From: Psychrobacter aestuarii
GTDB lineage: Bacteria > Pseudomonadota > Gammaproteobacteria > Pseudomonadales > Moraxellaceae
Direction: 5' to 3'
DNA length: 64,000 nucleotides
Assembly: GCF_904846035.1 (NCBI RefSeq)
Contig: NZ_CAJGYT010000001.1
Location: 2,356,001 to 2,420,000 of the forward strand
Below the pieces are notes generated by a model. It worked only from the letters and a program-made list of their open reading frames with translations. It had not been told where the DNA came from and searched no databases. Shown here one piece after another: positions 1 to 64,000 of the stretch (position 1 is the first letter of the stretch; every line of letters starts with the position of its first letter). A program made the translations under genes and the position numbers.

Positions 1-468
1 GCGGTCAATAAGCGTCGGCGCAGCAGCAGGCAGGGGCGCAAACACAATCGCCAAAATATCCACGTTTGCCGCTACAGGCTTTAGCTTATGATAGCGGTCG
101 GGGCGCGAGACTAGGGAGGTGCGCGGCTGCACCGACTCAATACGTCCAAGCCCTGTATTGGGGTCGGCAGTCCAGCGCACATAGTCGCCTGTCGCGAGCA
201 TCGGCAGGTTGGTGCGCGCATGGCAGCGCCAAATGTCGTCCATCTCAATCGCTTGCCAGAACGGTTCAGGGTCATCAGGGGCGACTTCGGGCTGGATGGG
301 CAACACCGCAGGCAGGCTGGTCACTTGCACCTCGAGCTGCTTGCCATAATGTGCCATGACCACGCCATCCATCAAGCTGTCATCGAGACTGTCTTGATTG
401 GATTTTTGCTGTTGATTGATGCGACGAATCTGCTGTTTGCTCAGTTTGCGTTGCCGAATAAGTGCCAT
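1..468 (-). CDS. rsgA: Ribosome small-subunit GTPase RsgA (N-terminal part, cut by window edge)
   Basis: Reading the minus strand from an ATG at 468 gives 156 open codons that run off the left edge. The protein begins MALIRQRKLSKQQ. A basic N-terminus is followed by an OB-fold-like stretch with TGDYVRW and RTSLVSRPDRYHK. It then has KPVAANVDILAIVFAP and LID, which match the start of the circularly permuted GTPase domain of RsgA (YjeQ). The G motifs lie outside the window. RsgA is a GTPase that acts in late maturation of the 30S subunit. It is divergent from orn, a pairing common in gammaproteobacteria. The Shine-Dalgarno is weak (GGTCGG about 8 bases upstream). The family call is firm from the collinear match, but catalytic residues cannot be checked here. 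Confidence 0.9.
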   Translation of the reverse strand, partial: MALIRQRKLSKQQIRRINQQQKSNQDSLDDSLMDGVVMAHYGKQLEVQVTSLPAVLPIQPEVAPDDPEPFWQAIEMDDIWRCHARTNLPMLATGDYVRWTADPNTGLGRIESVQPRTSLVSRPDRYHKLKPVAANVDILAIVFAPLPAAAPTLIDR

Positions 469-607
469 AAGTGCCGACCTGTCAAAAAAATATCTCTAAG
501 TGTAGCGTGAAAATTTGCTAACATACAGCCTAAAGCGTGGGCGTATCTTAGGGTTTTGTAACCCTATCGTCCATGCGTCGTCACCCGATTGAGTAATAGG
601 AACGCGT

Positions 608-1195
608 ATGAGCAGCACCGAACACCCGAATAAAATCAAAATCAAGCACCAAGGCAAAAAAGGGCTGGTTTGGATTGACCTAGAGATGACGGGGCTGAAC
701 ACCTTGAGTGATGAAATTATTGAGATTGCCACCATCGTGACCGACGATGATTTAAACGTCTTAGCCGAAGGTCCTGTGTTTGCCATCAAGGTCTCTGACC
801 GCGTGTTAAACGGTATGGACGACTGGAACACCAAGCAGCACGGTCAATCAGGGCTTATCGACCGCGTACGCCGTAGTACCGTAACTTTGGCCGAAGCCGA
901 AGCCGAAACCATCAAGTTTTTAAGCAAATGGGTCGATAGCGGTAAGTCGCCGATGTGTGGCAATTCGATTTGCCAAGACCGCCGCTTTTTGGCGCGTCAG
1001 ATGCCTGAGCTTGAGCGCTTTTTTCATTACCGTAACCTCGATGTGTCGTCTATCAAGGAGCTGTGTTTCCGCTGGCGTCCTGACGTGCTAAGTAGCTTTG
1101 AAAAAAATGGCAGTCATTTAGCACTTGATGACATCCGCGACTCAATCCGTGAGCTAAAGCACTACCGCCAGCACTTTTTTAAATTGCTTGTGTAA
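608..1195 (+). CDS. orn: Oligoribonuclease
   Basis: 195 residues; a 3'-5' exoribonuclease of the DEDDh family that degrades 2-5 nt RNAs, including pGpG from c-di-GMP turnover. Visible motifs are WIDLEMTGL (Asp24, Glu26; Exo I), SICQDRRFL (Exo II) and the C-terminal block [13 protein letters not shown] holding the catalytic His and Asp (Exo III). The core starts near residue 18, so the protein carries about 12 more N-terminal residues (Lys/His-rich) than the usual 180-residue form. A downstream ATG seems unlikely because the core begins immediately after KKGLVWID. It is divergent from rsgA and ends at a bidirectional terminator shared with lpxH. Confidence 0.97.
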
Positions 1196-1208
1196 GCTAA
1201 AGAATAAT

Positions 1209-1244
1209 AAAAAAGCGCTTCGGACTGAATCCAAGCGCTTTTTT
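1209..1244. terminator. Bidirectional terminator between orn and lpxH
   Basis: A perfect 12-bp stem, AAAAAAGCGCTT paired with AAGCGCTTTTTT, encloses a 12-base loop. The A-run and T-run on the two sides give a U-tract in both directions, so it can end both orn (plus) and lpxH (minus). Confidence 0.9.
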
Positions 1245-1276
1245 ATTTGTACAGACTTTTAGTTTTAATTAAATAT

Positions 1277-2140
1277 TTAACGCACCCGATGGCAAAATTG
1301 GTATAAGTCCAGCGCCGTGCTACCTGCGTCTTCTGTGACGGCGGCAATCACCGCCTGCACTTGGGCACGTTTGCTGCCCGCGTCTATTACGCGCCAATCG
1401 CCCAGCACGTAGCGCCATTTGTGCTCACTTAGCACATGCTCAGCGCTCGTGGTTGTCTTAACCTCATGTTTGGCAGGGCGGTGCGTGTGCCCGTGTATGA
1501 GCAGTGCCGCATTTTGTAGCGCTTGCTGCACCGCATCATTGTTCACATCCATAATGGCGGCAGATTTTTGCGCGTTTTGCTGCTTACTTTTGGCGCGCAT
1601 TTTGTCCGCGATGTCGTGGCGTTTGGTAATGGGTTTTTTTAGAAAATACCACTGCACTAACGGCTTACGCGTGACTTTACGAAACCATTGGTATTTGACA
1701 TCGTCGGTGCACAGCGCGTCGCCATGCTCAAGACGCACTACTGTATCGCCAATATCGTTATAAAACGGCTCGGCAATCAAGCGTGCGCCAAATAAATGAC
1801 AAAACGGACGCCCAAGCAAAAAGTCGCGATTGCCGTGCATCACTAAAATGTCGCAACCTGCCACGCGCAGCGCTTTTAGCCGCTTAACCATCGGCGTCAA
1901 CCAATGCGCGGCTTTGGCATCATCATCCAGCTCGGTATACATGTCATCGCCGAGCCACACCTCAAACCAGTCGCCGAGGATATACAACTGCGAGAGGGCG
2001 GGCAGGGCAAGACAGTCATCGAGCAGCGCCAAAAAAGCCTGCACTAAGGCAGGCTCATCGGCAGATAAATGCAAATCGCTAATCAAAATCTGCTGGACGC
2101 TGTGTGGGCGTGTGGTCAGCAGGTGATTAAAATCAAGCAT
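1277..2140 (-). CDS. lpxH: UDP-2,3-diacylglucosamine diphosphatase LpxH
   Basis: 287 residues; a calcineurin-like metallophosphoesterase that hydrolyses UDP-2,3-diacylglucosamine to lipid X on the cytoplasmic side of the inner membrane (lipid A pathway). The metal-binding motifs are all present: DLHL (Asp22, His24), GDWFEVW (Asp57), GNRDFLLG, EHGD and HGHTHRP. It is longer than the roughly 240-residue enterobacterial form. The extra length comes from an Ala/Lys-rich insert before the HGHTHRP block and a longer C-terminus. It lies 19 bp after ppiB in the same direction, which suggests a ppiB-lpxH operon, the order seen in many gammaproteobacteria. Confidence 0.96.
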   Translation of the reverse strand: MLDFNHLLTTRPHSVQQILISDLHLSADEPALVQAFLALLDDCLALPALSQLYILGDWFEVWLGDDMYTELDDDAKAAHWLTPMVKRLKALRVAGCDILVMHGNRDFLLGRPFCHLFGARLIAEPFYNDIGDTVVRLEHGDALCTDDVKYQWFRKVTRKPLVQWYFLKKPITKRHDIADKMRAKSKQQNAQKSAAIMDVNNDAVQQALQNAALLIHGHTHRPAKHEVKTTTSAEHVLSEHKWRYVLGDWRVIDAGSKRAQVQAVIAAVTEDAGSTALDLYQFCHRVR

Positions 2141-2159
2141 AAACAGCCTATAGCGTCAC

Positions 2160-2672
2160 TTACTGTGACACGATGGTCGCAGAGTTGATGACGACCGCTT
2201 CTTTTGGTACATCAGCGTGCATGCCGTAACGACCTGTTGCCACGCCTTTGATTTTTTCGACCACGTCCATACCTTGGGTCACTTTACCGAATACGGTGTA
2301 GCCCCAGCCTTGCAGGCTCTTGTTTGAGTGGTTCAAAAAGTCGTTGTCTTTAACGTTGATAAAGAACTGACTGGTCGCTGAATGTGGGTCTTGGGTACGC
2401 GCCATGGCGATGGTGCCTGCGTCGTTTTTTAGACCGTTGTCCGCTTCGTTTTCGATAGGACGGCTGGTGGCTTTTTCGTTCATGTCAGCGTCCATACCGC
2501 CGCCTTGAATCATAAAGCCGTCAATCACACGGTGAAAAATCGTGCCGTCATAATGACCTGATTTAACATAGTTCAAAAAGTTTTCGACGGTCTTAGGGGC
2601 TTTTTCTTCGTTAAGTTCGATAACGATAGCACCCATGTTGGTGTCTAGTTCAACTACTGGCATATCTACCAT
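2160..2672 (-). CDS. ppiB: Peptidyl-prolyl cis-trans isomerase, cyclophilin type (PpiB)
   Basis: 170 residues from the ATG at 2672, chosen because a GAGGA Shine-Dalgarno lies 8 bases before it. A longer frame starting at 2702 has no ribosome site. This is a single cyclophilin domain with [34 protein letters not shown], and a C-terminal [10 protein letters not shown] block carrying the active-site residues. There is no signal peptide, so it is the cytoplasmic form. It catalyses proline isomerisation in folding proteins. It is probably co-transcribed with lpxH, 19 bp downstream. Confidence 0.95.
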
Positions 2673-2921
2673 GTGTATATCCTCGTATTGGGTAGGTGTC
2701 ACGTCCTTTGTAGCGGGCAGGCGTGCTGTATACCGCCTTTTACAAAAGCTGGGGGTAGTCTAACGGCTTTTTTGCCGTCTGTCATGTATCAGGCTGTTAA
2801 TGCCTTTGGGAAACCTGATAGAATACCGCGATATTGATTTTTTTAGACCGTTTACTTTTGTTATGCCTAAGGTTTTTTATCAGGCGTCAGGCATTTCCCT
2901 TTTGTGTTAGGAGCAGTATCC

Positions 2922-4646
2922 ATGAGCGCAGACTCGAGCAATAACGAAAAGAATGATTTTATTCGTCATATCGTGCGTGATGATATCAAAGCGCAAAAAT
3001 ACCCAAAAATCGTTACCCGTTTTCCCCCTGAGCCAAACGGCTATCTGCATTTGGGACACGTGAAGTCGATTTGTTTAAACTTTGGCATCGCCGAAGAGTT
3101 TGGTGGCGATTGTCACTTGCGCTATGACGACACCAACCCTGTCGCCGAAAAGCAAGACTATATCGACAGCATCAAAAAAGACGTGCAGTGGCTGGGCTTT
3201 GAATGGACAGGCGATGCGCTACATGCGTCGCATTATTTTGACCAATTATACGCATGGGCGGTGCAGCTGATTGAGCAAGGCGATGCTTATGTTGATTTGC
3301 AAACCCCTGAAGAAATTAAGCTCAACCGCGGCTCATTTAATGAAGCGGGCACGCCATCACCACAGCGTGATAACAGCGTGGACATCAACTTGCAGCATTT
3401 CAATGATATGAAAGACGGCAAGTACGCAGATGGCAAAGCCGTACTGCGTGCCAAGATTGACATGGCTGATCCAAACATGAACATGCGCGACCCTGTCATC
3501 TATCGCGTGATGCATCAATCGCACCACCAAACGGGTGATAAATGGTGCATCTATCCGATGTATGATTTTGCGCATCCGTTATCAGACGCGCTAGAGGGCA
3601 TTACCCATTCGCTATGTACGCTGGAGTTTGAAGACCATCGTCCATTGTACGATTGGCTGATTGAAAAAGTGGGCTTTGAGCTGCCACCGCATCAGTATGA
3701 GTTTTCACGCCTAAACGTCGACCACACCTTGACCAGTAAGCGTAAGCTCAAGCAATTGGTCGATGAAAACATCGTGGCTGGCTGGGACGACCCGCGTATG
3801 CCGACCATCGCAGGCATGCGCCGCCGAGGCTATACGCCCGAAGGCTTGCGCGATTTTTGTGACCGTGTGGGCGTGACCAAGGCAGACGGCGTGGTAGACA
3901 TGCGCTTGCTCGAATTCAGCATCCGTCAGTCATTAGAAAACACCACCGCACGCGGTATGGCCGTGCTAAAACCGCTAAAAGTCACTATCACCAACTTTAA
4001 AGAGGCGGTGAGCGAGTGGGAAAGTCTAAAGGCGGACAACGTCGAAGCGCGCTGGGAAGAAGATGCGCAAACACTATGGCTGAGCCAACCAAAACACCCG
4101 AATGTCGATATGGGCGTGCGTGAGATTCCTTTCACCGAAACGCTATACATCGACCAAGGCGACTACGAAATCACGCCGCCAGCGGGCTACAAGCGCCTAT
4201 CACCCGAAAAGCCAGAGATTCGCTTGCGCAATACCTATGTATTAGCAGTGACCGAGCATGTGACCGATGAGGCGGGCAATGTGGTTGAGCTAAAAGCGAC
4301 CATCGACCCAAGTACTTTGGGCAACAACCCCGAAGGGCGCAAGGTCAAAGGCGTGATTCATTGGGTATCGGCAAGCCGCGGCGTACCTGCAACTGTGCGT
4401 CTGTACGAGCAACTGTTTAGCGATGCTGACCCAAGCAGCGTGAGCGATGTACACCAAGCGCTCAATCCAAACTCACTGACCGAGCTAAACGCTGTGGTTG
4501 AGCCGTCGCTGGCGGACGCGCCTGCGGGCACGCGCTTCCAGTTTGAACGTGAAGGTTACTTTATCAGTGACAGCGAGCTGCACAGCACGGACAAGCCTGT
4601 CTTTAACCAAATTGTTAGCCTACGCGACAGCTACAAGCCTGCGTAA
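2922..4646 (+). CDS. glnS: Glutaminyl-tRNA synthetase
   Basis: 574 residues, charging tRNA-Gln with glutamine. The start at 2922 is set by an AGGAG site 8 bases upstream; an in-frame upstream start at 2904 lacks one. It is a class I synthetase with FPPEPNGYLHLGH (HIGH motif at 43-46) and LTSKRKL (KMSKS equivalent), followed by the Gln-specific anticodon-binding barrels in the C-terminal half. It is about 20 residues longer than the E. coli enzyme, mostly in the C-terminal region, which contains the insert DEAGNVVELKATIDP. It is a single-gene unit with its own terminator. Confidence 0.97.
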   Translation: MSADSSNNEKNDFIRHIVRDDIKAQKYPKIVTRFPPEPNGYLHLGHVKSICLNFGIAEEFGGDCHLRYDDTNPVAEKQDYIDSIKKDVQWLGFEWTGDALHASHYFDQLYAWAVQLIEQGDAYVDLQTPEEIKLNRGSFNEAGTPSPQRDNSVDINLQHFNDMKDGKYADGKAVLRAKIDMADPNMNMRDPVIYRVMHQSHHQTGDKWCIYPMYDFAHPLSDALEGITHSLCTLEFEDHRPLYDWLIEKVGFELPPHQYEFSRLNVDHTLTSKRKLKQLVDENIVAGWDDPRMPTIAGMRRRGYTPEGLRDFCDRVGVTKADGVVDMRLLEFSIRQSLENTTARGMAVLKPLKVTITNFKEAVSEWESLKADNVEARWEEDAQTLWLSQPKHPNVDMGVREIPFTETLYIDQGDYEITPPAGYKRLSPEKPEIRLRNTYVLAVTEHVTDEAGNVVELKATIDPSTLGNNPEGRKVKGVIHWVSASRGVPATVRLYEQLFSDADPSSVSDVHQALNPNSLTELNAVVEPSLADAPAGTRFQFEREGYFISDSELHSTDKPVFNQIVSLRDSYKPA

Positions 4647-4696
4647 GGGTTAATAATAAACAATAGTGGTTTATAGTTGTTGATACTGCTTTATAA

Positions 4697-4735
4697 CCCG
4701 CCCCGTTTCTAGTACGCTAGAGGCGGGGTTTTTTG
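4697..4735 (+). terminator. Terminator after glnS
   Basis: CCCGCC pairs with GGCGGG, with an inner CTAG/CTAG stem, and is followed by TTTTTT. It sits 50 bp after the glnS stop. Confidence 0.85.
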
Positions 4736-4868
4736 TGCCTGTTTTTTACCTATCGTGACCGCTTTTGATGCGGCGCGTCGATAGGCGTAATAAGGGTCAT
4801 AGTAACGAGTTTAATGGCAACAACACATCGCTTGGCGCGCCGTAGCGATTGAGATAAAGGATATTTGT

Positions 4869-5601
4869 ATGGCAAAGTTTTTGAACACCAGTGGCACGAC
4901 GTATCATCTAGAAGAATTGATTAAAAATGCGTCCGACCGTCTTATCATCATCAGCCCGTATCTAAAATTAAGCGAGCGCATCAAAGAGTTATTAGAAGAC
5001 AAAAACCGCCTAAAAATTGACATTCGTATTGTCTATGGCAAAAACGATTTGCAACCTGAAGAAATCAACTGGCTCAAAAACCTCAGCTTTATCCGCACCA
5101 GCTTTTGTAAAAACCTGCACGCCAAATGCTATCTCAATGAGCATGAGTGCATCATTACCAGCTTAAATCTGTACGAGTTTAGCCAAGTCAATAACAACGA
5201 AATGGGCGTACTGATTTATCGTAATGAAGACGCTAAGCTGTACGCTGACACTTATGACGAAGCGCATCATTCGTATTAGCGATGAGGTCAGAATGTCGCT
5301 AGAGAAAGTCACCGACAACCCTACGGCGACAACCGACACCCGCAGCGCGTCAAATGGCAGTGTGACTGGCAATGCAGCGGAAAAGGCATCGCCAAATTAC
5401 AGCAAGCTAACCACCGCCAAGCTCGCCAAAGAGCTGGGACTCAAAACCCAAGACCTCAATGACAAACTCGTTGAAAAAGGCTATTTAAACGAAGAAGACG
5501 GCAACCTAGTACTGACCGATGCAGGACGTCAAGCGGGCGGCATCAGTAAAACAGGCAAGTTTGGTGAATTTTGCCTTTGGAATGCAGATATGGCGGTCTA
5601 G
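4869..5601 (+). pseudogene. Phospholipase-D-like protein, interrupted by a frameshift
   Basis: The first open frame (4869-5279, 136 residues) is a single PLD-like half-domain with RLIIISPYLKLS near the start. It then has LHAKCYLNE (the HxK of the HKD motif) and SLNLYEFSQVNNNEMGVLI. It ends abruptly at ADTYDEAHHSY. In another frame the text continues as IIRISDEVRMSLEKVT and runs to 5601, ending in a winged-helix-like segment (KLTTAKLAKELGLKTQDLN ... FGEFCLW). The join is at about 5265-5275. Dropping one C, or restoring five bases of a GCGCA direct repeat, gives DEA-IIRISDE in one frame. The second part could also be made separately from an ATG at 5293, which has a GAGGTCAG site. A sequencing error cannot be excluded. 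The exact substrate (nucleic acid or lipid) is unknown. Confidence 0.75.
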
Positions 5602-5658
5602 ACAAACCGTCCGTTTTCGATTTTGTATTATTCATGGGTTTTTTAAGGACGATTAGTC

Positions 5659-6918
5659 ATGCTGCACCTCATCACAGGACAAAAAGCCAAACTCAGCGAC
5701 ATTGGCGCAAGCGACAGCCTGAGTCTCAACGCCAACTTAACCGCAGGCGCGCACACGTTTGATATCGCGTGCTTTTTGCTTGACGCTAATAACAAATTGA
5801 TTGGCGATGCGTACATGGTGTTTTACAACCAGCCTGCCACGCCATGCGGCGGTGTCACCATGACCCAAGACGCCAGCACGCGCTTTGATATTGCGCTCGC
5901 ACGTCTGCCTGACACCGTCGCTGCGATTGTCTTAACCTTGAGTATGGAGGACGCCACCGTTCAAGCGCTGAGCGACAGCCGCATTGAGGTTGTCAGTGGT
6001 GGGCAGACGCGTGCCGATTATGCATTTTCAGGCAGTGACTTTGGACAAGAGCGCGCCCTCATGCTGATGCAGCTGTACAAAAAACAAGGCATTTGGCGTA
6101 TCAATGCCATTGGTCAAGGCTTTCACGGCGGCTTGGCAGCGCTGGTCACGCATTTTGGTGCTGAGGTTGCCGATACTGCGCCCGTAGAGACCCCGCCGTC
6201 ATCGGCTGCTAACAATGCTACTGACACCACTAAACAGCCGCCACCCAGCACACCCGCCAAACCCCTGAATCTAAAAAAAGTAATCCTTGATAAACCAGGC
6301 AATCAGCACCGCATCAGCCTAAACAAAAACGATCCCGCGTATCTAAAAGTCGAAGCCATCTGGCAAGACAATGGCGATAATAACAGCGACAACGATGACC
6401 TTGATTTGCGCGTCGGCATTTTGGCAGCGGGCGCTACAGACATGGATTATGTACATGCGCCCATGCGTATAGGGTCGCTGACGGCAAAGCCCTATATCCA
6501 GCATCAAGGCGATGTGCAAAGCGCCAGCCTCAAAGAACCAGGCAAAGAAACCGTCCTTGTGCATCCCGACATCGCCAAGCACTACGGCGGCAAAGTGGCG
6601 CTGGTGTTCTCCGTCTATTCGGCGGTGAGTAATGGCGTGGTGTCTATCGCCAGCCTGCAGCCCAAGATGCGTATGGCGTACCAAGACCAAGTGGTGGAAT
6701 GCGTGTTTAACCCAAATGCCTCACCCAAGGCAAAAAGCCGCTTCGTCTACACCTATGTGATTGGCATCGCCATCATCGATGAGCAAGGGATATCGTTACA
6801 GCATTCAGGCATGACCAGTCGGCGCATGAGCGAAGCAACCCCGCGTCTGTCATGGGACAAGCTGGAGGTGCAGCTGCACATGGATGGCAAACCGATGTTT
6901 AAACCCAAAAACGATTAA
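5659..6918 (+). CDS. TerD-family (tellurium-resistance/stress) protein with a second, TerA-like domain
   Basis: 419 residues. Residues 1 to about 165 are a TerD fold with FDIACFLLDANNK, GDAYMVFYNQ, GGVTMTQD and FGQERALMLMQLYKKQGIWR, the calcium-binding signature region of the Ter family. A Pro/Thr-rich linker (about 178-205) leads to a second beta-rich domain with NDDLDLRVGILA and CVFNPNASPKAKSRF. The TerD-plus-second-domain layout resembles TerA. No terB, terC or terZ lies nearby, so it is an orphan Ter protein. It is 57 bp downstream of the broken PLD gene and may have shared a transcript. An AAGGA site lies 12 bases before the ATG. The precise function is unknown; Ter proteins are linked to stress and phage/tellurite resistance. 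Confidence 0.8.
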   Translation: MLHLITGQKAKLSDIGASDSLSLNANLTAGAHTFDIACFLLDANNKLIGDAYMVFYNQPATPCGGVTMTQDASTRFDIALARLPDTVAAIVLTLSMEDATVQALSDSRIEVVSGGQTRADYAFSGSDFGQERALMLMQLYKKQGIWRINAIGQGFHGGLAALVTHFGAEVADTAPVETPPSSAANNATDTTKQPPPSTPAKPLNLKKVILDKPGNQHRISLNKNDPAYLKVEAIWQDNGDNNSDNDDLDLRVGILAAGATDMDYVHAPMRIGSLTAKPYIQHQGDVQSASLKEPGKETVLVHPDIAKHYGGKVALVFSVYSAVSNGVVSIASLQPKMRMAYQDQVVECVFNPNASPKAKSRFVYTYVIGIAIIDEQGISLQHSGMTSRRMSEATPRLSWDKLEVQLHMDGKPMFKPKND

Positions 6919-7130
6919 TAGGCTTTTAAGACTTTCACGTTTTTCTTCATCCAAAAACGGAATAACGGCATTACAATCGCTCACAAGACATTCATAACCA
7001 GTTTGTTAAGATAAAACGGCATTTTAAGAATAACGCGGCGAATGTTGATTTGCGTAACCTGCAAGACAAACAAGCCGCGCTTTGATAGATCAATAAAACC
7101 AACATAACAGCAGATAATAAGGAATTGATT

Positions 7131-7769
7131 ATGGCACAGCTTCGTTTGGGTGACAGCGCACCGAATTTTGATGCAAGCACCACACAAGGTGATATCAACT
7201 TTTACGATTGGGCGGGCGACAGCTGGGTTGTGCTGTTCTCGCACCCAGCCGACTACACGCCTGTGTGCACCACTGAGCTTGGGCGCACCGCAGCCCTTGG
7301 CGGCGAGTTCCAAAAGCGCAACGTCAAGCCCATCGCGCTATCGGTAGACGGTATTGATGACCATCACAGCTGGTCAAAAGACATCGAAGAGACTCAGGGC
7401 TCAGCCGTTAATTTCCCAATCATCGCTGATGAAAACCGCACCGTCGCTGACCTATACGACATGATTCATCCAAACGCCGACAATACCGCCACCGTGCGTA
7501 GCGTGTTTATAATCGATCCGAACAAAAAAGTGCGTCTCACGCTGACCTATCCTGCCAGCTGTGGTCGTAACTTTAACGAAATCATTCGCGTGATTGACGC
7601 CTTGCAACTGTCGGATGAATACAACATTGCGACCCCAGTCGACTGGAAAGACGGTGATGACGTGATTATCCCGCCCAGTGTCAAAAACGAAGACATCGCA
7701 GCGAAGTATCCAAAAGGGCATACCGAAATCAAGCCTTACTTGCGTACCACGCCAGCGCCGAACAAATAA
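7131..7769 (+). CDS. 1-Cys peroxiredoxin (Prx6 family)
   Basis: 212 residues. The start at 7131 follows AAGGA by 7 bases; an in-frame TTG at 7125 is less likely. The motif HPADYTPVCTTELGR holds the peroxidatic Cys46. It is followed by the Prx6-type C-terminal extension with TYPASCGRNFNEI and DWKDGDDVIIPP. This family reduces hydrogen peroxide and organic peroxides and protects the cytoplasm. A second Cys lies in PASCGRNF, where many Prx6 proteins have Ser or Thr; whether it acts in resolution cannot be told from sequence. It is monocistronic with a strong terminator. Confidence 0.95.
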   Translation: MAQLRLGDSAPNFDASTTQGDINFYDWAGDSWVVLFSHPADYTPVCTTELGRTAALGGEFQKRNVKPIALSVDGIDDHHSWSKDIEETQGSAVNFPIIADENRTVADLYDMIHPNADNTATVRSVFIIDPNKKVRLTLTYPASCGRNFNEIIRVIDALQLSDEYNIATPVDWKDGDDVIIPPSVKNEDIAAKYPKGHTEIKPYLRTTPAPNK

Positions 7770-7808
7770 GCTGCCGATGACCGTATGTATGGACTGCTTG
7801 TTGTAAAG

Positions 7809-7847
7809 TAAAAAAAGTCGCCTAGTCATGCTGGGCGGCTTTTTTGT
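7809..7847 (+). terminator. Terminator after the peroxiredoxin gene
   Basis: AAAAAAGTCGCC pairs with GGCGGCTTTTTT (one G-T pair). The downstream T-run directly follows the stem. Confidence 0.88.
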
Positions 7848-8027
7848 GCTAAAACATTCAAGCCAGACGCTGTGCGGTGCTTTTGTTATGAAATACAAGT
7901 AACGCTTGAGTCGGCCATATAAAGCGGTTATAACTAAAACGACGCACTAAAAAAACGACTAAACGTCATGATTGTAAAATTGATTATTAAATAATGCATG
8001 ATTTAATCCATTGGAAAGGAGTCACCC

Positions 8028-8705
8028 ATGAAAACCCTATACCTTACCCGCCACGCCCCGAATCCGCGCAAAGCTGTGCTATTGCTCGCCTCAAAAGGTA
8101 TTGATGTTGATAATATCGATGACCTAAACGTGGTCGATATTGACCTGAGTAAAAAAGAGCATTACACCGAAGAATTCAACGCCATTAACCCCATGAACAC
8201 CGTACCGACCATGACGTTGAGCGATGGCACGGTACTGAACGACTCGCAAGCCATCTGTGAATATCTTGACCGCGTCTATGGCGAGCGCTCTGTGATGGGC
8301 AACGATGTGGTACAACGTGCCAAAGTCTGCGCCATGCGCCGTATCGCTGAGTTTGAAGTACTGTATAACTTTATGCTGGCGTTCCAGCACAGCAGCCCGA
8401 CCAAGGCAGAGCGCGTTGACCAAGCGCCCGAATTTGCGCCAAAGTCGATTGGACGTGCGATTAAGGCATTGCCTTACTTTGAGTCGGCGCTTGAGGGGCA
8501 TGAGTATTTGGTCAATGACCAATTGAGCTTTGCCGATTTGGTGCTGTATATTGGTCTTGATTTTGGCAGCAAATTGGACTTTGACCCCACCGCACACGGT
8601 GACAATTTGGCGCGTTTTTATAAAGCGATGGATGCCAAGTTTGGTAATGATGCCTTGAAAGACACGATTAAGAAAATCAAAGCCGAAAACGACAGCGAGG
8701 ACTAA
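8028..8705 (+). CDS. Glutathione S-transferase family protein (SspA/YfcG-like)
   Basis: 225 residues. The N-terminal thioredoxin-like half has RHAPNPRKAVLLLASKG, with an NTVPTMTLSDG cis-Pro loop and a DSQAICEYLDRVYG Ser/Asp motif, as in GST fold proteins. The C-terminal helical half contains LSFADLVLYIGLDF (N-capping box region). It has a strong AAGGAG Shine-Dalgarno before ATG. The glutathione-conjugating activity is inferred from the fold only. It has no operon partners and ends at a hairpin shared with the convergent ruvC. Confidence 0.85.
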   Translation: MKTLYLTRHAPNPRKAVLLLASKGIDVDNIDDLNVVDIDLSKKEHYTEEFNAINPMNTVPTMTLSDGTVLNDSQAICEYLDRVYGERSVMGNDVVQRAKVCAMRRIAEFEVLYNFMLAFQHSSPTKAERVDQAPEFAPKSIGRAIKALPYFESALEGHEYLVNDQLSFADLVLYIGLDFGSKLDFDPTAHGDNLARFYKAMDAKFGNDALKDTIKKIKAENDSED

Positions 8706-8731
8706 AAGACCATTTGTCTAACCTACGCGAT

Positions 8732-8768
8732 AAAAAAGGACAGCTAAATGGGGCTGTCCTTTTTTTGT
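8732..8768. terminator. Bidirectional terminator between GST gene and ruvC
   Basis: AAAAAAGGACAGC pairs with GCTGTCCTTTTTTT around a short loop. It has U-tracts on both strands between convergent genes. Confidence 0.9.
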
Positions 8769-8789
8769 GTTGACACTGCCTTGTGAGTA

Positions 8790-9374
8790 TTAACGTAAAC
8801 CGTTAATATCCTCTTCGGTCAAGCGCCAGCGCCCTTTTTTCTTTGATGCGCCGCGCCCGCGCATTGCAGTGTTGAGCAAGATTTTATTCATCGAATGGCT
8901 AGAATGCGCGTGACAGATGGCGCAGGCGAGTCCATCGGCGGCATCGGCTTGCGGGGTGACATCGAGCTTTAGGATGCGGCAGACCATCTCTTGTACTTGC
9001 TCTTTTTCCGCCGCCCCGTAGCCGCACACCGACTGCTTAATCTGACGCGCGGTGTATTCTGACACCTCCAAATCAAGTGCCACCATCGCCGCAATCGCCG
9101 CGCCGCGTGCTTGCCCGAGTTTCAGCGCCGAGTCGGGGTTTTCTGCCATAAACACTTGCTCAATCGCGGTGTGTATCGGCTCATTGGCGTATTTTAGGTG
9201 GTGCGTGGTGATGCGCGTTAAGCCATTAAAGATGCGCTTTAATCGTTCAGGCATCTCTTTGGTGTCGGTGCGAATCGTGCCCGCATCGATAAAGGTCAGC
9301 TTGTCGCCTGTTTGCTGGATGATGCCATAGCCTGTCATGCGCGAGCCAGGGTCTATCCCAATAATAATCGCCAT
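8790..9374 (-). CDS. ruvC: Holliday-junction endonuclease RuvC
   Basis: 194 residues. It resolves Holliday junctions with RuvAB in recombinational repair. The RNase H-like fold and catalytic acids are visible: [13 protein letters not shown] (Asp8), [18 protein letters not shown] (Glu) and [16 protein letters not shown] (two Asp). A basic C-terminal tail (SKKKGRWRL) extends about 20 residues past the usual end. ruvA and ruvB are not adjacent. Confidence 0.97.
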
Positions 9375-9524
9375 AGTATTCCGTATTGCTTAAAAATGAG
9401 CGGTAAATTTGATAGTATAGCAAGCCGTCCCCATATACTTGCTACGTTAACCATTTTTTAACCTTTTAATTGTTACTTTGCCCAAATTTTTAATTTTCGC
9501 TTTTATTGTATAGGATGACACGTT

Positions 9525-10139
9525 ATGGGTCAGATCGTCGGTATTGCCATTGTTTGGTTTATCATTGAGATGCTGCTTTGGTATTTACTTGCCCAGTTTA
9601 TGAGTGGCTGGTTGGTGTTTATGTGGTTTATTGTGGCGGCGGTCATCGGCGTCTCTTTAATCCGTAAAGGCATGGCCACCCTAAGCCCAATGGCGCAGCA
9701 GATGAAAGCAGGCGGGATGATGAACCCTGGTGCGCGTCCGCCTGAGACCACGATGATGAAGAGCATCGCGATGGCGGTGGCGGGTCTGTTGCTGCTCATT
9801 CCTGGTGTTTTGAGTGATATCTTGGCGCTGCTGGTTATTTTGCCACCCGTACAAAAGAAACTCAAAGACATGGCAAACAACTACGTCATGAACAACCAGC
9901 AAAAAATGATGGAAATGATGGCAAAACAAATGGGCGGTCAAAGTCCATTTGGCGGTATGGGCGGCGGCGCAGGTCAAAACCCATTCGGCGGTGCAGGCGG
10001 CAATCCGTTTGGCGGCGGTCAAAATCCATTCGGTGGTCAGCAAAACAATCCGTTTAAGCAGCACACCACGGTAGACGGCACAGCAAAATCTGTCCCAAAA
10101 GACGTGAAAAAAATCAGCAAGCCTGCCAATGATGAATAA
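9525..10139 (+). CDS. fxsA: FxsA family membrane protein with Gly/Phe-rich C-terminal tail
   Basis: 204 residues. Residues 1-115 match the FxsA family. There are two N-terminal membrane segments (about 3-48) and one near 85-108 with LLLIPGVLSDILALLVILPP. FxsA in E. coli is an inner-membrane protein whose overproduction relieves F exclusion of phage T7. The tail after residue 120 is unusual: a Met/Gln-rich coil, then PFGG-type repeats (about 140-170) in which PFGG occurs repeatedly between Gln/Asn/Gly runs. A GGATGACACGTT leader gives a GGA site before the ATG. The family is confident; the biochemical role is not known. Confidence 0.85.
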   Translation: MGQIVGIAIVWFIIEMLLWYLLAQFMSGWLVFMWFIVAAVIGVSLIRKGMATLSPMAQQMKAGGMMNPGARPPETTMMKSIAMAVAGLLLLIPGVLSDILALLVILPPVQKKLKDMANNYVMNNQQKMMEMMAKQMGGQSPFGGMGGGAGQNPFGGAGGNPFGGGQNPFGGQQNNPFKQHTTVDGTAKSVPKDVKKISKPANDE

Positions 10140-10296
10140 TCACCCGTCACGCGCCCATTGATTGTGGGCGTGTGCCGAATGACGATACACAACGTACAGC
10201 GTGACCGCCGTTTTATAGGCAATACGCGCTAAAAAAGATACGCGCCATGTGCAGCTTGATTGCCCGCATGGCGTTTTGTTTATGTGCTGAGGGTCT

Positions 10297-11796
10297 ATGC
10301 CGTCTTCTAAATCGCCCCGTTTGTTACCTCCTATTGCCAATGCCATCGCGCCGCCGTGGTACTACCGTGCTGCTATCGGCACATTAAAGCCGCTATACCG
10401 CCTGCAAGTACACAAGCGCTCAGCCGCGCGTGACAACTATCACGACGAGGTCGCCGAGCGTTTTGGCAGCGCCTATCGCAAGCCATCTCAGCTGCCGTCA
10501 ATAGGGCAGGCGAGTACGCAGACAGGCACGCAGACAAATACATGGACAGATGCGCCACTGCTTTGGTGCCATGCGGTGTCTTTGGGCGAGACCAATACCG
10601 TCGCGCCGCTACTCGACGTGCTGCTCGGCGCAGGCTATCGCATTTGGCTGACCAACACCACGCAGACAGGGCACGCGCGCACACAAAAACGCTTTGCTGA
10701 GGCGCTGGCATCAGGGCAGATGCAGCACAGCTATGTGCCTGTCGATGCGCCTACGGTAATTAAGCAGTTCTTAGCGCACGTTCAGCCAGCGGCGGCACTG
10801 TTCGTCGAAACGGAGCTGTGGGCAAACACCTTGTATCTGTTAAATAAACAGCACATCCCCAGCATTTTGGTCAATGGGCGCTTGTCCGAAGCGTCCTTTA
10901 CCCGCTATCAAAAAATCGCCAAAGTCAGTGCCAGTATGATGCACAACCTAACCTGCATTATCGCCCAAGATGAGCAGTCGGCAACCCGCTTTAAAGCATT
11001 GGGCGCACCCGCAGAAAAAGTCAAAATCGGGCGTTCGCTGAAATGGGTGATTAATGGTAATACCAAGCCTAGTCTTCCTGAGTCGATTCAGAATGCGTTT
11101 GCCACTATTGACCGTCCGATATGGGTCGCTGCCAGTACGCATGAGGGCGAGGAGCAAATCGCCCTCGATTGGCAACAGCAGCTGTTGCAGGATGCTAAGT
11201 CTGCCGATGCCTTGCTGATTCTTGTGCCGCGTCATCCTGAGCGTTTTGATGCCGCCGCGCAGATGGTACAGGCGTCAGGTTTGAGTGTGGCGCGCCGCAG
11301 TTTGAAGGAGTCTATCCAGCCCAGCACGCAAGTCTACTTAGCCGACACCATGGGCGAGCTGATGGCGTGGTATCAGCTCGCGGATGTGGCATTGGTCGGT
11401 GGCTCATTGGTTGATGTTGGCGGGCACAATCCTGTGGAGCCTGCGGGTGTGGGCACGCCTGTCTTGATGGGCAGTTACACTTATTCTTGCCAAGAAGTGG
11501 TCGATGAGCTTGCCGCCGTCGGCGCGCTACAGCAAGCCACTGCCGCGACCGATACGCGCGCCGATTATGCGACTGCTGCTGAGCACCTGTATCCGCAGTT
11601 GTTTGCGTGGTTGACTCAGCCTGAGCGCGCTATAGCGGCGGGGCAGGCGGGCGCGCAGCTGACCGAGATGCGCCAGTCTGCACTTACAGACCAGCTCGGT
11701 ATCATCGACGAGGTATTGACACAGTACAGCCATATCACGCCGTTGCCCCTTAATCTTGCCGACCCTGCCGCTACGGCGGTTAAGGACGCACCATGA
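10297..11796 (+). CDS. waaA: 3-deoxy-D-manno-octulosonic acid (Kdo) transferase
   Basis: 499 residues; transfers Kdo from CMP-Kdo to the lipid A precursor at the inner membrane. An N-terminal anchor segment (AIAPPWYYRAAIGTLKPLYRL) is followed by the GT-B fold. Signatures are LWCHAVSLGETN with the catalytic Glu, LTNTTQTGHARTQKRF, FVETELWANTL and the donor-site block GGSLVDVGGHNPVEPAGVG. It is longer than the roughly 425-residue E. coli enzyme. About 25 extra Gln/Thr-rich residues lie before the catalytic segment (near 68-88), and there is a longer C-terminus. It overlaps rsmE by 4 bases (ATGA), indicating translational coupling. Confidence 0.95.
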   Translation: MPSSKSPRLLPPIANAIAPPWYYRAAIGTLKPLYRLQVHKRSAARDNYHDEVAERFGSAYRKPSQLPSIGQASTQTGTQTNTWTDAPLLWCHAVSLGETNTVAPLLDVLLGAGYRIWLTNTTQTGHARTQKRFAEALASGQMQHSYVPVDAPTVIKQFLAHVQPAAALFVETELWANTLYLLNKQHIPSILVNGRLSEASFTRYQKIAKVSASMMHNLTCIIAQDEQSATRFKALGAPAEKVKIGRSLKWVINGNTKPSLPESIQNAFATIDRPIWVAASTHEGEEQIALDWQQQLLQDAKSADALLILVPRHPERFDAAAQMVQASGLSVARRSLKESIQPSTQVYLADTMGELMAWYQLADVALVGGSLVDVGGHNPVEPAGVGTPVLMGSYTYSCQEVVDELAAVGALQQATAATDTRADYATAAEHLYPQLFAWLTQPERAIAAGQAGAQLTEMRQSALTDQLGIIDEVLTQYSHITPLPLNLADPAATAVKDAP

Positions 11797-12533
11797 ACTG
11801 TCTTTTGTTACCGTCCGCTGCCTTTATAGACAGTCGCGCGACGATTACCGCTGCCGCGCAGTTGATGCACATCCGTGAGGTATTAAAAGCAGGCGTCGGC
11901 GAGACGCTTAAGGTTGGGATGCTGGGTGGCAAGTTGGGCACTGGGGTGATTGAGACGATAAGTGAACGTGCTGTGCACTTATCAGACGTGACACTGACTC
12001 ATGTGCCGCCGCCAAAGCTGGATATCACTGTGGTGCTGGCGCTGCCGCGTCCCAAAGTGCTGCGCCGTCTTATAATGGACATGACTGCGCTTGGCGTGCG
12101 CGATATTGTGCTGGTCAACAGCTACCGCACCGAAAAAAGCTATTGGCAAAGCCCGCAGCTGGCACGTATTGATGAGTTTGTATTAGAAGGGCTGCAACAA
12201 GGCGTAGATACCGTTTTGCCGCGTATCCATATGCACAAACGCTTTAAGCCTTTTGTCGAAGATGTGCTGCCAGACTTAATGACACGTCAAGGCATCGTCG
12301 CGCACCCTTATGCCAAGCGCAGTCTTGCGCAGTATATACAAAGCACTGCGTCTCAAGCAGACCTGCTGCCTGATGTGCTCTGTATCGGCGCAGAAGGCGG
12401 CTGGATTGATTACGAAGTGGCGCTGTTGACAGCACATGGCTGTACAGCTCTGCACATGGGCGCGCGTATTCTACGTACTGAGGCGGCGGTCAATGCGCTG
12501 CTCGGACAATGGCTGCTGCACCAAAACCCTTAA
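11793..12533 (+). CDS. rsmE: 16S rRNA (uracil-1498-N3)-methyltransferase RsmE
   Basis: 246 residues; SPOUT-class methyltransferase that makes m3U1498 in 16S rRNA of the 30S subunit. The N-terminal PUA-like part (MHIREVLKAGVGE) is followed by the knotted domain with VLALPRPKVLRRLIMDMTALGV, IGAEGGW and ARILRTEAAVNAL, the S-adenosylmethionine-binding knot. The start ATG overlaps the waaA stop (ATGA), so the two are co-translated. Confidence 0.95.
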   Translation: MNCLLLPSAAFIDSRATITAAAQLMHIREVLKAGVGETLKVGMLGGKLGTGVIETISERAVHLSDVTLTHVPPPKLDITVVLALPRPKVLRRLIMDMTALGVRDIVLVNSYRTEKSYWQSPQLARIDEFVLEGLQQGVDTVLPRIHMHKRFKPFVEDVLPDLMTRQGIVAHPYAKRSLAQYIQSTASQADLLPDVLCIGAEGGWIDYEVALLTAHGCTALHMGARILRTEAAVNALLGQWLLHQNP

Positions 12534-12655
12534 TCGCGCTAAAAAATAATGACTATAAGTGCTTATTTGTCCCATATTTCTATGGACAATATCAATGGAT
12601 TAAAAAGAGCATAAACAAGTGTTTTTCTTCATATTTTCTAGAGTATAAATGTATT

Positions 12656-12674
12656 GATAATTACTATCATTTGT
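12656..12674. promoter_or_regulatory. Probable Fur box upstream of the iron importer
   Basis: GATAATTACTATCATTTGT matches 13 of 19 positions of the enterobacterial Fur consensus. It includes an intact GATAAT half and an ATCATT half. It lies about 85 bp before the fbpA start, where a Fur repressor would block transcription. Functional assignment is inference from match and context. Confidence 0.65.
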
Positions 12675-12758
12675 ATTAGTATGCTGGTTTTGATTTTTCT
12701 GTATTGTATCCGTGGATACGTTTTTTATTTTGTACTGCATCATCTTATGGAGAAGAGC

Positions 12759-13910
12759 ATGTCATCACTCACCCTCAACACCCTTTTTGCATCACGTCCC
12801 GCCCTAAAGACAGGTCTGTCTGTGGCTGTATTCGGTGCGATGCTTGGCTTAGCAGGCTGTAACAATGCCAGCAACACCAGCGAAGAGGCGGCAACCGAGA
12901 GCGAGACGACTGAAACCGCAAGCGAAGCACAAAGCACGGACGCTGCGGCGACCGATACTGCCGCTACGAGTGGCGACCAAACTGTGACTATCTACTCATC
13001 ACGTAATGAGCAGCTGATTCAGCCGTTATTGGACAAATACACGGAACAAACAGGTGTCAAGGTTGAGCTGGTGACCGACAAAGAAGGTCCGCTGATGGCG
13101 CGTCTAAAAGCAGAAGGCAAAAACACGCCTGCGGACATGCTATTGACCGTCGATGCGGGTAACCTATGGCAAGCGTCACAAGAAGGTCTGCTTCAGCCCT
13201 TTACCTCGACCGTGCTAGAGAGCAACGTCCCTGCCAAATACCGTGACCCAAAAGGTATGTGGACAGGTCTGTCACTGCGCGCGCGTACCATTTTTTATGA
13301 CCCAAGCAAAGTTGAGGCAAGCGATCTATCAACGTACGCTGATTTAGCCGATCCAAAGTGGAAAGGCAAACTGTGCTTACGCACCTCGAAAAAGGTGTAT
13401 AACCAGTCATTGGTTGCCAGCATGATGGAGCACTTGGGCGCTGAGAAAACCGAAGAAATCATCCGTGGTTGGGTTGCGAACCTAGCGACTGACGTGTTCA
13501 GCGATGATACCAGCATGTTAGAGGCCATCGCTTCAGGTCAGTGTGAAGTCGGTATCGCCAACAGCTACTACTACGGTCGTCTTTTGGATGAAAAACCAGA
13601 TTTCCCAGTTAAAATCTTCTGGGCAAACCAAGACACCACAGGCACGCACGTCAACGTCTCTGGCGCGGGTGTGGTTGCCAATGCGGACAACGCAGATGGC
13701 GCAGTCAAACTGATGGAATGGCTGTCATCGGACGAAGCACAAGGCATCTATGCCAGCTCGGACAAAGAATACCCTGTCAAAGCGGGCGTGAATGAGTCAG
13801 AAATGCTCAAATCTTGGGGCACGTTCAAGCAAGACGACATCAATGTACAAAAATTCGGCGAGCTACAGACCCAAGCCATCCAATTGATGGACAAAGCGGG
13901 CTATAAATAA
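12759..13910 (+). CDS. fbpA: Ferric iron ABC transporter, substrate-binding lipoprotein (FbpA/FutA type)
   Basis: 383 residues from the ATG at 12759, preceded by GGAG with 6-base spacing. A lipoprotein signal ends in GLAGC (Cys34). A Glu/Thr/Ala-rich tether of about 45 residues follows, then a periplasmic binding fold beginning TVTIYSSRNEQLIQ. Tyrosines in ANSYYYGR, near the C-terminal lobe, match the iron-ligand Tyr pair of FbpA proteins. It should bind Fe3+ and deliver it to FbpB/FbpC. It is the first gene of a three-gene operon behind a probable Fur box. The lipid anchor on what is a soluble protein in classic Gram-negative systems is common in Moraxellaceae. Confidence 0.93.
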   Translation: MSSLTLNTLFASRPALKTGLSVAVFGAMLGLAGCNNASNTSEEAATESETTETASEAQSTDAAATDTAATSGDQTVTIYSSRNEQLIQPLLDKYTEQTGVKVELVTDKEGPLMARLKAEGKNTPADMLLTVDAGNLWQASQEGLLQPFTSTVLESNVPAKYRDPKGMWTGLSLRARTIFYDPSKVEASDLSTYADLADPKWKGKLCLRTSKKVYNQSLVASMMEHLGAEKTEEIIRGWVANLATDVFSDDTSMLEAIASGQCEVGIANSYYYGRLLDEKPDFPVKIFWANQDTTGTHVNVSGAGVVANADNADGAVKLMEWLSSDEAQGIYASSDKEYPVKAGVNESEMLKSWGTFKQDDINVQKFGELQTQAIQLMDKAGYK

Positions 13911-13920
13911 ATACAATACA

Positions 13921-13960
13921 CCGCGCGTCACCCAATAGGTGAGGCGCGGCTTGTTTTTTA
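13921..13960 (+). terminator. Strong hairpin between fbpA and fbpB (attenuator/partial terminator)
   Basis: CCGCGCGTCACC pairs with GGTGAGGCGCGG around a 5-base loop with one G-G mismatch. It is followed by CTTGTTTTTTAT. Such intercistronic hairpins usually reduce read-through from a binding-protein gene into its permease genes and protect the upstream mRNA, giving more FbpA than FbpB/C. Confidence 0.75.
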
Positions 13961-13984
13961 TACGTCTGATACGGTGGTTGAGTT

Positions 13985-15652
13985 ATGGCTTTATGGTCCA
14001 AAGCGTCAGTAGACGAGGATAGCGTCCCTACGGGCAATACCCGCCACACGGTCAGCCGTGACCATACCTTGCGTACGCGTTTACTTTCAAAATCAGTCCT
14101 CGGGCTGATTTCGTTGTTTATGCTGATACCGATTGTGATTGTGCTGCTCTCATGGACGCAGCCTGTCGCCGACATCTGGGCGCACATGCGTGAATACGTG
14201 CTGCCGCAAGTGTTAAAAAACACCGCCATTTTACTGCTGATGGTCATGACTATTGCAGGCAGTATCGGCACAGCGCTGGCGTGGGTGACGAGTATGTATC
14301 GTTTCCCAGGTCAGCGTTTTTTTTCGTGGGCGCTGATGCTACCACTTGCCATGCCTGCGTATGTGCTTGCGTTTGTGACTGTAGGCATTGTTGATTATAG
14401 TGGTCCATTACAGACCACGCTGCGGGCGATGGGCATGACCTCGGGCATTCCGTCATTGCGCAATGTGTGGGGCGCGGGTGCGATACTGTCCTTGGCGTTT
14501 TATCCTTATGTGTATTTGCTTGCGCGCCAAGCGTTTTTGTCACAAGGACGGCGCGCCATTGAAGCAGGGCAAATGCTGGGGTTGGGACGCGGCAAAGTGT
14601 TCTTTCGCTTAGCATTGCCGCAGGCGCTGCCGTGGATATTGGGCGGGCTGCTGCTGGCGAGTATGGAGACGCTTGCGGACTTTGGCGCGGTGTCGGTATT
14701 TAATGTCGATACCTTTACCACGGCGATTTATAAGGCGTGGTTTGGCTTTTTTAGTCTGACCACAGCCGCGCAGCTTGCCGCGTTGCTTATCGGTGTGGTG
14801 TTTGTCGTGGTGATGCTGGAGCAATACTGGCAGGCGCGCCGCGGTGTGGCGACCACACAAGGGGACAATCGCCGCTTTGAGGTCAGCCTTGCTGCTAAGA
14901 TTGGGCTGATGCTGTTTTGTGGCGTGGTGTTTTTGATTGCCTTCTTAGTGCCGTTTGTGCAGCTGATATATTGGACGGCTGCCAATTTCCGTGAGGATTT
15001 TGACGCGCGCTACGTTGATTTTGTGATGAACAGTATTTTAATCGCCAGCATGACCACGCTGTTTATTGCGGTATTGGCGATTGTCATTGCGTGGATTAAG
15101 CGCCAATATCCTGACAAATCGACCAAGACGTTCACGGCACTGGCAAACTTGGGTTATGTCGTTCCTGGTACGGTGCTCGCGGTTGGAGTGTTTATTCCGA
15201 TTGCATGGCTGGACAATCAGCTGATTGCGCTCGGTATCAGTGAGCATCAAATCTTATCGGGCAGTGTGGCGGTGATGCTGCTTGCGCTTGCCACGCGTTT
15301 TATGACCGTCAGCTTTCAACCGATTGACCGCCAATTACAGCGCTTGACCAAAAACCAAGAATCGGCGGCGCGCTTGTTATCAAACAGTGCGTGGCAACGC
15401 TGGCGGCAAGTGGTATTGCCCGTTTTAAGCCCTGGGGTATTGACCGCACTGCTTATGGGCTTTGTTGAAGTCATGAAAGAGATGCCCATCACCCTAATGA
15501 CGCGGCGTCAAGGCTGGGATACACTGGCGGTGCGCGTGTTTGAGATGACCAGCGAAGGTATGTGGGGACGCGCGGCGTTGCCCAGCTTGCTAATTGTCTT
15601 GGTGGGCTTGATTCCTGTATGGGTGCTGCTGCGTCAAAGTGATAAGGCTTAA
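13985..15652 (+). CDS. fbpB: Ferric iron ABC transporter permease (FbpB type)
   Basis: 555 residues, a fused double permease with two repeats of the ABC inner-membrane fold (about 12 membrane segments). Each half carries an EAA-type loop. The first is in REAFLSQ-like text (RQAFLSQGRRAIEAGQMLG) and the second in the SAARLLSNSAWQRW region before LPVLSPG. It moves Fe3+ across the inner membrane with FbpA and FbpC. The start ATG has a weak ribosome site (GGTTGAG). It lies 74 bp after fbpA, beyond the hairpin, and 57-78 bp before fbpC. Confidence 0.93.
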   Translation: MALWSKASVDEDSVPTGNTRHTVSRDHTLRTRLLSKSVLGLISLFMLIPIVIVLLSWTQPVADIWAHMREYVLPQVLKNTAILLLMVMTIAGSIGTALAWVTSMYRFPGQRFFSWALMLPLAMPAYVLAFVTVGIVDYSGPLQTTLRAMGMTSGIPSLRNVWGAGAILSLAFYPYVYLLARQAFLSQGRRAIEAGQMLGLGRGKVFFRLALPQALPWILGGLLLASMETLADFGAVSVFNVDTFTTAIYKAWFGFFSLTTAAQLAALLIGVVFVVVMLEQYWQARRGVATTQGDNRRFEVSLAAKIGLMLFCGVVFLIAFLVPFVQLIYWTAANFREDFDARYVDFVMNSILIASMTTLFIAVLAIVIAWIKRQYPDKSTKTFTALANLGYVVPGTVLAVGVFIPIAWLDNQLIALGISEHQILSGSVAVMLLALATRFMTVSFQPIDRQLQRLTKNQESAARLLSNSAWQRWRQVVLPVLSPGVLTALLMGFVEVMKEMPITLMTRRQGWDTLAVRVFEMTSEGMWGRAALPSLLIVLVGLIPVWVLLRQSDKA

Positions 15653-15730
15653 AGGCATAAAAGCGTTGCGCCACATAAGCGTGCCGATTGCGGTAAAATA
15701 ATTTTTTAGGTGAATAAGTGGGTATCGTCT

Positions 15731-17023
15731 ATGTATACTGAGCGTTTTGATGACATCACCAAGCAAAAAAGCGTTAGCAGTCCGCCTGCCACGACGCCAA
15801 AGGCGCAGGCAGAAAAAGAGGCGCGTACCAGTATGCCCTCCGAGCGCGCAGGCTCGGCTACGGCAAGTGATGCGGCGTACTTTAGTGTACAAGATTTGGT
15901 GGTTGGTTATGATGATACCATCGTGGTGGATGGCTTGAGCCTCAGCTTGCAGCAAGGGGAAATCGGCTGCTTTTTGGGCTATAGCGGCTGCGGCAAAACC
16001 ACGGCACTGCGGGCGATTGCAGGTCTTGAGCCGACGCGCCAAGGCGTGATTACGCTACGCAATAAATGCCTGACCGAGCAAAAAGGCAAGCGCAATTTTA
16101 GCCTTGCCCCCGCCAAGCGCGGCATGGGTATGGTGTTTCAGGATTATGCGCTGTTTGGGCATTTAAGCGTCGCCAAAAACATCGCCTTTGGGCTTGGACG
16201 CTGGTCGGCAGCGGACAAAAAAGCACGGGTCAAAGAAATGCTCGAGCTGGTTGAGCTGACCGAGCACGCGGACAAACGCCCCGCCGAGCTGTCAGGCGGA
16301 CAGCAGCAGCGCGTGGCACTCGCGCGCGCCCTTGCCCCCAAGCCAAAGCTGTTGTTGCTCGATGAGCCGTTTTCCAATCTTGATGTGGTGCTGCGTGAGT
16401 CGCTCGCCATGAGCGTGCGCGATATTCTAAAGCGTACGGAGACCACCGCGATTTTGGTCACGCACGACCAAAACGAAGCCTTTGCCATCGCTGATAAAGT
16501 GGGCGTGATGCACGAGGGCAAGCTGGTACAGTGGGCGAGTCCCAGCACCTTGTATCATGAGCCTGTCAGTGCCTTTGTCGCTGAGTTTGTGGGCGAGGGC
16601 GCGCTGATTGATGGCGTGATTCATGAGGGACGCGTGGCGACGGCGCTCGGTGATATTTATCGGCGTATGGAAGTGCTGGATGCGGACAACCAGCCGCAAT
16701 ACTGCCGTTATGATTACCCAAATGGCACGCGCATCAAGGTCTTGGTGCGTCCCGACGACATCATCCACGATGACGACAGTACGCAGACGGCACTGGTGGT
16801 CGGGCGCGTGTTTCGCGGTGCAAATTACCTGTACCGCTTACAGCTCGATGATGGACAGATTGTGTTTGCGCTTGTTGCCAGTCATCACAACCACCCAATC
16901 GGCTCGCGCATCGGTATTGTTCCGATGCTTGAGCACGTGGTGGTGTTTGACGAAGCCAATATCAATGCCACGACGTGGTCAGAGCAGGACAAGTCCTCAG
17001 CCCTAGCCGCGCAAAAGCAATAG
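15731..17023 (+). CDS. fbpC: Ferric iron ABC transporter ATP-binding protein (FbpC type)
   Basis: About 430 residues. The Walker A is GYSGCGKTT, the signature LSGGQQQRVALARAL and the Walker B LLLLDEPFSNLD, with an H-loop in VTHDQNEAF. A C-terminal TOBE-like domain (VLVRPDDI) follows. The ABC fold begins only at about residue 54, after a low-complexity Thr/Ala/Glu-rich N-terminus. The start is therefore uncertain: GTG at 15710, ATG at 15731 (chosen; GTGGG 8 bases before) or ATG at 15834. It powers the FbpAB importer. The last 21 bases overlap the 3' end of cmoM on the other strand. Confidence 0.9.
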   Translation: MYTERFDDITKQKSVSSPPATTPKAQAEKEARTSMPSERAGSATASDAAYFSVQDLVVGYDDTIVVDGLSLSLQQGEIGCFLGYSGCGKTTALRAIAGLEPTRQGVITLRNKCLTEQKGKRNFSLAPAKRGMGMVFQDYALFGHLSVAKNIAFGLGRWSAADKKARVKEMLELVELTEHADKRPAELSGGQQQRVALARALAPKPKLLLLDEPFSNLDVVLRESLAMSVRDILKRTETTAILVTHDQNEAFAIADKVGVMHEGKLVQWASPSTLYHEPVSAFVAEFVGEGALIDGVIHEGRVATALGDIYRRMEVLDADNQPQYCRYDYPNGTRIKVLVRPDDIIHDDDSTQTALVVGRVFRGANYLYRLQLDDGQIVFALVASHHNHPIGSRIGIVPMLEHVVVFDEANINATTWSEQDKSSALAAQKQ

Positions 17024-17881
17024 GTGCAAGTAGCGCCCCATCCATTTATACGGCTCTTGTTCTGAGTAGCGCAGCTCCATGCGGATGACTTCCTCAGGAT
17101 GCTCGTTGCCGCCGCGTTTTTGGGTCACGTAGTCAGAAAACACACGCAAGCCGCTGCTTTTCTTCACCTGATAATGATGCTTGGCTATCCACGTTTGCAC
17201 CTCGCTGTAGGCAACGGGATGATTGGGCGTCAGACTTTTTTTATTGTCCGCCGCGAAGTTTTTATTATCGAGCACATTAAAATTGCCCATCATCAGATTG
17301 CGATAATCAAAGCTGGCGGGATTATAAAAGCACAAGGACAGCGCGCCATCTGCTCTAAGCTGGCGGTCAAAAAAGTCCATCACCGCTTGCGGCTCGGCAA
17401 GCCACTCCAGCAGCGCGTGACACAATATCAAATCAAACGTCCCTGCCGTCGCGCCCAACTGTTCAGGCAATGCTTGATACGGGCACACGTGCCAAGTGAG
17501 GTTGTCCGCCGCATTGGGTATGGCGGCAGCATTGTTCTTCGCCTTTGCCAGCATATTGGCGGAAATGTCATTGACCACCACATGATGACCACGTGCTGCC
17601 AAATCAATAGCAATCTGCGCCAAGCCTGCGCCCACATCGAGGATGCGTAGCGGGCGACCGAGCTTGTCTTGCTGGGCATCGACATAATCAAAAATATCAC
17701 GGCGCAAGACAGCCAAGCGTATAGCGCCTTTGTGCCCGCCATAGACTTTGTTTTCAAAATGGTCGGCAATGGCGTCAAAGTTGCGGTCAGCGCGTGGGGC
17801 TTTGCTGCGCGCATTGTCTGGCTGCTGCGTAGGTATAGCGCCAGGCGCGCTAGTAGCAGTGTCCGTAGAAGATAGAGACAT
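17003..17881 (-). CDS. cmoM: tRNA 5-carboxymethoxyuridine methyltransferase CmoM
   Basis: 292 residues from the ATG at 17881; an in-frame TTG lies at 17887. The start of the family core is RNFDAIADHFENKVYGG. A class I SAM fold with RILDVGAGLAQIAIDLA, the HALLEWLAEP motif and LCFYNPASFD follows. The C-terminal block RYSEQEPYKWMGRYLHL aligns with E. coli CmoM (SmtA), which methylates cmo5U34 to mcmo5U34 in tRNAs. About 35 Ala/Pro-rich residues precede the core. It converges on, and overlaps, fbpC by 21 bp, leaving no room for a separate terminator. Confidence 0.9.
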   Translation of the reverse strand: MSLSSTDTATSAPGAIPTQQPDNARSKAPRADRNFDAIADHFENKVYGGHKGAIRLAVLRRDIFDYVDAQQDKLGRPLRILDVGAGLAQIAIDLAARGHHVVVNDISANMLAKAKNNAAAIPNAADNLTWHVCPYQALPEQLGATAGTFDLILCHALLEWLAEPQAVMDFFDRQLRADGALSLCFYNPASFDYRNLMMGNFNVLDNKNFAADNKKSLTPNHPVAYSEVQTWIAKHHYQVKKSSGLRVFSDYVTQKRGGNEHPEEVIRMELRYSEQEPYKWMGRYLHLLLLRG

Positions 17882-17992
17882 GAGCAATCATCTTTTTACA
17901 AAAGGGTAGGCAGTGGGCGGCGCTCTTTGGGTTTATCGCGCCGCATTCAAGTGTGCTGATAAGGGGTCAGCAATAACGGCGTTAGCATAAGC

Positions 17993-18340
17993 CTATGCGC
18001 CATTTTCGGCAAGCTTTAGGGTAATCACGCCAAGAATAATAAAAGCAACGCCAAAAAAACGCATCACGCTCATGGTGTCATTGAAAAAGTACACACCGAC
18101 CAAAAACGTGCCCGCTGCGCCGATACCTGTCCAAACCGCATACGCAGTCCCAATGGGAATGGATTTTTGTGCCAGCCACAACAGCACACCGCTGATAAGC
18201 ACGCAGCTCACCACCATTACCCAGCCGACCACACGGTATTTGGGTATGGCGCTCAGCTGATAGCCGACAGGCCAGCCGATTTCAAAGAGGCCTGCGATAA
18301 TCAGAATAAGCCAAGCGTTGGCGGTGGTTAATGATGTCAT
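17993..18340 (-). CDS. Small multidrug resistance family transporter (SugE/Gdx type)
   Basis: 115 residues with four membrane segments. The first segment has the essential Glu in IAGLFEIGWPVGYQLS, and the third contains AYAVWTGIGAAGTFLVGVYFFND. The GW-P-G motif after Glu, rather than the EmrE-type pattern, places it near the guanidinium exporter (Gdx/SugE) branch. It exchanges protons for guanidinium or quaternary cations as a dual-topology dimer. No guanidine riboswitch was recognised in the 277 bp upstream. The gene is isolated, divergent from the esterase gene. Confidence 0.85.
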   Translation of the reverse strand: MTSLTTANAWLILIIAGLFEIGWPVGYQLSAIPKYRVVGWVMVVSCVLISGVLLWLAQKSIPIGTAYAVWTGIGAAGTFLVGVYFFNDTMSVMRFFGVAFIILGVITLKLAENGA

Positions 18341-18617
18341 AAGTCCTCATTGGGCAAAATAGGGGCGCTGCGCCCTAGTGTATAGCAGATATGGCGATAT
18401 ACAATCGATGACATTTGCTTACACGCTATAGAGTAGCTTTTCCTTACATTATACGGTATAACCAGTAAGGTAACGGATACAAAAAAGCAAGCTGCATCTA
18501 TCGACTATCGGCCGCCTTGCAAGGCATGGTGCGTGATGAGGCACCCGTGGTATTTGACCGATAGAGGATTACCCCTACAGATTGTCCATCTCTCAAATAC
18601 TGCTAAGGAAGGCATTT

Positions 18618-20228
18618 ATGAAACCGATTATCTCTACCTCTCGTTGTCTGTTGTCCGTCTCTATTGCCAGCGCACTATTGCTGACGGGCTGCGGCGGTGA
18701 CGACGACAATACCAGCGTCATCCGTGATAACTTTACCAGCAATGAAGCCATTGCAACCTTTAATCAGACCAACATCAATAGCTTGGGTCTGTCCGCCATT
18801 GGTGTGCCTGCCGCCAAATGTGGTGTCGCGGTCGAAAAGATTGATTACCATACACGCGGTGCGGCTAATGAACGCACCAATGCCACCGCCGCAGTGATGT
18901 TGCCAACAGGCAGCAGCGCGGCATGTACAGGCAACCGTCCGATATTGCTCTACGCGCACGGCACTACCACTGACAAAAACTATGACATCACCCAAGTCGG
19001 CAACCAAAGCAACTCCGCTGCCGCTGAAGCCGCACTGATTGCCGCAAGTTTTGCGGCGCAAGGCTATATCGTTGTTGCGCCGAACTACGCAGGCTATGAC
19101 GACTCCAAGCTCAGCTACCATCCGTATCTGGTCGCCGAACAGCAATCAAAAGACATGGTAGATGCTCTTGATAATGCGCGTGTGGTCATCGCGCGTCAAA
19201 AACTGATTAACGACATCAACTATCGCAATATCAGCGCAGGCAATAAGCTGTTTGTCAGTGGCTACTCACAAGGCGGCTATGTGGCGATGGCGACCGCGCG
19301 GCGTTTAGAGAGCAACAAGGAAACGGTCACTGCGCTTGCGCCCTCATCAGGACCGTATGCATTGGCGGCGTTTGCTGATGCCATCTTTGCGGGGAACGTC
19401 AATATTGGCGCGACCCGCTTTGCACCTTTATTGGCGTATGGTATGCAGCCCAAATACAACAATATTTATAATCAAAAAAGCGACATTTTCTTAGACAAGT
19501 ATGCGTCTACGCCAATGCCGAATGTGCAGACGTTCTCGCAGCTGGTCGCTGCTGACAAATTGCCTGAAAATGCACTGTTTGAGGCAACGCCCACAGGCAA
19601 TACCTTGATTGATAATTTGCCAAAAAGTACCTTACCATTTGCGCCGATTGGCTTTGACAAAACCAACTATTTGGTTAAAACCGATTACCGCGCCGCTTAT
19701 ATGGCAGATGCCCTACAGAACCGTGACGGCCTCTTAGCAGGTACAGGCGTCAGTCCTGCCGCTGACCCCAAGCATCCGCTAAGAATAGCGCTAAAAGACA
19801 ATGATTTGCGCGGTTATTTGCCCAGTATGCCCACCATGCTGTGCGGCGGCAATCAAGATCCTACTGTCTTTTATGATTTAAACACAGGCAGCATGGCACA
19901 GATTTTAGCGAATGCCAGCATCAGCAATCCTGCGCTAAACGTTACTGTGCTCGATGTCGATACCACCAACGCGGACAAACGCACCATACCAAGCGTCAGC
20001 TTGATTGGGAAAGCCTCCACCAATCCTTGGAGTCTCAATGCTGTTGTGACTCAAGCACAAACGCAGTTTAGCACCAGCTATCAGTTTACCGTGAACAACG
20101 CGATACAAAATGGCGTATCACCACAAGCGGCGATTTTGGCCAACTATCATGGCGCATTGGTCAGCAGCGCCTGTATGAACGCCACGCGTCAGTTCTTTGA
20201 CCAAAACTTTGTGAATACCCCCATGTAA
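18618..20228 (+). CDS. Lipoprotein alpha/beta-hydrolase (secretory-lipase-like esterase)
   Basis: 536 residues from the ATG at 18618, which follows AAGGAAGG; the longer frame from 18582 has no site. The signal peptide ends LLLTGC (Cys25), so the product should be a lipoprotein. Features of the hydrolase fold are LLYAHGTTT (oxyanion region), VSGYSQGGYVAMATA (nucleophile Ser in GYSQG), LCGGNQDPTVFYD (acid) and ILANYHGALVSSACM (His). It is like bacterial members of the LIP/secretory lipase family. The substrate is unknown. It probably acts in the periplasm or at the outer membrane. A long inverted repeat follows the stop. Confidence 0.82.
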   Translation: MKPIISTSRCLLSVSIASALLLTGCGGDDDNTSVIRDNFTSNEAIATFNQTNINSLGLSAIGVPAAKCGVAVEKIDYHTRGAANERTNATAAVMLPTGSSAACTGNRPILLYAHGTTTDKNYDITQVGNQSNSAAAEAALIAASFAAQGYIVVAPNYAGYDDSKLSYHPYLVAEQQSKDMVDALDNARVVIARQKLINDINYRNISAGNKLFVSGYSQGGYVAMATARRLESNKETVTALAPSSGPYALAAFADAIFAGNVNIGATRFAPLLAYGMQPKYNNIYNQKSDIFLDKYASTPMPNVQTFSQLVAADKLPENALFEATPTGNTLIDNLPKSTLPFAPIGFDKTNYLVKTDYRAAYMADALQNRDGLLAGTGVSPAADPKHPLRIALKDNDLRGYLPSMPTMLCGGNQDPTVFYDLNTGSMAQILANASISNPALNVTVLDVDTTNADKRTIPSVSLIGKASTNPWSLNAVVTQAQTQFSTSYQFTVNNAIQNGVSPQAAILANYHGALVSSACMNATRQFFDQNFVNTPM

Positions 20229-20252
20229 TATCCAAAGCATGTCCGTATTGTA

Positions 20253-20300
20253 AAATCAGGCGGTAATACGTAGAAAACAGACGTATTAACCGCCTGATTT
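20253..20300 (+). terminator. Long inverted repeat after the esterase gene
   Basis: AAATCAGGCGGTAATACGT pairs with ACGTATTAACCGCCTGATTT, a 19-bp stem with one bulged A and a 9-base loop. There is only a mixed T-rich tail (GCTTTGGTTT), so it may be a terminator or an mRNA-stabilising hairpin. Confidence 0.65.
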
Positions 20301-20520
20301 GCTTTGGTTTAATAGCGCCTAAATGCCCCTAAATCTGCAAATTTGTGCTAAAATAGCCTCTTTTATTTACTATTAAAATGATTGCCATCTGCCCAGCCCA
20401 GCACCGAAGTTTTGGGGCTTTTTTTGTATATTGGCACGCCTATAAGACGGCATTTATTATTGCGGTCAGGTGTGCCTATATGCATTGCGGTATGGGCACT
20501 ATGTCAGTAAAGGAGTGTAT

Positions 20521-23274
20521 ATGAGCGATTCGGTCAGTCCTATTGCCATCGTCGATGAATTAAAGCAGTCCTATTTGGATTATGCGATGAGCGTGATCGT
20601 CTCGCGCGCGCTACCTGATGTCCGTGATGGACTCAAGCCTGTGCATCGCCGCGTCATGTATGCAATGCATGTACTGTCGAACGACTATAACAAGCCTTAT
20701 AAAAAATCTGCGCGTGTGGTCGGTGATGTGATTGGTAAATACCACCCGCATGGTGATACCGCCGTGTATGACGCCATCGTACGTATGGCGCAGGATTTTA
20801 GCTTGCGCTATCCGATGGTCGATGGTCAAGGTAACTTTGGCTCGATTGATGATGATCCACCTGCAGCGATGCGTTATACCGAAGTGCGTATGACCAAGCT
20901 GACCCATCAGATGCTTGCCGATATCGACAAAGATACCGTCGATTGGGAAGACAACTACGATGGCTCAGAGCGTATGCCCAGCGTCTTGCCTGCCCGTATT
21001 CCGAACTTGCTCGTCAACGGCGCGACAGGTATTGCGGTCGGTATGGCGACCAACATGGCACCGCACAACCTCACTGAGGTTATTAATGCCTGCCTTGCCT
21101 ATGCTGAAAACCCGCACATCTCAGCCGAAGAGCTGATGACCTATATTTCAGGACCCGACTTCCCGACAGGCGGCATTATCCACGGTCGCTCAGGCATCGT
21201 TGATGCTTATCGTACGGGTAAAGGGCGCTTGCACGTGCGCGGGCGCTACCACATCGAGCCGATGAGCGACACAGGCGTCAACCGCGAGCGTGAGCGCATC
21301 GTCTTTACCGAAGTACCTTATCAGGCGAACAAAGCCAAGCTGATTGAGCGTATTGCTGAGCTGGTACGTGACAAAAAAATCGAAGGCATCAGTGAGATAC
21401 GTGACGAGTCGGACAAAGACGGTATGCGTATCGCCATCGACTTGCGCCGTGGTGAGACTGCCGAAGTCATCGTTAATAACCTGTTTTTGCAAACGCCGCT
21501 TGAGTCGAGCTTTAGCATCAATATGGTGGCGCTGGACAATGGTCAGCCCAAGCTATTGACATTGCGTCAGCTGATTGCTGCCTTTGTGCGTCATCGTCAA
21601 GAAGTGGTGACCCGCCGTACGATTTTTGAGCTGAACAAAGCCCGCGTCCGTGGTCATCTGCTTGAAGGTTTGACCGTTGCGCTTGCCAACATTGATGAGA
21701 TGATCGAAACCATCAAGACCTCTGCCAACCGCGGCATGGCGCGTGAAGCGCTGCTTGGGCAAACGTGGCGCTCAGGCGAAGTGCAAGCGATGCTCAGCGC
21801 CGCAGGCAGCCAGTCGGTACGTCCTGACTATATCGAAGGCGAAGACCCGAATGCGCCGTTTGGTTTGCTGGCGGACGCGCAGGGTCAGTACCGTCTGTCA
21901 CTTGAGCAGGTCAATGCCATCCTTGAGATGCAGCTGCACCGCTTGACTGGTCTTGAACAAGACAAGCTGACCGAAGAGTATCAAGATTTGCTGCGCGAGA
22001 TTGCACACCTTGAGTCTATTCTCGGTGACTTTGATAAATTGATGGGCATCATTAGCGAAGAGCTGATTGATATCCGTGACAACTTTGGTGACGAGCGCCG
22101 TACCGATATCGTCGATGCGCGTAGCGACTTTAGCCGCGAAGATTTGATTCCTGAACAGACCGTGGTGATGACCGTATCACGCACAGGCTACGCGAAAACG
22201 CAGCCGATTGATGACTACGTGGCACAAAAACGCGGCGGCAAAGGCAAGTCTGCCACCAGCATGAAAGAAGATGACGTGATTGACCATTTGGTCGTCACCT
22301 CAACGCACGCTACCGTCCTGTGCTTTACCGACAGCGGGCGCGTGTTTAGCTTGCGCGGGTTTGAAGTGCCGATTGCCAGCCGTGGCGCGCGCGGTCGTCC
22401 ACTGGTGAACCTGATTGGTTTAGACCCAGATGAGCAAGTTACCACCATCTTGCCGATTCCAAAGCTGACCGAAGCGCCAACAGCGGCAGAGACTGTCGAT
22501 GCCGATATAGATGAAGACAGCAGCAACGATGCCGAGCCACCATTTGTGTTCTTTGCGACTGCAAAAGGCACGGTCAAACGTGTCGAGCTTAAACAGTTTG
22601 CCAACATTCGCTCGAATGGCTTGATTGCCATCGGTCTTGAAGACGGTGACAAATTGGTCAGTGCCCGTATCACTAGCGGCAGCCAAGAAGTCATGTTGTT
22701 CGCCTCAAGTGGTAAAGCGATTCGCTTTGATGAAAATGATGCCCGTGCTATGGGTCGTACCGCAAAAGGCGTGCGCGGTATGCGTATCGAAGACAATGAC
22801 GACATCAAATCATTGGTGGTCATCGAAGAAGACACCCAAGAGATTTTGATTGCCTGTGAAAACGGCTATGGCAAGCGCACCTTGATTGATGAATTCAATG
22901 TGCAAAAGCGCGGCGGCGGCGGCGTGATTGCCATCAAGACCAGCGCCCGTAATGGCGCACTGGTACGCGCCACCAAAGTCGAGGACACAGACGACATCAT
23001 CTTAATCTCAGACAAAGGCACCCTCGTACGTACGCCTGTGGCGAATGTCGCAAGCGCGGGACGCAACACCCAAGGCGTGACCTTGATTCGCTTGCCAAAA
23101 GACGAAAAGCTGGTCGCCATGGCACGTGTCGAAAACGATGGCGAAGATGAATTGGTCGATGCGCTCAAAGAAGACGGCGTGTTCGATGCAGACACCTCGC
23201 TAGAGGCTGATGATATGACGGACACCACCGACGTCATGGACGCAGCAGTCAGCGATGCAGACGACGCGCTATAA
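20521..23274 (+). CDS. gyrA: DNA gyrase subunit A
   Basis: 917 residues from ATG at 20521 (AAGGAG 5 bases before). The breakage-reunion domain has [11 protein letters not shown], catalytic Tyr119 in AAMRYTE and [15 protein letters not shown]. Residue 80 is Thr and 84 Asp, the wild-type arrangement in Moraxella and Pseudomonas. The C-terminal beta-pinwheel has a GyrA box, QKRGGKGKS, and a second QKRGGGG. Two acidic additions are visible: an insert in the pinwheel ([19 protein letters not shown]) and a tail rich in Asp. With GyrB it introduces negative supercoils. It is a single-gene unit ending at a terminator. Confidence 0.98.
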
Positions 23275-23297
23275 TGGCTCTGATGTATGCTTAAAAC

Positions 23298-23333
23298 AAA
23301 AGGTCTCTGCCCAAGGGTGTGAGACCTTTTTTA
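23298..23333 (+). terminator. Terminator after gyrA
   Basis: AAAGGTCTC pairs with GAGACCTTTTTT around a 13-base loop, 24 bp after the gyrA stop. Confidence 0.88.
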
Positions 23334-23592
23334 TGCTTTACATGTGCAGAATGGCGATAAAGCGCAATAAACAAGCATCACAATAGGGCAGTGATAACAG
23401 CCGATTGACGCAGCAGATACGTTTTTGACCGCTGCGCTACAATCTGGCGGTGTCCAAGCTGCGCTAATTGCGCTATCATCGAAGCCCTGTACCCAGCAGA
23501 CGCGCACGCTGACTGTATGATTAAAACCGCGTTATCCAAGCGCAACCCGTTGTGCTGCTGCTGGGCAATCTCACACAAAATGGGAAGGTTTT
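23334..23592. other. Non-coding spacer between gyrA terminator and GST gene
   Basis: Together with the terminator this makes a 318-bp gene-free stretch. No convincing ORF, repeat or RNA was recognised. A 66-codon minus-strand frame here lacks a ribosome site and family signal. A GGGAAGG site lies just before the GST start. Confidence 0.5.
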
Positions 23593-24261
23593 ATGCTAAC
23601 GCTTCATCATTTAAACAACTCACGCTCGTTTCGTATTCTCTGGCTGCTAGAAGAGCTGGATTTGGACTACAAACTCGTCACTTATGAACGCACCAAGGCT
23701 TATTTAGCCCCAGAACAACTTAAAAAAATCCATCCGCTTGGGCACACCCCCGTACTTGAAGTCAATAATCGCGCACTGGCAGAGTCGGGCTTTATCATTG
23801 AATACTTGCTCAGACACTATGACACCAAGCAGCAGTTCAAGCCGACCGATGACAACGAAGCGGGCTGGGAGATGTACACCTTTTGGCTGCATTTTGCCGA
23901 AGCGACCGCTATGCCATTTTTGGTGATGCGCTTGGTGTTTAATAAAGTCGTGCAGCGCTCGCCTGTGTTTATTAAACCGATCAGCAAAGGCATCCGCAAG
24001 CAAGTTGAAAACGGCTTGATTAATAAAAACATTGTTAATAACCTCAACCTAATGGAGCGTCATTTACAAGACAACCATTGGTTCGCAGGCGAAGCCTTTA
24101 GCGCCGCTGATGTGCAGATGTATATCGTCGTTGCCGCCTCAAAAGCGCGCGCAGGACTCGATGATGTGCGCTATGCCAATCTGCTGAATTGGCTAAAACG
24201 CTGTGAAGCGCGTCCAGCCTTTCAGCGTGCTGGCGACAAAGGCGGTTTGCCGCAGTTTTAA
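23593..24261 (+). CDS. Glutathione S-transferase
   Basis: 222 residues. The N-terminal thioredoxin-like domain has HLNNSRSFRILWLLEEL (a Ser in the catalytic position), then HPLGHTPVLE with the cis-Pro and ESGFIIEYLLRHY binding glutathione. The C-terminal all-helical domain has WFAGEAFSAADVQMYIVV. It resembles the Gst of fungal Ure2p-like and bacterial beta/theta families; the natural substrate is unknown. The ribosome site is GGGAAGG, 8 bases upstream. It is in its own unit and not related closely to the GST-fold gene at 8028. Confidence 0.88.
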   Translation: MLTLHHLNNSRSFRILWLLEELDLDYKLVTYERTKAYLAPEQLKKIHPLGHTPVLEVNNRALAESGFIIEYLLRHYDTKQQFKPTDDNEAGWEMYTFWLHFAEATAMPFLVMRLVFNKVVQRSPVFIKPISKGIRKQVENGLINKNIVNNLNLMERHLQDNHWFAGEAFSAADVQMYIVVAASKARAGLDDVRYANLLNWLKRCEARPAFQRAGDKGGLPQF

Positions 24262-24328
24262 TGATTTGTGATTTATAGTGTCCATTGGGGTGCAGTGTTC
24301 CTATGCTGCGCCCACATTTTTGTTAAAT

Positions 24329-24396
24329 AAGTACCTAATTTAATAAAGTACCCAAGTCAATTAAATACTTAAGTCAATCAAGTACCCACCCATTTT
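24329..24396. repeat. Four imperfect 17-bp tandem repeats
   Basis: Units begin at 24329, 24346, 24363 and 24380, an exact 17-bp spacing. Each starts AAGTACC (AAATACT in the third). Units 2 and 3 share AAGTCAAT. The array ends 22 bp before the start of the small membrane protein gene. It could be a multi-copy operator or a replication slippage product. Confidence 0.75.
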
Positions 24397-24418
24397 AACC
24401 ATCCGTGATAGGTAAGCA

Positions 24419-24655
24419 ATGAGCCAGTCTGATAAGCCCACCAGCCCGCCACCCCATGACAATCTACCTCCCATCGAAGAACCGACGCCGATTGATGTTA
24501 AGGGCTGGTCACAAAAGGCACTGGTCTTAATCTTGTGCGCCATCAGCTTTTATGCTGGCGGGCGCGCGCATGAGTCGCGTATGGTCAATAACTGCGTGGC
24601 AAATGGCGGGCAGATGGTTGAGCGCGGCGAGATGCTTATGTGTCAAAGCCGATAA
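24419..24655 (+). CDS. Small membrane protein of unknown function
   Basis: 78 residues. A Pro-rich cytoplasmic N-terminus (DKPTSPPPHDNLPPIEEP) is followed by one membrane segment at about residues 34-47 (LVLILCAISFYAGG). A periplasmic tail has two Cys (NNCVANGG and LMCQSR) that might form a disulfide. A GGTAAG site lies 5 bases before the ATG. It lies between the GST gene and RNase Z on the same strand and 49 bp before rnz, so it may be in one transcript with it. I do not recognise a family. The 17-bp tandem array sits directly upstream. Confidence 0.7.
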   Translation: MSQSDKPTSPPPHDNLPPIEEPTPIDVKGWSQKALVLILCAISFYAGGRAHESRMVNNCVANGGQMVERGEMLMCQSR

Positions 24656-24704
24656 CAATAAGGCGGCAACAAGCTAAGCGGCAACCAACAATAAAGGATA
24701 GCGT

Positions 24705-25820
24705 ATGCTACAACTGACCTTTTTGGGGACGTCTGCTGGCGTACCGACCAAGCAGCGCAACGTCACCGCGCTGGCTGTTGAATGCCTCAATCCGTTTTTA
24801 AACGCAGATAGAGCACAAAGCCGCAAAAACCGTCCGTGGGTATTAATCGACTGCGGCGAAGGCACGCAGCATCAGCTGCTGCACACCAAGCTGTCCTTGT
24901 CCCAACTACAGCTGATTTGCATCACGCATGTACATGGCGACCACTGCTATGGCTTACCAGGGCTGCTCGCCAGTGCGGCGATGTCAGGGCGCACGCAGCC
25001 GTTAACCCTTATTGCGCCAAAGGCGATTGGTAAGTTGCTCGATACCTTGAGCATCACCACTGAATTGTATTTTCCTTTTGCCATTAACTTTGTGGCGATT
25101 GAGGACTTACAGCAGGCTGACGGCAGCTATAAGGCGCAGACCTTGCGGTTAGGCAGCGCGCACGAGCTTGTCATTGATATCACGCCGCTATCGCACCGCG
25201 TGCCGTCTTATGGCTTTGGCATTACCCAAAATATCGGTCGGCGCGTGCTTAACACCGAACGCTTAAACAAAGATGGCATCGCCGCGGGGCAAGTGTGGGG
25301 ACAGCTGCAACAAGGTAAAGACGTGTCCCTTGATACAGGGGAGATATTGCACGCCGCCGATTATACACAGCTGCACAATCAGCGCACCAAAGTGGTGATT
25401 GCTGGGGATAATGATGCGCCTGAGCGCTTGCAAGAAACGCTCAAAGACGCGGCATTGCTGGTACACGAAGCGACCTATGTGCAAGCGCAATTGGAAAAAG
25501 TACAAAGCAATAATAAGGGCTACGACCCCATGCACAGCAGCGCTGCGCAAGTGGCAAAGGCGGCAACTGAGATGAACGTTAATCAGCTGATACTGACCCA
25601 CTTTAGCGCCCGTTATCAGTCGTTTGAGGATGCGAGCAGCGACACGCCGAACATGGCGCACATTCGCGCCGATGCCGAAGCGCATTATTCAGGGGCGCTG
25701 TGGCTGGCAGCGGACTTTGCCCAATATATGGTCGCGCCCGATAAAGAAACGGGCGAAGTGACGGTCAGTTATTTGGGTAACCTTAAACACAATGAATCGC
25801 GCCATAACAAAGATGCTTAA
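24705..25820 (+). CDS. rnz: Ribonuclease Z (tRNA 3'-processing, metallo-beta-lactamase fold)
   Basis: 371 residues. The metal site is visible as THVHGDHCYGLPGL (HxHxDH motif), together with VIAGDND, DPMHSSAAQVAKAA and LILTHFSARY. The start LTFLGTSAGVPTKQRN is typical of the family. It is longer than the roughly 305-residue E. coli enzyme, with extra residues around 105-200. RNase Z cleaves the 3' trailer of tRNAs lacking CCA, or acts as an exonuclease in bacteria whose tRNA genes encode CCA. Both tRNA genes in this window encode CCA. An AAAGGA site precedes the ATG. Confidence 0.9.
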   Translation: MLQLTFLGTSAGVPTKQRNVTALAVECLNPFLNADRAQSRKNRPWVLIDCGEGTQHQLLHTKLSLSQLQLICITHVHGDHCYGLPGLLASAAMSGRTQPLTLIAPKAIGKLLDTLSITTELYFPFAINFVAIEDLQQADGSYKAQTLRLGSAHELVIDITPLSHRVPSYGFGITQNIGRRVLNTERLNKDGIAAGQVWGQLQQGKDVSLDTGEILHAADYTQLHNQRTKVVIAGDNDAPERLQETLKDAALLVHEATYVQAQLEKVQSNNKGYDPMHSSAAQVAKAATEMNVNQLILTHFSARYQSFEDASSDTPNMAHIRADAEAHYSGALWLAADFAQYMVAPDKETGEVTVSYLGNLKHNESRHNKDA

Positions 25821-25854
25821 TAACAAAGGCTGGCAGGCGTTGTCGCGTTTGCTA

Positions 25855-26799
25855 TTAATTATCGCTGTTCGCTTCGTCCGCCATGAGTTGTAATTGCCCA
25901 ATCCATTGACGGCTAAACTGATACGCCGAGCGTCCCGAGCGCCCACGCTGCGAGGCAAAGCGTAAGGCATGTGTCTTGGCATCATTGGGCAATTCAGTGT
26001 CGCCCGCTTGCGGTAATTGCGCGGCAATGTTTTTAGGCAACTGCGCCGCCGCTTGCTGCAAATAATGCTGCACAATCTGCAAATACGTCTGCTGATTCAT
26101 CGGCTGGAACGACAGCCACAGCCCAAAGCGGTCGGACAGTGATACCGTCTCATCAATGGTTTCATACGGATTGACCTCATCGGTCTGCCCATTATAGATG
26201 TCCACATTGTCTTTCATCATTTGTGGCAGTAGATGACGGCGATTGCTGGTCGCATAGACGAGCAGTTTGTCTTGCTCTGAGTCCAGCGCGCCATCGAGCA
26301 CGCTTTTTAGCGTGCGGTAGTTTTCGTCATGACCATTGAATGCCAAATCATCACAGTACACCACGTAGCGGCACGCGCAGTCTTTGGGCAAGGTGTTGAT
26401 GGCAGCACGTATCTTATCGAGTACCACAAGGTCATCACGGGCAATCTCAATCACGCGCAGCCCCTCGGCATGGTACTCACGCAGTAGCGCACGGATGAGC
26501 GACGATTTGCCCGCGCCGCGTGTGCCCGTCATCAGGACATGGTTGGCAGGATAGCCCTTTAAAAACTGGCGCGTGTTTTGTACCAGTTTGGCTTTTTGGA
26601 TCTCGATGCCTTGCAAATCGTCCAAGCCAATATGCAGATTGACCGTCAGCGCTTCAAGATGCCCTTGCGCGCCGCCGATCCAGCGATACGCCAGCTGCTC
26701 AGGGTCAATGCTTACAGGTGGGGTGGTGTGCTCAGTGAAGTAGCGGGTCAATAAGTCAATCAGCGGCTCGGGTAGGGCGTAGGGGCGTGGCTCAGACAT
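25855..26799 (-). CDS. ATP-binding protein of the DUF815 family (AAA+-like ATPase)
   Basis: 314 residues from ATG at 26799 (AAGGA about 10 bases before); a longer frame from 26829 has no site. Walker A is TGTRGAGKSS and Walker B YVVYCDDLAF. The central segment has LKSVLDGALDSEQDKLLVYATSNRRHLLPQMM and LSDRFGLWLSFQP, which match DUF815 proteins. The partner and function are unknown. It converges on rnz, 34 bp apart. It is divergent from the protein kinase at 26846, with only 46 bp between the two starts, so their promoters must overlap or be inside the coding regions. Confidence 0.85.
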   Translation of the reverse strand: MSEPRPYALPEPLIDLLTRYFTEHTTPPVSIDPEQLAYRWIGGAQGHLEALTVNLHIGLDDLQGIEIQKAKLVQNTRQFLKGYPANHVLMTGTRGAGKSSLIRALLREYHAEGLRVIEIARDDLVVLDKIRAAINTLPKDCACRYVVYCDDLAFNGHDENYRTLKSVLDGALDSEQDKLLVYATSNRRHLLPQMMKDNVDIYNGQTDEVNPYETIDETVSLSDRFGLWLSFQPMNQQTYLQIVQHYLQQAAAQLPKNIAAQLPQAGDTELPNDAKTHALRFASQRGRSGRSAYQFSRQWIGQLQLMADEANSDN

Positions 26800-26845
26800 A
26801 CAGGCTATCCTTGATAAGACAATAAACAATACAACTAGGTAGGGT

Positions 26846-27742
26846 ATGCCAATGCCGATAAGAGCGCAAGTCGATGCGTACCAAACTCAAATCATCTGTG
26901 CGTTGCGGGCGCGTGGCTATCAAGGCATCATGCCCATGCGTATCAGCTATCAGCCGTCTGAGAAAGCGGGTTTGTCACAAATACAAGGCATTTTGCGCGC
27001 CCGTCATTTAGAACAAGGGCGCGTCATTGTTAAATGGGAAATCAATATCAACTGTGCGTCTGCTAGTTTTGGAAATTTGGATTATGAGATTAGCGTATTA
27101 CCTACCTTGCTGGCATTGCCCACGCTTTCTCAGTATGTCCCGCCCGTTATTGCGCAATACACGTTGCCCTTAGCAGATGATAAAGCTGCTACTGTCTTAA
27201 TCATAAAAAATTGCGGCAGCGACCTACGTGCGCTTTTGCGCCAACATTCTGCTATAAATAAGCCCGAAATAATACAACGCATTGCCGCCGCTTTAGGTAA
27301 ACTGCATCACGCAGGCTGGCTGCATAACGATATAAAGCCTAGCAATATTTTATGCAATGAGAATAGTTTTATTACGCTGTGTGATTTTGCGCTGAGCTGT
27401 CCCATGCGCAATACCGCCGTGCCAATGGGCACGCCTGCCTACCTTGCGCCCGAGCGCTGGCATGGACAGCCTGCCACCGTGCAGACCGATATTTATGCCT
27501 TTGGCGTATTGATGTATGAAATGCTGGCGGGTCAGCGCCCGTATCAAATTGACACAGTACAAGCAGAAAAAGATAAAATGCACGCATGGGCAGTACAGCA
27601 TTGCCAAGCACCAATACCGAAGCTGCCTGCAGAATACGCGCATTGGCAACGAGTTATAGAAGGCTGTCTTGCAAAGCACAAAAATAACCGTTACTGCGAT
27701 ATATCAGAGGTGCTGGCAGCGATAATTGAAGTGCATAAATAA
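26846..27742 (+). CDS. Atypical serine/threonine protein kinase
   Basis: 298 residues, one eukaryotic-like kinase domain. Landmarks are VIVKWE (Lys of subdomain II), an alpha-C-like acidic helix region, LHNDIKPSNIL (HxDxKxxN loop with Asn where Arg is usual), LCDFALS (in place of DFG), GTPAYLAPERW (activation segment and APE) and DIYAFGVLMYEMLAGQRP. The Gly-rich loop is not canonical (KAGLSQIQGILRARH). Key acidic residues remain, so activity is possible but may be weak. No membrane segment or sensor domain is seen. An AGGGT site precedes the start. It is AT-richer than its neighbours and lies next to two microprotein genes, so it may be horizontally acquired. Confidence 0.85.
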   Translation: MPMPIRAQVDAYQTQIICALRARGYQGIMPMRISYQPSEKAGLSQIQGILRARHLEQGRVIVKWEININCASASFGNLDYEISVLPTLLALPTLSQYVPPVIAQYTLPLADDKAATVLIIKNCGSDLRALLRQHSAINKPEIIQRIAAALGKLHHAGWLHNDIKPSNILCNENSFITLCDFALSCPMRNTAVPMGTPAYLAPERWHGQPATVQTDIYAFGVLMYEMLAGQRPYQIDTVQAEKDKMHAWAVQHCQAPIPKLPAEYAHWQRVIEGCLAKHKNNRYCDISEVLAAIIEVHK

Positions 27743-27829
27743 TCAGATGCGACAAGACAGCATGGTCATGATTGCATAGAATGATATTACCAATGCTACC
27801 CTATAAAAATTTTACAAGGTGATGTGATT

Positions 27830-27988
27830 ATGGGTTTTGCCATATTATTGATAGCAACGATATTGGGTTCGATATATTTTAAATATTACACCGAAACAGG
27901 GCGCAAACAGCTGCTCAAAGGCTTTGAAGAATACGACTATAAAAAACCGCAAAAAACAGATATAGAAACCAAAGACGACGCGCTATGA
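27830..27988 (+). CDS. Small membrane protein, 52 residues
   Basis: The ATG at 27830 is 10 bases after AAGGTG. The product starts MGFAILLIATILGSIYF, a hydrophobic segment at residues 2-17. A charged tail rich in Lys/Glu/Asp (KQLLKGFEEYDYKKPQKT) ends at TGA 27988. The clean ribosome site, single N-terminal membrane segment and polar tail support a real gene. I do not recognise a family. It lies 87 bp after the kinase gene in the same direction and in the same AT-rich pocket, so it may share its transcript. Confidence 0.65.
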   Translation: MGFAILLIATILGSIYFKYYTETGRKQLLKGFEEYDYKKPQKTDIETKDDAL

Positions 27989-28007
27989 TGTAAAAGGCGG
28001 TGATTCT

Positions 28008-28026
28008 CTCCGTCCTTACACGGGAG
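28008..28026 (+). promoter_or_regulatory. Hairpin that could hide the ribosome-binding site of the 28035 gene
   Basis: CTCCGT (28008-28013) can pair with ACGGGAG (28020-28026, one bulged G). This encloses a six-base loop and places the GGGAG Shine-Dalgarno inside the stem. If formed, it would limit translation of the downstream secreted microprotein unless melted. The pairing is visible in sequence; the regulatory role is inference. Confidence 0.5.
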
Positions 28027-28034
28027 TGGCTCTG

Positions 28035-28214
28035 ATGAAATATTGGTCAGTACTGTTTGTCTCGGTGTTTATGATGACACCGATTATGGAAGCAAATGCG
28101 CAAAATAAGCCGTGTTCAGGCAAAATGGGCGGCATATCGCATTGTGAAGGCACAAAGTTCGTCTGTAAAAATGGCAAAATCAGTCAGTCAAAGCGCAATT
28201 GTAGTGGCTATTAA
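28035..28214 (+). CDS. Small secreted cysteine-containing protein, 59 residues
   Basis: The start is the ATG at 28035 (GGGAG 8 bases upstream), not the earlier in-frame GTG at 28026. A signal peptide (about residues 1-23, ending EANAQ) is followed by a compact mature part with four Cys: PCSGKMGGISHCEG, FVCKNG and KRNCSGY. The PCSGKxGGI-C-KFVCKxG-C pattern looks like a small periplasmic protein family seen in several proteobacteria, whose function I do not know. Four Cys can make two disulfides. The mature part is short and basic (pI likely high). It lies 46 bp after the 27830 gene and is followed by a terminator. Confidence 0.75.
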   Translation: MKYWSVLFVSVFMMTPIMEANAQNKPCSGKMGGISHCEGTKFVCKNGKISQSKRNCSGY

Positions 28215-28253
28215 CTCGGGTTTTGACCGTCTTTAAAGCAGGTGTTATTAATG

Positions 28254-28290
28254 AGAAAAAACAGCTCACGACTCGCGGGCTGTTTTTTTT
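28254..28290 (+). terminator. Terminator after the 28035 gene
   Basis: AAAAAACAGC pairs with GCTGTTTTTT around a loop holding CGACTCGCG, followed by a run of T. It closes the AT-rich pocket on the plus strand. Confidence 0.85.
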
Positions 28291-28333
28291 GTTTGAATGA
28301 AAACAATGGAATAAAAATAATAGATAGGGAGTT

Positions 28334-28362
28334 GCGAGCAATAAATGTCGCGAGCAATAAAT
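28334..28362. repeat. 13-bp direct repeat, 16-bp period
   Basis: GCGAGCAATAAAT occurs exactly at 28334-28346 and at 28350-28362, between the terminator and the tRNA genes. No coding or structural role is apparent. Confidence 0.6.
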
Positions 28363-28389
28363 AAAGAATAATGACAAAACCTACAGACA

Positions 28390-28415
28390 CAAAAAAACCT
28401 GCTCAAAGGCAGGTT
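28390..28415 (-). terminator. Terminator downstream of first tRNA-Leu copy
   Basis: Minus-strand AACCTGCC..GGCAGG-type stem (GCCTGC..GCAGGTT) followed by TTTTTTT, about 40 bases after the CCA end of the tRNA at 28454. Confidence 0.8.
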
Positions 28416-28453
28416 TTGTATGCGCTTAAGAAAAACTACCTTAAGCTAAATAA

Positions 28454-28538
28454 TGGTGGGGCTGGAGAGACTCGAACTCTCACACCTCGCGGCGCCAGAA
28501 CCTAAATCTGGTGCGTCTACCAATTCCGCCACAGCCCC
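28454..28538 (-). tRNA. tRNA-Leu, anticodon UAG (second in transcription order)
   Basis: 85 nt on the minus strand with CCA encoded. The acceptor stem is GGGGCTG/CAGCCCC with discriminator A. The anticodon loop is TTTAGGT with anticodon TAG on a CCAGA/TCTGG stem, and the T-arm is GAGTTCGAGTCTC. The long variable arm suits tRNA-Leu. It is identical over its whole length to the copy at 28642 and is followed by its own terminator. Confidence 0.97.
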
Positions 28539-28575
28539 GATTCTTTATTAGAGCATCAATCGGTGATGCTTTATA

Positions 28576-28602
28576 AAAAAACCTGCTAAAGAAAGCAGGC
28601 TT
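28576..28602 (-). terminator. Terminator between the two tRNA-Leu genes
   Basis: On the minus strand CCTGCT pairs with AGCAGG, followed by TTTTTTTATAA. It sits between the two tRNA copies. Confidence 0.75.
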
Positions 28603-28641
28603 AGTATGCAGTATGAGACAGTTAAATCACTATCCGAAAAT

Positions 28642-28726
28642 TGGTGGGGCTGGAGAGACTCGAACTCTCACACCTCGCGGCGCCAGAACCTAAATCTGGT
28701 GCGTCTACCAATTCCGCCACAGCCCC
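28642..28726 (-). tRNA. tRNA-Leu, anticodon UAG (first in transcription order)
   Basis: 85 nt on the minus strand with CCA encoded, discriminator A and anticodon TAG. It is the same sequence as the 28454 copy. A clear sigma70-type promoter lies about 90 bases upstream (28817-28844), and a terminator-like hairpin follows. The repeat period of the pair is 188 bp. The flanks between the copies have diverged apart from a shared terminator design. Confidence 0.97.
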
Positions 28727-28816
28727 AATTTTTCGTTACTCTATCATCAACTTTGTTTGATTGCAAACGCGGTGATGAAGATTAACTGATTCGGTAGTGC
28801 GTCTCAGTGGTTGGCT

Positions 28817-28844
28817 ATTATATAGAGTTTAATGGGTTTGGCAA
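28817..28844 (-). promoter_or_regulatory. Sigma70 promoter for the tRNA-Leu genes
   Basis: On the minus strand, a -35 of TTGCCA (28839-28844) and -10 of TATAAT (28817-28822) are separated by 16 bases. The predicted start (about 28810) lies some 84 bases before the first tRNA. Confidence 0.8.
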
Positions 28845-28942
28845 GCCCTTTTGCTGCATTTTTTATAAATTTTTTACTGTTTTTCAGCGATTTTTTATAA
28901 ATATTTGATTTTAATGGGCAATTTTTTGTACGCGTTGGCTGC

Positions 28943-30661
28943 TTATTTTGCCCCATCTGCCGCATTTGCCTCGAGCTGCTGCAATTTTCGGGTGAGGGTG
29001 TTGCGTCCCCAGCCGAGCAGCTTTGCCGCTTCGATTTTTTTGCCATCACTGTGTTCAAGCGCCGCATTGAGCAAGACTTTTTCAAAGGCAGGCGTGGCGG
29101 TTTGCAATATGTCGGTATCGCCCGCTTGTAAGGCGCGCTGTGCCCAAAGGCTGAGCGGCTGCTGCCAGTCGGTGCGGCTGTGCTGATGTTGCGCGGAGGC
29201 AGGGCTGGCTGTAGCGAGCGCTGTGGTTTGCGCGTTATGAGCGGGTGCGGCGTCCATTGGCTGACTGACGTCGTGCGCCCTTTGTCCGTCTTGGGTGGTT
29301 ATAGGCGGCGCGGCGTTTGCTTGCAGCTCAGGTGGCAAGTCTTCTGCCAAGATGGTGTCGCCTGTTGCCATCACGGTCAGCCACAGACAGACGTTTTCGA
29401 GCTGACGCACATTACCGCGCCAGTCAAAGCGCTGCATGGTGGCAAGGGCATCGGGATGCAGGTTTTTAACTTTGGTATTCATCTGCTTGCCAGCTTGCTG
29501 CAAAAAAAAGCGGCTAAGCGCGGGGATGTCCTCAGGACGCGCACGCAGCGGCGGTAAGGGCAGGCGGATGACGTTGAGACGGTAAAACAAATCTTCGCGG
29601 AACGTGCCTTTTTTGACCAGTTGCTCTAGGTTTTGGTGCGTGGCGGCGATGATGCGCACATCGACTTTGACAGGCAATCTGCCGCCAACGCGATAAAACT
29701 CGCCATTGGCAAGCACGCGCAGCAAGCGAGTCTGGGTGCTAAACGGCATGTCGCCAATTTCATCTAAAAACAGCGTGCCGCCATTGGCTTGCTCAAAGCG
29801 CCCTTGGCGCTGGGTGGTTGCACCTGTAAATGCGCCTTTTTCGTGCCCGAACAGTTCAGACTCTATCAAATCGTGCGGAATCGCCGCCATGTTCAGGGCA
29901 ATAAAGGGCGCGTCGCGGCGCGGGGAGTGCTGGTGTAGTGCGCTTGCGACCAGCTCTTTACCGGTACCCGACTCCCCTGTAATCAAGACAGTGATGGGCG
30001 AGTGCGCCAAGCGACCGATGGCTCGAAACACCGTTTGCATGGCTTGTGATTGCCCGATAATGCCAGCGGGCGGATGTGTCTCATCGGTAAAGGGCGCGTC
30101 CGCCGCATCGTCGGTATCGGTGATGAGTACAGGCGGTTTGGGCTTGGGCGGTGTGACAGGGGCAGGGCGCTCGGTGGGCTTGGCAGGCGCAGCGGCTGTG
30201 GGTGCGTCTACGTCTATGGGCTGGGTGCGCAGACGTTGGGCAATCGCCTTGTCCACCAGTGCCACCGCGTCATCCAAGTCAAAAGGCTTGGGCAAATAAT
30301 CAAACGCGCCCGTCTGGTAGCTGTTAATCGCTGAGGACAAATCTGAATGCGCGGTCATGATAATGACGGGCAGCTCAGGAAAATGCTCATGCACCCAATC
30401 ACTAAAAGACAGCCCATCCATCAGCGGCATACGGATATCGGTCAAAATCACATCGGGCAGTGCATCGTCCGTCGCATCGTTTGCCAAGATGTCATTGAGG
30501 CGCATCCACGCCGCCTGCGCTTGGGTAAAGCGAATGACCTCAAGCCCTGCATCCATAAAGGTATCTGCCAGTATCAGACGCAATGCGGCATCATCATCTA
30601 TCAGCCATAGGCAGGCAGGTGTGTCATCGGTGACGTCTGTCGTGGCAAAGCGGTCGGTCAT
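28943..30661 (-). CDS. ntrC: Nitrogen regulation response regulator NtrC
   Basis: 572 residues from ATG at 30661 (GAGGG about 9 bases before). Domains in order: receiver (DVILTDIRMPLMDG, phosphoacceptor Asp near 65), Pro/Ala-rich linker, sigma54 AAA+ ATPase (GESGTGKELVA Walker A, GAFTGA loop, TLFLDEIGDMP Walker B), an Ala/Gln-rich linker, and a Fis-type helix-turn-helix (EAAKLLGWGRNTLTRKL). It activates sigma54 promoters of nitrogen genes when phosphorylated by NtrB. It is longer than the 469-residue E. coli NtrC because of the two linkers. It lies 45 bp after ntrB. Confidence 0.95.
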   Translation of the reverse strand: MTDRFATTDVTDDTPACLWLIDDDAALRLILADTFMDAGLEVIRFTQAQAAWMRLNDILANDATDDALPDVILTDIRMPLMDGLSFSDWVHEHFPELPVIIMTAHSDLSSAINSYQTGAFDYLPKPFDLDDAVALVDKAIAQRLRTQPIDVDAPTAAAPAKPTERPAPVTPPKPKPPVLITDTDDAADAPFTDETHPPAGIIGQSQAMQTVFRAIGRLAHSPITVLITGESGTGKELVASALHQHSPRRDAPFIALNMAAIPHDLIESELFGHEKGAFTGATTQRQGRFEQANGGTLFLDEIGDMPFSTQTRLLRVLANGEFYRVGGRLPVKVDVRIIAATHQNLEQLVKKGTFREDLFYRLNVIRLPLPPLRARPEDIPALSRFFLQQAGKQMNTKVKNLHPDALATMQRFDWRGNVRQLENVCLWLTVMATGDTILAEDLPPELQANAAPPITTQDGQRAHDVSQPMDAAPAHNAQTTALATASPASAQHQHSRTDWQQPLSLWAQRALQAGDTDILQTATPAFEKVLLNAALEHSDGKKIEAAKLLGWGRNTLTRKLQQLEANAADGAK

Positions 30662-30706
30662 ACAAAACCCTCTTATGAGCAAAAAACCAAAAAACAAACA
30701 CGCCCA

Positions 30707-31942
30707 TCAGCGCGTCGATGAACTGTCTGGCTGCTTACTTGGCTGAATAAAGGGCAGATATACCATAAAACAGGTGCGCCCAGCCATAGAATCCACCTCA
30801 ATCATACCATGATGCCTGCTGATAATATCTTGCACAATCGACAATCCAAGTCCCGTGCCCTGCGCGCGACTGGTCACCATCGGAAAAAATATCTGCCCCA
30901 CCAGCTCAGGCGGAATGCCTGCCCCATTATCAATAACACTCACCTGCAGTACCTGCCGATGCTGCTGGTTGCCGATGGTGTGCTGAAACACCACCCGCGT
31001 CTGTACATTAAGGTGCATCTGATAACGACTTTTATCATCAAGGCGCGCTTGATATTCACTCATCGCCTCGCAGGCGTTGTTAATCAAGTTTAAAAACACC
31101 TGTATCAACTGGTCTTTATCGGCAATCAGCTCAGGCAATGACAGGTCATAATCACGATGCACCGTCACGCTAGGGTATTGCCCTGTACTCAAGGTTAAAA
31201 CATGCTCTAACGGCTCATGAATGTTTAAGGGTTGCCAATCAGGCAGCCTTGATGAGCCGAGCATTTGACCGATCAGCTGGGTGAGGCGGTCGGTTTCTGA
31301 AATGATGATGTCGGTGTAGCCCAGCAGCTTTTGTGGTAGCGGGCTGCTTTGGGTGTCGCCGCTTTGTGAGAACTTTTGGTACTGACGCGCCAGCAACTGC
31401 GCTGCGCCGCGAATGCCTGCCAGTGGATTTTTGACCTCGTGCGCCACAGCCCGCAGCATGTGCCGCGCCACATCGTATTGTTGCTGCTTTTGCTGCGCGC
31501 CTGCGATACGACTTTGGCGGTCTTTGCCCCACATCTCGATAATAAAGGCATCGCTGTCTTGGTGACGTACTGGCGTGACGCTATAGTCTATTGATACCAC
31601 GGTGGTGCTGTTGATTTCAATCACATGGTCATGGTCAATAAACGGCTGCTGGTACTGCGAGGCTTGAGCAAAGCGCTCGGCGAGCAGCTGCGCACTGTCA
31701 TTGGTCGGTACGATGAGCGCGCTTTTATCATAAGGCAGGCGCGCGGTTAATAGCGTTAAAATAGATTGCTGGAGCAGCCGCCCACGGCTGATGGCCAATA
31801 GCTGCTCGGCCTGCGTATTGATCCAAATGATTTTTAAGTGCGCATCTACCCACAACACCGCGGTAAATAAATGCTGGGCAACAAAGGCCAAATCGGGCAG
31901 CGAAACCTGATTGTGAGGGTGGGTGGCGCTCGTACTCATCAT
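30707..31942 (-). CDS. ntrB: Nitrogen regulation sensor histidine kinase NtrB
   Basis: 411 residues from the ATG ATG at 31942/31939 (AGGA 4-7 bases upstream). A PAS-like domain (about 15-140) is followed by the dimerisation/phosphoacceptor site LRAVAHEVKNPLAGIRGA. The ATPase boxes are NLINNACEAM (N), DNGAGIPPE (G1), FFPMVTSRAQGTGLGLSI (F/G2). No membrane segment, as usual for NtrB. It phosphorylates or dephosphorylates NtrC in response to PII. The ntrBC pair is not next to glnA in this window. Confidence 0.93.
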   Translation of the reverse strand: MMSTSATHPHNQVSLPDLAFVAQHLFTAVLWVDAHLKIIWINTQAEQLLAISRGRLLQQSILTLLTARLPYDKSALIVPTNDSAQLLAERFAQASQYQQPFIDHDHVIEINSTTVVSIDYSVTPVRHQDSDAFIIEMWGKDRQSRIAGAQQKQQQYDVARHMLRAVAHEVKNPLAGIRGAAQLLARQYQKFSQSGDTQSSPLPQKLLGYTDIIISETDRLTQLIGQMLGSSRLPDWQPLNIHEPLEHVLTLSTGQYPSVTVHRDYDLSLPELIADKDQLIQVFLNLINNACEAMSEYQARLDDKSRYQMHLNVQTRVVFQHTIGNQQHRQVLQVSVIDNGAGIPPELVGQIFFPMVTSRAQGTGLGLSIVQDIISRHHGMIEVDSMAGRTCFMVYLPFIQPSKQPDSSSTR

Positions 31943-32085
31943 GTCGTCCTGTCTGTTTTGCGCAAAATCGTGATACCTACGACGATATTTAACCATAAAT
32001 CAATACACTAGCGCGGCAAAACTGGTGATTGATGCAAAAAAAACGTACAATGCGACCAGCCCATTTATCGTAAGCAAGGTCAGCC

Positions 32086-33636
32086 ATGACAAAGATTTCA
32101 AGTCAGTCTGTCACTCAGACAACCGCCAGCCCAACCACCCAAGCCAGTACCGATGCCGTACAGCAATACACACCAAGCAGCGCCCCAGCAAGTGCCGAGC
32201 CGTATCATCACAAAGCCAATCATAACCAAAACCGCAGCATCAGCGACAGTCATAACAGCAGCCAAGCCGCTCCTGTCAGTAGCGCAGGCGCAAAGATTGG
32301 TTTTGTCTCGCTCGGCTGCCCAAAGGCACTGGTCGATAGCGAGCGCATCATCACCGAGCTGAGCCGTGACGGCTATCAGGTCGCCAGTGACTATGACGGC
32401 GCAGACTTGGTCGTCGTCAATACCTGCGGTTTTATTGAGTCTGCCGTCCAAGAGTCGCTTGATGCCATTGGCGAAGCGATCAGCAAAAATGGCAAAGTCA
32501 TTGTCACAGGCTGCCTCGGTAAAGACGCGGACAAAATCCGCCAAATGCACCCATCTGTGCTTGCCGTAACAGGCGCGCATGCGTATGACGAAGTGATTAC
32601 CGCCGTCTCGCACCACGTGCCAAAGCCCGTACAAAACAGCAAAGACTACGACCCAAAGATTGACCTTATCAGTGATGCGGGCATCAAATTAACGCCCAAT
32701 CATTATGCTTATCTTAAAATCTCTGAGGGCTGTAACCACCGCTGCACCTTTTGTATCATCCCAAGCTTGCGCGGCGACCTCGTCTCACGTCCGATTGATG
32801 AGGTGATGACTGAAGCGGCGGCGCTAAAAAAAGCAGGTGTTAAAGAGCTGCTCATCATCTCGCAAGACACCTCTGCCTATGGTCTGGACTTAAAATACAA
32901 GACCAGCTTTTGGAACGGCATGCCGCTCAAATCCAAGTTTTATGACATGTGTCAAGCGCTGAACCAACTTGGCATCTGGGTGCGTCTGCATTACGTCTAT
33001 CCATACCCGCACGTAGACAAAGTGGTCGAGCTGATGAGTGAGCAAAAGCTGCTCCCATACTTGGACATCCCGTTCCAGCACGCGAGCAAAAGTGTGCTCA
33101 AAGCCATGAAACGCCCCGCGCACAGCGAAAACACCTTGGAGCGCATCAACGCATGGCGCGCTATTTGCCCAGACATCGCCATTCGCTCTACCTTTGTGGT
33201 TGGCTTTCCTGGTGAGACCGAAGAAGACTTTGAAATCCTGCTCAACTGGCTCAAAAAAGCGCGCCTTGACCGCGTGGGCTGCTTTACGTATTCAGAAGTC
33301 GAGGGTGCGGTGGCGAACGACTTGCCCAACCACGTGCCTGAAGACGTCAAGCAAGACCGTTACGAGCGCCTGATGGCGGTGCAGCAAGAAATCAGCGCAC
33401 AAAAGCTACAAGAGAAAATCGGCAAAACCATGACCGTGCTCGTTGATGAGATTGACGCAGAAGAAAACATCGCCATCTGCCGCAGCTATGCCGATGCGCC
33501 CGAGATTGACGGTCACGTCTACGTCGATGAGATTACCCCAGCGGTCAAGGTCGGTCAATTTTTGACCGTCACCATTGACGATGCCAGCGAGTATGACCTG
33601 TTCGCCAGTTATCAGCCAGTACAGGCTGGCAAGTGA
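32086..33636 (+). CDS. rimO: Ribosomal protein S12 methylthiotransferase RimO
   Basis: 516 residues; adds a methylthio group to Asp89 of ribosomal protein S12. The N-terminal MTTase domain binds a cluster through Cys in [21 protein letters not shown] and VTGCLGK. The radical-SAM motif is CNHRCTFC, and a C-terminal TRAM domain closes the protein. Residues 1-67 are an extra low-complexity, Ser/Gln/His/Asn-rich extension absent from the roughly 440-residue E. coli RimO. The start is supported by AAGG 6 bases before the ATG. It is divergent from ntrB. Confidence 0.95.
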
Positions 33637-33762
33637 GCGGGGAAAATTGCCCAAAAGCAAATGGTTTTTGCTACAATTAGCGCAATTTAGCCCATCGACA
33701 GGTGGGCGGTGTCGCTGAACGGTTTGATGTTTCATCATAGCTTAATAACAAAAGGTGCCTTT

Positions 33763-34488
33763 ATGTCAGATAAAAATCCCCGTTACTCTCGTATCTTGCT
33801 TAAACTCTCAGGCGAAGCCCTCGCTGGCGGCCGTGACATGGGCATTGACAGTGACGTACTTGATAAGATGAGCCTATCTATCGCGCATTTGCGCGGGCTT
33901 GGCGTACAAGTGGGTATCGTGGTTGGCGGCGGTAACTTGTACCGCGGCGCACAGCTACAAAAAGAAGGTCTGGTAGGGCGCGTCACAGGCGACCAAATGG
34001 GCATGCTCGCCACGGTCATGAATGGTCTTGCCATGCGTGATGCGCTTGAGCGCCGCAACATCAAAACCCGCCTCATGTCTGCGCTGCCCATCGGTGAAGT
34101 CACCGAAAGCTACAGCAGCCGTAACGCCATCCGCTACCTAAAAAACAACGAAGTGTGCATCTTTGTTGCGGGTACAGGCAACCCCTTTTTTACCACTGAC
34201 ACCGCAGCGTGTCTGCGCGGCATTGAAATCGAAGCGGGTATTATCCTAAAAGCGACCAAAGTTGACGGCGTCTATGACAAAGACCCAAGCCTACATGACG
34301 ATGCCAAAAAATACGATGGCTTGACCTTTGATGAAGTGCTTGAGCAAAAGCTTGGCGTGATGGACTTGACCGCCATTGCCTTGTGCCGTGAGCACAACGT
34401 CCCGCTACAAGTATTTGACATGACCAAGCCCAATGCGCTATTAAATGTGGTGATGGGTGACAATGAAGGCACGCACGTTTATCACTAA
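33763..34488 (+). CDS. pyrH: Uridylate kinase
   Basis: 241 residues from ATG at 33763 (AAGGTG before it). It phosphorylates UMP to UDP. Amino-acid-kinase fold motifs are [36 protein letters not shown] and [13 protein letters not shown]. It opens the pyrH-frr-uppS-cdsA-dxr-rseP-bamA-lpxD-fabZ-lpxA cluster. In the usual order rpsB and tsf come just before it; here the gene upstream is rimO. Confidence 0.97.
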
Positions 34489-34566
34489 GCATCGATACGC
34501 CTTTTCTTCATCCCAATAAGTCGCAATAATAGCCTGTGGCTTTATCAAAAAAATAAGGACAAGATT

Positions 34567-35121
34567 ATGATTAAAGAGATTAAACAAGACGGCGAAGCCC
34601 GTATGCAAAAGACCATCGAAGCCCTTGAGAACGCATTTAGCAAAGTGCGTACGGGTCGTGCACATCCTGGTATGTTGTCTGGCGTCACTGTCAGCTACTA
34701 TGGTGCAGATACCCCACTCAACCAAGTGGCGAGCGTCAATGTCGAAGATTCACGCACCCTATTGGTACAGCCGTTTGACCGCAGCATGGTGCAAGCGGTA
34801 GACAAGGCCATTCGTGAGGCAGATTTGGGTCTAAACCCAATGACCGCTGACGTGATTCGCGTACCCATGCCGGCATTGACCGAAGAGACGCGCCGCGATA
34901 TGCAAAAATTGGCACGTGCTGAAGCCGAAAACAGCCGCGTATCAGTGCGTAATATCCGCCGCGATATGCTAAACGACGTGAAAGACTTGGCAAAAGAAAA
35001 AGAGATTTCAGAAGATGAAGAGCGCCGCGCAGGTGACGACATCCAAAAAATCACAGACAAGTTTATCGAAACCATTGATAAAAAACTTGAAAGCAAAGAA
35101 ACCGAGCTGATGGCGGTATAA
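34567..35121 (+). CDS. frr: Ribosome recycling factor
   Basis: 184 residues with the standard RRF form: [51 protein letters not shown] and [21 protein letters not shown]. It splits post-termination ribosomes with EF-G. An AAGGA site lies 8 bases before the start. It lies 78 bp after pyrH and 174 bp before uppS, with a small hairpin (GGTTGCCC..GGGCAAACC) just after the stop. Confidence 0.97.
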
Positions 35122-35295
35122 GGTTGCCCCAGTGGGCAAACCGATGCACGTTTGGGGTATATGCCGCGCATCCTATGTGAGGTTGCCGCGCCCCGAATGT
35201 GCATTTTGTATCAGCATGATTGTCTTGTCCGAGCAGATTAGCGCGCCTATGCGCTGCTCGTACCCATGTATCTTTTTTCTAAAGCAGTGTGTCCT

Positions 35296-36060
35296 ATGTC
35301 TACGTCTATTGCCGCAAGCAGCCGCGTGTTGCCTCAACATATCGCCATCATCATGGATGGCAACAACCGCTATGGCAAAGCCCAAGGTCTTGGAAAAGGC
35401 GAGGGGCACATTGAAGGCAAGCGCGCGTTAGACCCGATTGTGGAGCATTGCTTGGCATCAGGCATCAAGGTGTTGACAGTATTTGCGTTCTCTAGCGAAA
35501 ACTGGCAGCGCCCGCCGCACGAAGTGGCGCTGTTGATGCAGCTTCTATCCCTTACCATCAAAGAGCAGATGCCGCGTATGCAAAAATACCGCATTCGTCT
35601 GCGCTTTATCGGTGAGCGCAGTCAGCTCGATACCGCCTTGCAAGCACAAATGGCCGCTGCAGAAGCGGAGACGGCGGACTTTGAGGCGATGACTTTGGTG
35701 ATTGCCATCAGCTATGGCGGTCAGTGGGATATTGCCCGTGCCGCACAGACGCTTGCCGCGCAGGTACAGGCAGGCACGCTGGGTGCAGCAGACATCAGCG
35801 CTGAGCGCTTGGGTCAGCATGTACAGTTGGCGGATCAGCCTGCGGTCGATATGCTGATTCGTACTGGTGGTGAATACCGTATTTCTAATTTTCTGCTGTG
35901 GCAGTCGGCGTATGCAGAGCTGTTTTTTACCGATACGTTATGGCCTGAATTTACGCCAAAAGAGTTGGACGCCATGTTTGATGATTTTTCAAAGCGTCAG
36001 CGCCGTTTTGGTAAAACCAGTGAACAAATCGACGCTCAGCAGACCCCGCCACTGGCGTAA
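35296..36060 (+). CDS. uppS: Undecaprenyl diphosphate synthase
   Basis: 254 residues from the ATG at 35296. The frame extends to 35266 but neither start has a strong ribosome site. Cis-prenyltransferase motifs are HIAIIMDGNNRYGK (Asp21), FAFSSENWQRP, SYGGQWDIARAAQ and RTGGEYRISNFLLWQSAYAE. It makes C55-PP, the lipid carrier for peptidoglycan and O-antigen, from FPP and IPP. It is followed 52 bp later by cdsA. Confidence 0.96.
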   Translation: MSTSIAASSRVLPQHIAIIMDGNNRYGKAQGLGKGEGHIEGKRALDPIVEHCLASGIKVLTVFAFSSENWQRPPHEVALLMQLLSLTIKEQMPRMQKYRIRLRFIGERSQLDTALQAQMAAAEAETADFEAMTLVIAISYGGQWDIARAAQTLAAQVQAGTLGAADISAERLGQHVQLADQPAVDMLIRTGGEYRISNFLLWQSAYAELFFTDTLWPEFTPKELDAMFDDFSKRQRRFGKTSEQIDAQQTPPLA

Positions 36061-36112
36061 CGCTGTGTGGTTTTGCGCACGGACAGCAGCATAAACAAAA
36101 GGTTGAATCGCT

Positions 36113-36925
36113 ATGTGGCAACGGATAAAAACAGCCATTATCCTTATTATTATCGTTGGGATTGCGCTGTTTGCCAGTCAGTCTGCAGTATTGTTTGCGC
36201 CGCTACTTTTGGTCGGCGCAACCATTGGCGCGCATGAGTGGACCAAGCTGATGCCCAAATGGCGGATGCCCATGCGTTTTGTGCTCTTAGAATTGGTGAT
36301 TGCCATAGCCGCCATGTGGGCAGATATGCTGTGGGTCGGCTGGTGGGCAGCTTCGTTGGTCATTTGGCTGTTTGCCATGTCTTGGGTCAGTCGTTTCCCT
36401 GAACGTACCGAGCGCTGGTACGGCAAGCATTTGGCATCGGTTGGGGTGATTGTCTTAACTGCCGCCATCACCGCCATGTTCTATCTGTGGCAGCAGTCGC
36501 CATGGTGGCTGATGTATGTCTTTTTGTTGGTTTGGTGTGCGGACAGCGGCGCGTACTTTGTGGGTCGTAAGTTCGGTCGCCGCAAGATGGCGCCACGCGT
36601 CTCGCCCAATAAGAGTGTTGAAGGCTTGATTGGTGGCTTGGTGACGGGACTGCTGGTGGTGTGGTACATCAGTGTCGAAAAACTACAGCTCTCAGGCAGT
36701 GCGCTTGCCGCCTTTGTGGCGCTATCAGCGGTGACGATTTTGGCATCGGTGTTGGGCGATTTGTTTGAGTCGATGCTCAAGCGCCGTGCCGATATCAAAG
36801 ATTCAGGCACTATTTTGCCAGGACATGGTGGCATTCTCGATAGAATCGATTCTCTACTCTCCGCGACGCCAATTTTTGCACTTGGGTTTTGGGGCTTGTT
36901 ACAGATGGGCTGGCTGATTTCTTAA
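36113..36925 (+). CDS. cdsA: Phosphatidate cytidylyltransferase
   Basis: 270 residues with about eight membrane segments; makes CDP-diacylglycerol from phosphatidate and CTP in the inner membrane. The C-terminal signature is complete: SMLKRRADIKDSGTILPGH followed by GGILDRIDSL. A WCADSGAYFVGRKFG motif precedes it. It is the fourth gene in the cluster. Confidence 0.95.
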   Translation: MWQRIKTAIILIIIVGIALFASQSAVLFAPLLLVGATIGAHEWTKLMPKWRMPMRFVLLELVIAIAAMWADMLWVGWWAASLVIWLFAMSWVSRFPERTERWYGKHLASVGVIVLTAAITAMFYLWQQSPWWLMYVFLLVWCADSGAYFVGRKFGRRKMAPRVSPNKSVEGLIGGLVTGLLVVWYISVEKLQLSGSALAAFVALSAVTILASVLGDLFESMLKRRADIKDSGTILPGHGGILDRIDSLLSATPIFALGFWGLLQMGWLIS

Positions 36926-37020
36926 GCACAAGATTGTTGGCGGCTGCGCTTTTAGCATCCGTTTTTATGAATTTTTATTTTCTAGGGGAATCACACCCCT
37001 AACAGTATAGGCACACAGTT

Positions 37021-38226
37021 ATGAGGCAACGTATTGCCGTACTAGGCGCAACAGGCTCAATAGGCGACAGCACGCTTGCTATCTTAGCGGCGGCGCAGGC
37101 GCAGTTCGAGGTGTATGCGCTGTCAGGGCACCAGCGTTTGGACAAGCTTTTTGAGCTGTGCAAGCTTTTTCGTCCGAGCCGTGTTGCTGTACCGAGCGCG
37201 TCGGTGGAGGCCTTTGCCGCGCGTTTGCAAGCGGCGGCACTGCCTACGGATGTGGTCGGCGGTGATAATGGCTTAAATGATATTGCGACTGACAGCAATG
37301 TCGATACAGTGGTTGCCGCGATTGTTGGTGCCGCAGGTTTGCCCTCAACGTTGGCAGCAGCGCGTACAGGCAAGCGGATTTTGCTTGCCAATAAAGAAGC
37401 CTTGGTCATGGCAGGGCAGCTGATGATGGATGCGGTAGCGAATAGCGGCGCAACCTTGTTGCCGATTGACTCTGAGCACAATGCTATTTTTCAATGCTTG
37501 CCAATGGACGTGCAGCAGGCGCGCACGCACGTTCATGAGCGCAAGCACGGTATCCGCAAACTGTGGCTGACCGCATCAGGCGGCCCTTTTTTGGACAAAT
37601 CCTTTGCGCATATGCAGCAAGCAGGCGTTGCTGAGGCGGTCAAGCATCCCAACTGGTCGATGGGACAAAAAATCTCTGTCGATTCAGCGACCATGATGAA
37701 TAAGGGGCTGGAGCTGATTGAGGCGTGCCATTTGTTTGATTTGCCAGAAGATAAGATTTCGGTGGTGATTCACCCGCAAAGCATCTTGCACTCTATGGTT
37801 GAGTACGTGGATGGCAGTATCTTGGCGCAGATGGGTACGCCTGATATGAAAACGCCGATTGCCCATGCATTAAGCTATCCTGAGCGTATGTCAAGCGGCG
37901 TACAGCCACTCGATTTGTATCAGATGAGCGCGCTGACGTTCACTGAGCCTGATTTACAAAAATTTGCCTGTCTGCGACTGGCAAGACAGGCCATGCAGGC
38001 GGGTATGCATGCTACTATAACCTTAAATGCGGCCAATGAGATTGCCGTAGCAGCATTTTTGGCAGAACAGATTCGCTTGACCGATATCGCTGATATCAAC
38101 GAGCAAGCATTAACCTATGGCAGCAAGCACTTTAGCGTGCCGTCACAGGCAAGTCTTGAGGACATCTTGGCGATTGACGCCCAAGCTCGAGAGCATACCC
38201 AACACCTGATAGCACAACTGGTGTAG
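37021..38226 (+). CDS. dxr: 1-deoxy-D-xylulose 5-phosphate reductoisomerase
   Basis: 401 residues; NADPH-dependent second step of the MEP isoprenoid pathway, feeding uppS. The nucleotide-binding start is IAVLGATGSIGDSTL. Substrate and metal residues lie in LLANKEALVMAG, PIDSEHNAIFQ, LWLTASGGPF and MMNKGLELIEA. Good agreement with the family's usual length (about 398). It lies 18 bp before rseP, so the two are probably co-transcribed. Confidence 0.97.
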   Translation: MRQRIAVLGATGSIGDSTLAILAAAQAQFEVYALSGHQRLDKLFELCKLFRPSRVAVPSASVEAFAARLQAAALPTDVVGGDNGLNDIATDSNVDTVVAAIVGAAGLPSTLAAARTGKRILLANKEALVMAGQLMMDAVANSGATLLPIDSEHNAIFQCLPMDVQQARTHVHERKHGIRKLWLTASGGPFLDKSFAHMQQAGVAEAVKHPNWSMGQKISVDSATMMNKGLELIEACHLFDLPEDKISVVIHPQSILHSMVEYVDGSILAQMGTPDMKTPIAHALSYPERMSSGVQPLDLYQMSALTFTEPDLQKFACLRLARQAMQAGMHATITLNAANEIAVAAFLAEQIRLTDIADINEQALTYGSKHFSVPSQASLEDILAIDAQAREHTQHLIAQLV

Positions 38227-38244
38227 ACCGCGCAGGACTTAGCG

Positions 38245-39609
38245 ATGACTTTTTTACTGACGTTATTGGCAGCGATTTTGGTGCTCGGACCCTTGGTCGC
38301 GTTGCATGAGTGGGGGCATTTTATTGTCGCGCGTCTGTGCGGTGTCAAGGTACTGACGTACTCTATCGGCTTTGGTCCCAAGCTGGCTGGCTGGCGCAGT
38401 AAGAAAAGCGGCATTGACTATCGTATCTCTGCGCTGCCTTTGGGCGGTTATGTCAAGATGCTCGATGAGCGTGAAGGGGCAGTCGCCGCTGATGAGCTGC
38501 ATTTGGCCTTTAACCGCCAGCATCCCCTCAAAAAAATCGCCATCGTCGCTGCTGGCCCTATCATGAACTTTGTGATTGCGATTTTTTTATTTTGGGTGCT
38601 GTTTATGACCCCATCAGAGCAGCTCTCGACCATGGTCGGTGAGGTGCTGCCTGATACCCCTGCGGCGATTGCCCAACTGCCTGTGGGCGACAAAGTCGTT
38701 GCCATTGACGGGCATGATGTGCAGACGTGGGAGGCGATTAATTATCGTCTGGCAGGACGCATGGGTGAGACGGGCAAAGTCAGCATTACCCTAAACGCTA
38801 ATGATGGTAGTGCCCAGACGTATGACGCGCCGATTACCGATTTTATGCAGCATAACAGCGGTAAAGATGCACTGAGTAGCTTTGGTGTGTTGCCGTGGCA
38901 GCCGACCATTTTGCCGATTGTCGGCGGATTGAGTGAAGGCGGCGCGGCTGAGCGTCAAGGGTTGCAAGTTGGCGACCGCATTACGGCGATTAATGACACG
39001 CCGATTGACGATTGGATCAGTGCCACGCGCATCATCCGTGACAATCCTGAAACCTTGCTTGCCTTTGACGTTGTGCGCGACGGCAAGCCTGTCCGTCTTG
39101 AAATTATGCCGCAAGGCAAAAAAGACACCATGGGCAATGCTTATGGACAAATCGGCGCCATGGTTGAGTCCTCCGAGATTACCATTCCAGATGCTTATAA
39201 GACCACCGTGGTGTATGGTCCTGCCGAAGCCTTGGTGCAGTCGTTTAAAAAGACCGAGCAGCTGGCGGTAATGACGGTCGATTCGATGGGCAAGATGATT
39301 TCAGGCATGATTGGTCTGGACAATCTGTCAGGACCGATTACTATTGCCAAAGTCGCTAAGCAAAGCTTTGATATCAGCTGGCAGATGGTGCTCTCAACCG
39401 CCGCCTTGATTAGCCTGAGTCTTGCCGTACTCAATCTGCTGCCGATTCCAGTCTTAGATGGCGGTCATATTGTGTATTATTTGATTGAGCTGATACGCGG
39501 ACGACCCGTGTCTGAGAACGCGCAAATGGTGGGTTTGAACATCGGCTTACTCTTGCTGGCAGGTTTCATGGTGTTAGCGATTGGTAATGATATCAGTCGC
39601 CTGTTTTAA
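38245..39609 (+). CDS. rseP: Site-2 protease RseP (intramembrane zinc metalloprotease)
   Basis: 454 residues. The zinc site HEWGH (His21, Glu22, His25) sits in the first membrane segment, and the distal Asp lies in PVLDGGHIVYYL. Two PDZ-like domains lie between (residues about 115-310), with the GDKVVAIDG and VGDRITAIND cores. It cleaves the anti-sigma factor RseA (envelope stress) and signal-peptide remnants. It lies between dxr and bamA in the standard order. Confidence 0.97.
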   Translation: MTFLLTLLAAILVLGPLVALHEWGHFIVARLCGVKVLTYSIGFGPKLAGWRSKKSGIDYRISALPLGGYVKMLDEREGAVAADELHLAFNRQHPLKKIAIVAAGPIMNFVIAIFLFWVLFMTPSEQLSTMVGEVLPDTPAAIAQLPVGDKVVAIDGHDVQTWEAINYRLAGRMGETGKVSITLNANDGSAQTYDAPITDFMQHNSGKDALSSFGVLPWQPTILPIVGGLSEGGAAERQGLQVGDRITAINDTPIDDWISATRIIRDNPETLLAFDVVRDGKPVRLEIMPQGKKDTMGNAYGQIGAMVESSEITIPDAYKTTVVYGPAEALVQSFKKTEQLAVMTVDSMGKMISGMIGLDNLSGPITIAKVAKQSFDISWQMVLSTAALISLSLAVLNLLPIPVLDGGHIVYYLIELIRGRPVSENAQMVGLNIGLLLLAGFMVLAIGNDISRLF

Positions 39610-39860
39610 GCCTGCGCGTTTTTTAGCTGAGATAAAGCGGCTAAAATCAATGCCTAAGCGCCCAAATACTTGCAAAAGACGTATCGTGTTGGCAAAACAG
39701 CTGCACTATACTATTGATGATTTTTAGTTTATTTTATGATGCGTTTTATATACAGTGTGTGTTATCTGTCAAAGCGACCTTGAACCGTCGTCTACCGATG
39801 ACAGAAACACAACCCAGCCTTATTTTTATTTAAGTAATTTTTTATTGACGGATAGTGTTT

Positions 39861-42284
39861 ATGCGTACGCCTTTATTTATGAGTGCAGCGGGACTGCCAG
39901 TCATGGTAGCGATGATGAGTATGCCTGCCCACGCAGCAGATTTTGTGGTGACAGACATCGGATTTAGCGGGCTACAGCGGGTCACCCCTGACAGCCTATA
40001 TCCAATCCTTCCCATCAATGTTGGCGATACGGTGACCGATGCCAGCCTTGCGGCCAGTATCAAAGCACTATACGCCACCGATAACTTTGCCAACATCCAA
40101 AGCCGCGTTGAAGGCAATACCTTGCGCTTTGACGTCGTTGAGCGACCCATCATCGCTGAAGTGAATTTTGAAGGCAACAAGCTGATTCCTAAAGAAGGTC
40201 TTGAGACAGGTCTAAAAAATGCGGGCCTCTCTACAGGACAGGTGCTCAAGCAGGCGACCTTGCAAGGCGTGGCCAATGAGCTACAACAGCAATACATCAG
40301 CCAAGGCTATTACAACAGCGACATCGAGGTCGATCAGACACTGCTCGATGGCAACCGCGTCAAATTAGACGTGCGCTTTATCGAAGGCAAGCCTGCCAAA
40401 GTCGTGGACATTAATGTCATTGGCAACAAGCACTTTAGCGATGAAGAGATTAAAGACGTCTTTGCGGTCAAAGAATCGTCATGGACGCGTCTGCTGTCAA
40501 AATCAGACCGTTACGCGCAAGAAAAGCTGGCAGCCAGTTTAGAAAACCTAAAAGCGCTGTACCAAAATGATGGCTACGTGCGTTTTAACGTTGATAACGC
40601 GGTACTGAACATCAGTGAAGACAAGCGCAATGTCTTTATCGAAGTGAGCTTGACCGAAGGCGAGCAGTACAAGTTTGGTGAGACCAACTTTTTAGGTCGT
40701 CCTATTAAAGAGACCAATGACTTAAAAGAATTGGTCACTTTTGCACCGAACAACACTTATTCGCAAGCAGAGCTGGATGCCACCACCGCCGCGCTAAAAA
40801 ACAGCTACGGCAACGACGGCTATTACTTGGCGCAAGTGCGTCCTGTGCCGCGCATCAATGATGACACCAAAGTGGTGGATGTCGATTATTACATTGATCC
40901 CGCGCGTCCCATCTACGTGCGCCGTATTAACTTTAGCGGCAACCTGCGTACCAAAGACGAAGTACTGCGCCGCGAAATGCGTCAGCTAGAAGGCGCATTG
41001 ACCTCAAATGAAAAAATTCAGCTGTCACGCACCCGTCTGATGCGTACTGGCTTTTTCAAAAACGTCAAAGTCGATGTGACGCCTGTGCCGAATCAGCCAG
41101 ACCAAGTGGATGTCAACTATACTGTTGAAGAGCAGCCCTCAGGCAGCTCAACGGTTGCGGCAGGCTACTCACAAAGTGGCGGTGTGACGTTCCAAGTGGA
41201 CTTGACCCAAAACAACTTTATGGGTACAGGTAACCGCGTTAAAGCGGCGCTGTCACGCTCAGAGACGCGCGACTCATACAGTCTAGGTTATACCGACCCG
41301 TACTTCACCGAAAACGGCGTATCGCAAGGGGTGAGTGGCTACTACCGCAAAACCAAATATGACGACAGAAACGTCAGTAAGTACGTAACTGACTCGTATG
41401 GCGCAACCTTGCAATACAGCTACCCTGTTGATGAAACCAAACGCGTAAGCGCAGGTCTGAATGTCGATAATACCGAAATCCGTGGTGGTCGTCGTCTGGG
41501 TATCTCAAACGTACAACAGCTGATTGATGATGGCGGTACCGCACAAGCATTCTTAAATGATGATGATGGTAGCGATACTGGTCGTTTCGGTTTTAAAAAC
41601 GACTATACCACCTATAACATGCTGCTCGGTTGGGATTACAGCACCCTTGATCGTCCAACATTCCCAACCAAGGGTATGAGCCATGAAGTGGATGCCACCA
41701 TCGGTCTTGGTGACCAAAACTTCCAAAAACTGACCTATCGCGGCAACATGTACTATCCGATTTATAAAGACTGGATTGCTCGTGGTTACACCAAGCTGGG
41801 TTATGGTAATGACTTGCCATTTTATGAGAACTTCTACGCTGGCGGCTACGGCTCAGTACGTGGTTATGAAGCCTCAACCCTTGGACCAAAATCAACCAGC
41901 TACTACGATGCGGTAGGCACCAACACAGCTTTGAAAGAAGAAGTGGGCGGTAACGCGCTGGTCAGCTTTGGTACTGAGCTTATCTTACCCATGCCATTTA
42001 AAGGCGACTGGGCGGACCAAGTGCGTCCTGTCTTGTTCGCCGAAGGCGGTCAAGTCTTTGACACTACCGATAAAGAAGACCGTACCTTTATTGACCCGCT
42101 TACTAATAAAGATACAGGCGTGCCACTGCTTGAGCAAGACAACGAGTTCCGCTTTAGTGCTGGTGCTGGCGTGACCTGGTACACCCCGATTGGTCCGATT
42201 TCGCTCAGCTACGCGGTACCTATCAATGACAAAGAAGGCGATGAGACTGAAAAAGTGCAATTCCAGATTGGTAGCACGTTCTAA
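39861..42284 (+). CDS. bamA: Outer-membrane assembly factor BamA
   Basis: 807 residues from the ATG at 39861 (an in-frame GTG lies at 39855). The signal peptide ends PAHAADF. POTRA domains follow (residues about 24-420), then a C-terminal 16-strand beta barrel. The VRGYE motif in GGYGSVRGYEAS is the conserved lid-loop VRGF/Y element, and the protein ends in a typical outer-membrane C-terminus (QFQIGSTF). It inserts beta-barrel proteins into the outer membrane. The 251-bp gap to rseP could hold a promoter, but I did not identify one. The next gene is lpxD, with skp absent. Confidence 0.97.
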   Translation: MRTPLFMSAAGLPVMVAMMSMPAHAADFVVTDIGFSGLQRVTPDSLYPILPINVGDTVTDASLAASIKALYATDNFANIQSRVEGNTLRFDVVERPIIAEVNFEGNKLIPKEGLETGLKNAGLSTGQVLKQATLQGVANELQQQYISQGYYNSDIEVDQTLLDGNRVKLDVRFIEGKPAKVVDINVIGNKHFSDEEIKDVFAVKESSWTRLLSKSDRYAQEKLAASLENLKALYQNDGYVRFNVDNAVLNISEDKRNVFIEVSLTEGEQYKFGETNFLGRPIKETNDLKELVTFAPNNTYSQAELDATTAALKNSYGNDGYYLAQVRPVPRINDDTKVVDVDYYIDPARPIYVRRINFSGNLRTKDEVLRREMRQLEGALTSNEKIQLSRTRLMRTGFFKNVKVDVTPVPNQPDQVDVNYTVEEQPSGSSTVAAGYSQSGGVTFQVDLTQNNFMGTGNRVKAALSRSETRDSYSLGYTDPYFTENGVSQGVSGYYRKTKYDDRNVSKYVTDSYGATLQYSYPVDETKRVSAGLNVDNTEIRGGRRLGISNVQQLIDDGGTAQAFLNDDDGSDTGRFGFKNDYTTYNMLLGWDYSTLDRPTFPTKGMSHEVDATIGLGDQNFQKLTYRGNMYYPIYKDWIARGYTKLGYGNDLPFYENFYAGGYGSVRGYEASTLGPKSTSYYDAVGTNTALKEEVGGNALVSFGTELILPMPFKGDWADQVRPVLFAEGGQVFDTTDKEDRTFIDPLTNKDTGVPLLEQDNEFRFSAGAGVTWYTPIGPISLSYAVPINDKEGDETEKVQFQIGSTF

Positions 42285-42324
42285 GAAAGGTGGTAAAATA
42301 CCTGCATTGCTTTAATAACCCCGC

Positions 42325-42354
42325 ATCGCCAAGTCAGTACGCTCACTTGGCGAT
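42325..42354 (+). promoter_or_regulatory. Inverted repeat between bamA and lpxD
   Basis: ATCGCCAAGT pairs exactly with ACTTGGCGAT around a 10-base loop. There is no T-run after it, so it is more likely an mRNA-processing or stabilising hairpin than a terminator. It occupies the position where skp lies in related genomes. Confidence 0.6.
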
Positions 42355-42388
42355 TGCTGTATTCATAGCCCTGATAAAAATGTGACTT

Positions 42389-43417
42389 ATGACCACGATA
42401 ACGCAGCTGATTGCCCAAATTGAGACTCGACAACCGGTACTAAACAAAGACGCGCTGAATGAGCAGCAATGTCTGACCGACCTTGCTGGCGTTGGCAGTC
42501 TGAGTGATGCCGATGACACGCAATTGAGCTTTTTGGCGGACCCGCGCTATGTGGATAAGCTTGGTCAGACCAAGGCAGGCTGCGTATTGGTCACTGAGCG
42601 TTACCAAGCGGCGGTGCCTGCGAGCAGTATTGCTTTGGTCGTGCCCACGCCGTATCTGGCTTATGCCAGTGCCAGTCAGCTGTTTGCGCCGTCAGAGAAT
42701 AGCGCCTATATTCACCCGACTGCGGTGATTGATGAGCGTGCGGTGATTGGTGAAGCGGTGAGTATTGGCGCTTATTGTGTTATCGGCAAAGATGTGGTGC
42801 TCGGTGCCCGCAGTCATTTGTCCGCGCACGTCGTGATTGAAGCAGGCGCGCAAGTGGGCGAGGATGCGGTCATTAAGTCGCATGTGGTGATTGGTCACGA
42901 CTGCGTGCTTGGTCAACATGTCCGTATTCATGCTGGCGCCAGTATCGGTGCTGAGGGTTTTGGTTTTGCGCCGACTGCTGATCCGAGCACGCGCGGCTGG
43001 GAGCGTATCGCTCAGCTTGGCAAAGTGATTATCGGCGATTATGTGCGTATCGGCAGCAATACCTGTATCGATCGCGGCGCGATTAATGATACGGTACTTG
43101 GCAGTCACGTGATTGTTGATAATTTGGTACAAATCGCCCACAATGTGCGCATTGGCGATGGTACTGCCATTGCTGCCAAGACAGGTATTGCAGGCAGTAC
43201 CAGTATCGGTAAGCGCTGCATTATCGGCGGGGCGGTCGGTATCAACGGTCATATCAGTATTACCGATGACGTGACCATCTCTGCCATGAGTATGGTCACC
43301 AAGTCCATCCAGCGCTCAGGCTCGTACTCTTCAGGTACGGTCGCGATGCCGTCTAACGAATGGCGCCGTGCGGCAGTCGCATTTCGCAAGCTTGGCCAAA
43401 GTACACGCACGGATTAA
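42389..43417 (+). CDS. lpxD: UDP-3-O-(3-hydroxyacyl)glucosamine N-acyltransferase
   Basis: 342 residues; adds the second acyl chain in lipid A synthesis. The N-terminal uridine-binding domain (about 1-100, [13 protein letters not shown]) is followed by a left-handed beta helix made of hexapeptide repeats ([31 protein letters not shown]). The catalytic His lies in [11 protein letters not shown]. The C-terminal helix has [16 protein letters not shown]. It follows bamA directly. Confidence 0.96.
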
Positions 43418-43479
43418 AAAACGCGTCTATCTCATTGAGGATAGACAAAACAGTCCCTATATAGCAAGGAAGTTCAACC

Positions 43480-43998
43480 ATGAGCATGACCGATTTTGAG
43501 ACCTTAAACGACGCAGATATCCAAAGCTTATCTGAGCAAGGTCTGACGCTACCGCTCACGTACCATACGCTCAAGCATTATTTGCCGCACCGTTATCCGT
43601 TTATGCTGGTGGATAAAGTAACTGCGTGCAAGCCTGGCGAGTGCATCACAGGCATCAAAAACGTTACCATTAACGAAGAGTTTTTTAATGGTCATTTCCC
43701 TGATGAGCCGATTATGCCTGGCGTATTGATGGTTGAGGCGATGGCACAAGTATCAGGCGTGCTCGGTTTTATCAGCGCAGGCTTGACCTCAGAAGATGGC
43801 TACCTGTATCTGTTCGCAGGCGTCGATAAAGTGCGCTTTAAGCGCCGTGTGATTCCTGGTGACCAGCTGGTTATCCGTGCTAAGACCGTCATGCAAAAGC
43901 GCGGTATTTATAAGTTCAGCTGTACGGTACATGTGGACGATGAGCTGGCGGCAAGTGCTGAGGTTATGATTGCCCGTCAAGAGCAAAAGCCAGCATAA
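43480..43998 (+). CDS. fabZ: (3R)-hydroxyacyl-ACP dehydratase FabZ
   Basis: 172 residues; hot-dog fold enzyme that dehydrates beta-hydroxyacyl-ACP. The site is PHRYPFMLVDKV, with His72 and Glu86 in NGHFPDEPIMPGVLMVEAMA. About 20 N-terminal residues precede the usual start of FabZ. AAGGAAG precedes the ATG. A small hairpin (43425-43446) separates it from lpxD. fabZ between lpxD and lpxA balances fatty-acid and lipid A synthesis. Confidence 0.97.
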   Translation: MSMTDFETLNDADIQSLSEQGLTLPLTYHTLKHYLPHRYPFMLVDKVTACKPGECITGIKNVTINEEFFNGHFPDEPIMPGVLMVEAMAQVSGVLGFISAGLTSEDGYLYLFAGVDKVRFKRRVIPGDQLVIRAKTVMQKRGIYKFSCTVHVDDELAASAEVMIARQEQKPA

Positions 43999-44174
43999 GA
44001 CAGACGCCTATTTGACCTATGGTATTATGGCAGGCTGTATGCGTTCTACGAGGCGAATGCGACACATCGCGCATCGATACGCCTTGATGTGACACACGTT
44101 ATATCGCCAGTATGTCTATAGAGATGCTGGCGTGATTTATCCTTTATTTGTATTAATGACCAAAGGTTTGCATT

Positions 44175-44954
44175 ATGAGTCAGATTCACCCTACCGCGCT
44201 CATTTCATCCACTGCAACGATTGATGATACTGCCGTTATTGGGCCGTATTGTATTGTTGGGGATGATGTGACGATTGGTGCCCACACCATTTTGCATCGG
44301 CATGTGGTGGTGGCGAAAATGACCCGCATCGGCAAGCACAATCAGATTTATCAGTTCGCAAGTATCGGCGAAGATTCGCAAGATTTAAAATACAATGATG
44401 AGCCGACATGGCTTGAAATTGGTGACTATAATGACATCCGCGAATCGTGCAGCTTGCATCGAGGCACAGCGCAAGACAAAGGCATTACTAAGATTGGCAG
44501 TCACAATCTATTGATGGTCAATACGCACGTGGCGCATGACTGCGTGATTGGTAACCATAACGTGATTGCCAACAATGTCGGCGTGGCAGGTCATGTGACC
44601 ATTGGCGATCATATCATTATCGGCGGCAACTCAGGCATTCATCAGTTTTGCCGTATCGATGATTACAGTTTGGTGGGCGGGGCGAGTCTTATCTTAAAAG
44701 ACGTTGCGGCATTTACCATGGTATCGGGCAATCCTGCACACGCGCATGGGTTGAATATCGAGGGCATGCGCCGTAAAGGCTGGTCAAAAGAGACCATCGA
44801 CACCTTGCGTCAAGCGTACAATACGATATTTCGCTCAGGATTGACCACCAAACAAGCACTGGTCGTCTTAGAAGAAGACATGCTGCCCCAAGAGCCAAAA
44901 ATTCAGTTATTAATTGATTCCTTACAAGAGAGCAAACGCGGCGTAGTTCGCTAA
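44175..44954 (+). CDS. lpxA: UDP-N-acetylglucosamine acyltransferase LpxA
   Basis: 259 residues; first step of lipid A synthesis. Left-handed beta helix with hexapeptide repeats from IHPTALISSTATID onward, catalytic His in NTHVAHDCVIGNHN, and HQFCRIDDYSLVGG. The C-terminal helical domain has GMRRKGWSKETIDTLRQAY. It lies 176 bp after fabZ, a larger gap than usual. lpxB does not follow it; the gene downstream is an NSS transporter, after a terminator. Confidence 0.97.
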   Translation: MSQIHPTALISSTATIDDTAVIGPYCIVGDDVTIGAHTILHRHVVVAKMTRIGKHNQIYQFASIGEDSQDLKYNDEPTWLEIGDYNDIRESCSLHRGTAQDKGITKIGSHNLLMVNTHVAHDCVIGNHNVIANNVGVAGHVTIGDHIIIGGNSGIHQFCRIDDYSLVGGASLILKDVAAFTMVSGNPAHAHGLNIEGMRRKGWSKETIDTLRQAYNTIFRSGLTTKQALVVLEEDMLPQEPKIQLLIDSLQESKRGVVR

Positions 44955-45025
44955 TATAAAAACTTTTGTTCGTTTATAGGCGGTATTTTTTACAGACAAA
45001 CCCAATAACCGCCGTCCAAACGATT

Positions 45026-45054
45026 AAGCCATAACTAAAGGTTATGGCTTTTTG
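45026..45054 (+). terminator. Terminator closing the lpxA cluster
   Basis: AAGCCATAAC pairs with GTTATGGCTT around a four-base loop, followed by TTT. A second hairpin (GGCGGT..ACCGCC) lies at 44979-45013, immediately before it. Confidence 0.85.
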
Positions 45055-45233
45055 CATTTATGGCTACTTGACTTTTTAAGGCGCTTAGCAGAAACTTCCT
45101 AGTTATATATCGTTAGACTCTAGCAACTTAGTTTAACCCATCGCTAATGTATATTTTCTTTAAGTATCTGCCTTCGTCGTTTGATGAGTTTGATAGCTTA
45201 AAGAAAATGATTATAAAATTTGAGGAGCGTTGC

Positions 45234-46751
45234 ATGGCAGAGCAAAGAGAGAACTGGTCCAGTAGAACTGGATTCATCATAGCCGCTGTCGGTTCAGCCG
45301 TAGGCTTGGGCAACATCTGGCGTTTTCCCTACGTCGCGTATGACAATGGTGGCGGGGCATTCATGGTGCCTTATCTGATTGCATTATTCACCGCAGGTAT
45401 TCCGCTACTGTTTTTAGATTACATCATCGGTCACAAATACCGCTCTGCGCCGCCACGTGCGTATAAAAAAGTCGTAAAATCAGGTCAGTTTATTGGCTGG
45501 TGGCAGACGCTGGTCTCCTTTGTGATTGCCATTTATTACGCCGCCGTCATTGTCTGGGCGGGCAGCTATATGCTGTTCTCGTTTGGGCAAAAGTGGGGTG
45601 AGGACACTACCAATTTCTTTGTCAGTGACTTTATCCATCACACAGGCGATTTGACCTCAGTATTCGTACCGCAAATGTTCACAGGGCTTATTATTGTCTG
45701 GGCGGTGGCGATGCTGATTATGTTCGGCGGTATCCGTAAAGGCGTTGAGCTGGCCAATAAAATCTGTATCCCGCTCCTTATTGTTTTGTTTGGCATGATG
45801 GTCTTTAAAGCCATCACATTGCCAGGGGCGAGCATTGGTTTGAATGCCTTTTTTGAACCCAACTGGGAAAAAATGGCAGACCCTAGCGTGTGGTTGGCAG
45901 CTTACGGACACGTGTTTTTCTCGCTATCTGTTGGTTTTGGTATTATGGTGACCTATGCCTCGTACCTACAAAAGAACACCAACTTGACAGGCGCAGGCTT
46001 GGTGGTCGGTTTTGCCAACTCATCGTTTGAGCTGATTGCAGGTATCGGTATCTTTGCAGCGATTGGCTTTATGGCGATGTCCACAGGTCAAGACGTCTCA
46101 GAAGTGGCAAGCGGCGGTGTTGGCTTGGCATTCTTTGTCTTCCCAAAAATCATCTCGACCATGGGCGCAAGTGGCGACTTCGTTGGCTTCTTATTCTTCG
46201 GCTCATTGGTGGTGGCGGGTATCAGCTCGCTGGTCAGTATCCTAGAAGTGCCTATCTCTGCGGTGCAAGACAAGTTTGCATGGCAACGTAAAAAGGCGGT
46301 GGCTGTGATTGGCGGTGCGTGTGCGGTTATCTCTATCGCTGCGTTCTCGACTGGCAGCTCACTGATATTGGTCGACGTTATCGATCACTTTGCCAACAAC
46401 ATCGGCATCGTGGCAGGTGGTTTGATGTCTATTGTTGCCATCACGTGGTTCAACCGTCAGCAAATTCCAAGTCTATTGGCGCACGTCAACCGCATCTCTA
46501 GCGTCAAGCTTGGCGGCGCGTGGGTATTTATGTTGACAGTCATCACGCCGACGGTATTGACCGTTGCGCTCGGTCTGAAACTGATTGAATTGGTAAAAGA
46601 GCCGTATGAAGGCTACTCAACACTCGTGCTTTTGGTGTTTGGTTGGGGCGTCGTGGTATTCTTTGGTTTGGGCGCATTCATATTGACGCGTTTGCAAGGT
46701 CGCTATGATACACGCGATGACGACGTGCACCACATCGACAAGAGCATCTAA
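45234..46751 (+). CDS. Sodium:neurotransmitter symporter family amino-acid transporter (MetP-like)
   Basis: 505 residues from ATG at 45234 (GAGGAG 5 bases before); the longer frame from 45147 is unlikely. NSS fold with about 12 membrane segments; the sodium/substrate site is visible in FIIAAVGSAVGLGNIWRFPY. The small gene at 46781 is a MetS-type subunit, which suggests a methionine/alanine importer like Corynebacterium MetPS. The substrate is inferred from that pairing, not from binding-site residues. It should couple uptake to sodium. Confidence 0.9.
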   Translation: MAEQRENWSSRTGFIIAAVGSAVGLGNIWRFPYVAYDNGGGAFMVPYLIALFTAGIPLLFLDYIIGHKYRSAPPRAYKKVVKSGQFIGWWQTLVSFVIAIYYAAVIVWAGSYMLFSFGQKWGEDTTNFFVSDFIHHTGDLTSVFVPQMFTGLIIVWAVAMLIMFGGIRKGVELANKICIPLLIVLFGMMVFKAITLPGASIGLNAFFEPNWEKMADPSVWLAAYGHVFFSLSVGFGIMVTYASYLQKNTNLTGAGLVVGFANSSFELIAGIGIFAAIGFMAMSTGQDVSEVASGGVGLAFFVFPKIISTMGASGDFVGFLFFGSLVVAGISSLVSILEVPISAVQDKFAWQRKKAVAVIGGACAVISIAAFSTGSSLILVDVIDHFANNIGIVAGGLMSIVAITWFNRQQIPSLLAHVNRISSVKLGGAWVFMLTVITPTVLTVALGLKLIELVKEPYEGYSTLVLLVFGWGVVVFFGLGAFILTRLQGRYDTRDDDVHHIDKSI

Positions 46752-46780
46752 CCCGATTGCAAGTTGAATAGGAATTTATT

Positions 46781-46912
46781 ATGAGTACTTCAGCGATTAT
46801 TTTTATGATTATTTCAATGCTGCTGATATGGGGTGGTTTGATTGCTGCGATTTTGCATCTCAGAAAGCACCCTGATATTCCCATGAGTGAGCTGTCAGAC
46901 GATCACCACTAA
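46781..46912 (+). CDS. metS: MetS-type small subunit of an NSS transporter, 43 residues
   Basis: ATG at 46781 follows AGGA. The product is one membrane segment (SAIIFMIISMLLIWGGLIAA) then HLRKHPD and an acidic tail, matching the methionine/alanine import small-subunit family, which ends in a similar HPD motif. In Corynebacterium glutamicum the small MetS is needed for MetP to work. It starts 29 bp after the transporter stop, so it is co-transcribed. It is too short for most ORF filters. Confidence 0.85.
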   Translation: MSTSAIIFMIISMLLIWGGLIAAILHLRKHPDIPMSELSDDHH

Positions 46913-46935
46913 TGCGATAAAAGTGGCTGACACGT

Positions 46936-46976
46936 TATAAAAAAAGCCAGTTAGTATATGCTAACTGGCTTTTTTG
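46936..46976. terminator. Bidirectional terminator between metS and tgt
   Basis: AAAAAAAGCCAGTTAG pairs with CTAACTGGCTTTTTT around TATATG. A strong 15-bp stem with U-tracts on both strands lies between convergent genes. Confidence 0.92.
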
Positions 46977-47036
46977 CGTCTTGTGATAAACGCGCGGTAT
47001 GTCTAGTAACAGCGGCGCGCGGTGTTTTCACGAGTC

Positions 47037-48357
<1,321 letters not shown>

Positions 48358-48382
48358 TACTGCAATGATATCCGTCCGCGTG

Positions 48383-49513
48383 TTACTTTTGCTCGCGGAT
48401 GATGTTGAGCATACGGCGTAATGGCTCAGCAGCGCCCCATAGGAGCTGGTCGCCCACGGTGAATGCGCCAAGATACTCGCCGCCCATGTTCAGCTTACGC
48501 AAGCGTCCCAGTGCCACCGTCAATGTGCCAGTGACCGCAACAGGTGTCAGACGCTCAACGGTCGCTTCTTTGGTGTCTTCGACCACGTCTAGCCACTGAT
48601 TGCCGCTGTCTTTTAGCGCCGCTTCGATATCCGCTAGCGGGATGTCTTTTTTCAGCTTAATGGTCAAGCCTTGTGCGTGGCAGCGCATCGCGCCAACGCG
48701 GACACACATACCGTCGATAGCGATGGTGTCAGCGCCACTGTTGCCTAAGATTTTGTTGGTTTCAACACCACCTTTCCACTCTTCGCGTGACTGATGGTTC
48801 TCAAGCTGGCTGTCGATGTAAGGAATCAAGCTGCCTGCCAGTGGTACACCAAAGTACTGTGTTGGGAAGTCGCCTGAGCGCTGGGTTTCGGCGATTTTTT
48901 TGTCGATGTCCAAGATGGCGCTGGCAGGGTCGGCAAGCTCATCGGCGACCACATCACGCAAGACGCCCATACCGCTGATCAGCTCGCGCATGTTGTTTGC
49001 GCCTGAGCCGCTGGCAGCTTGATAGGTCATGGCGCTGACCCACTCAACCCAGCCGCGGTTAAACAGCTCACCGATAGCCATCAGCATCAGTGATACCGTG
49101 CAGTTACCACCGATAAAGTCTTTTTTGCCTGCCGCTAGTGCGTCGTCGATGACGTTGCGGTTGACAGGGTCTAGGATGATGATGCTGTCGTTTTCCATGC
49201 GTAGGGTACTGGCAGCGTCCACCCAGTAGCCATTCCAGCCGCTATCACGCAGGGGCTGGTGTACCTTTTTGGTGTAGTCGCCACCTTGACAGGTAATAAT
49301 CACGTCACAGTCTGCCAATGCCTTAATATCATGAGCGTCTTTTAATTCGCCGGTTTTAATACCCTCAAAGCTTGGTGCAGCGCCGCCTGCATTACTGGTC
49401 GAAAAAAATACGGGCGTAATACCCGCAAAATCGTTTTCTTCAAGCATACGTTGCATCAGTACAGAGCCGACCATACCACGCCAGCCCACCAAACCTACCG
49501 TTAAATCACTCAT
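48383..49513 (-). CDS. asd: Aspartate-semialdehyde dehydrogenase
   Basis: 376 residues; converts aspartyl-4-phosphate to aspartate semialdehyde (Lys/Met/Thr/DAP pathway). The N-terminal NADP motif is [15 protein letters not shown]. The catalytic Cys138 is in [12 protein letters not shown], and the active-site His in [12 protein letters not shown]. This is the Gram-negative form. The gene stands alone, divergent from the EEP gene, and ends at a UUCG terminator. No lysine riboswitch was recognised upstream. Confidence 0.96.
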
Positions 49514-49904
49514 GACACTCAGTCCTCATTACAGTTAGTTTTGCCATTTTGATACACAACAATGCCGTGAATGCGCTTAAAATGCAAGGCGTTTTGACCA
49601 ATTAGCAATGAATATTGTGCAAATGTTTTTATGGATAAGATAATTTTTGGTTATGGTCGTCTACAGCATCAAAATCAAGCAGCTACAATCGGGTTGCCTT
49701 TAAGATAACGCCCATCCGTACAGCGCACGTGCAACAAATGTAGTATTTTGATGCCAAGCGTATGATAATAAATACCCGCGAGTAGGCGCATTGCCGCTGA
49801 AGTGCTAAAGTAGAGCTGGGCTCGGTTGACAATCGATAGCGTACAGATTGTCCGAACACGCAACCATCACATCACCGCTATGAGTATAAGGACTAATAAG
49901 CGTC
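49514..49904. other. 391-bp intergenic region between divergent asd and EEP genes
   Basis: I found no convincing ORF, RNA or repeat. A TTGACA hexamer lies near 49826 on the plus strand, but no good -10 follows at the right spacing. The region must hold the asd promoter. Confidence 0.45.
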
Positions 49905-51122
49905 ATGGATTTATCATTATTATATTATGGAGCACTGGTTTTGGCAGGACTGGTCAGCTTTGTGACGCTTTGGGGCTGGCTGCCACTTGATAACTGGTGG
50001 GTGCGCTGCGTGGAGTTTCCGCGTATTCAGATTTTGGTGCTTGGCTTGTTGTCATGGGTCGGCATGCTGTATTTTTTTGCTGACTGGCAAGCTTGGCAGT
50101 GGGCGCTGTTTATTTTATTGACCGTCAGCATTGGTTTTCAGCTGTACATGGTGCTGCCGTATACCTTGTTATGGAAGTCTGAGGTGCAATCGGCAAAAGA
50201 CTTGCCTGATGCGGTGCAAATAAAAATCATGGTGTCCAATGTCTTGACCCCAAACCCACACAAACAAAAGCTGATTGATTTGGTCAATGACAATGAACCT
50301 GATATTCTAATCACCCTAGAGAGTGATAAAGAATGGGAAGCGGCGCTCGAGGCGATTGAGCCTGATTATCCGTATACCGTAAAAGTGCCGTTGGACAATC
50401 TGTATGGCATGCACTTGTACAGTAAGATTGAGCTGATTGACCCAAGCGTGCATTACTTGATGATTGATGATATTCCCTCCATCCATACCCAGCTACAGCT
50501 GACCGACACGCGAAAAATATGGCTGTACTGTATGCACCCGATGCCGCCCAGCCCAACTGAGGCGGACAAATCGACGACACGTGATGCTGAGCTGCTGATG
50601 GTTGGACGCCATATCCAAGAGCATGAGCAGACTGCCATTTTGGCAGGCGATTTAAACGACGTGGCATGGTCGAAGACCACCCGCCGCTTTCATCGCGTCT
50701 CAGGACTGCTGGACCCGCGCATCGGTCGCCACTTTATCAATACCTTTCATGTCAAATATCCGTTTTTGCGCTGGGCGCTCGACCATATTTTTCACAGCAC
50801 CTGCTTTACCTTAGTGGATATCCACCGTTTGCCGTCGATAGGCTCAGACCATTTTCCTGTGCTGACCGTTTTGCAATACGAGCCAAAAGAGGCGAGCAAG
50901 CAAAAAGAAAATGCCCCTGTGGCACAAAAAGAAGACATCGAACAAAGCGAAAGTAAAATCCAAGAGGGCAAAGAAGAGGGCAGCAAAGTCTCAAAAGAGC
51001 ATGCCGAAACCCAGACGGAAGAAGACAAAGCACAAATAGAGCAAGACAATGCGCAAACCGATAAGCAGCAAGAACAAAGCGTGCAGGCATCTGCGCTCAG
51101 TCGTCAGACGCAAACCACATAG
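49905..51122 (+). CDS. Membrane-anchored endonuclease/exonuclease/phosphatase-fold protein with charged tail
   Basis: 405 residues. Three N-terminal hydrophobic segments (about 4-24, 42-60, 66-85) anchor it in the inner membrane. An EEP catalytic domain then runs to about residue 325. It includes MVSNVL, ITLESDKEWEAAL (metal-binding Glu), LYCMHPMP, LAGDLNDVAWSKTTR (Asp/Asn) and LDHIFHS followed by GSDHFPVL (catalytic Asp/His). The last 75 residues are a highly polar Glu/Gln/Lys/Ser tail (SKQKENAPVAQKEDIEQ), likely disordered or coiled. Substrate unknown: EEP proteins act on nucleic acids, phosphoinositides or other phosphodiesters. Confidence 0.85.
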   Translation: MDLSLLYYGALVLAGLVSFVTLWGWLPLDNWWVRCVEFPRIQILVLGLLSWVGMLYFFADWQAWQWALFILLTVSIGFQLYMVLPYTLLWKSEVQSAKDLPDAVQIKIMVSNVLTPNPHKQKLIDLVNDNEPDILITLESDKEWEAALEAIEPDYPYTVKVPLDNLYGMHLYSKIELIDPSVHYLMIDDIPSIHTQLQLTDTRKIWLYCMHPMPPSPTEADKSTTRDAELLMVGRHIQEHEQTAILAGDLNDVAWSKTTRRFHRVSGLLDPRIGRHFINTFHVKYPFLRWALDHIFHSTCFTLVDIHRLPSIGSDHFPVLTVLQYEPKEASKQKENAPVAQKEDIEQSESKIQEGKEEGSKVSKEHAETQTEEDKAQIEQDNAQTDKQQEQSVQASALSRQTQTT

Positions 51123-51343
51123 TCCTGTGTACGCTAAAGCGTACAACAAATAGCGCTTTTTGCGGCTAGCTGACTACATTAGATAAGCATACAATGAACC
51201 CATCAACACAAGGAAGCCAAGGATGCAGTGTTGAGATATCCGTAGCAAAAAGACAGTCAGCCCGCTGTATTTTTCATACTGATATGTGTGACTTAGGATA
51301 AGTCATCAGGGATGTATAATAATAACAATATTGTGATAGCACC

Positions 51344-51378
51344 AAAACCCGAACCAATCGCCCTAGGTTCGGGTTTTT
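51344..51378 (+). terminator. Terminator downstream of the EEP gene
   Basis: AAACCCGAACC pairs with GGTTCGGGTTT around an 11-base loop, followed by TTT. It is 222 bp after the EEP stop, a long gap. A -10-like TATAAT lies just before it at 51315. Confidence 0.85.
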
Positions 51379-51502
51379 TATTGTCTGTTAGTTTTGTTGC
51401 CTGTCTCTTTGATTATGCATTTATAAACAAATGGCTTATTGCTAAAACATGCGGCTGATGCTTGTATTGAGTATTGCCTCGGTACGTATACGGCTAGCTG
51501 GT

Positions 51503-51538
51503 ATAAAAAAAGCACCTAACTGGATTAGGTGCTTTTTT
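51503..51538. terminator. Terminator for surA
   Basis: AAAAAAAGCACCTAA pairs with TTAGGTGCTTTTTT around a short loop. It lies 21 bp past the surA stop on the minus strand, with U-tracts on both strands. Confidence 0.9.
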
Positions 51539-51558
51539 GTTTAGAACAATCTGATGGC

Positions 51559-52947
51559 TTACTGCATCACTTGGATATAAGCGCCAGCACGCAATTCTTG
51601 CAGCCAGTCTTCTTTGGCCTGCGGGGCAAGGCGCTGGTATAGGGCTTGCTGCGCCATATTGCGGCGATAGGTGTCGCTCACGTCTTTTTGGCGGGTGTCT
51701 TCGACTTTAAGGATATGCCAGCCAAAGTTGCTTTGGAACGGTGCAGAGTAGTCGCCGACAGCGGTATTTTTCATAGTCGCTTCAAAGGGCGCGACCATAT
51801 CGCCTTCATTGACCCATTCCAAATCGCCACCGCGACCCGCTGAACCAGGATCGTCTGAGTACGTGGCGGCAAGGTCGGCAAAGTCAGCGCCTTGACGCAG
51901 CTGGTCGTACAAGTCGTTAATTTTTTGCTGTGCCATTGCCGAGTTTTGTAGCGCGTCGACTTTTACCAAGATATGACGCACATGCCACTGCGGCACAATC
52001 ATGTTGTCCGCGCCTTTTTTGTCCGCAAGCTTGATGATGTCGATGCCTTCAGGGGTAACCAATGGCTCACTGACACCGCCGATAGGCAGCTGGGTGATTT
52101 GGTCGGCAAGGGCAGTCGGTAGATTCGCCGCTTTGTGGTAGCCCATATCGCCGCCTTGGATGGGCAGTTGATAGCGGCTTTGCGCTTGGGCGACGATGGC
52201 ATCTACATCCGCATTGGGCGCTTGTAGCTCGGTACGCAATGCTTTTGCCACTTCTAGAGCTTGTGCGCGCTGGCTGTCAGACAGACGATTGTAGTCATCA
52301 ATGTAGGGCACGCGAACGTGAATGGTTTGATATTCACTTTGGTTCAAGCGTTTGGCTTCAGGAGAGGACAAAAAGGCATCGATGTCTTGGTCAGTGATGC
52401 GCACGCGGCGGCTGATTTGGCGCTGCTGTAGGGTTTGAATGGCTGCATCTTCCATCAGCTTTTGGCGCAGATTGGCATAGCTGCCTGGCTGGGCGCGGTC
52501 CATGCTTTGCTGTAGGGCTTGAATGCTACCAAGACCTTCTGCTTTTGCAATTTGTGCCAGACGCTGGTTAATCGCGTCTTCGTCGGGCTTGAGTCCCATA
52601 CGATTGATGAGCGACAGTTGCAGCTCACGCATGATGAGGGCATCTAAGACTTCAGACTGTAGCTGGGCGCTATTAGTGATAGGTTCGCCTGCTGCTTCGA
52701 CACGGGCGCGCGTCTGATTGACGGCACCGACCAGCTCACTTTTTAAAATGGTGTTGTCATTGACGATGGCAATGATGCCATCAGCACTGCTTGCTGCGCT
52801 CGGGCGGGCAGTGGTATTGGCGGCAGCATTGGCACGTACCGTACTGTCGGTAGCGGCTTGCGCCTGTGCGTTTAGCATCAAGCCACCGCTTAGACCCATT
52901 AACAGTAGTACAGCGCGGCTGCTTTGACGTAAAGAAAAAAATCTCAT
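51559..52947 (-). CDS. surA: Periplasmic chaperone / peptidyl-prolyl isomerase SurA
   Basis: 462 residues from the ATG at 52947 (GAGGAG just upstream). A signal peptide ends near NAQAQAATD. The SurA N-terminal chaperone domain is IAIVNDNTILKSELVGAV through QSSLQ-like helices. Two parvulin domains follow: HVRVPYIDDYN with GGDMGYHKAANLP, and HVRHILVKVD with GRGGDLEWVNEGDMVAPFE. The second parvulin has the more canonical site. It escorts unfolded outer-membrane proteins, including LptD, to BamA. lptD is its upstream neighbour, 135 bp away. Confidence 0.95.
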   Translation of the reverse strand: MRFFSLRQSSRAVLLLMGLSGGLMLNAQAQAATDSTVRANAAANTTARPSAASSADGIIAIVNDNTILKSELVGAVNQTRARVEAAGEPITNSAQLQSEVLDALIMRELQLSLINRMGLKPDEDAINQRLAQIAKAEGLGSIQALQQSMDRAQPGSYANLRQKLMEDAAIQTLQQRQISRRVRITDQDIDAFLSSPEAKRLNQSEYQTIHVRVPYIDDYNRLSDSQRAQALEVAKALRTELQAPNADVDAIVAQAQSRYQLPIQGGDMGYHKAANLPTALADQITQLPIGGVSEPLVTPEGIDIIKLADKKGADNMIVPQWHVRHILVKVDALQNSAMAQQKINDLYDQLRQGADFADLAATYSDDPGSAGRGGDLEWVNEGDMVAPFEATMKNTAVGDYSAPFQSNFGWHILKVEDTRQKDVSDTYRRNMAQQALYQRLAPQAKEDWLQELRAGAYIQVMQ

Positions 52948-53082
52948 GATGCTCCTCATCAATATCATCGCATCGGATGGCAAGAGGTCATGGAATATCG
53001 TGTGTTGTTAAGATATGCCATGACCTGTCAATAAATGGTTTATATTATTGCTTAGCGCATGCGCGCTTATGACGGTGCGGCG

Positions 53083-56000
53083 TTAGTCCTTCCACGCATT
53101 TTGCACAGGCTCAAAGCCTTGAATCTTATCTGACAACAGACGGGTTAAGCGACTGCTGTTGCTGCCGATACCGTTTAGGCGAATCTCTGCCATCACCGCT
53201 TGGGTCGGTTTGTCGGTTAGGTTCAAGTCGTTGTAATAACGGCGACCATAGACAGCAAAACCAAAACAGCAATCCTCGTAATCCACACCCACCAGCGCAT
53301 CGAGCATTTTGTCACTACGGAAGTCGTATTGACCCTGTGCCAAAAAGCGCCAGTTGTCATTGACTGGGAAGATGGCTGAGCTGGTCACAGCAGAGAGCGG
53401 CAGCTGATTGGTATTCTCATCACGTTTACGCTCGACATAGCCGACATTAAACAGACTGTCCGCAGAGGGCTGATAGCGCAGCGCGGTGGTCACGTAGTTT
53501 AAATCATAACTGTTATCAAGTGCGCCGCTGACATCCACCCAAAAGTTGTTATAAGGCTGGGTGCTGGCATCCCAGACCACACCTGATGATGAGCTGTTAA
53601 ACACAGGCTGCTCATCTTCTAGCGTTACCCGCCCATCGTCCAGATAAAACTGTTCTGCAATGCTACCATCAAAACGTGTCACGCCCGTTGCGTCGATGTA
53701 ACGATAGTTAACCCCTGGGGTAAAGGCGTGCAAATCTTGCAGGCGGTCATGACCCAAGAACCAGCTGTCTGAGTACAGCTGTGCGTAGTTAATCGAAGCA
53801 ATACGCGTGTTAAAGTTCGGGATACCGTCTTGCTCTTCATAAGGCGAGTAGATGTATTTAAAGCGTGGGCTTAGGATTTGATAGCCGCCCAAGCTGTCAT
53901 CGAACGCGCCAAAGGGCGAGCCTGCCTTGTAGTAGTTTAATCCAGCGTCAATACTCGCTTGCGGAACAAAGACCGAGCGGCTGCCATCGGTATCGCTCAG
54001 ATTGTTGTCCTCTAGGCTGTCTTGGTCATAAGAGGTGTACAAATGCTGCAAGCTGACCTTGGGTTTGACATAGCCCCACGCCCGCTCAAAGGGATAGCTG
54101 GCACTGATTTTGTCATAAATGCGGACGCCGCTTTTTTCTGCCTCAGAGCCATCATCAATTGATTTTTTGAAATAAGCGGAATCGTGGACGCCAGTGACAT
54201 CAATATTGTCAAACCATGGTAGGCGGTAGTCTAGCTGGAGCTGTGGCAAGCGCGAGTAAGGCTTGTCTTTGTCTTGCAGTACGGTATTGCTGTCGGTAAA
54301 CGCTTGCAAGGTTTGGAAGGTTTCGACCTTAAGCTCGCCGTTGACGTAGTCATTGTAATAATTCAGCTGTGCGCGGCGCGGCAGGTTCAAGGTATTGTCG
54401 GATAACCCTAGCGTATCAAAATCATTTAAATAGTCGGCGTCAGACACGTAGCTGTATTTGGCATCACCGCTTAGGCGCGGGATGGTTTTTGATTCCCAGT
54501 GATGGTCATAAAACAAGCTGCTGCGGTCTTCGCCATCGTACTCTCTGTCGTTGGGCAAGTAAGAGCCGTTAATAATGCCTTCGCCATAGTTTTCGCTCAG
54601 ATAACGGAACTCGCCTGAGAGCATCGGATTGCGGTTGGTGTACAGATGCGTGTTGAGCGTTGCATCATAGTTGGGCGCAAGGTTTAGATAATAAGGGACG
54701 TCAAGCTCAAAGCCGCTTTCACTACCGATGCTGGCGCTTGGCAACAAAAAGCCGCTGCTGCGTCTGTTGTCTATCGGAAAGTTAAAATACGGCAAGTAAA
54801 ATACAGGCACATCGGCGATACGGAAAGTGGTATCACGTGCGATGCCGCGACCCGTGTCGGTGTCGATATCGATGCTCTTGGCATCCAGTTGCCATTTGCG
54901 GTTGGTCGGCGGGCAGGTACTGAACATCACCTCGTCAAGCTCGTATTCGGTCTCGTTCGGGCGGTTCAAACGCTTGGCATAGCCGTGCGCCTGCATGGGC
55001 ACGCTAGCAAACGCCACGCCATACGCGGTGCTTTGACCCGTCTCGGTACTGTAAGCCAAACTGTCCGCCACACCGATAAGACCGCCTTCGGCTGGCGTGC
55101 GCTTATCATTCGCCGCTGCTCTTGCATCGAGCGCACTGTCGGTGAACATCACTTCACCCTGTGCGCCTGCCACGCCGCTGGTCAAATCCAGTACGATGCT
55201 GTCGGCCTTGATTTGCTGCGTGCCTTGGTTGACCACCACATTGCCTGACAGCTCAGCATAGTCGACATTGTCGTAATAGCCATAGTCAGACTCAGCGTAT
55301 AGTGGCGCTTGGTTGTTTGGCATGCCTGGCTGTACAGGGCGACCTTGTTCGGCGGCGCTGCGCTGATAGTTGCTGTTGGCGGCAGGATACACCCATTGCC
55401 CTTCACAGCGCTGAGAGCTGTTGGCGGTATTGATGTCGTCATCTGTATCGTCATCACGTGAGAACGGCTGCAAATCGCGACCGACAGGCGTGATGGGCGT
55501 TGCGTCTTCAGCTTGTAGGTCGTTGCTGTCGTCATTGTCAGACGTGGCGGCTGCTGGGGTGGTGTCCGATTTTGGTTTGAGTTTATAAAACTCAGCCAAG
55601 CGCGTCAGACTCTCTTGAATGCTCTCATCGCTCACATCCAAACGGCTGTTATCAAGGGCAGGGTCGGTGGCGATGCTGCGCTCAGCGCGTGAGGCCTCAA
55701 GTGCAGGTATGGTGCGCTGCGTCGGCATGCGCTCGGCGCTGTTGGCGCGTGGCGCAGCATTCATCGTGCTATCGTCTGTCAGTGCGGTGTCAGTGGCAGG
55801 AGTGTCCTGCGCAGCCGTAGCGGTGTCGTCTGCTACTGGCGCGGTATTTGCTGCGGCGCGTTTTGGCGTACCTGTGACAAGGGCACGGGTGACGCTTGCA
55901 TCATAAGCTGTCGCCCAGTCTGCTGGACGAAAGGTATTGGTCGTGGATGGCGCAACGGGCATGGCCGCGTTACTGCGTGTGATGACGGTATTTTCGTCGA

Positions 56001-56112
56001 TACTGAGCGCATCGCCTGTCATAGTGACTGCTGCACCAGCGGTGCTCACGGTCAAACCTAAAGCACCAAATAAAATCAAACGAATGCTTTGATAAAGCGG
56101 AGAATATAACAA
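53083..56112 (-). CDS. lptD: LPS-assembly outer-membrane protein LptD
   Basis: About 1009 residues. An in-frame GTG at 56181 has no ribosome site. A TTG at 56112 follows AGGTG at 5-base spacing and gives a clean signal peptide ending STAGA, so I prefer it. An Ala/Thr/Asp-rich segment of about 200 residues comes next. Then there is an LptA-like N-terminal jelly roll (YAELSGNVVVNQGTQQIKAD), and then the barrel. The four Cys that form E. coli LptD disulfides are present: RCEGQW, STCPPTN and DCCFG. It inserts LPS in the outer leaflet. It is divergent from amgK and upstream of surA. Confidence 0.95.
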   Translation of the reverse strand: MLYSPLYQSIRLILFGALGLTVSTAGAAVTMTGDALSIDENTVITRSNAAMPVAPSTTNTFRPADWATAYDASVTRALVTGTPKRAAANTAPVADDTATAAQDTPATDTALTDDSTMNAAPRANSAERMPTQRTIPALEASRAERSIATDPALDNSRLDVSDESIQESLTRLAEFYKLKPKSDTTPAAATSDNDDSNDLQAEDATPITPVGRDLQPFSRDDDTDDDINTANSSQRCEGQWVYPAANSNYQRSAAEQGRPVQPGMPNNQAPLYAESDYGYYDNVDYAELSGNVVVNQGTQQIKADSIVLDLTSGVAGAQGEVMFTDSALDARAAANDKRTPAEGGLIGVADSLAYSTETGQSTAYGVAFASVPMQAHGYAKRLNRPNETEYELDEVMFSTCPPTNRKWQLDAKSIDIDTDTGRGIARDTTFRIADVPVFYLPYFNFPIDNRRSSGFLLPSASIGSESGFELDVPYYLNLAPNYDATLNTHLYTNRNPMLSGEFRYLSENYGEGIINGSYLPNDREYDGEDRSSLFYDHHWESKTIPRLSGDAKYSYVSDADYLNDFDTLGLSDNTLNLPRRAQLNYYNDYVNGELKVETFQTLQAFTDSNTVLQDKDKPYSRLPQLQLDYRLPWFDNIDVTGVHDSAYFKKSIDDGSEAEKSGVRIYDKISASYPFERAWGYVKPKVSLQHLYTSYDQDSLEDNNLSDTDGSRSVFVPQASIDAGLNYYKAGSPFGAFDDSLGGYQILSPRFKYIYSPYEEQDGIPNFNTRIASINYAQLYSDSWFLGHDRLQDLHAFTPGVNYRYIDATGVTRFDGSIAEQFYLDDGRVTLEDEQPVFNSSSSGVVWDASTQPYNNFWVDVSGALDNSYDLNYVTTALRYQPSADSLFNVGYVERKRDENTNQLPLSAVTSSAIFPVNDNWRFLAQGQYDFRSDKMLDALVGVDYEDCCFGFAVYGRRYYNDLNLTDKPTQAVMAEIRLNGIGSNSSRLTRLLSDKIQGFEPVQNAWKD

Positions 56113-56181
56113 AAGCGCACCTATGATTGCCAAGCCTAATGGGTTGTCATATACGTGGCTCTGCCACGCGCCGTATGACAC

Positions 56182-56560
56182 ATGCGATAGATACTGTGTG
56201 TATAATGGATTTTGCCAAAACAGCAGACACTAATCGTTACTAATGTCGCATTACAGTAAAAGATGCTCAATACTATAGCATTAATGCGCAACAACTGGCA
56301 CAAGATATCGTAGGTGACGTGTCATACCGCCGCCATCTTGCTGTCTGTGTTAAGCGTCTGATAAAGCCACGTTGAGCATAAAACCGATAGCCGTACCTAT
56401 AAATAGTGGGCAGTGAGCACGCCGCATAACGCGCGAAGATGCCAACAGCCTGCATTGTCTTTCATCTATAGACGACTTATCATAGTCAAAAAAAAGCAAA
56501 TCAGCTACACTATTCCCCAAAATTTATGGCCAGCTTGCGCTATATTCTTATCCTCTTTTT
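56182..56560. other. Divergent regulatory region between lptD and amgK
   Basis: 379 bp (448 bp if the TTG start of lptD is right). It contains weak -10-like TATAAT (near 56199) and TATATT (56541) hexamers. A TATATT at 56541 would put transcription about 10 bases before the amgK ATG, so amgK may have almost no leader. No ORF or RNA motif was recognised. Confidence 0.45.
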
Positions 56561-57673
56561 ATGGCAGTGACCCACCTTATGAGTGATACCCCAGCACCGA
56601 CCCCGCTATCTTCTGCTGATGCCCGTTTGCAACAGCTGACCCTATGGCTTGAGCACGTGTTTGCCAATCAGCTGTTTTCTTTGGACAGCTTGGCAGGTGA
56701 TGCCAGCGCGCGCCGCTATCATCGTTTGCAGCTGCAAGCGACAGAAAACAAGGCAGGCGGCGATTACATGGTCATGGATTCAGCCGATGAGCAAGAGGCG
56801 CTTAAGCAGTTTTTGGCGGTCGCTACGCTGATGCGCCCTGTGGTCAATGTGCCTGATATTTTTGCTGAAGATGTGGACAAGGGCTTTTTGGTATTACAAG
56901 ACTTTGGCGGCGTGGAGTTTGCGCATTTATTGACAGGTGCTGACGCTACGCAAGTGGACGGTCATTATACCGCCGCGATGCAAAGCTTGGCTGCGTTACA
57001 GACGCTGCCTATCAGCATCAACGATACGCTTGTATTGCCACTATACGATGCCGCGCTACTGACGCAAGAGATGCAGCTGTTCCGCGATTGGTTTGTGCCG
57101 CACATTGACGCTCTGCTCGACAATACGTTGTGGGAGAATGTATTAAACGCCTTGGTGACACAAATCACCAATCAGCCGCAAGTCATCGTCCACCGTGACT
57201 ATCACAGCCGCAATCTGATGCAAGACCGCGCGGACAGTGAGCGCCTTGGCATCATTGATTTTCAAGATGCGGTGATTGGCGCGTACAGCTATGATTTTGT
57301 CTCGCTGGTACGTGATGCCTATGTGGACTGGTCAGAGGCACAAATCACCGCATGGACCGAAGCCTTTTGGCAATTGCAGCAAATGCAGGGCGTACCAAGC
57401 GCGGCTACGCTTGAGCAGTTTACCCAAGACGTGATGGTGATGGGCGTGCAGCGACACCTAAAAGTGCTGGGCATTTTTGTGCGTCTGTTTAAACGCGATG
57501 GCAAAGCGCGCTACCTAAATGACATTCCAAAGGTCATGCGCGACTTGTTGGTCGAGCTTGAGTGGTTATCCAAGCATGGCGATGCGTCTATCAAGCAGGC
57601 AGTGACGCCATTTTATCAGCATCTACAAACACACATTTATCCAGCGTATGCCGCCAAATTTTTGAGCGAATAA
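56561..57673 (+). CDS. amgK: N-acetylmuramate/N-acetylglucosamine kinase AmgK
   Basis: 370 residues from ATG at 56561, or 364 from 56579; neither has a good ribosome site. Aminoglycoside-phosphotransferase fold with LAGDASARRYHRLQL near the N-terminus. The catalytic loop is VHRDYHSRNLM and the metal Asp lies in GIIDFQDAVIGAYSYD. It phosphorylates MurNAc at the anomeric position. With MurU this makes the shortcut from recycled MurNAc to UDP-MurNAc found in Pseudomonas, bypassing MurA (fosfomycin target). It is divergent from lptD. Confidence 0.92.
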   Translation: MAVTHLMSDTPAPTPLSSADARLQQLTLWLEHVFANQLFSLDSLAGDASARRYHRLQLQATENKAGGDYMVMDSADEQEALKQFLAVATLMRPVVNVPDIFAEDVDKGFLVLQDFGGVEFAHLLTGADATQVDGHYTAAMQSLAALQTLPISINDTLVLPLYDAALLTQEMQLFRDWFVPHIDALLDNTLWENVLNALVTQITNQPQVIVHRDYHSRNLMQDRADSERLGIIDFQDAVIGAYSYDFVSLVRDAYVDWSEAQITAWTEAFWQLQQMQGVPSAATLEQFTQDVMVMGVQRHLKVLGIFVRLFKRDGKARYLNDIPKVMRDLLVELEWLSKHGDASIKQAVTPFYQHLQTHIYPAYAAKFLSE

Positions 57674-57749
57674 GTTGCCGCGATAAGCACACGCATAGAC
57701 ACCATAGACGGTACGTCTTGACACTTTTTTTTAGCATTAAGGAATCAGC

Positions 57750-58475
57750 ATGGCCATCACCCAAGCGATGATTTTAGCCGCAGGTAAAGGCACACGTCTG
57801 CGACCATTGACCCTGACCACGCCCAAGCCTTTGGTCGAAGTGGGCGGGCAGCCGCTTATCGTCTGGCACATCAAGGCGCTCAAAGCGGTAGGCATTACAG
57901 ACATTACGATTAATGCCTCGTGGCTTGCCGATACCTTGATGGACGCGCTTGGCGATGGCTCAGACTATGGCGTGCGTTTGCATTGGTCGGTTGAGGGCGA
58001 TGAGCCATTAGAGACCGCAGGCGGGATTTTTCAGGCATTACAGACAGGAAAATTACAGGACGCGCCGTTTGTCTTGGTCAATTCCGATGTCTGGACGACG
58101 TTTGATTTTGCCGATTTGGTCAATTATGAACTGGGCGCTGACCAATGCGCGCATCTATTGTTGATGGACAATCCTGAACACAACCCGCAAGGCGATTTTG
58201 CTTTGAGTAATGGTTTGGTCAGCATCGAGCCGATAGACGGGCAGGACACCTATACCTTTGCGGGCATCAGTGTCTTGTCACCGCGCTTGGTCGCAGATGT
58301 GGTGTCGGGCGAGCCTGCACGCCTGGCGCCACTGCTAAAACAAGCGGCACTCAAGTTTCAGGTGACAGGCGCGCATTTGCAAGACATGTGGATAGATGTG
58401 GGCACGCAAGAGCGTTTGGATGCGGTCAATGACTATATTGCCAAAGAAGGCGCAGACACGCATCGCGGCAGATAA
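57750..58475 (+). CDS. murU: N-acetylmuramate-1-phosphate uridylyltransferase MurU
   Basis: 241 residues; nucleotidyltransferase fold with MILAAGKGTRLRPLT, TPKPLVEVGGQPLI, LVNSDVWTTFDF and the C-terminal DMWIDVGTQERLD. AAGGAA precedes the ATG. It uses UTP to turn MurNAc-1-phosphate into UDP-MurNAc. amgK lies 76 bp upstream and is its pathway partner. AmgK-MurU pairs next to lptD/surA are known from pseudomonads. Confidence 0.93.
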   Translation: MAITQAMILAAGKGTRLRPLTLTTPKPLVEVGGQPLIVWHIKALKAVGITDITINASWLADTLMDALGDGSDYGVRLHWSVEGDEPLETAGGIFQALQTGKLQDAPFVLVNSDVWTTFDFADLVNYELGADQCAHLLLMDNPEHNPQGDFALSNGLVSIEPIDGQDTYTFAGISVLSPRLVADVVSGEPARLAPLLKQAALKFQVTGAHLQDMWIDVGTQERLDAVNDYIAKEGADTHRGR

Positions 58476-58522
58476 AAAAAGTGGGTGTACGCCCGTATCA
58501 ATGAAGTATCTTACAAAAACAA

Positions 58523-58548
58523 CAATGGGCGTACCTAGACGCCCATTG
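58523..58548 (-). terminator. Terminator of the cioAB operon, overlapping its last gene
   Basis: On the minus strand CAATGGGCGT pairs with ACGCCCATTG around a six-base loop, followed by TTGTTTTTGTAAG. The loop holds the TAG stop of the 38-residue gene at 58535. Confidence 0.85.
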
Positions 58549-58651
58549 CAACTTTGATAATCTGAGCAATGATAAAAATGGTCAAAAAGCCTGCAAGGTA
58601 CAGACCAAAAAACCACGCCCATTGCCGCTGTTTTTTACTTAACTTTTTCAT
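58535..58651 (-). CDS. DUF2474-like small subunit of a cytochrome bd (CIO) oxidase, 38 residues
   Basis: ATG at 58651 follows AGGAG by six bases. The product begins MKKLSKKQRQWAW and has one membrane segment (about 13-31, FFGLYLAGFLTIFIIAQII). The basic N-terminus, Trp-rich junction and G-x-x-L-A-G pattern fit DUF2474, the small protein often next to cioAB. In related bd oxidases the small CydX is needed for stability. It is 100 bp after cioB on the same strand. Its stop codon is within the loop of the terminator hairpin. The family assignment is inferred from pattern and context. Confidence 0.8.
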   Translation of the reverse strand: MKKLSKKQRQWAWFFGLYLAGFLTIFIIAQIIKVAMGV

Positions 58652-58751
58652 AGCTATCTCCTGATTGCGCCCTTTTTACCATTGCAGTTTTCGATAAAAA
58701 GGGCAGTACAGTATCTCAGCTCAAGTCGCATTCGCCCAAGCTTACCAGCGC

Positions 58752-59768
58752 TTAATACATGTGCTCGTGTCCCGACTTGCCTTTAAACACATAATAGGCG
58801 TAGGCGGTATAGCTCAGAATAATCGGCAGCATGATACACGCACCAATCAGCATAAAGGACAAGGACGTATCCGCCGCCGCTGCCTCATAGACCGTCATTT
58901 GATACGGTACGATATAAGGGAACACAGCGATACACACGCCAATATAACCCATCAAGAACAACAGCACCGTCAATAAGAACGGACGGTATTCACGCTCAGT
59001 GGTCAAATCTTTACGCAGAATAAAGAACACAATCAGCGCAATAATCGGCATCGGTGCCAAGTAAGGCAGACGAGCAAGGGTAAACCAGTCTCCTAGCGCA
59101 TCAATGTCTGAAAAATACATAAACACAGTCACGACCAGCATCGCAGCGACCAGCGCCATCAATAGCCAGCCTGACACTTTACGCGCCCAGACTTGCAAGC
59201 TGTGCTCGGTCTTTAAAATCAGCCACGTTGAGCCAAGCAGAGAATAACCGATAATCAGCGCAATACCACTGACCGCAGAAAAAGGCGTGAACCAATCGAG
59301 CGAGCCGCCCGTATACAGACGGTTACTCGCCTCAAGACCATGCACCAACGTACCAAGCATCACCCCTTGGAAAAAGGCAGCCATCACTGAGCCGACAAAA
59401 AAGAAGCCGTCCCAGATATAGCGGTGCGTGCTCGACTTAAAGCGAAACTCAAACGCCACACCACGTAAAATCAGACCCACCAGCATTAAAAACACAGGCA
59501 GATACAGCCCTGTCATAATAATACCGTAAGCCACAGGAAAGGCGGCAAACAGACCACCGCCACCGAGCACCAGCCACGTCTCATTGCCATCCCAAAAGGG
59601 GGCAATAGAGTTCATGATACGGCTGCGGTTTTTGTCCGAGCCTGCAAATGGGAACAATATCCCGCAGCCCAAATCAAAGCCATCAAGCAAGACATAGACA
59701 AACACCGCCAAAGCAATCAAGCCGCCCCAGATAAGAGGCAAATCCAGTACATCACCAAAGTTAAACAT
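58752..59768 (-). CDS. cioB: Cytochrome bd (cyanide-insensitive type) ubiquinol oxidase subunit II
   Basis: 338 residues with about eight membrane segments. The start is MFNFGDVLDLPLIWGGLIA, and motifs are LLDGFDLGCGILFPFAG, DGNETWLVLGGGGLFAAFP and HGLEASNRLYTGG. This is the CioB/CydB family. With CioA it reduces oxygen to water using ubiquinol. It begins in the stop of cioA (TAATG overlap, 59768), which shows translational coupling. Confidence 0.95.
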   Translation of the reverse strand: MFNFGDVLDLPLIWGGLIALAVFVYVLLDGFDLGCGILFPFAGSDKNRSRIMNSIAPFWDGNETWLVLGGGGLFAAFPVAYGIIMTGLYLPVFLMLVGLILRGVAFEFRFKSSTHRYIWDGFFFVGSVMAAFFQGVMLGTLVHGLEASNRLYTGGSLDWFTPFSAVSGIALIIGYSLLGSTWLILKTEHSLQVWARKVSGWLLMALVAAMLVVTVFMYFSDIDALGDWFTLARLPYLAPMPIIALIVFFILRKDLTTEREYRPFLLTVLLFLMGYIGVCIAVFPYIVPYQMTVYEAAAADTSLSFMLIGACIMLPIILSYTAYAYYVFKGKSGHEHMY

Positions 59769-61261
59769 TAACGCAATCCTCCGTCATCGACATCGTCCGC
59801 AGGCTCATCGGCATCTGTGACATGACCCTCAGGGTCAGCATCACCACTTAAAGTACGACCTTGGCCTTCGGTTATCGAATGCTCATAGAAGTTGTCTTCA
59901 CTTGGGTCGGTATAAGGTTTCGGCCCTTGTCCAATCAGACGTAGGATATAAAAACTGCCTGCACCAAACACAAAGGTGTAGACCACGATAAAACCAATCA
60001 GCGTGGTTGCGACCTGCTGCGCGGCGACGGGTGACATACTCTCGGCGGTACGAATCACGCCATATACGGTCCATGGCTGACGACCTGTCTCAGTCACAAA
60101 CCAGCCTGCCAACAGCGCCACAAAACCAAGCGGCGTCATCATCATCCACGCGCGGTGGAACCAGAGACTCTCAGGATTAAAGTGCTGCTTTTTAAAGAAC
60201 TTGTACACACTAAACAGACCGACCAGTATCATCAGCATACCGATAGCCACCATGATACGAAACGCCCAGAACACCACAATCACCACAGGCTGATCTTCAG
60301 GTGCCCAGTTTTTTAGCCCTTTAATCTCACCATCAAAAGAGTGGGTCAAGATTAAGCCTGTGACATAAGGGATTTTGACTTCGTATTTGTTGGACTGCGT
60401 TTCTTTATCAGGAATGGCAAACACGCGCAGACCAGCACCGCGCTCATCTTCCCAAATACCCTCCATCGCGGCCACCTTGGCAGGCTGATGCTCCAAGGTA
60501 TTTAGACCATGCTCATCACCAATCAATGCCTGCGCGGGCGCGACAAAGATGGCCATCAGCATCGCCATACCCAGCATCACGCGCCCATGCTGGCGGTGGT
60601 CGGCGTGTTTTTTGGATTGCAAATAATACGCACCAATCCCGCCAACCACGAATGCGGTGGTCAAAAACGCCGCCGTCATCATGTGTGCATAGCGGTAAGG
60701 GAACGATGGGTTAAAGATAATCTCAAGCCAGTTGGTTGGGTACAATAGCCCATCGGCACCGACCATAAAGCCTTGTGGCGTCTGCATAAAGCTGTTGGCC
60801 GATAAAATCCAAAAGCCTGAAATCAAGGTACCAATGGCAACCGTCGCGGTGGCGACAAAGTGCATGCGCTTACTCACGCGACCCCAACCAAAGAGCATGA
60901 TGCCCAAAAAGGAGGCCTCTAGGAAGAAGGCGGTGAGCACCTCATAGGCAAGTAGCGGACCTAAGACGTTACCTGCCTTGTCGGAGAATACCGCCCAGTT
61001 GGTACCGAACTGATAGGACATGACCACGCCTGAGACCACGCCCATACCAAAGACCACGGCAAAGATTTTTACCCAATGTTTATAAACTTCTGCAAAAACA
61101 GGATTGCCAGTCTTTAACCAGCGAAATTCAAGCACCGTCAGCCAGCTGGCAAGACCAATCGAAAAGGCGGGAAATACAATATGAAAGGAGACGACAAAAG
61201 CGAACTGGATACGTGCAAGGTGCAGCGCATCGAGCTGGCTTATCATAAACGTGGCGAACAT
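59768..61261 (-). CDS. cioA: Cytochrome bd (cyanide-insensitive type) ubiquinol oxidase subunit I
   Basis: 497 residues with about nine membrane segments. Heme ligands are visible: His27 in FAFVVSFHIVFPAFS (heme b595), His in FPYRYAHMMTAAF (b558), and the Met/GRQPW region (VTETGRQPWTVYG). The periplasmic Q-loop is short, so it belongs to the CIO (short Q-loop) group rather than the E. coli CydA (long). The C-terminus has an acidic tail (ADPEGHVTDADEP). It is an oxygen-scavenging terminal oxidase, less sensitive to cyanide. A second ATG six codons on (MISQLD) is an alternative start. Confidence 0.95.
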   Translation of the reverse strand: MFATFMISQLDALHLARIQFAFVVSFHIVFPAFSIGLASWLTVLEFRWLKTGNPVFAEVYKHWVKIFAVVFGMGVVSGVVMSYQFGTNWAVFSDKAGNVLGPLLAYEVLTAFFLEASFLGIMLFGWGRVSKRMHFVATATVAIGTLISGFWILSANSFMQTPQGFMVGADGLLYPTNWLEIIFNPSFPYRYAHMMTAAFLTTAFVVGGIGAYYLQSKKHADHRQHGRVMLGMAMLMAIFVAPAQALIGDEHGLNTLEHQPAKVAAMEGIWEDERGAGLRVFAIPDKETQSNKYEVKIPYVTGLILTHSFDGEIKGLKNWAPEDQPVVIVVFWAFRIMVAIGMLMILVGLFSVYKFFKKQHFNPESLWFHRAWMMMTPLGFVALLAGWFVTETGRQPWTVYGVIRTAESMSPVAAQQVATTLIGFIVVYTFVFGAGSFYILRLIGQGPKPYTDPSEDNFYEHSITEGQGRTLSGDADPEGHVTDADEPADDVDDGGLR

Positions 61262-61783
61262 AAATGGTTACCCTTGTTTGTTAGCTTACTTGTGCTACGT
61301 CCGTGACACGCTCAAGTAATTGCCCATAAGTAGGGGGTAAGTAATATAGACAACAGCTCATGTTAACTAGCGACCAATATCATGTTACTAAATACTGTGA
61401 AGCTAAGACCATCGCACAAGCGCCTATCATTCATATCCTTATAAACAAACCAAGCTGTTTTTGTAATAAAACAGTGGCGCTAGGACATTATGCGCCTACC
61501 AAAACATGCACGCAAGCTGTGTGTTAGCTTGCTCACAAACACAAGACAACCGTAATACTTGCGTAATATTGATTTGTATGCATATTTTGACTTTATCGTT
61601 ATGATTTTGCGCAAATTGTGACTATAAAAAACAGAAATATCAAATGATGTTGACTTTATCGCACTCGTATTGTTTACACGATGTATACAATCTGTGGGTA
61701 GGGCGGCACAAGGACAAAAAGTAAGGTGTCTTGTGCCTTTGTTATCAGGTCTTTATTTTTAAAGTTTGAGTAACTGCGCCAGA
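61262..61783. other. 522-bp region between cioA and the large hydrolase gene
   Basis: No ORF with a ribosome site. It holds two copies of TTGACTTTATCG (61587-61598 and 61650-61661, 63 bp apart) and an inverted repeat (GGCACAAG at 61705 with CTTGTGCC at 61730). It must contain the cioAB promoter; no clear FNR/Anr box (TTGAT-N4-ATCAA) was seen. Confidence 0.5.
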
Positions 61784-64000
61784 TTAATGCTGTAACTGAC
61801 TGTGCAAAATGCGGCGCAGCGTGAGTACAGTTTGCGGGTTTTCTTGGATACTGTGCCCACCACTGATGATGGTCTCAGATGCCGCGCCGTCCAAATGCGC
61901 GCTCTTATACGGCACGATGCCATCGGAGAGGCGCTGGGTGAGCGCTTGACTTGGGCGGGTATCGACCATCACCGCCGCGATGCGCGCAGGCGGGGCGGGC
62001 ATGTCTGCTGCGGTAGGGTCATTCTCGTTAGGCTCGGCGCTCGCTTTTGACAAGTCAATCTTGGCATCATTCGGCTGCATTTGTGCCAACCCTTGGGTGA
62101 TGTCCTCATCGTTGCTTGCGATGATGGAGTGATAGGTCACGCTTGGATTGATTTTGATGTCTTTGGTCAGCTGGATAAACGAAGACTTGTCACTCAATTG
62201 GCTCGCGCCGTTTTGTAAATACAGTGCGCCTAAGGGGTTTTCTGCCAGCTCGCCTTGCGTGGCGATGGTGGCGAGGTTGTCAGTGACGGTTTTGACCACG
62301 TTGATGGGCAGGTAAATAATACGGCGAATGGCGCGGGTGAACCAGCGGTCGGCATAGTCAGTGCCTCTAAAGGGCGCGGATAAGAACACCGCCGTGTCCA
62401 CCTGTGGTAATGGGTGCAAGTCAAACCGCTCTGCCAAATCAGGGTCAGTGAATGCTTGACGCAGCATGTCATTGACCGCACGTTCATTGCTGTTAAGCAG
62501 ATTGTAGTTACCATCTAGCGCATCTAAATGCGTGGTCAGATCGTCATCTGCGAGCATCATCCGCGCAATCACCGCGCCCATACTGTGACTGACAATCACG
62601 CTGTTGCGACTCGCACGGTGGCTGCCTGTGGGGTCGGTCTGCTGATAGGTGGCGGCCAGCAGCTTTTGGATTTGATAGCGGTTTTCTAAGATGGGTAAGT
62701 TGGTGGGATAAAACACCTGCCACACCTGATAGTTTTCGCGCAGCTTGTCATCATTAAAAATATCGTTGGTGAGATTGACCCACGTGGCAGGGCTGGATGC
62801 CAGTCCATGTATCATGATGATGACCCGCTTATCAGGGTCGTAAGGCTCTAGCATAAACAGCTTGGGCAAAGCGGCTTCTTTTTGATGGGCAAGCAAGTTT
62901 AAATAACCGACGCCGCTCAGCTGGTTTTCAGCCAGCCACAGACCGTACCCTGCCGAAAAGTTGGCGGCAAGTGGGTATTGATTGCCAAGGATATTGACCG
63001 TCTCGCTGCGATAGGGGTTGTATAAGTGAATGTCCAACTGCTCGCTGGCAAGCACGTCAAGCACGCTGTTGCCTTGCGGTCGAATCAGCCCCGTCATGAG
63101 CAGATGCCCTGTCGGATAGATGCGACTGGTGGGGTCGGTCTGGTCACTGCTGCTTTGTGACAGCCTGCCTGATAACGACGACATGAGCAGCGAGCGAATG
63201 GTGGTGGTATAGCGGTCATCTAAGGACGCAACAAAACTCACCCCAAGCCCTGGACGTTTACTGATAGAGTTCAGACCCGATAGGCGCAGCTCGTAGGTGG
63301 ACATCAAATCGGCAAGGGCGCTGGTCTGATTGCGCGCGTTTTGCAGATAGCTGCTTTCATTGGGCAGATAGGTGTCGAGGCGGTAGTTGTCAATCTGGGT
63401 CTGCATGACGTGTACCTGCGCGGTGGCAGGTCCTTGGCGCGGGGTTTTATTGGCGATGACTTCACTGGTGTCATCGCTTAGGGTGTCTAGCGTAGGCGAC
63501 AGATAGGTGGTTTGATTGTTTTGAATCACCCCTGTGCGCTTGATGCTCTCGGTATCGTACAGCTGAGTGATGATGTCACTGCTGGCGGCATTGTAGATAT
63601 CTTGGGTTTGGATATCCATATCGGTTGGGATACGGGTCATCGGCTTATCAGGTACCGCCGCCGCGCCATCATAGTCGTGCTCTAGGCGGTCAAAAAACAA
63701 ATAGGCGTAGCTGTATTTGAGCGCATCGAACAGGCGGTGCTGGTAATCGAGTAAGCAGGCGCGCGTCTCCGCTTCTTGCTGGCGTGCTTGCTCAGGCGGC
63801 GGTTCAGCATTGGCATAATAGGGGTCTAGCGGTGGACGTGCGAGCGCGTCGCGGCATGTTGAGGACGTGGCAAGGCTACGCGCCTTGGCATAATGCAGCT
63901 CAGAAAAAATCGCCAGTTCTGGACGGGCAGGCTGATTGAGTAAACTGTCGGTCAGCTGCGTCAAGCAAATATCAAACTGCTGCAAACAGGCCGTATCGTT
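61784..64000 (-). CDS. Large alpha/beta hydrolase (esterase/lipase), 5' end outside window
   Basis: 739 codons are visible; the frame is open to the right edge (upstream of the first Met-like TTG at 63985), so the start lies outside. The C-terminal half has the hydrolase signatures RVIIMIHGLASSPATW (oxyanion), VIVSHSMGAVIARMM (nucleophile Ser in SHSMG), TAVFLSAPFRGTDYAD, and SGGHSIQENP (His). The N-terminal 350 residues are family-specific, Gln/Asp/Ser-rich with little similarity to known domains. It is probably exported; the signal peptide would be outside the window. The likely substrates are lipids or esters, not known. Confidence 0.8.
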   Translation of the reverse strand, partial: NDTACLQQFDICLTQLTDSLLNQPARPELAIFSELHYAKARSLATSSTCRDALARPPLDPYYANAEPPPEQARQQEAETRACLLDYQHRLFDALKYSYAYLFFDRLEHDYDGAAAVPDKPMTRIPTDMDIQTQDIYNAASSDIITQLYDTESIKRTGVIQNNQTTYLSPTLDTLSDDTSEVIANKTPRQGPATAQVHVMQTQIDNYRLDTYLPNESSYLQNARNQTSALADLMSTYELRLSGLNSISKRPGLGVSFVASLDDRYTTTIRSLLMSSLSGRLSQSSSDQTDPTSRIYPTGHLLMTGLIRPQGNSVLDVLASEQLDIHLYNPYRSETVNILGNQYPLAANFSAGYGLWLAENQLSGVGYLNLLAHQKEAALPKLFMLEPYDPDKRVIIMIHGLASSPATWVNLTNDIFNDDKLRENYQVWQVFYPTNLPILENRYQIQKLLAATYQQTDPTGSHRASRNSVIVSHSMGAVIARMMLADDDLTTHLDALDGNYNLLNSNERAVNDMLRQAFTDPDLAERFDLHPLPQVDTAVFLSAPFRGTDYADRWFTRAIRRIIYLPINVVKTVTDNLATIATQGELAENPLGALYLQNGASQLSDKSSFIQLTKDIKINPSVTYHSIIASNDEDITQGLAQMQPNDAKIDLSKASAEPNENDPTAADMPAPPARIAAVMVDTRPSQALTQRLSDGIVPYKSAHLDGAASETIISGGHSIQENPQTVLTLRRILHSQLQH

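Follow-up and report, generated by a model that had tools for sequence, protein, structure and literature searches.

A fast-evolving kinase gene at tRNA-Leu(TAG) and the variable interval beside it in Psychrobacter aestuarii

A small group of genes next to two tRNA-Leu genes of Psychrobacter aestuarii raises the question whether a divergent protein kinase and two microproteins encoded behind it arrived together and work together, or merely have the same address. The group lies in the window, by which we mean the whole stretch of 64,000 nucleotides analysed here. A preliminary description of this DNA had proposed that the three genes form a small acquired cassette. The features it named, namely the DUF815 ATPase gene, the kinase gene, the ORFs of 52 and 59 amino acids (P52 and P59), the terminator and the tRNA-Leu pair, were all found at their places in the following arrangement.

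25855-26829, minus strand: DUF815 AAA-type ATPase gene (PF05673, E-value 5.5e-82; divergent kinase gene as neighbour); ORF as listed, ATG start near 26801
26846-27742, plus strand: divergent protein kinase of 298 aa (PF00069, 2.3e-29; kinase alignment A1, AF2 model, conserved neighbours); core gene outside the variable insert
27743-28384, no strand: variable interval from the kinase stop to the terminator beside tRNA-Leu; 642 bp long, as compared to 128 bp in the sister genome G086
27830-27988, plus strand: P52, orphan ORF for a predicted single-pass membrane protein of 52 aa (codon score; no relatives detected)
28035-28214, plus strand: P59, YdcA-like four-cysteine protein of 59 aa, most likely exported (NF007463, 8.8e-21; phrog_6000, 5.7e-21)
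28254-28290, plus strand: Rho-independent terminator 3' of P59, a hairpin of -17.9 kcal/mol followed by a T-run
28385-28417, no strand: recurring terminator hairpin, shared by many Psychrobacter loci between the kinase and tRNA-Leu genes (pattern matches)
28454-28538, minus strand: tRNA-Leu(TAG), its 3' end toward the variable interval (tRNA call)
28642-28726, minus strand: second tRNA-Leu(TAG) (tRNA call)

Kinase, P52 and P59 are encoded on one strand, separated by gaps of 87 bp (kinase to P52) and 46 bp (P52 to P59), and the 3' ends of both tRNA-Leu(TAG) genes face these three plus-strand ORFs. Windows of 300 bases starting at 27650 to 28100 contained 37-43% GC, those before 26600 mostly 50-55%. 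By eye, a plausible ribosome site precedes each of P52 and P59. A promoter scan found promoter-like sites at chance level (6 seen, 5.6 expected); being on the same strand, P52 and P59 could be co-transcribed with the kinase. The hairpin at 28254-28290 is absent from the list of a consensus terminator scan, which probably missed it because of its loop, and the same scan reported the hairpin at 28394-28417 on the minus strand. Beyond the two tRNAs, nothing among the known RNA families reached the gathering score. The tRNA-Leu(TAG), doubled here (28454-28726), is doubled in the sister genome G086 too; wherever else it was seen among the Psychrobacter loci read, it is single.

The age of the kinase gene at this place was addressed by comparing genomes of the genus. 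A kinase match was obtained in 99 of 100 Psychrobacter genomes and a DUF815 match likewise in 99 of 100, the own genome included in both cases; as the raw kinase count takes in general kinases, loci were counted instead. Two sets were used: 20 loci of about 20 kb, chosen among genomes having both kinase and DUF815 (set 1), and 63 loci found by searching with the kinase of the window (set 2). In all of these loci, which were picked for having the kinase, it is divergent from and adjacent to DUF815 (20/20 and 63/63). The tRNA-Leu(TAG) follows the kinase on the expected strand within the stretch in 17/20 loci of set 1 and 51/63 of set 2; the 12 set-2 loci in which it was not seen comprise seven for which 4 kb past the kinase were read and five for which the stretch was shorter. 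The usual order is a GST gene, a small ORF, a metallo-beta-lactamase-fold gene which we take to encode RNase Z, DUF815, kinase and tRNA-Leu, followed in 13/20 loci of set 1 by an NtrC/NtrB-type pair. Three genomes deviate: in G061 the kinase is on another contig than DUF815; G068 has only a weak kinase match, in an 813-aa frame, and DUF815 was not found there; G084 is without a kinase match, its contig breaking off 172 bases past the match to DUF815.

Judged by the kinase, the nearest named relative is Psychrobacter sp. bablab_jr014, with 76% identity. Between the window and the sister genome G086, the kinase is 77% identical as compared to 96% for DUF815, and the corresponding dN/dS values are 0.24 and 0.045. 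The kinase value was the highest of nine genes compared and still indicates purifying selection; the kinase gene thus evolves fast. The GC content of the kinase gene (47.9% in the window, DUF815 53.4%) is below that of DUF815 in 19 of 20 relatives, locus L056 being the exception, so that its AT-richness is no sign of import. Relatives therefore have the same gene with the same neighbours and the same base composition, which is what the preliminary description itself had set against its proposal of an acquired kinase. On this evidence, the kinase is an old resident core gene that was not acquired with P52 and P59, and the place it has kept points to vertical descent.

The address extends beyond Psychrobacter, as the kinase was found at tRNA-Leu(TAG) in five other genera of the Moraxellaceae (loci L169-L172 and L191-L197). 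In genus g15 (L169, L170), DUF815, a DUF3336-patatin gene, the kinase and tRNA-Leu(TAG) stand in succession, the patatin gene of L170 being named by eye. The kinase is at the tRNA also in g8 (L172), g14 (L171), g7 (L191-L193, L197) and another g15 genome (L196), and in g9 (L194, L195), where one short ORF intervenes. In three further loci, from g5 and g12 (L173-L175), the stretch fetched contained no tRNA-Leu(TAG). Kinase and DUF815 are divergent and at most 5 kb apart in 47 of the 71 non-genus genomes that have both places among the matches listed (one kinase hit per genome, two for G130; genomes outside these 71 include G126, G144 and G195), with 42/44 in g15, and they are not close in the remaining 24. 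The address of the kinase at tRNA-Leu(TAG) is thus older than the genus Psychrobacter.

The loci of the other genera resemble those of Psychrobacter in the tRNA-Leu(TAG) address, with DUF815 and/or a DUF3336-patatin gene upstream. A DUF3336-patatin phospholipase gene directly precedes the kinase in members of g15, g12 and g9 (L169:2741-4249, L175:3049-4566, L194:5184-6749), but not in the g7 genomes and L171, and none was seen directly before the kinase in the Psychrobacter loci read. A literature search combining patatin and DUF3336 matched no publication. Pfam recognised a full N-lobe in the kinases of L171 and L172. The tRNA-Leu(TAG) opposes the direction of the kinase in Psychrobacter and has the same direction in the other genera read (L169, L191, L194); owing to this difference it seems to have been inverted.

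The kinase scored 103 bits against PF00069, for which the gathering cut-off is 31.7, and belongs to this superfamily by score. An AF2 model predicted the two-lobe kinase fold (pLDDT 90.4, pTM 0.89), for which Foldseek gave an E-value of 1.3e-15 to 6b2q chain C (TM 0.62/0.69); the best structural matches (TM 0.6-0.7) comprised many eukaryotic kinases along with PknA and PknB, and a comparison of sequences placed StkP and PknB near the top. In alignment A1, which comprises 21 kinase sequences, E81, D162, N167, D180 and the APE motif are kept in 21/21, and the position of K63 is lysine in 19 and arginine in two. The arginine position of HRD is occupied by N in 15, G in five and K in one of the 21 sequences, DFG is replaced by DFA in all of them, and no GxGxxG loop was seen in the kinase alignment by eye. 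The window kinase has all of the catalytic Lys, Glu, Asp and Asn and the metal-binding Asp. As the canonical Hanks-type loop and motifs (GxGxxG, HRD, DFG) are not present in it, we placed the kinase in the PF00069 superfamily only. With the bacterial Hanks-type Ser/Thr kinases PknB, PknA and StkP it shares PF00069, the fold and the catalytic residues, but it differs from them in these three motifs and, with about 300 aa, has neither a membrane helix nor a PASTA part, judged by eye and from the AF2 model.

As a divergent member of the superfamily, the protein probably works as a soluble Ser/Thr kinase, or did so until recently. In view of the arginine at K63 in two of 21 sequences, some relatives may have lost the activity. 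The two sequences concerned, with the catalytic Lys replaced by Arg, are those of L060 and L066, and some lineages may hold a pseudokinase. The anti-phage kinase PD-T4-6 was considered and rejected: no match spans the whole kinase model, and the matches start at residue 124 and cover the C-lobe only (best 124-295, 9.9e-35), as expected of any kinase. No publication was matched by a literature search for Psychrobacter together with Hanks-type kinase.

In the sister genome G086, P52 and P59 are absent at this place while the kinase is present; among close relatives, such presence and absence was seen for P52 and P59 only. The distance from kinase stop to tRNA ranges from 79 to 3245 bp across the 51 set-2 loci with tRNA-Leu(TAG) and is at most 260 bp in 23 of them. 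DJ-1/PfpI and RHH_4 genes occupy the interval in 16 of the remaining 28 loci, three of which have a further dehydrogenase-like gene (named by eye); four loci contain three lipoprotein-like ORFs, with one BamE match, four an unassigned protein of 170-177 aa, and four are without any ORF of 85 codons, Pfam having been run on one representative for four of the six clusters. A pattern search allowing up to two mismatches located the recurring terminator no farther than 3.6 kb from the kinase stop in 58/63 set-2 loci, namely at most 120 bp from the stop in 25 and farther in 33, and it was not found in five; it begins 642 bp past the stop in the window as compared to 128 bp in G086. The interval between kinase stop and tRNA-Leu is thus a variable site which holds different small genes in different Psychrobacter clades. 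The accessory pocket postulated earlier beside tRNA-Leu can be retained for this interval, the content of which varies by clade, and has to be given up for the kinase.

The earlier remark that integrase and att repeat are missing was borne out: by eye, no integrase is found among the ORFs of at least 45 codons between kinase and tRNA, and no exact word of 9-20 bases is common to the tRNA and positions 27701-28453. In other genera, phage-type integrase genes were observed 3' of this tRNA-Leu(TAG) (L194:2113-3441, L196:2746-4080), and a frame at the 3' side of this tRNA in L197 (2635-3507) has the arm-binding domain only. The tRNA-Leu(TAG) may be a family-wide integration site, and the integrases beside it in other genera make arrival from the tRNA side plausible for the insert of the window, which may have been mobile.

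Several origins of the insert were tried and rejected. A repeated element is not indicated, as the locus is the sole full copy in the own genome and the seven other matches are 17-35 bp long. The insert gave no phage match at the DNA level and a single plasmid match, which does not extend beyond the P59 gene (71% over 158 bp). Descent of the terminator at 28254-28290 from the kinase's ancestral terminator was likewise dismissed; at least seven other loci contain a match of 19-20 bases, and by eye none of them has a matching hairpin.

P59 has four cysteines and, by eye, a signal-like start. It matched NF007463 (PRK10040.1-2) with an E-value of 8.8e-21 over nearly its full length, and since the score of 73.5 bits is under the curated cut-off of 93, we call it YdcA-like rather than YdcA; by its full-length alignment, the four cysteines and the signal-like start it falls into a wider YdcA-like family. 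The phage protein family phrog_6000 was matched with 5.7e-21, also over nearly the full length. Shuffled sequences reached the codon score of the P59 frame in 0.6% of cases, and one minus-strand frame scored slightly higher (-0.068 vs -0.096); as this score is not distinctive, the gene is supported by homology. A search for solved structures of the family returned a sole match (E 0.0058) to a notch-named chain, which was taken as chance.

The P59 match in E. coli is located between cybB and hokB/yncP and is presumably ydcA, an identification that also draws on the published description of YdcA cited below. We likewise assume that PRK10040/NF007463 represents the YdcA family, which the E. coli gene order supports. 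The DNA of the match is present in 5365 of 5426 E. coli genomes. P59 shares with E. coli YdcA the full-length similarity, the four cysteines and the signal-like start, but it is 51% identical to it, scores below the NF007463 cut-off and has other neighbours. One paper describes E. coli YdcA as a protein of 57 aa with a signal sequence, predicted to be periplasmic and of unknown function (PMC11340327). Most likely, P59 acts in the periplasm after export and is stabilised by two disulfide bonds.

A match to the P59 family was obtained in 65 of 100 Psychrobacter genomes, the own included, some copies containing stops. In 49 of these 65, a copy is located at a distance of 8.1-10.4 kb from the kinase. 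Four of these loci (L052, L053, L054, L057) were read far enough to show the genes on both sides of the copy, and in each it sits before gyrA. The genes before gyrA were observed at L052:1285-1461 and L053:15435-15611, for example, and the corresponding place in the window is 20229-20469; the own genome has its P59-family copy at 28035 only. In a tree of 25 short sequences, with one gene entered twice and two gyrA-side copies broken or cut, the copy of the window grouped with those of G060 and G017 (support 0.91), and the four gyrA-side copies clustered with one another (0.97). Within a plasmid collection that includes a few chromosome-sized records, the family occurs on 58 records, 24 of them with at least 80% query coverage; 29 are from Acinetobacter, 18 from Rhizobium, six from Escherichia and one each from five others, one of these being Psychrobacter. 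On the 5.4-kb Psychrobacter plasmid pA40P1, a YdcA-like gene (L081:2932-3105) is flanked by a lipoprotein gene and a gene for a hypothetical protein.

P52 begins with a hydrophobic segment, the best mean hydropathy over 17 residues being 2.17 from residue 1, and the protein is most likely anchored in the inner membrane, its charged tail facing the cytoplasm. No relatives were found in 105 genomes of the genus except its own (1/105), on plasmids, or among genome_contigs and viral contigs, the last two scans detecting close relatives only. At E-values up to 1, matches appeared in 25 of the 105 genus genomes, i.e. the own and 24 with a best E of 0.17, which were taken as chance, as was phrog_7944 (E 0.02, covering 19 residues). 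P52 may be a young lineage-specific gene.

We consider it likely, at a probability of about 0.8, that the locus is composite, with an old kinase resident at tRNA-Leu(TAG), a variable interval behind it, and P52 and P59 as local content. An old Moraxellaceae kinase has stayed at tRNA-Leu(TAG), back to back with DUF815 in nearly all Psychrobacter examined, while its sequence has drifted, losing the glycine-rich loop and changing HRD to H(N/G/K)D and DFG to DFA with the other catalytic residues and the fold kept. The interval at the 3' side of tRNA-Leu contains different small genes in different Psychrobacter clades, and in the window genome it holds P52 and P59, the visitors, with the kinase as the resident. 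Kinase and microproteins have a common address and probably form no working unit. A single acquired and cooperating cassette, in which the kinase phosphorylates the P52 tail, agrees with the common strand, the short gaps and the one terminator after P59. A P59-family gene is also found at most 1.2 kb downstream of the kinase in three genomes, namely the window, G083 (directly) and G077 (with another ORF between), and owing to the latter two there may be a loose link between kinase and P59. The cassette as such is nevertheless highly improbable, because the kinase is core and old with an AT bias common to relatives, P52 and P59 had no match in the stretches of the 63 set-2 loci, and neither integrase nor tRNA-end repeat is present. 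Joint gain or loss of the three was not seen, given a core kinase, a P59 family in 65/100 and P52 in 1/105 genomes, and nothing was found that links their functions; neither the common origin nor the cooperation proposed earlier is supported.

Two further readings are compatible with the composite locus, and both concern P52. If P52 and P59 were ancestral with G086 and deleted there, so that the site is decaying in G086 and has gained nothing in the window genome, a remnant might be left, and G086 indeed has 36 bp resembling the tail of the P52 coding sequence, 18 bases past the kinase stop and with a frame-breaking one-base gap. The match scored 40, whereas the maximum was 31 over 1000 Markov shuffles and 33 over the 62 other set-2 loci. 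Part of P52 would accordingly be older than the split from G086, and the gaps on its two sides would have separate origins, at odds with a single clean insertion. However, the stretch lies by eye inside a terminator-like hairpin, a common kind of sequence here, its whole-genome E-value is only 0.04, and P52 was found in no other genus genome searched; as a short match within terminator-like sequence the remnant stays a hint, and we regard loss in G086 as possible, with the odds somewhat against it. Similarly tentative is the reading that P52 is a chance ORF and P59 the sole real cargo. An ATG ORF of at least 52 codons arises in 59% of random 711-base sequences of the same composition, so that length alone gives P52 no support, and no relative was found anywhere searched. 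On the other hand, the P52 frame has the best codon score of the six and was reached by none of 2000 shuffles, which keep base composition only, and the ribosome site seen by eye and the membrane-helix start also argue for a gene. One can finally speculate that the interval is a family-old docking site where envelope genes peculiar to each clade come under the influence of the loop-less DFA kinase, P52 having been born there recently, in part from the old terminator of the kinase, with P59 as its exported partner; we regard this as a long shot.

The composite locus illustrates how AT-richness and an adjoining tRNA made an old core gene look acquired, a tempting inference that was wrong. The yield is modest, namely a variable site beside tRNA-Leu with an address that is constant over much of Psychrobacter, and P59 adds a further chromosomal location to those of the uncharacterised YdcA-like family. 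The possible kinase-lipase pair in several Moraxellaceae genera is worth testing, and the kinase lineage found across the genus, in which DFA replaces DFG and the glycine-rich loop is missing, is a candidate for an activity test.
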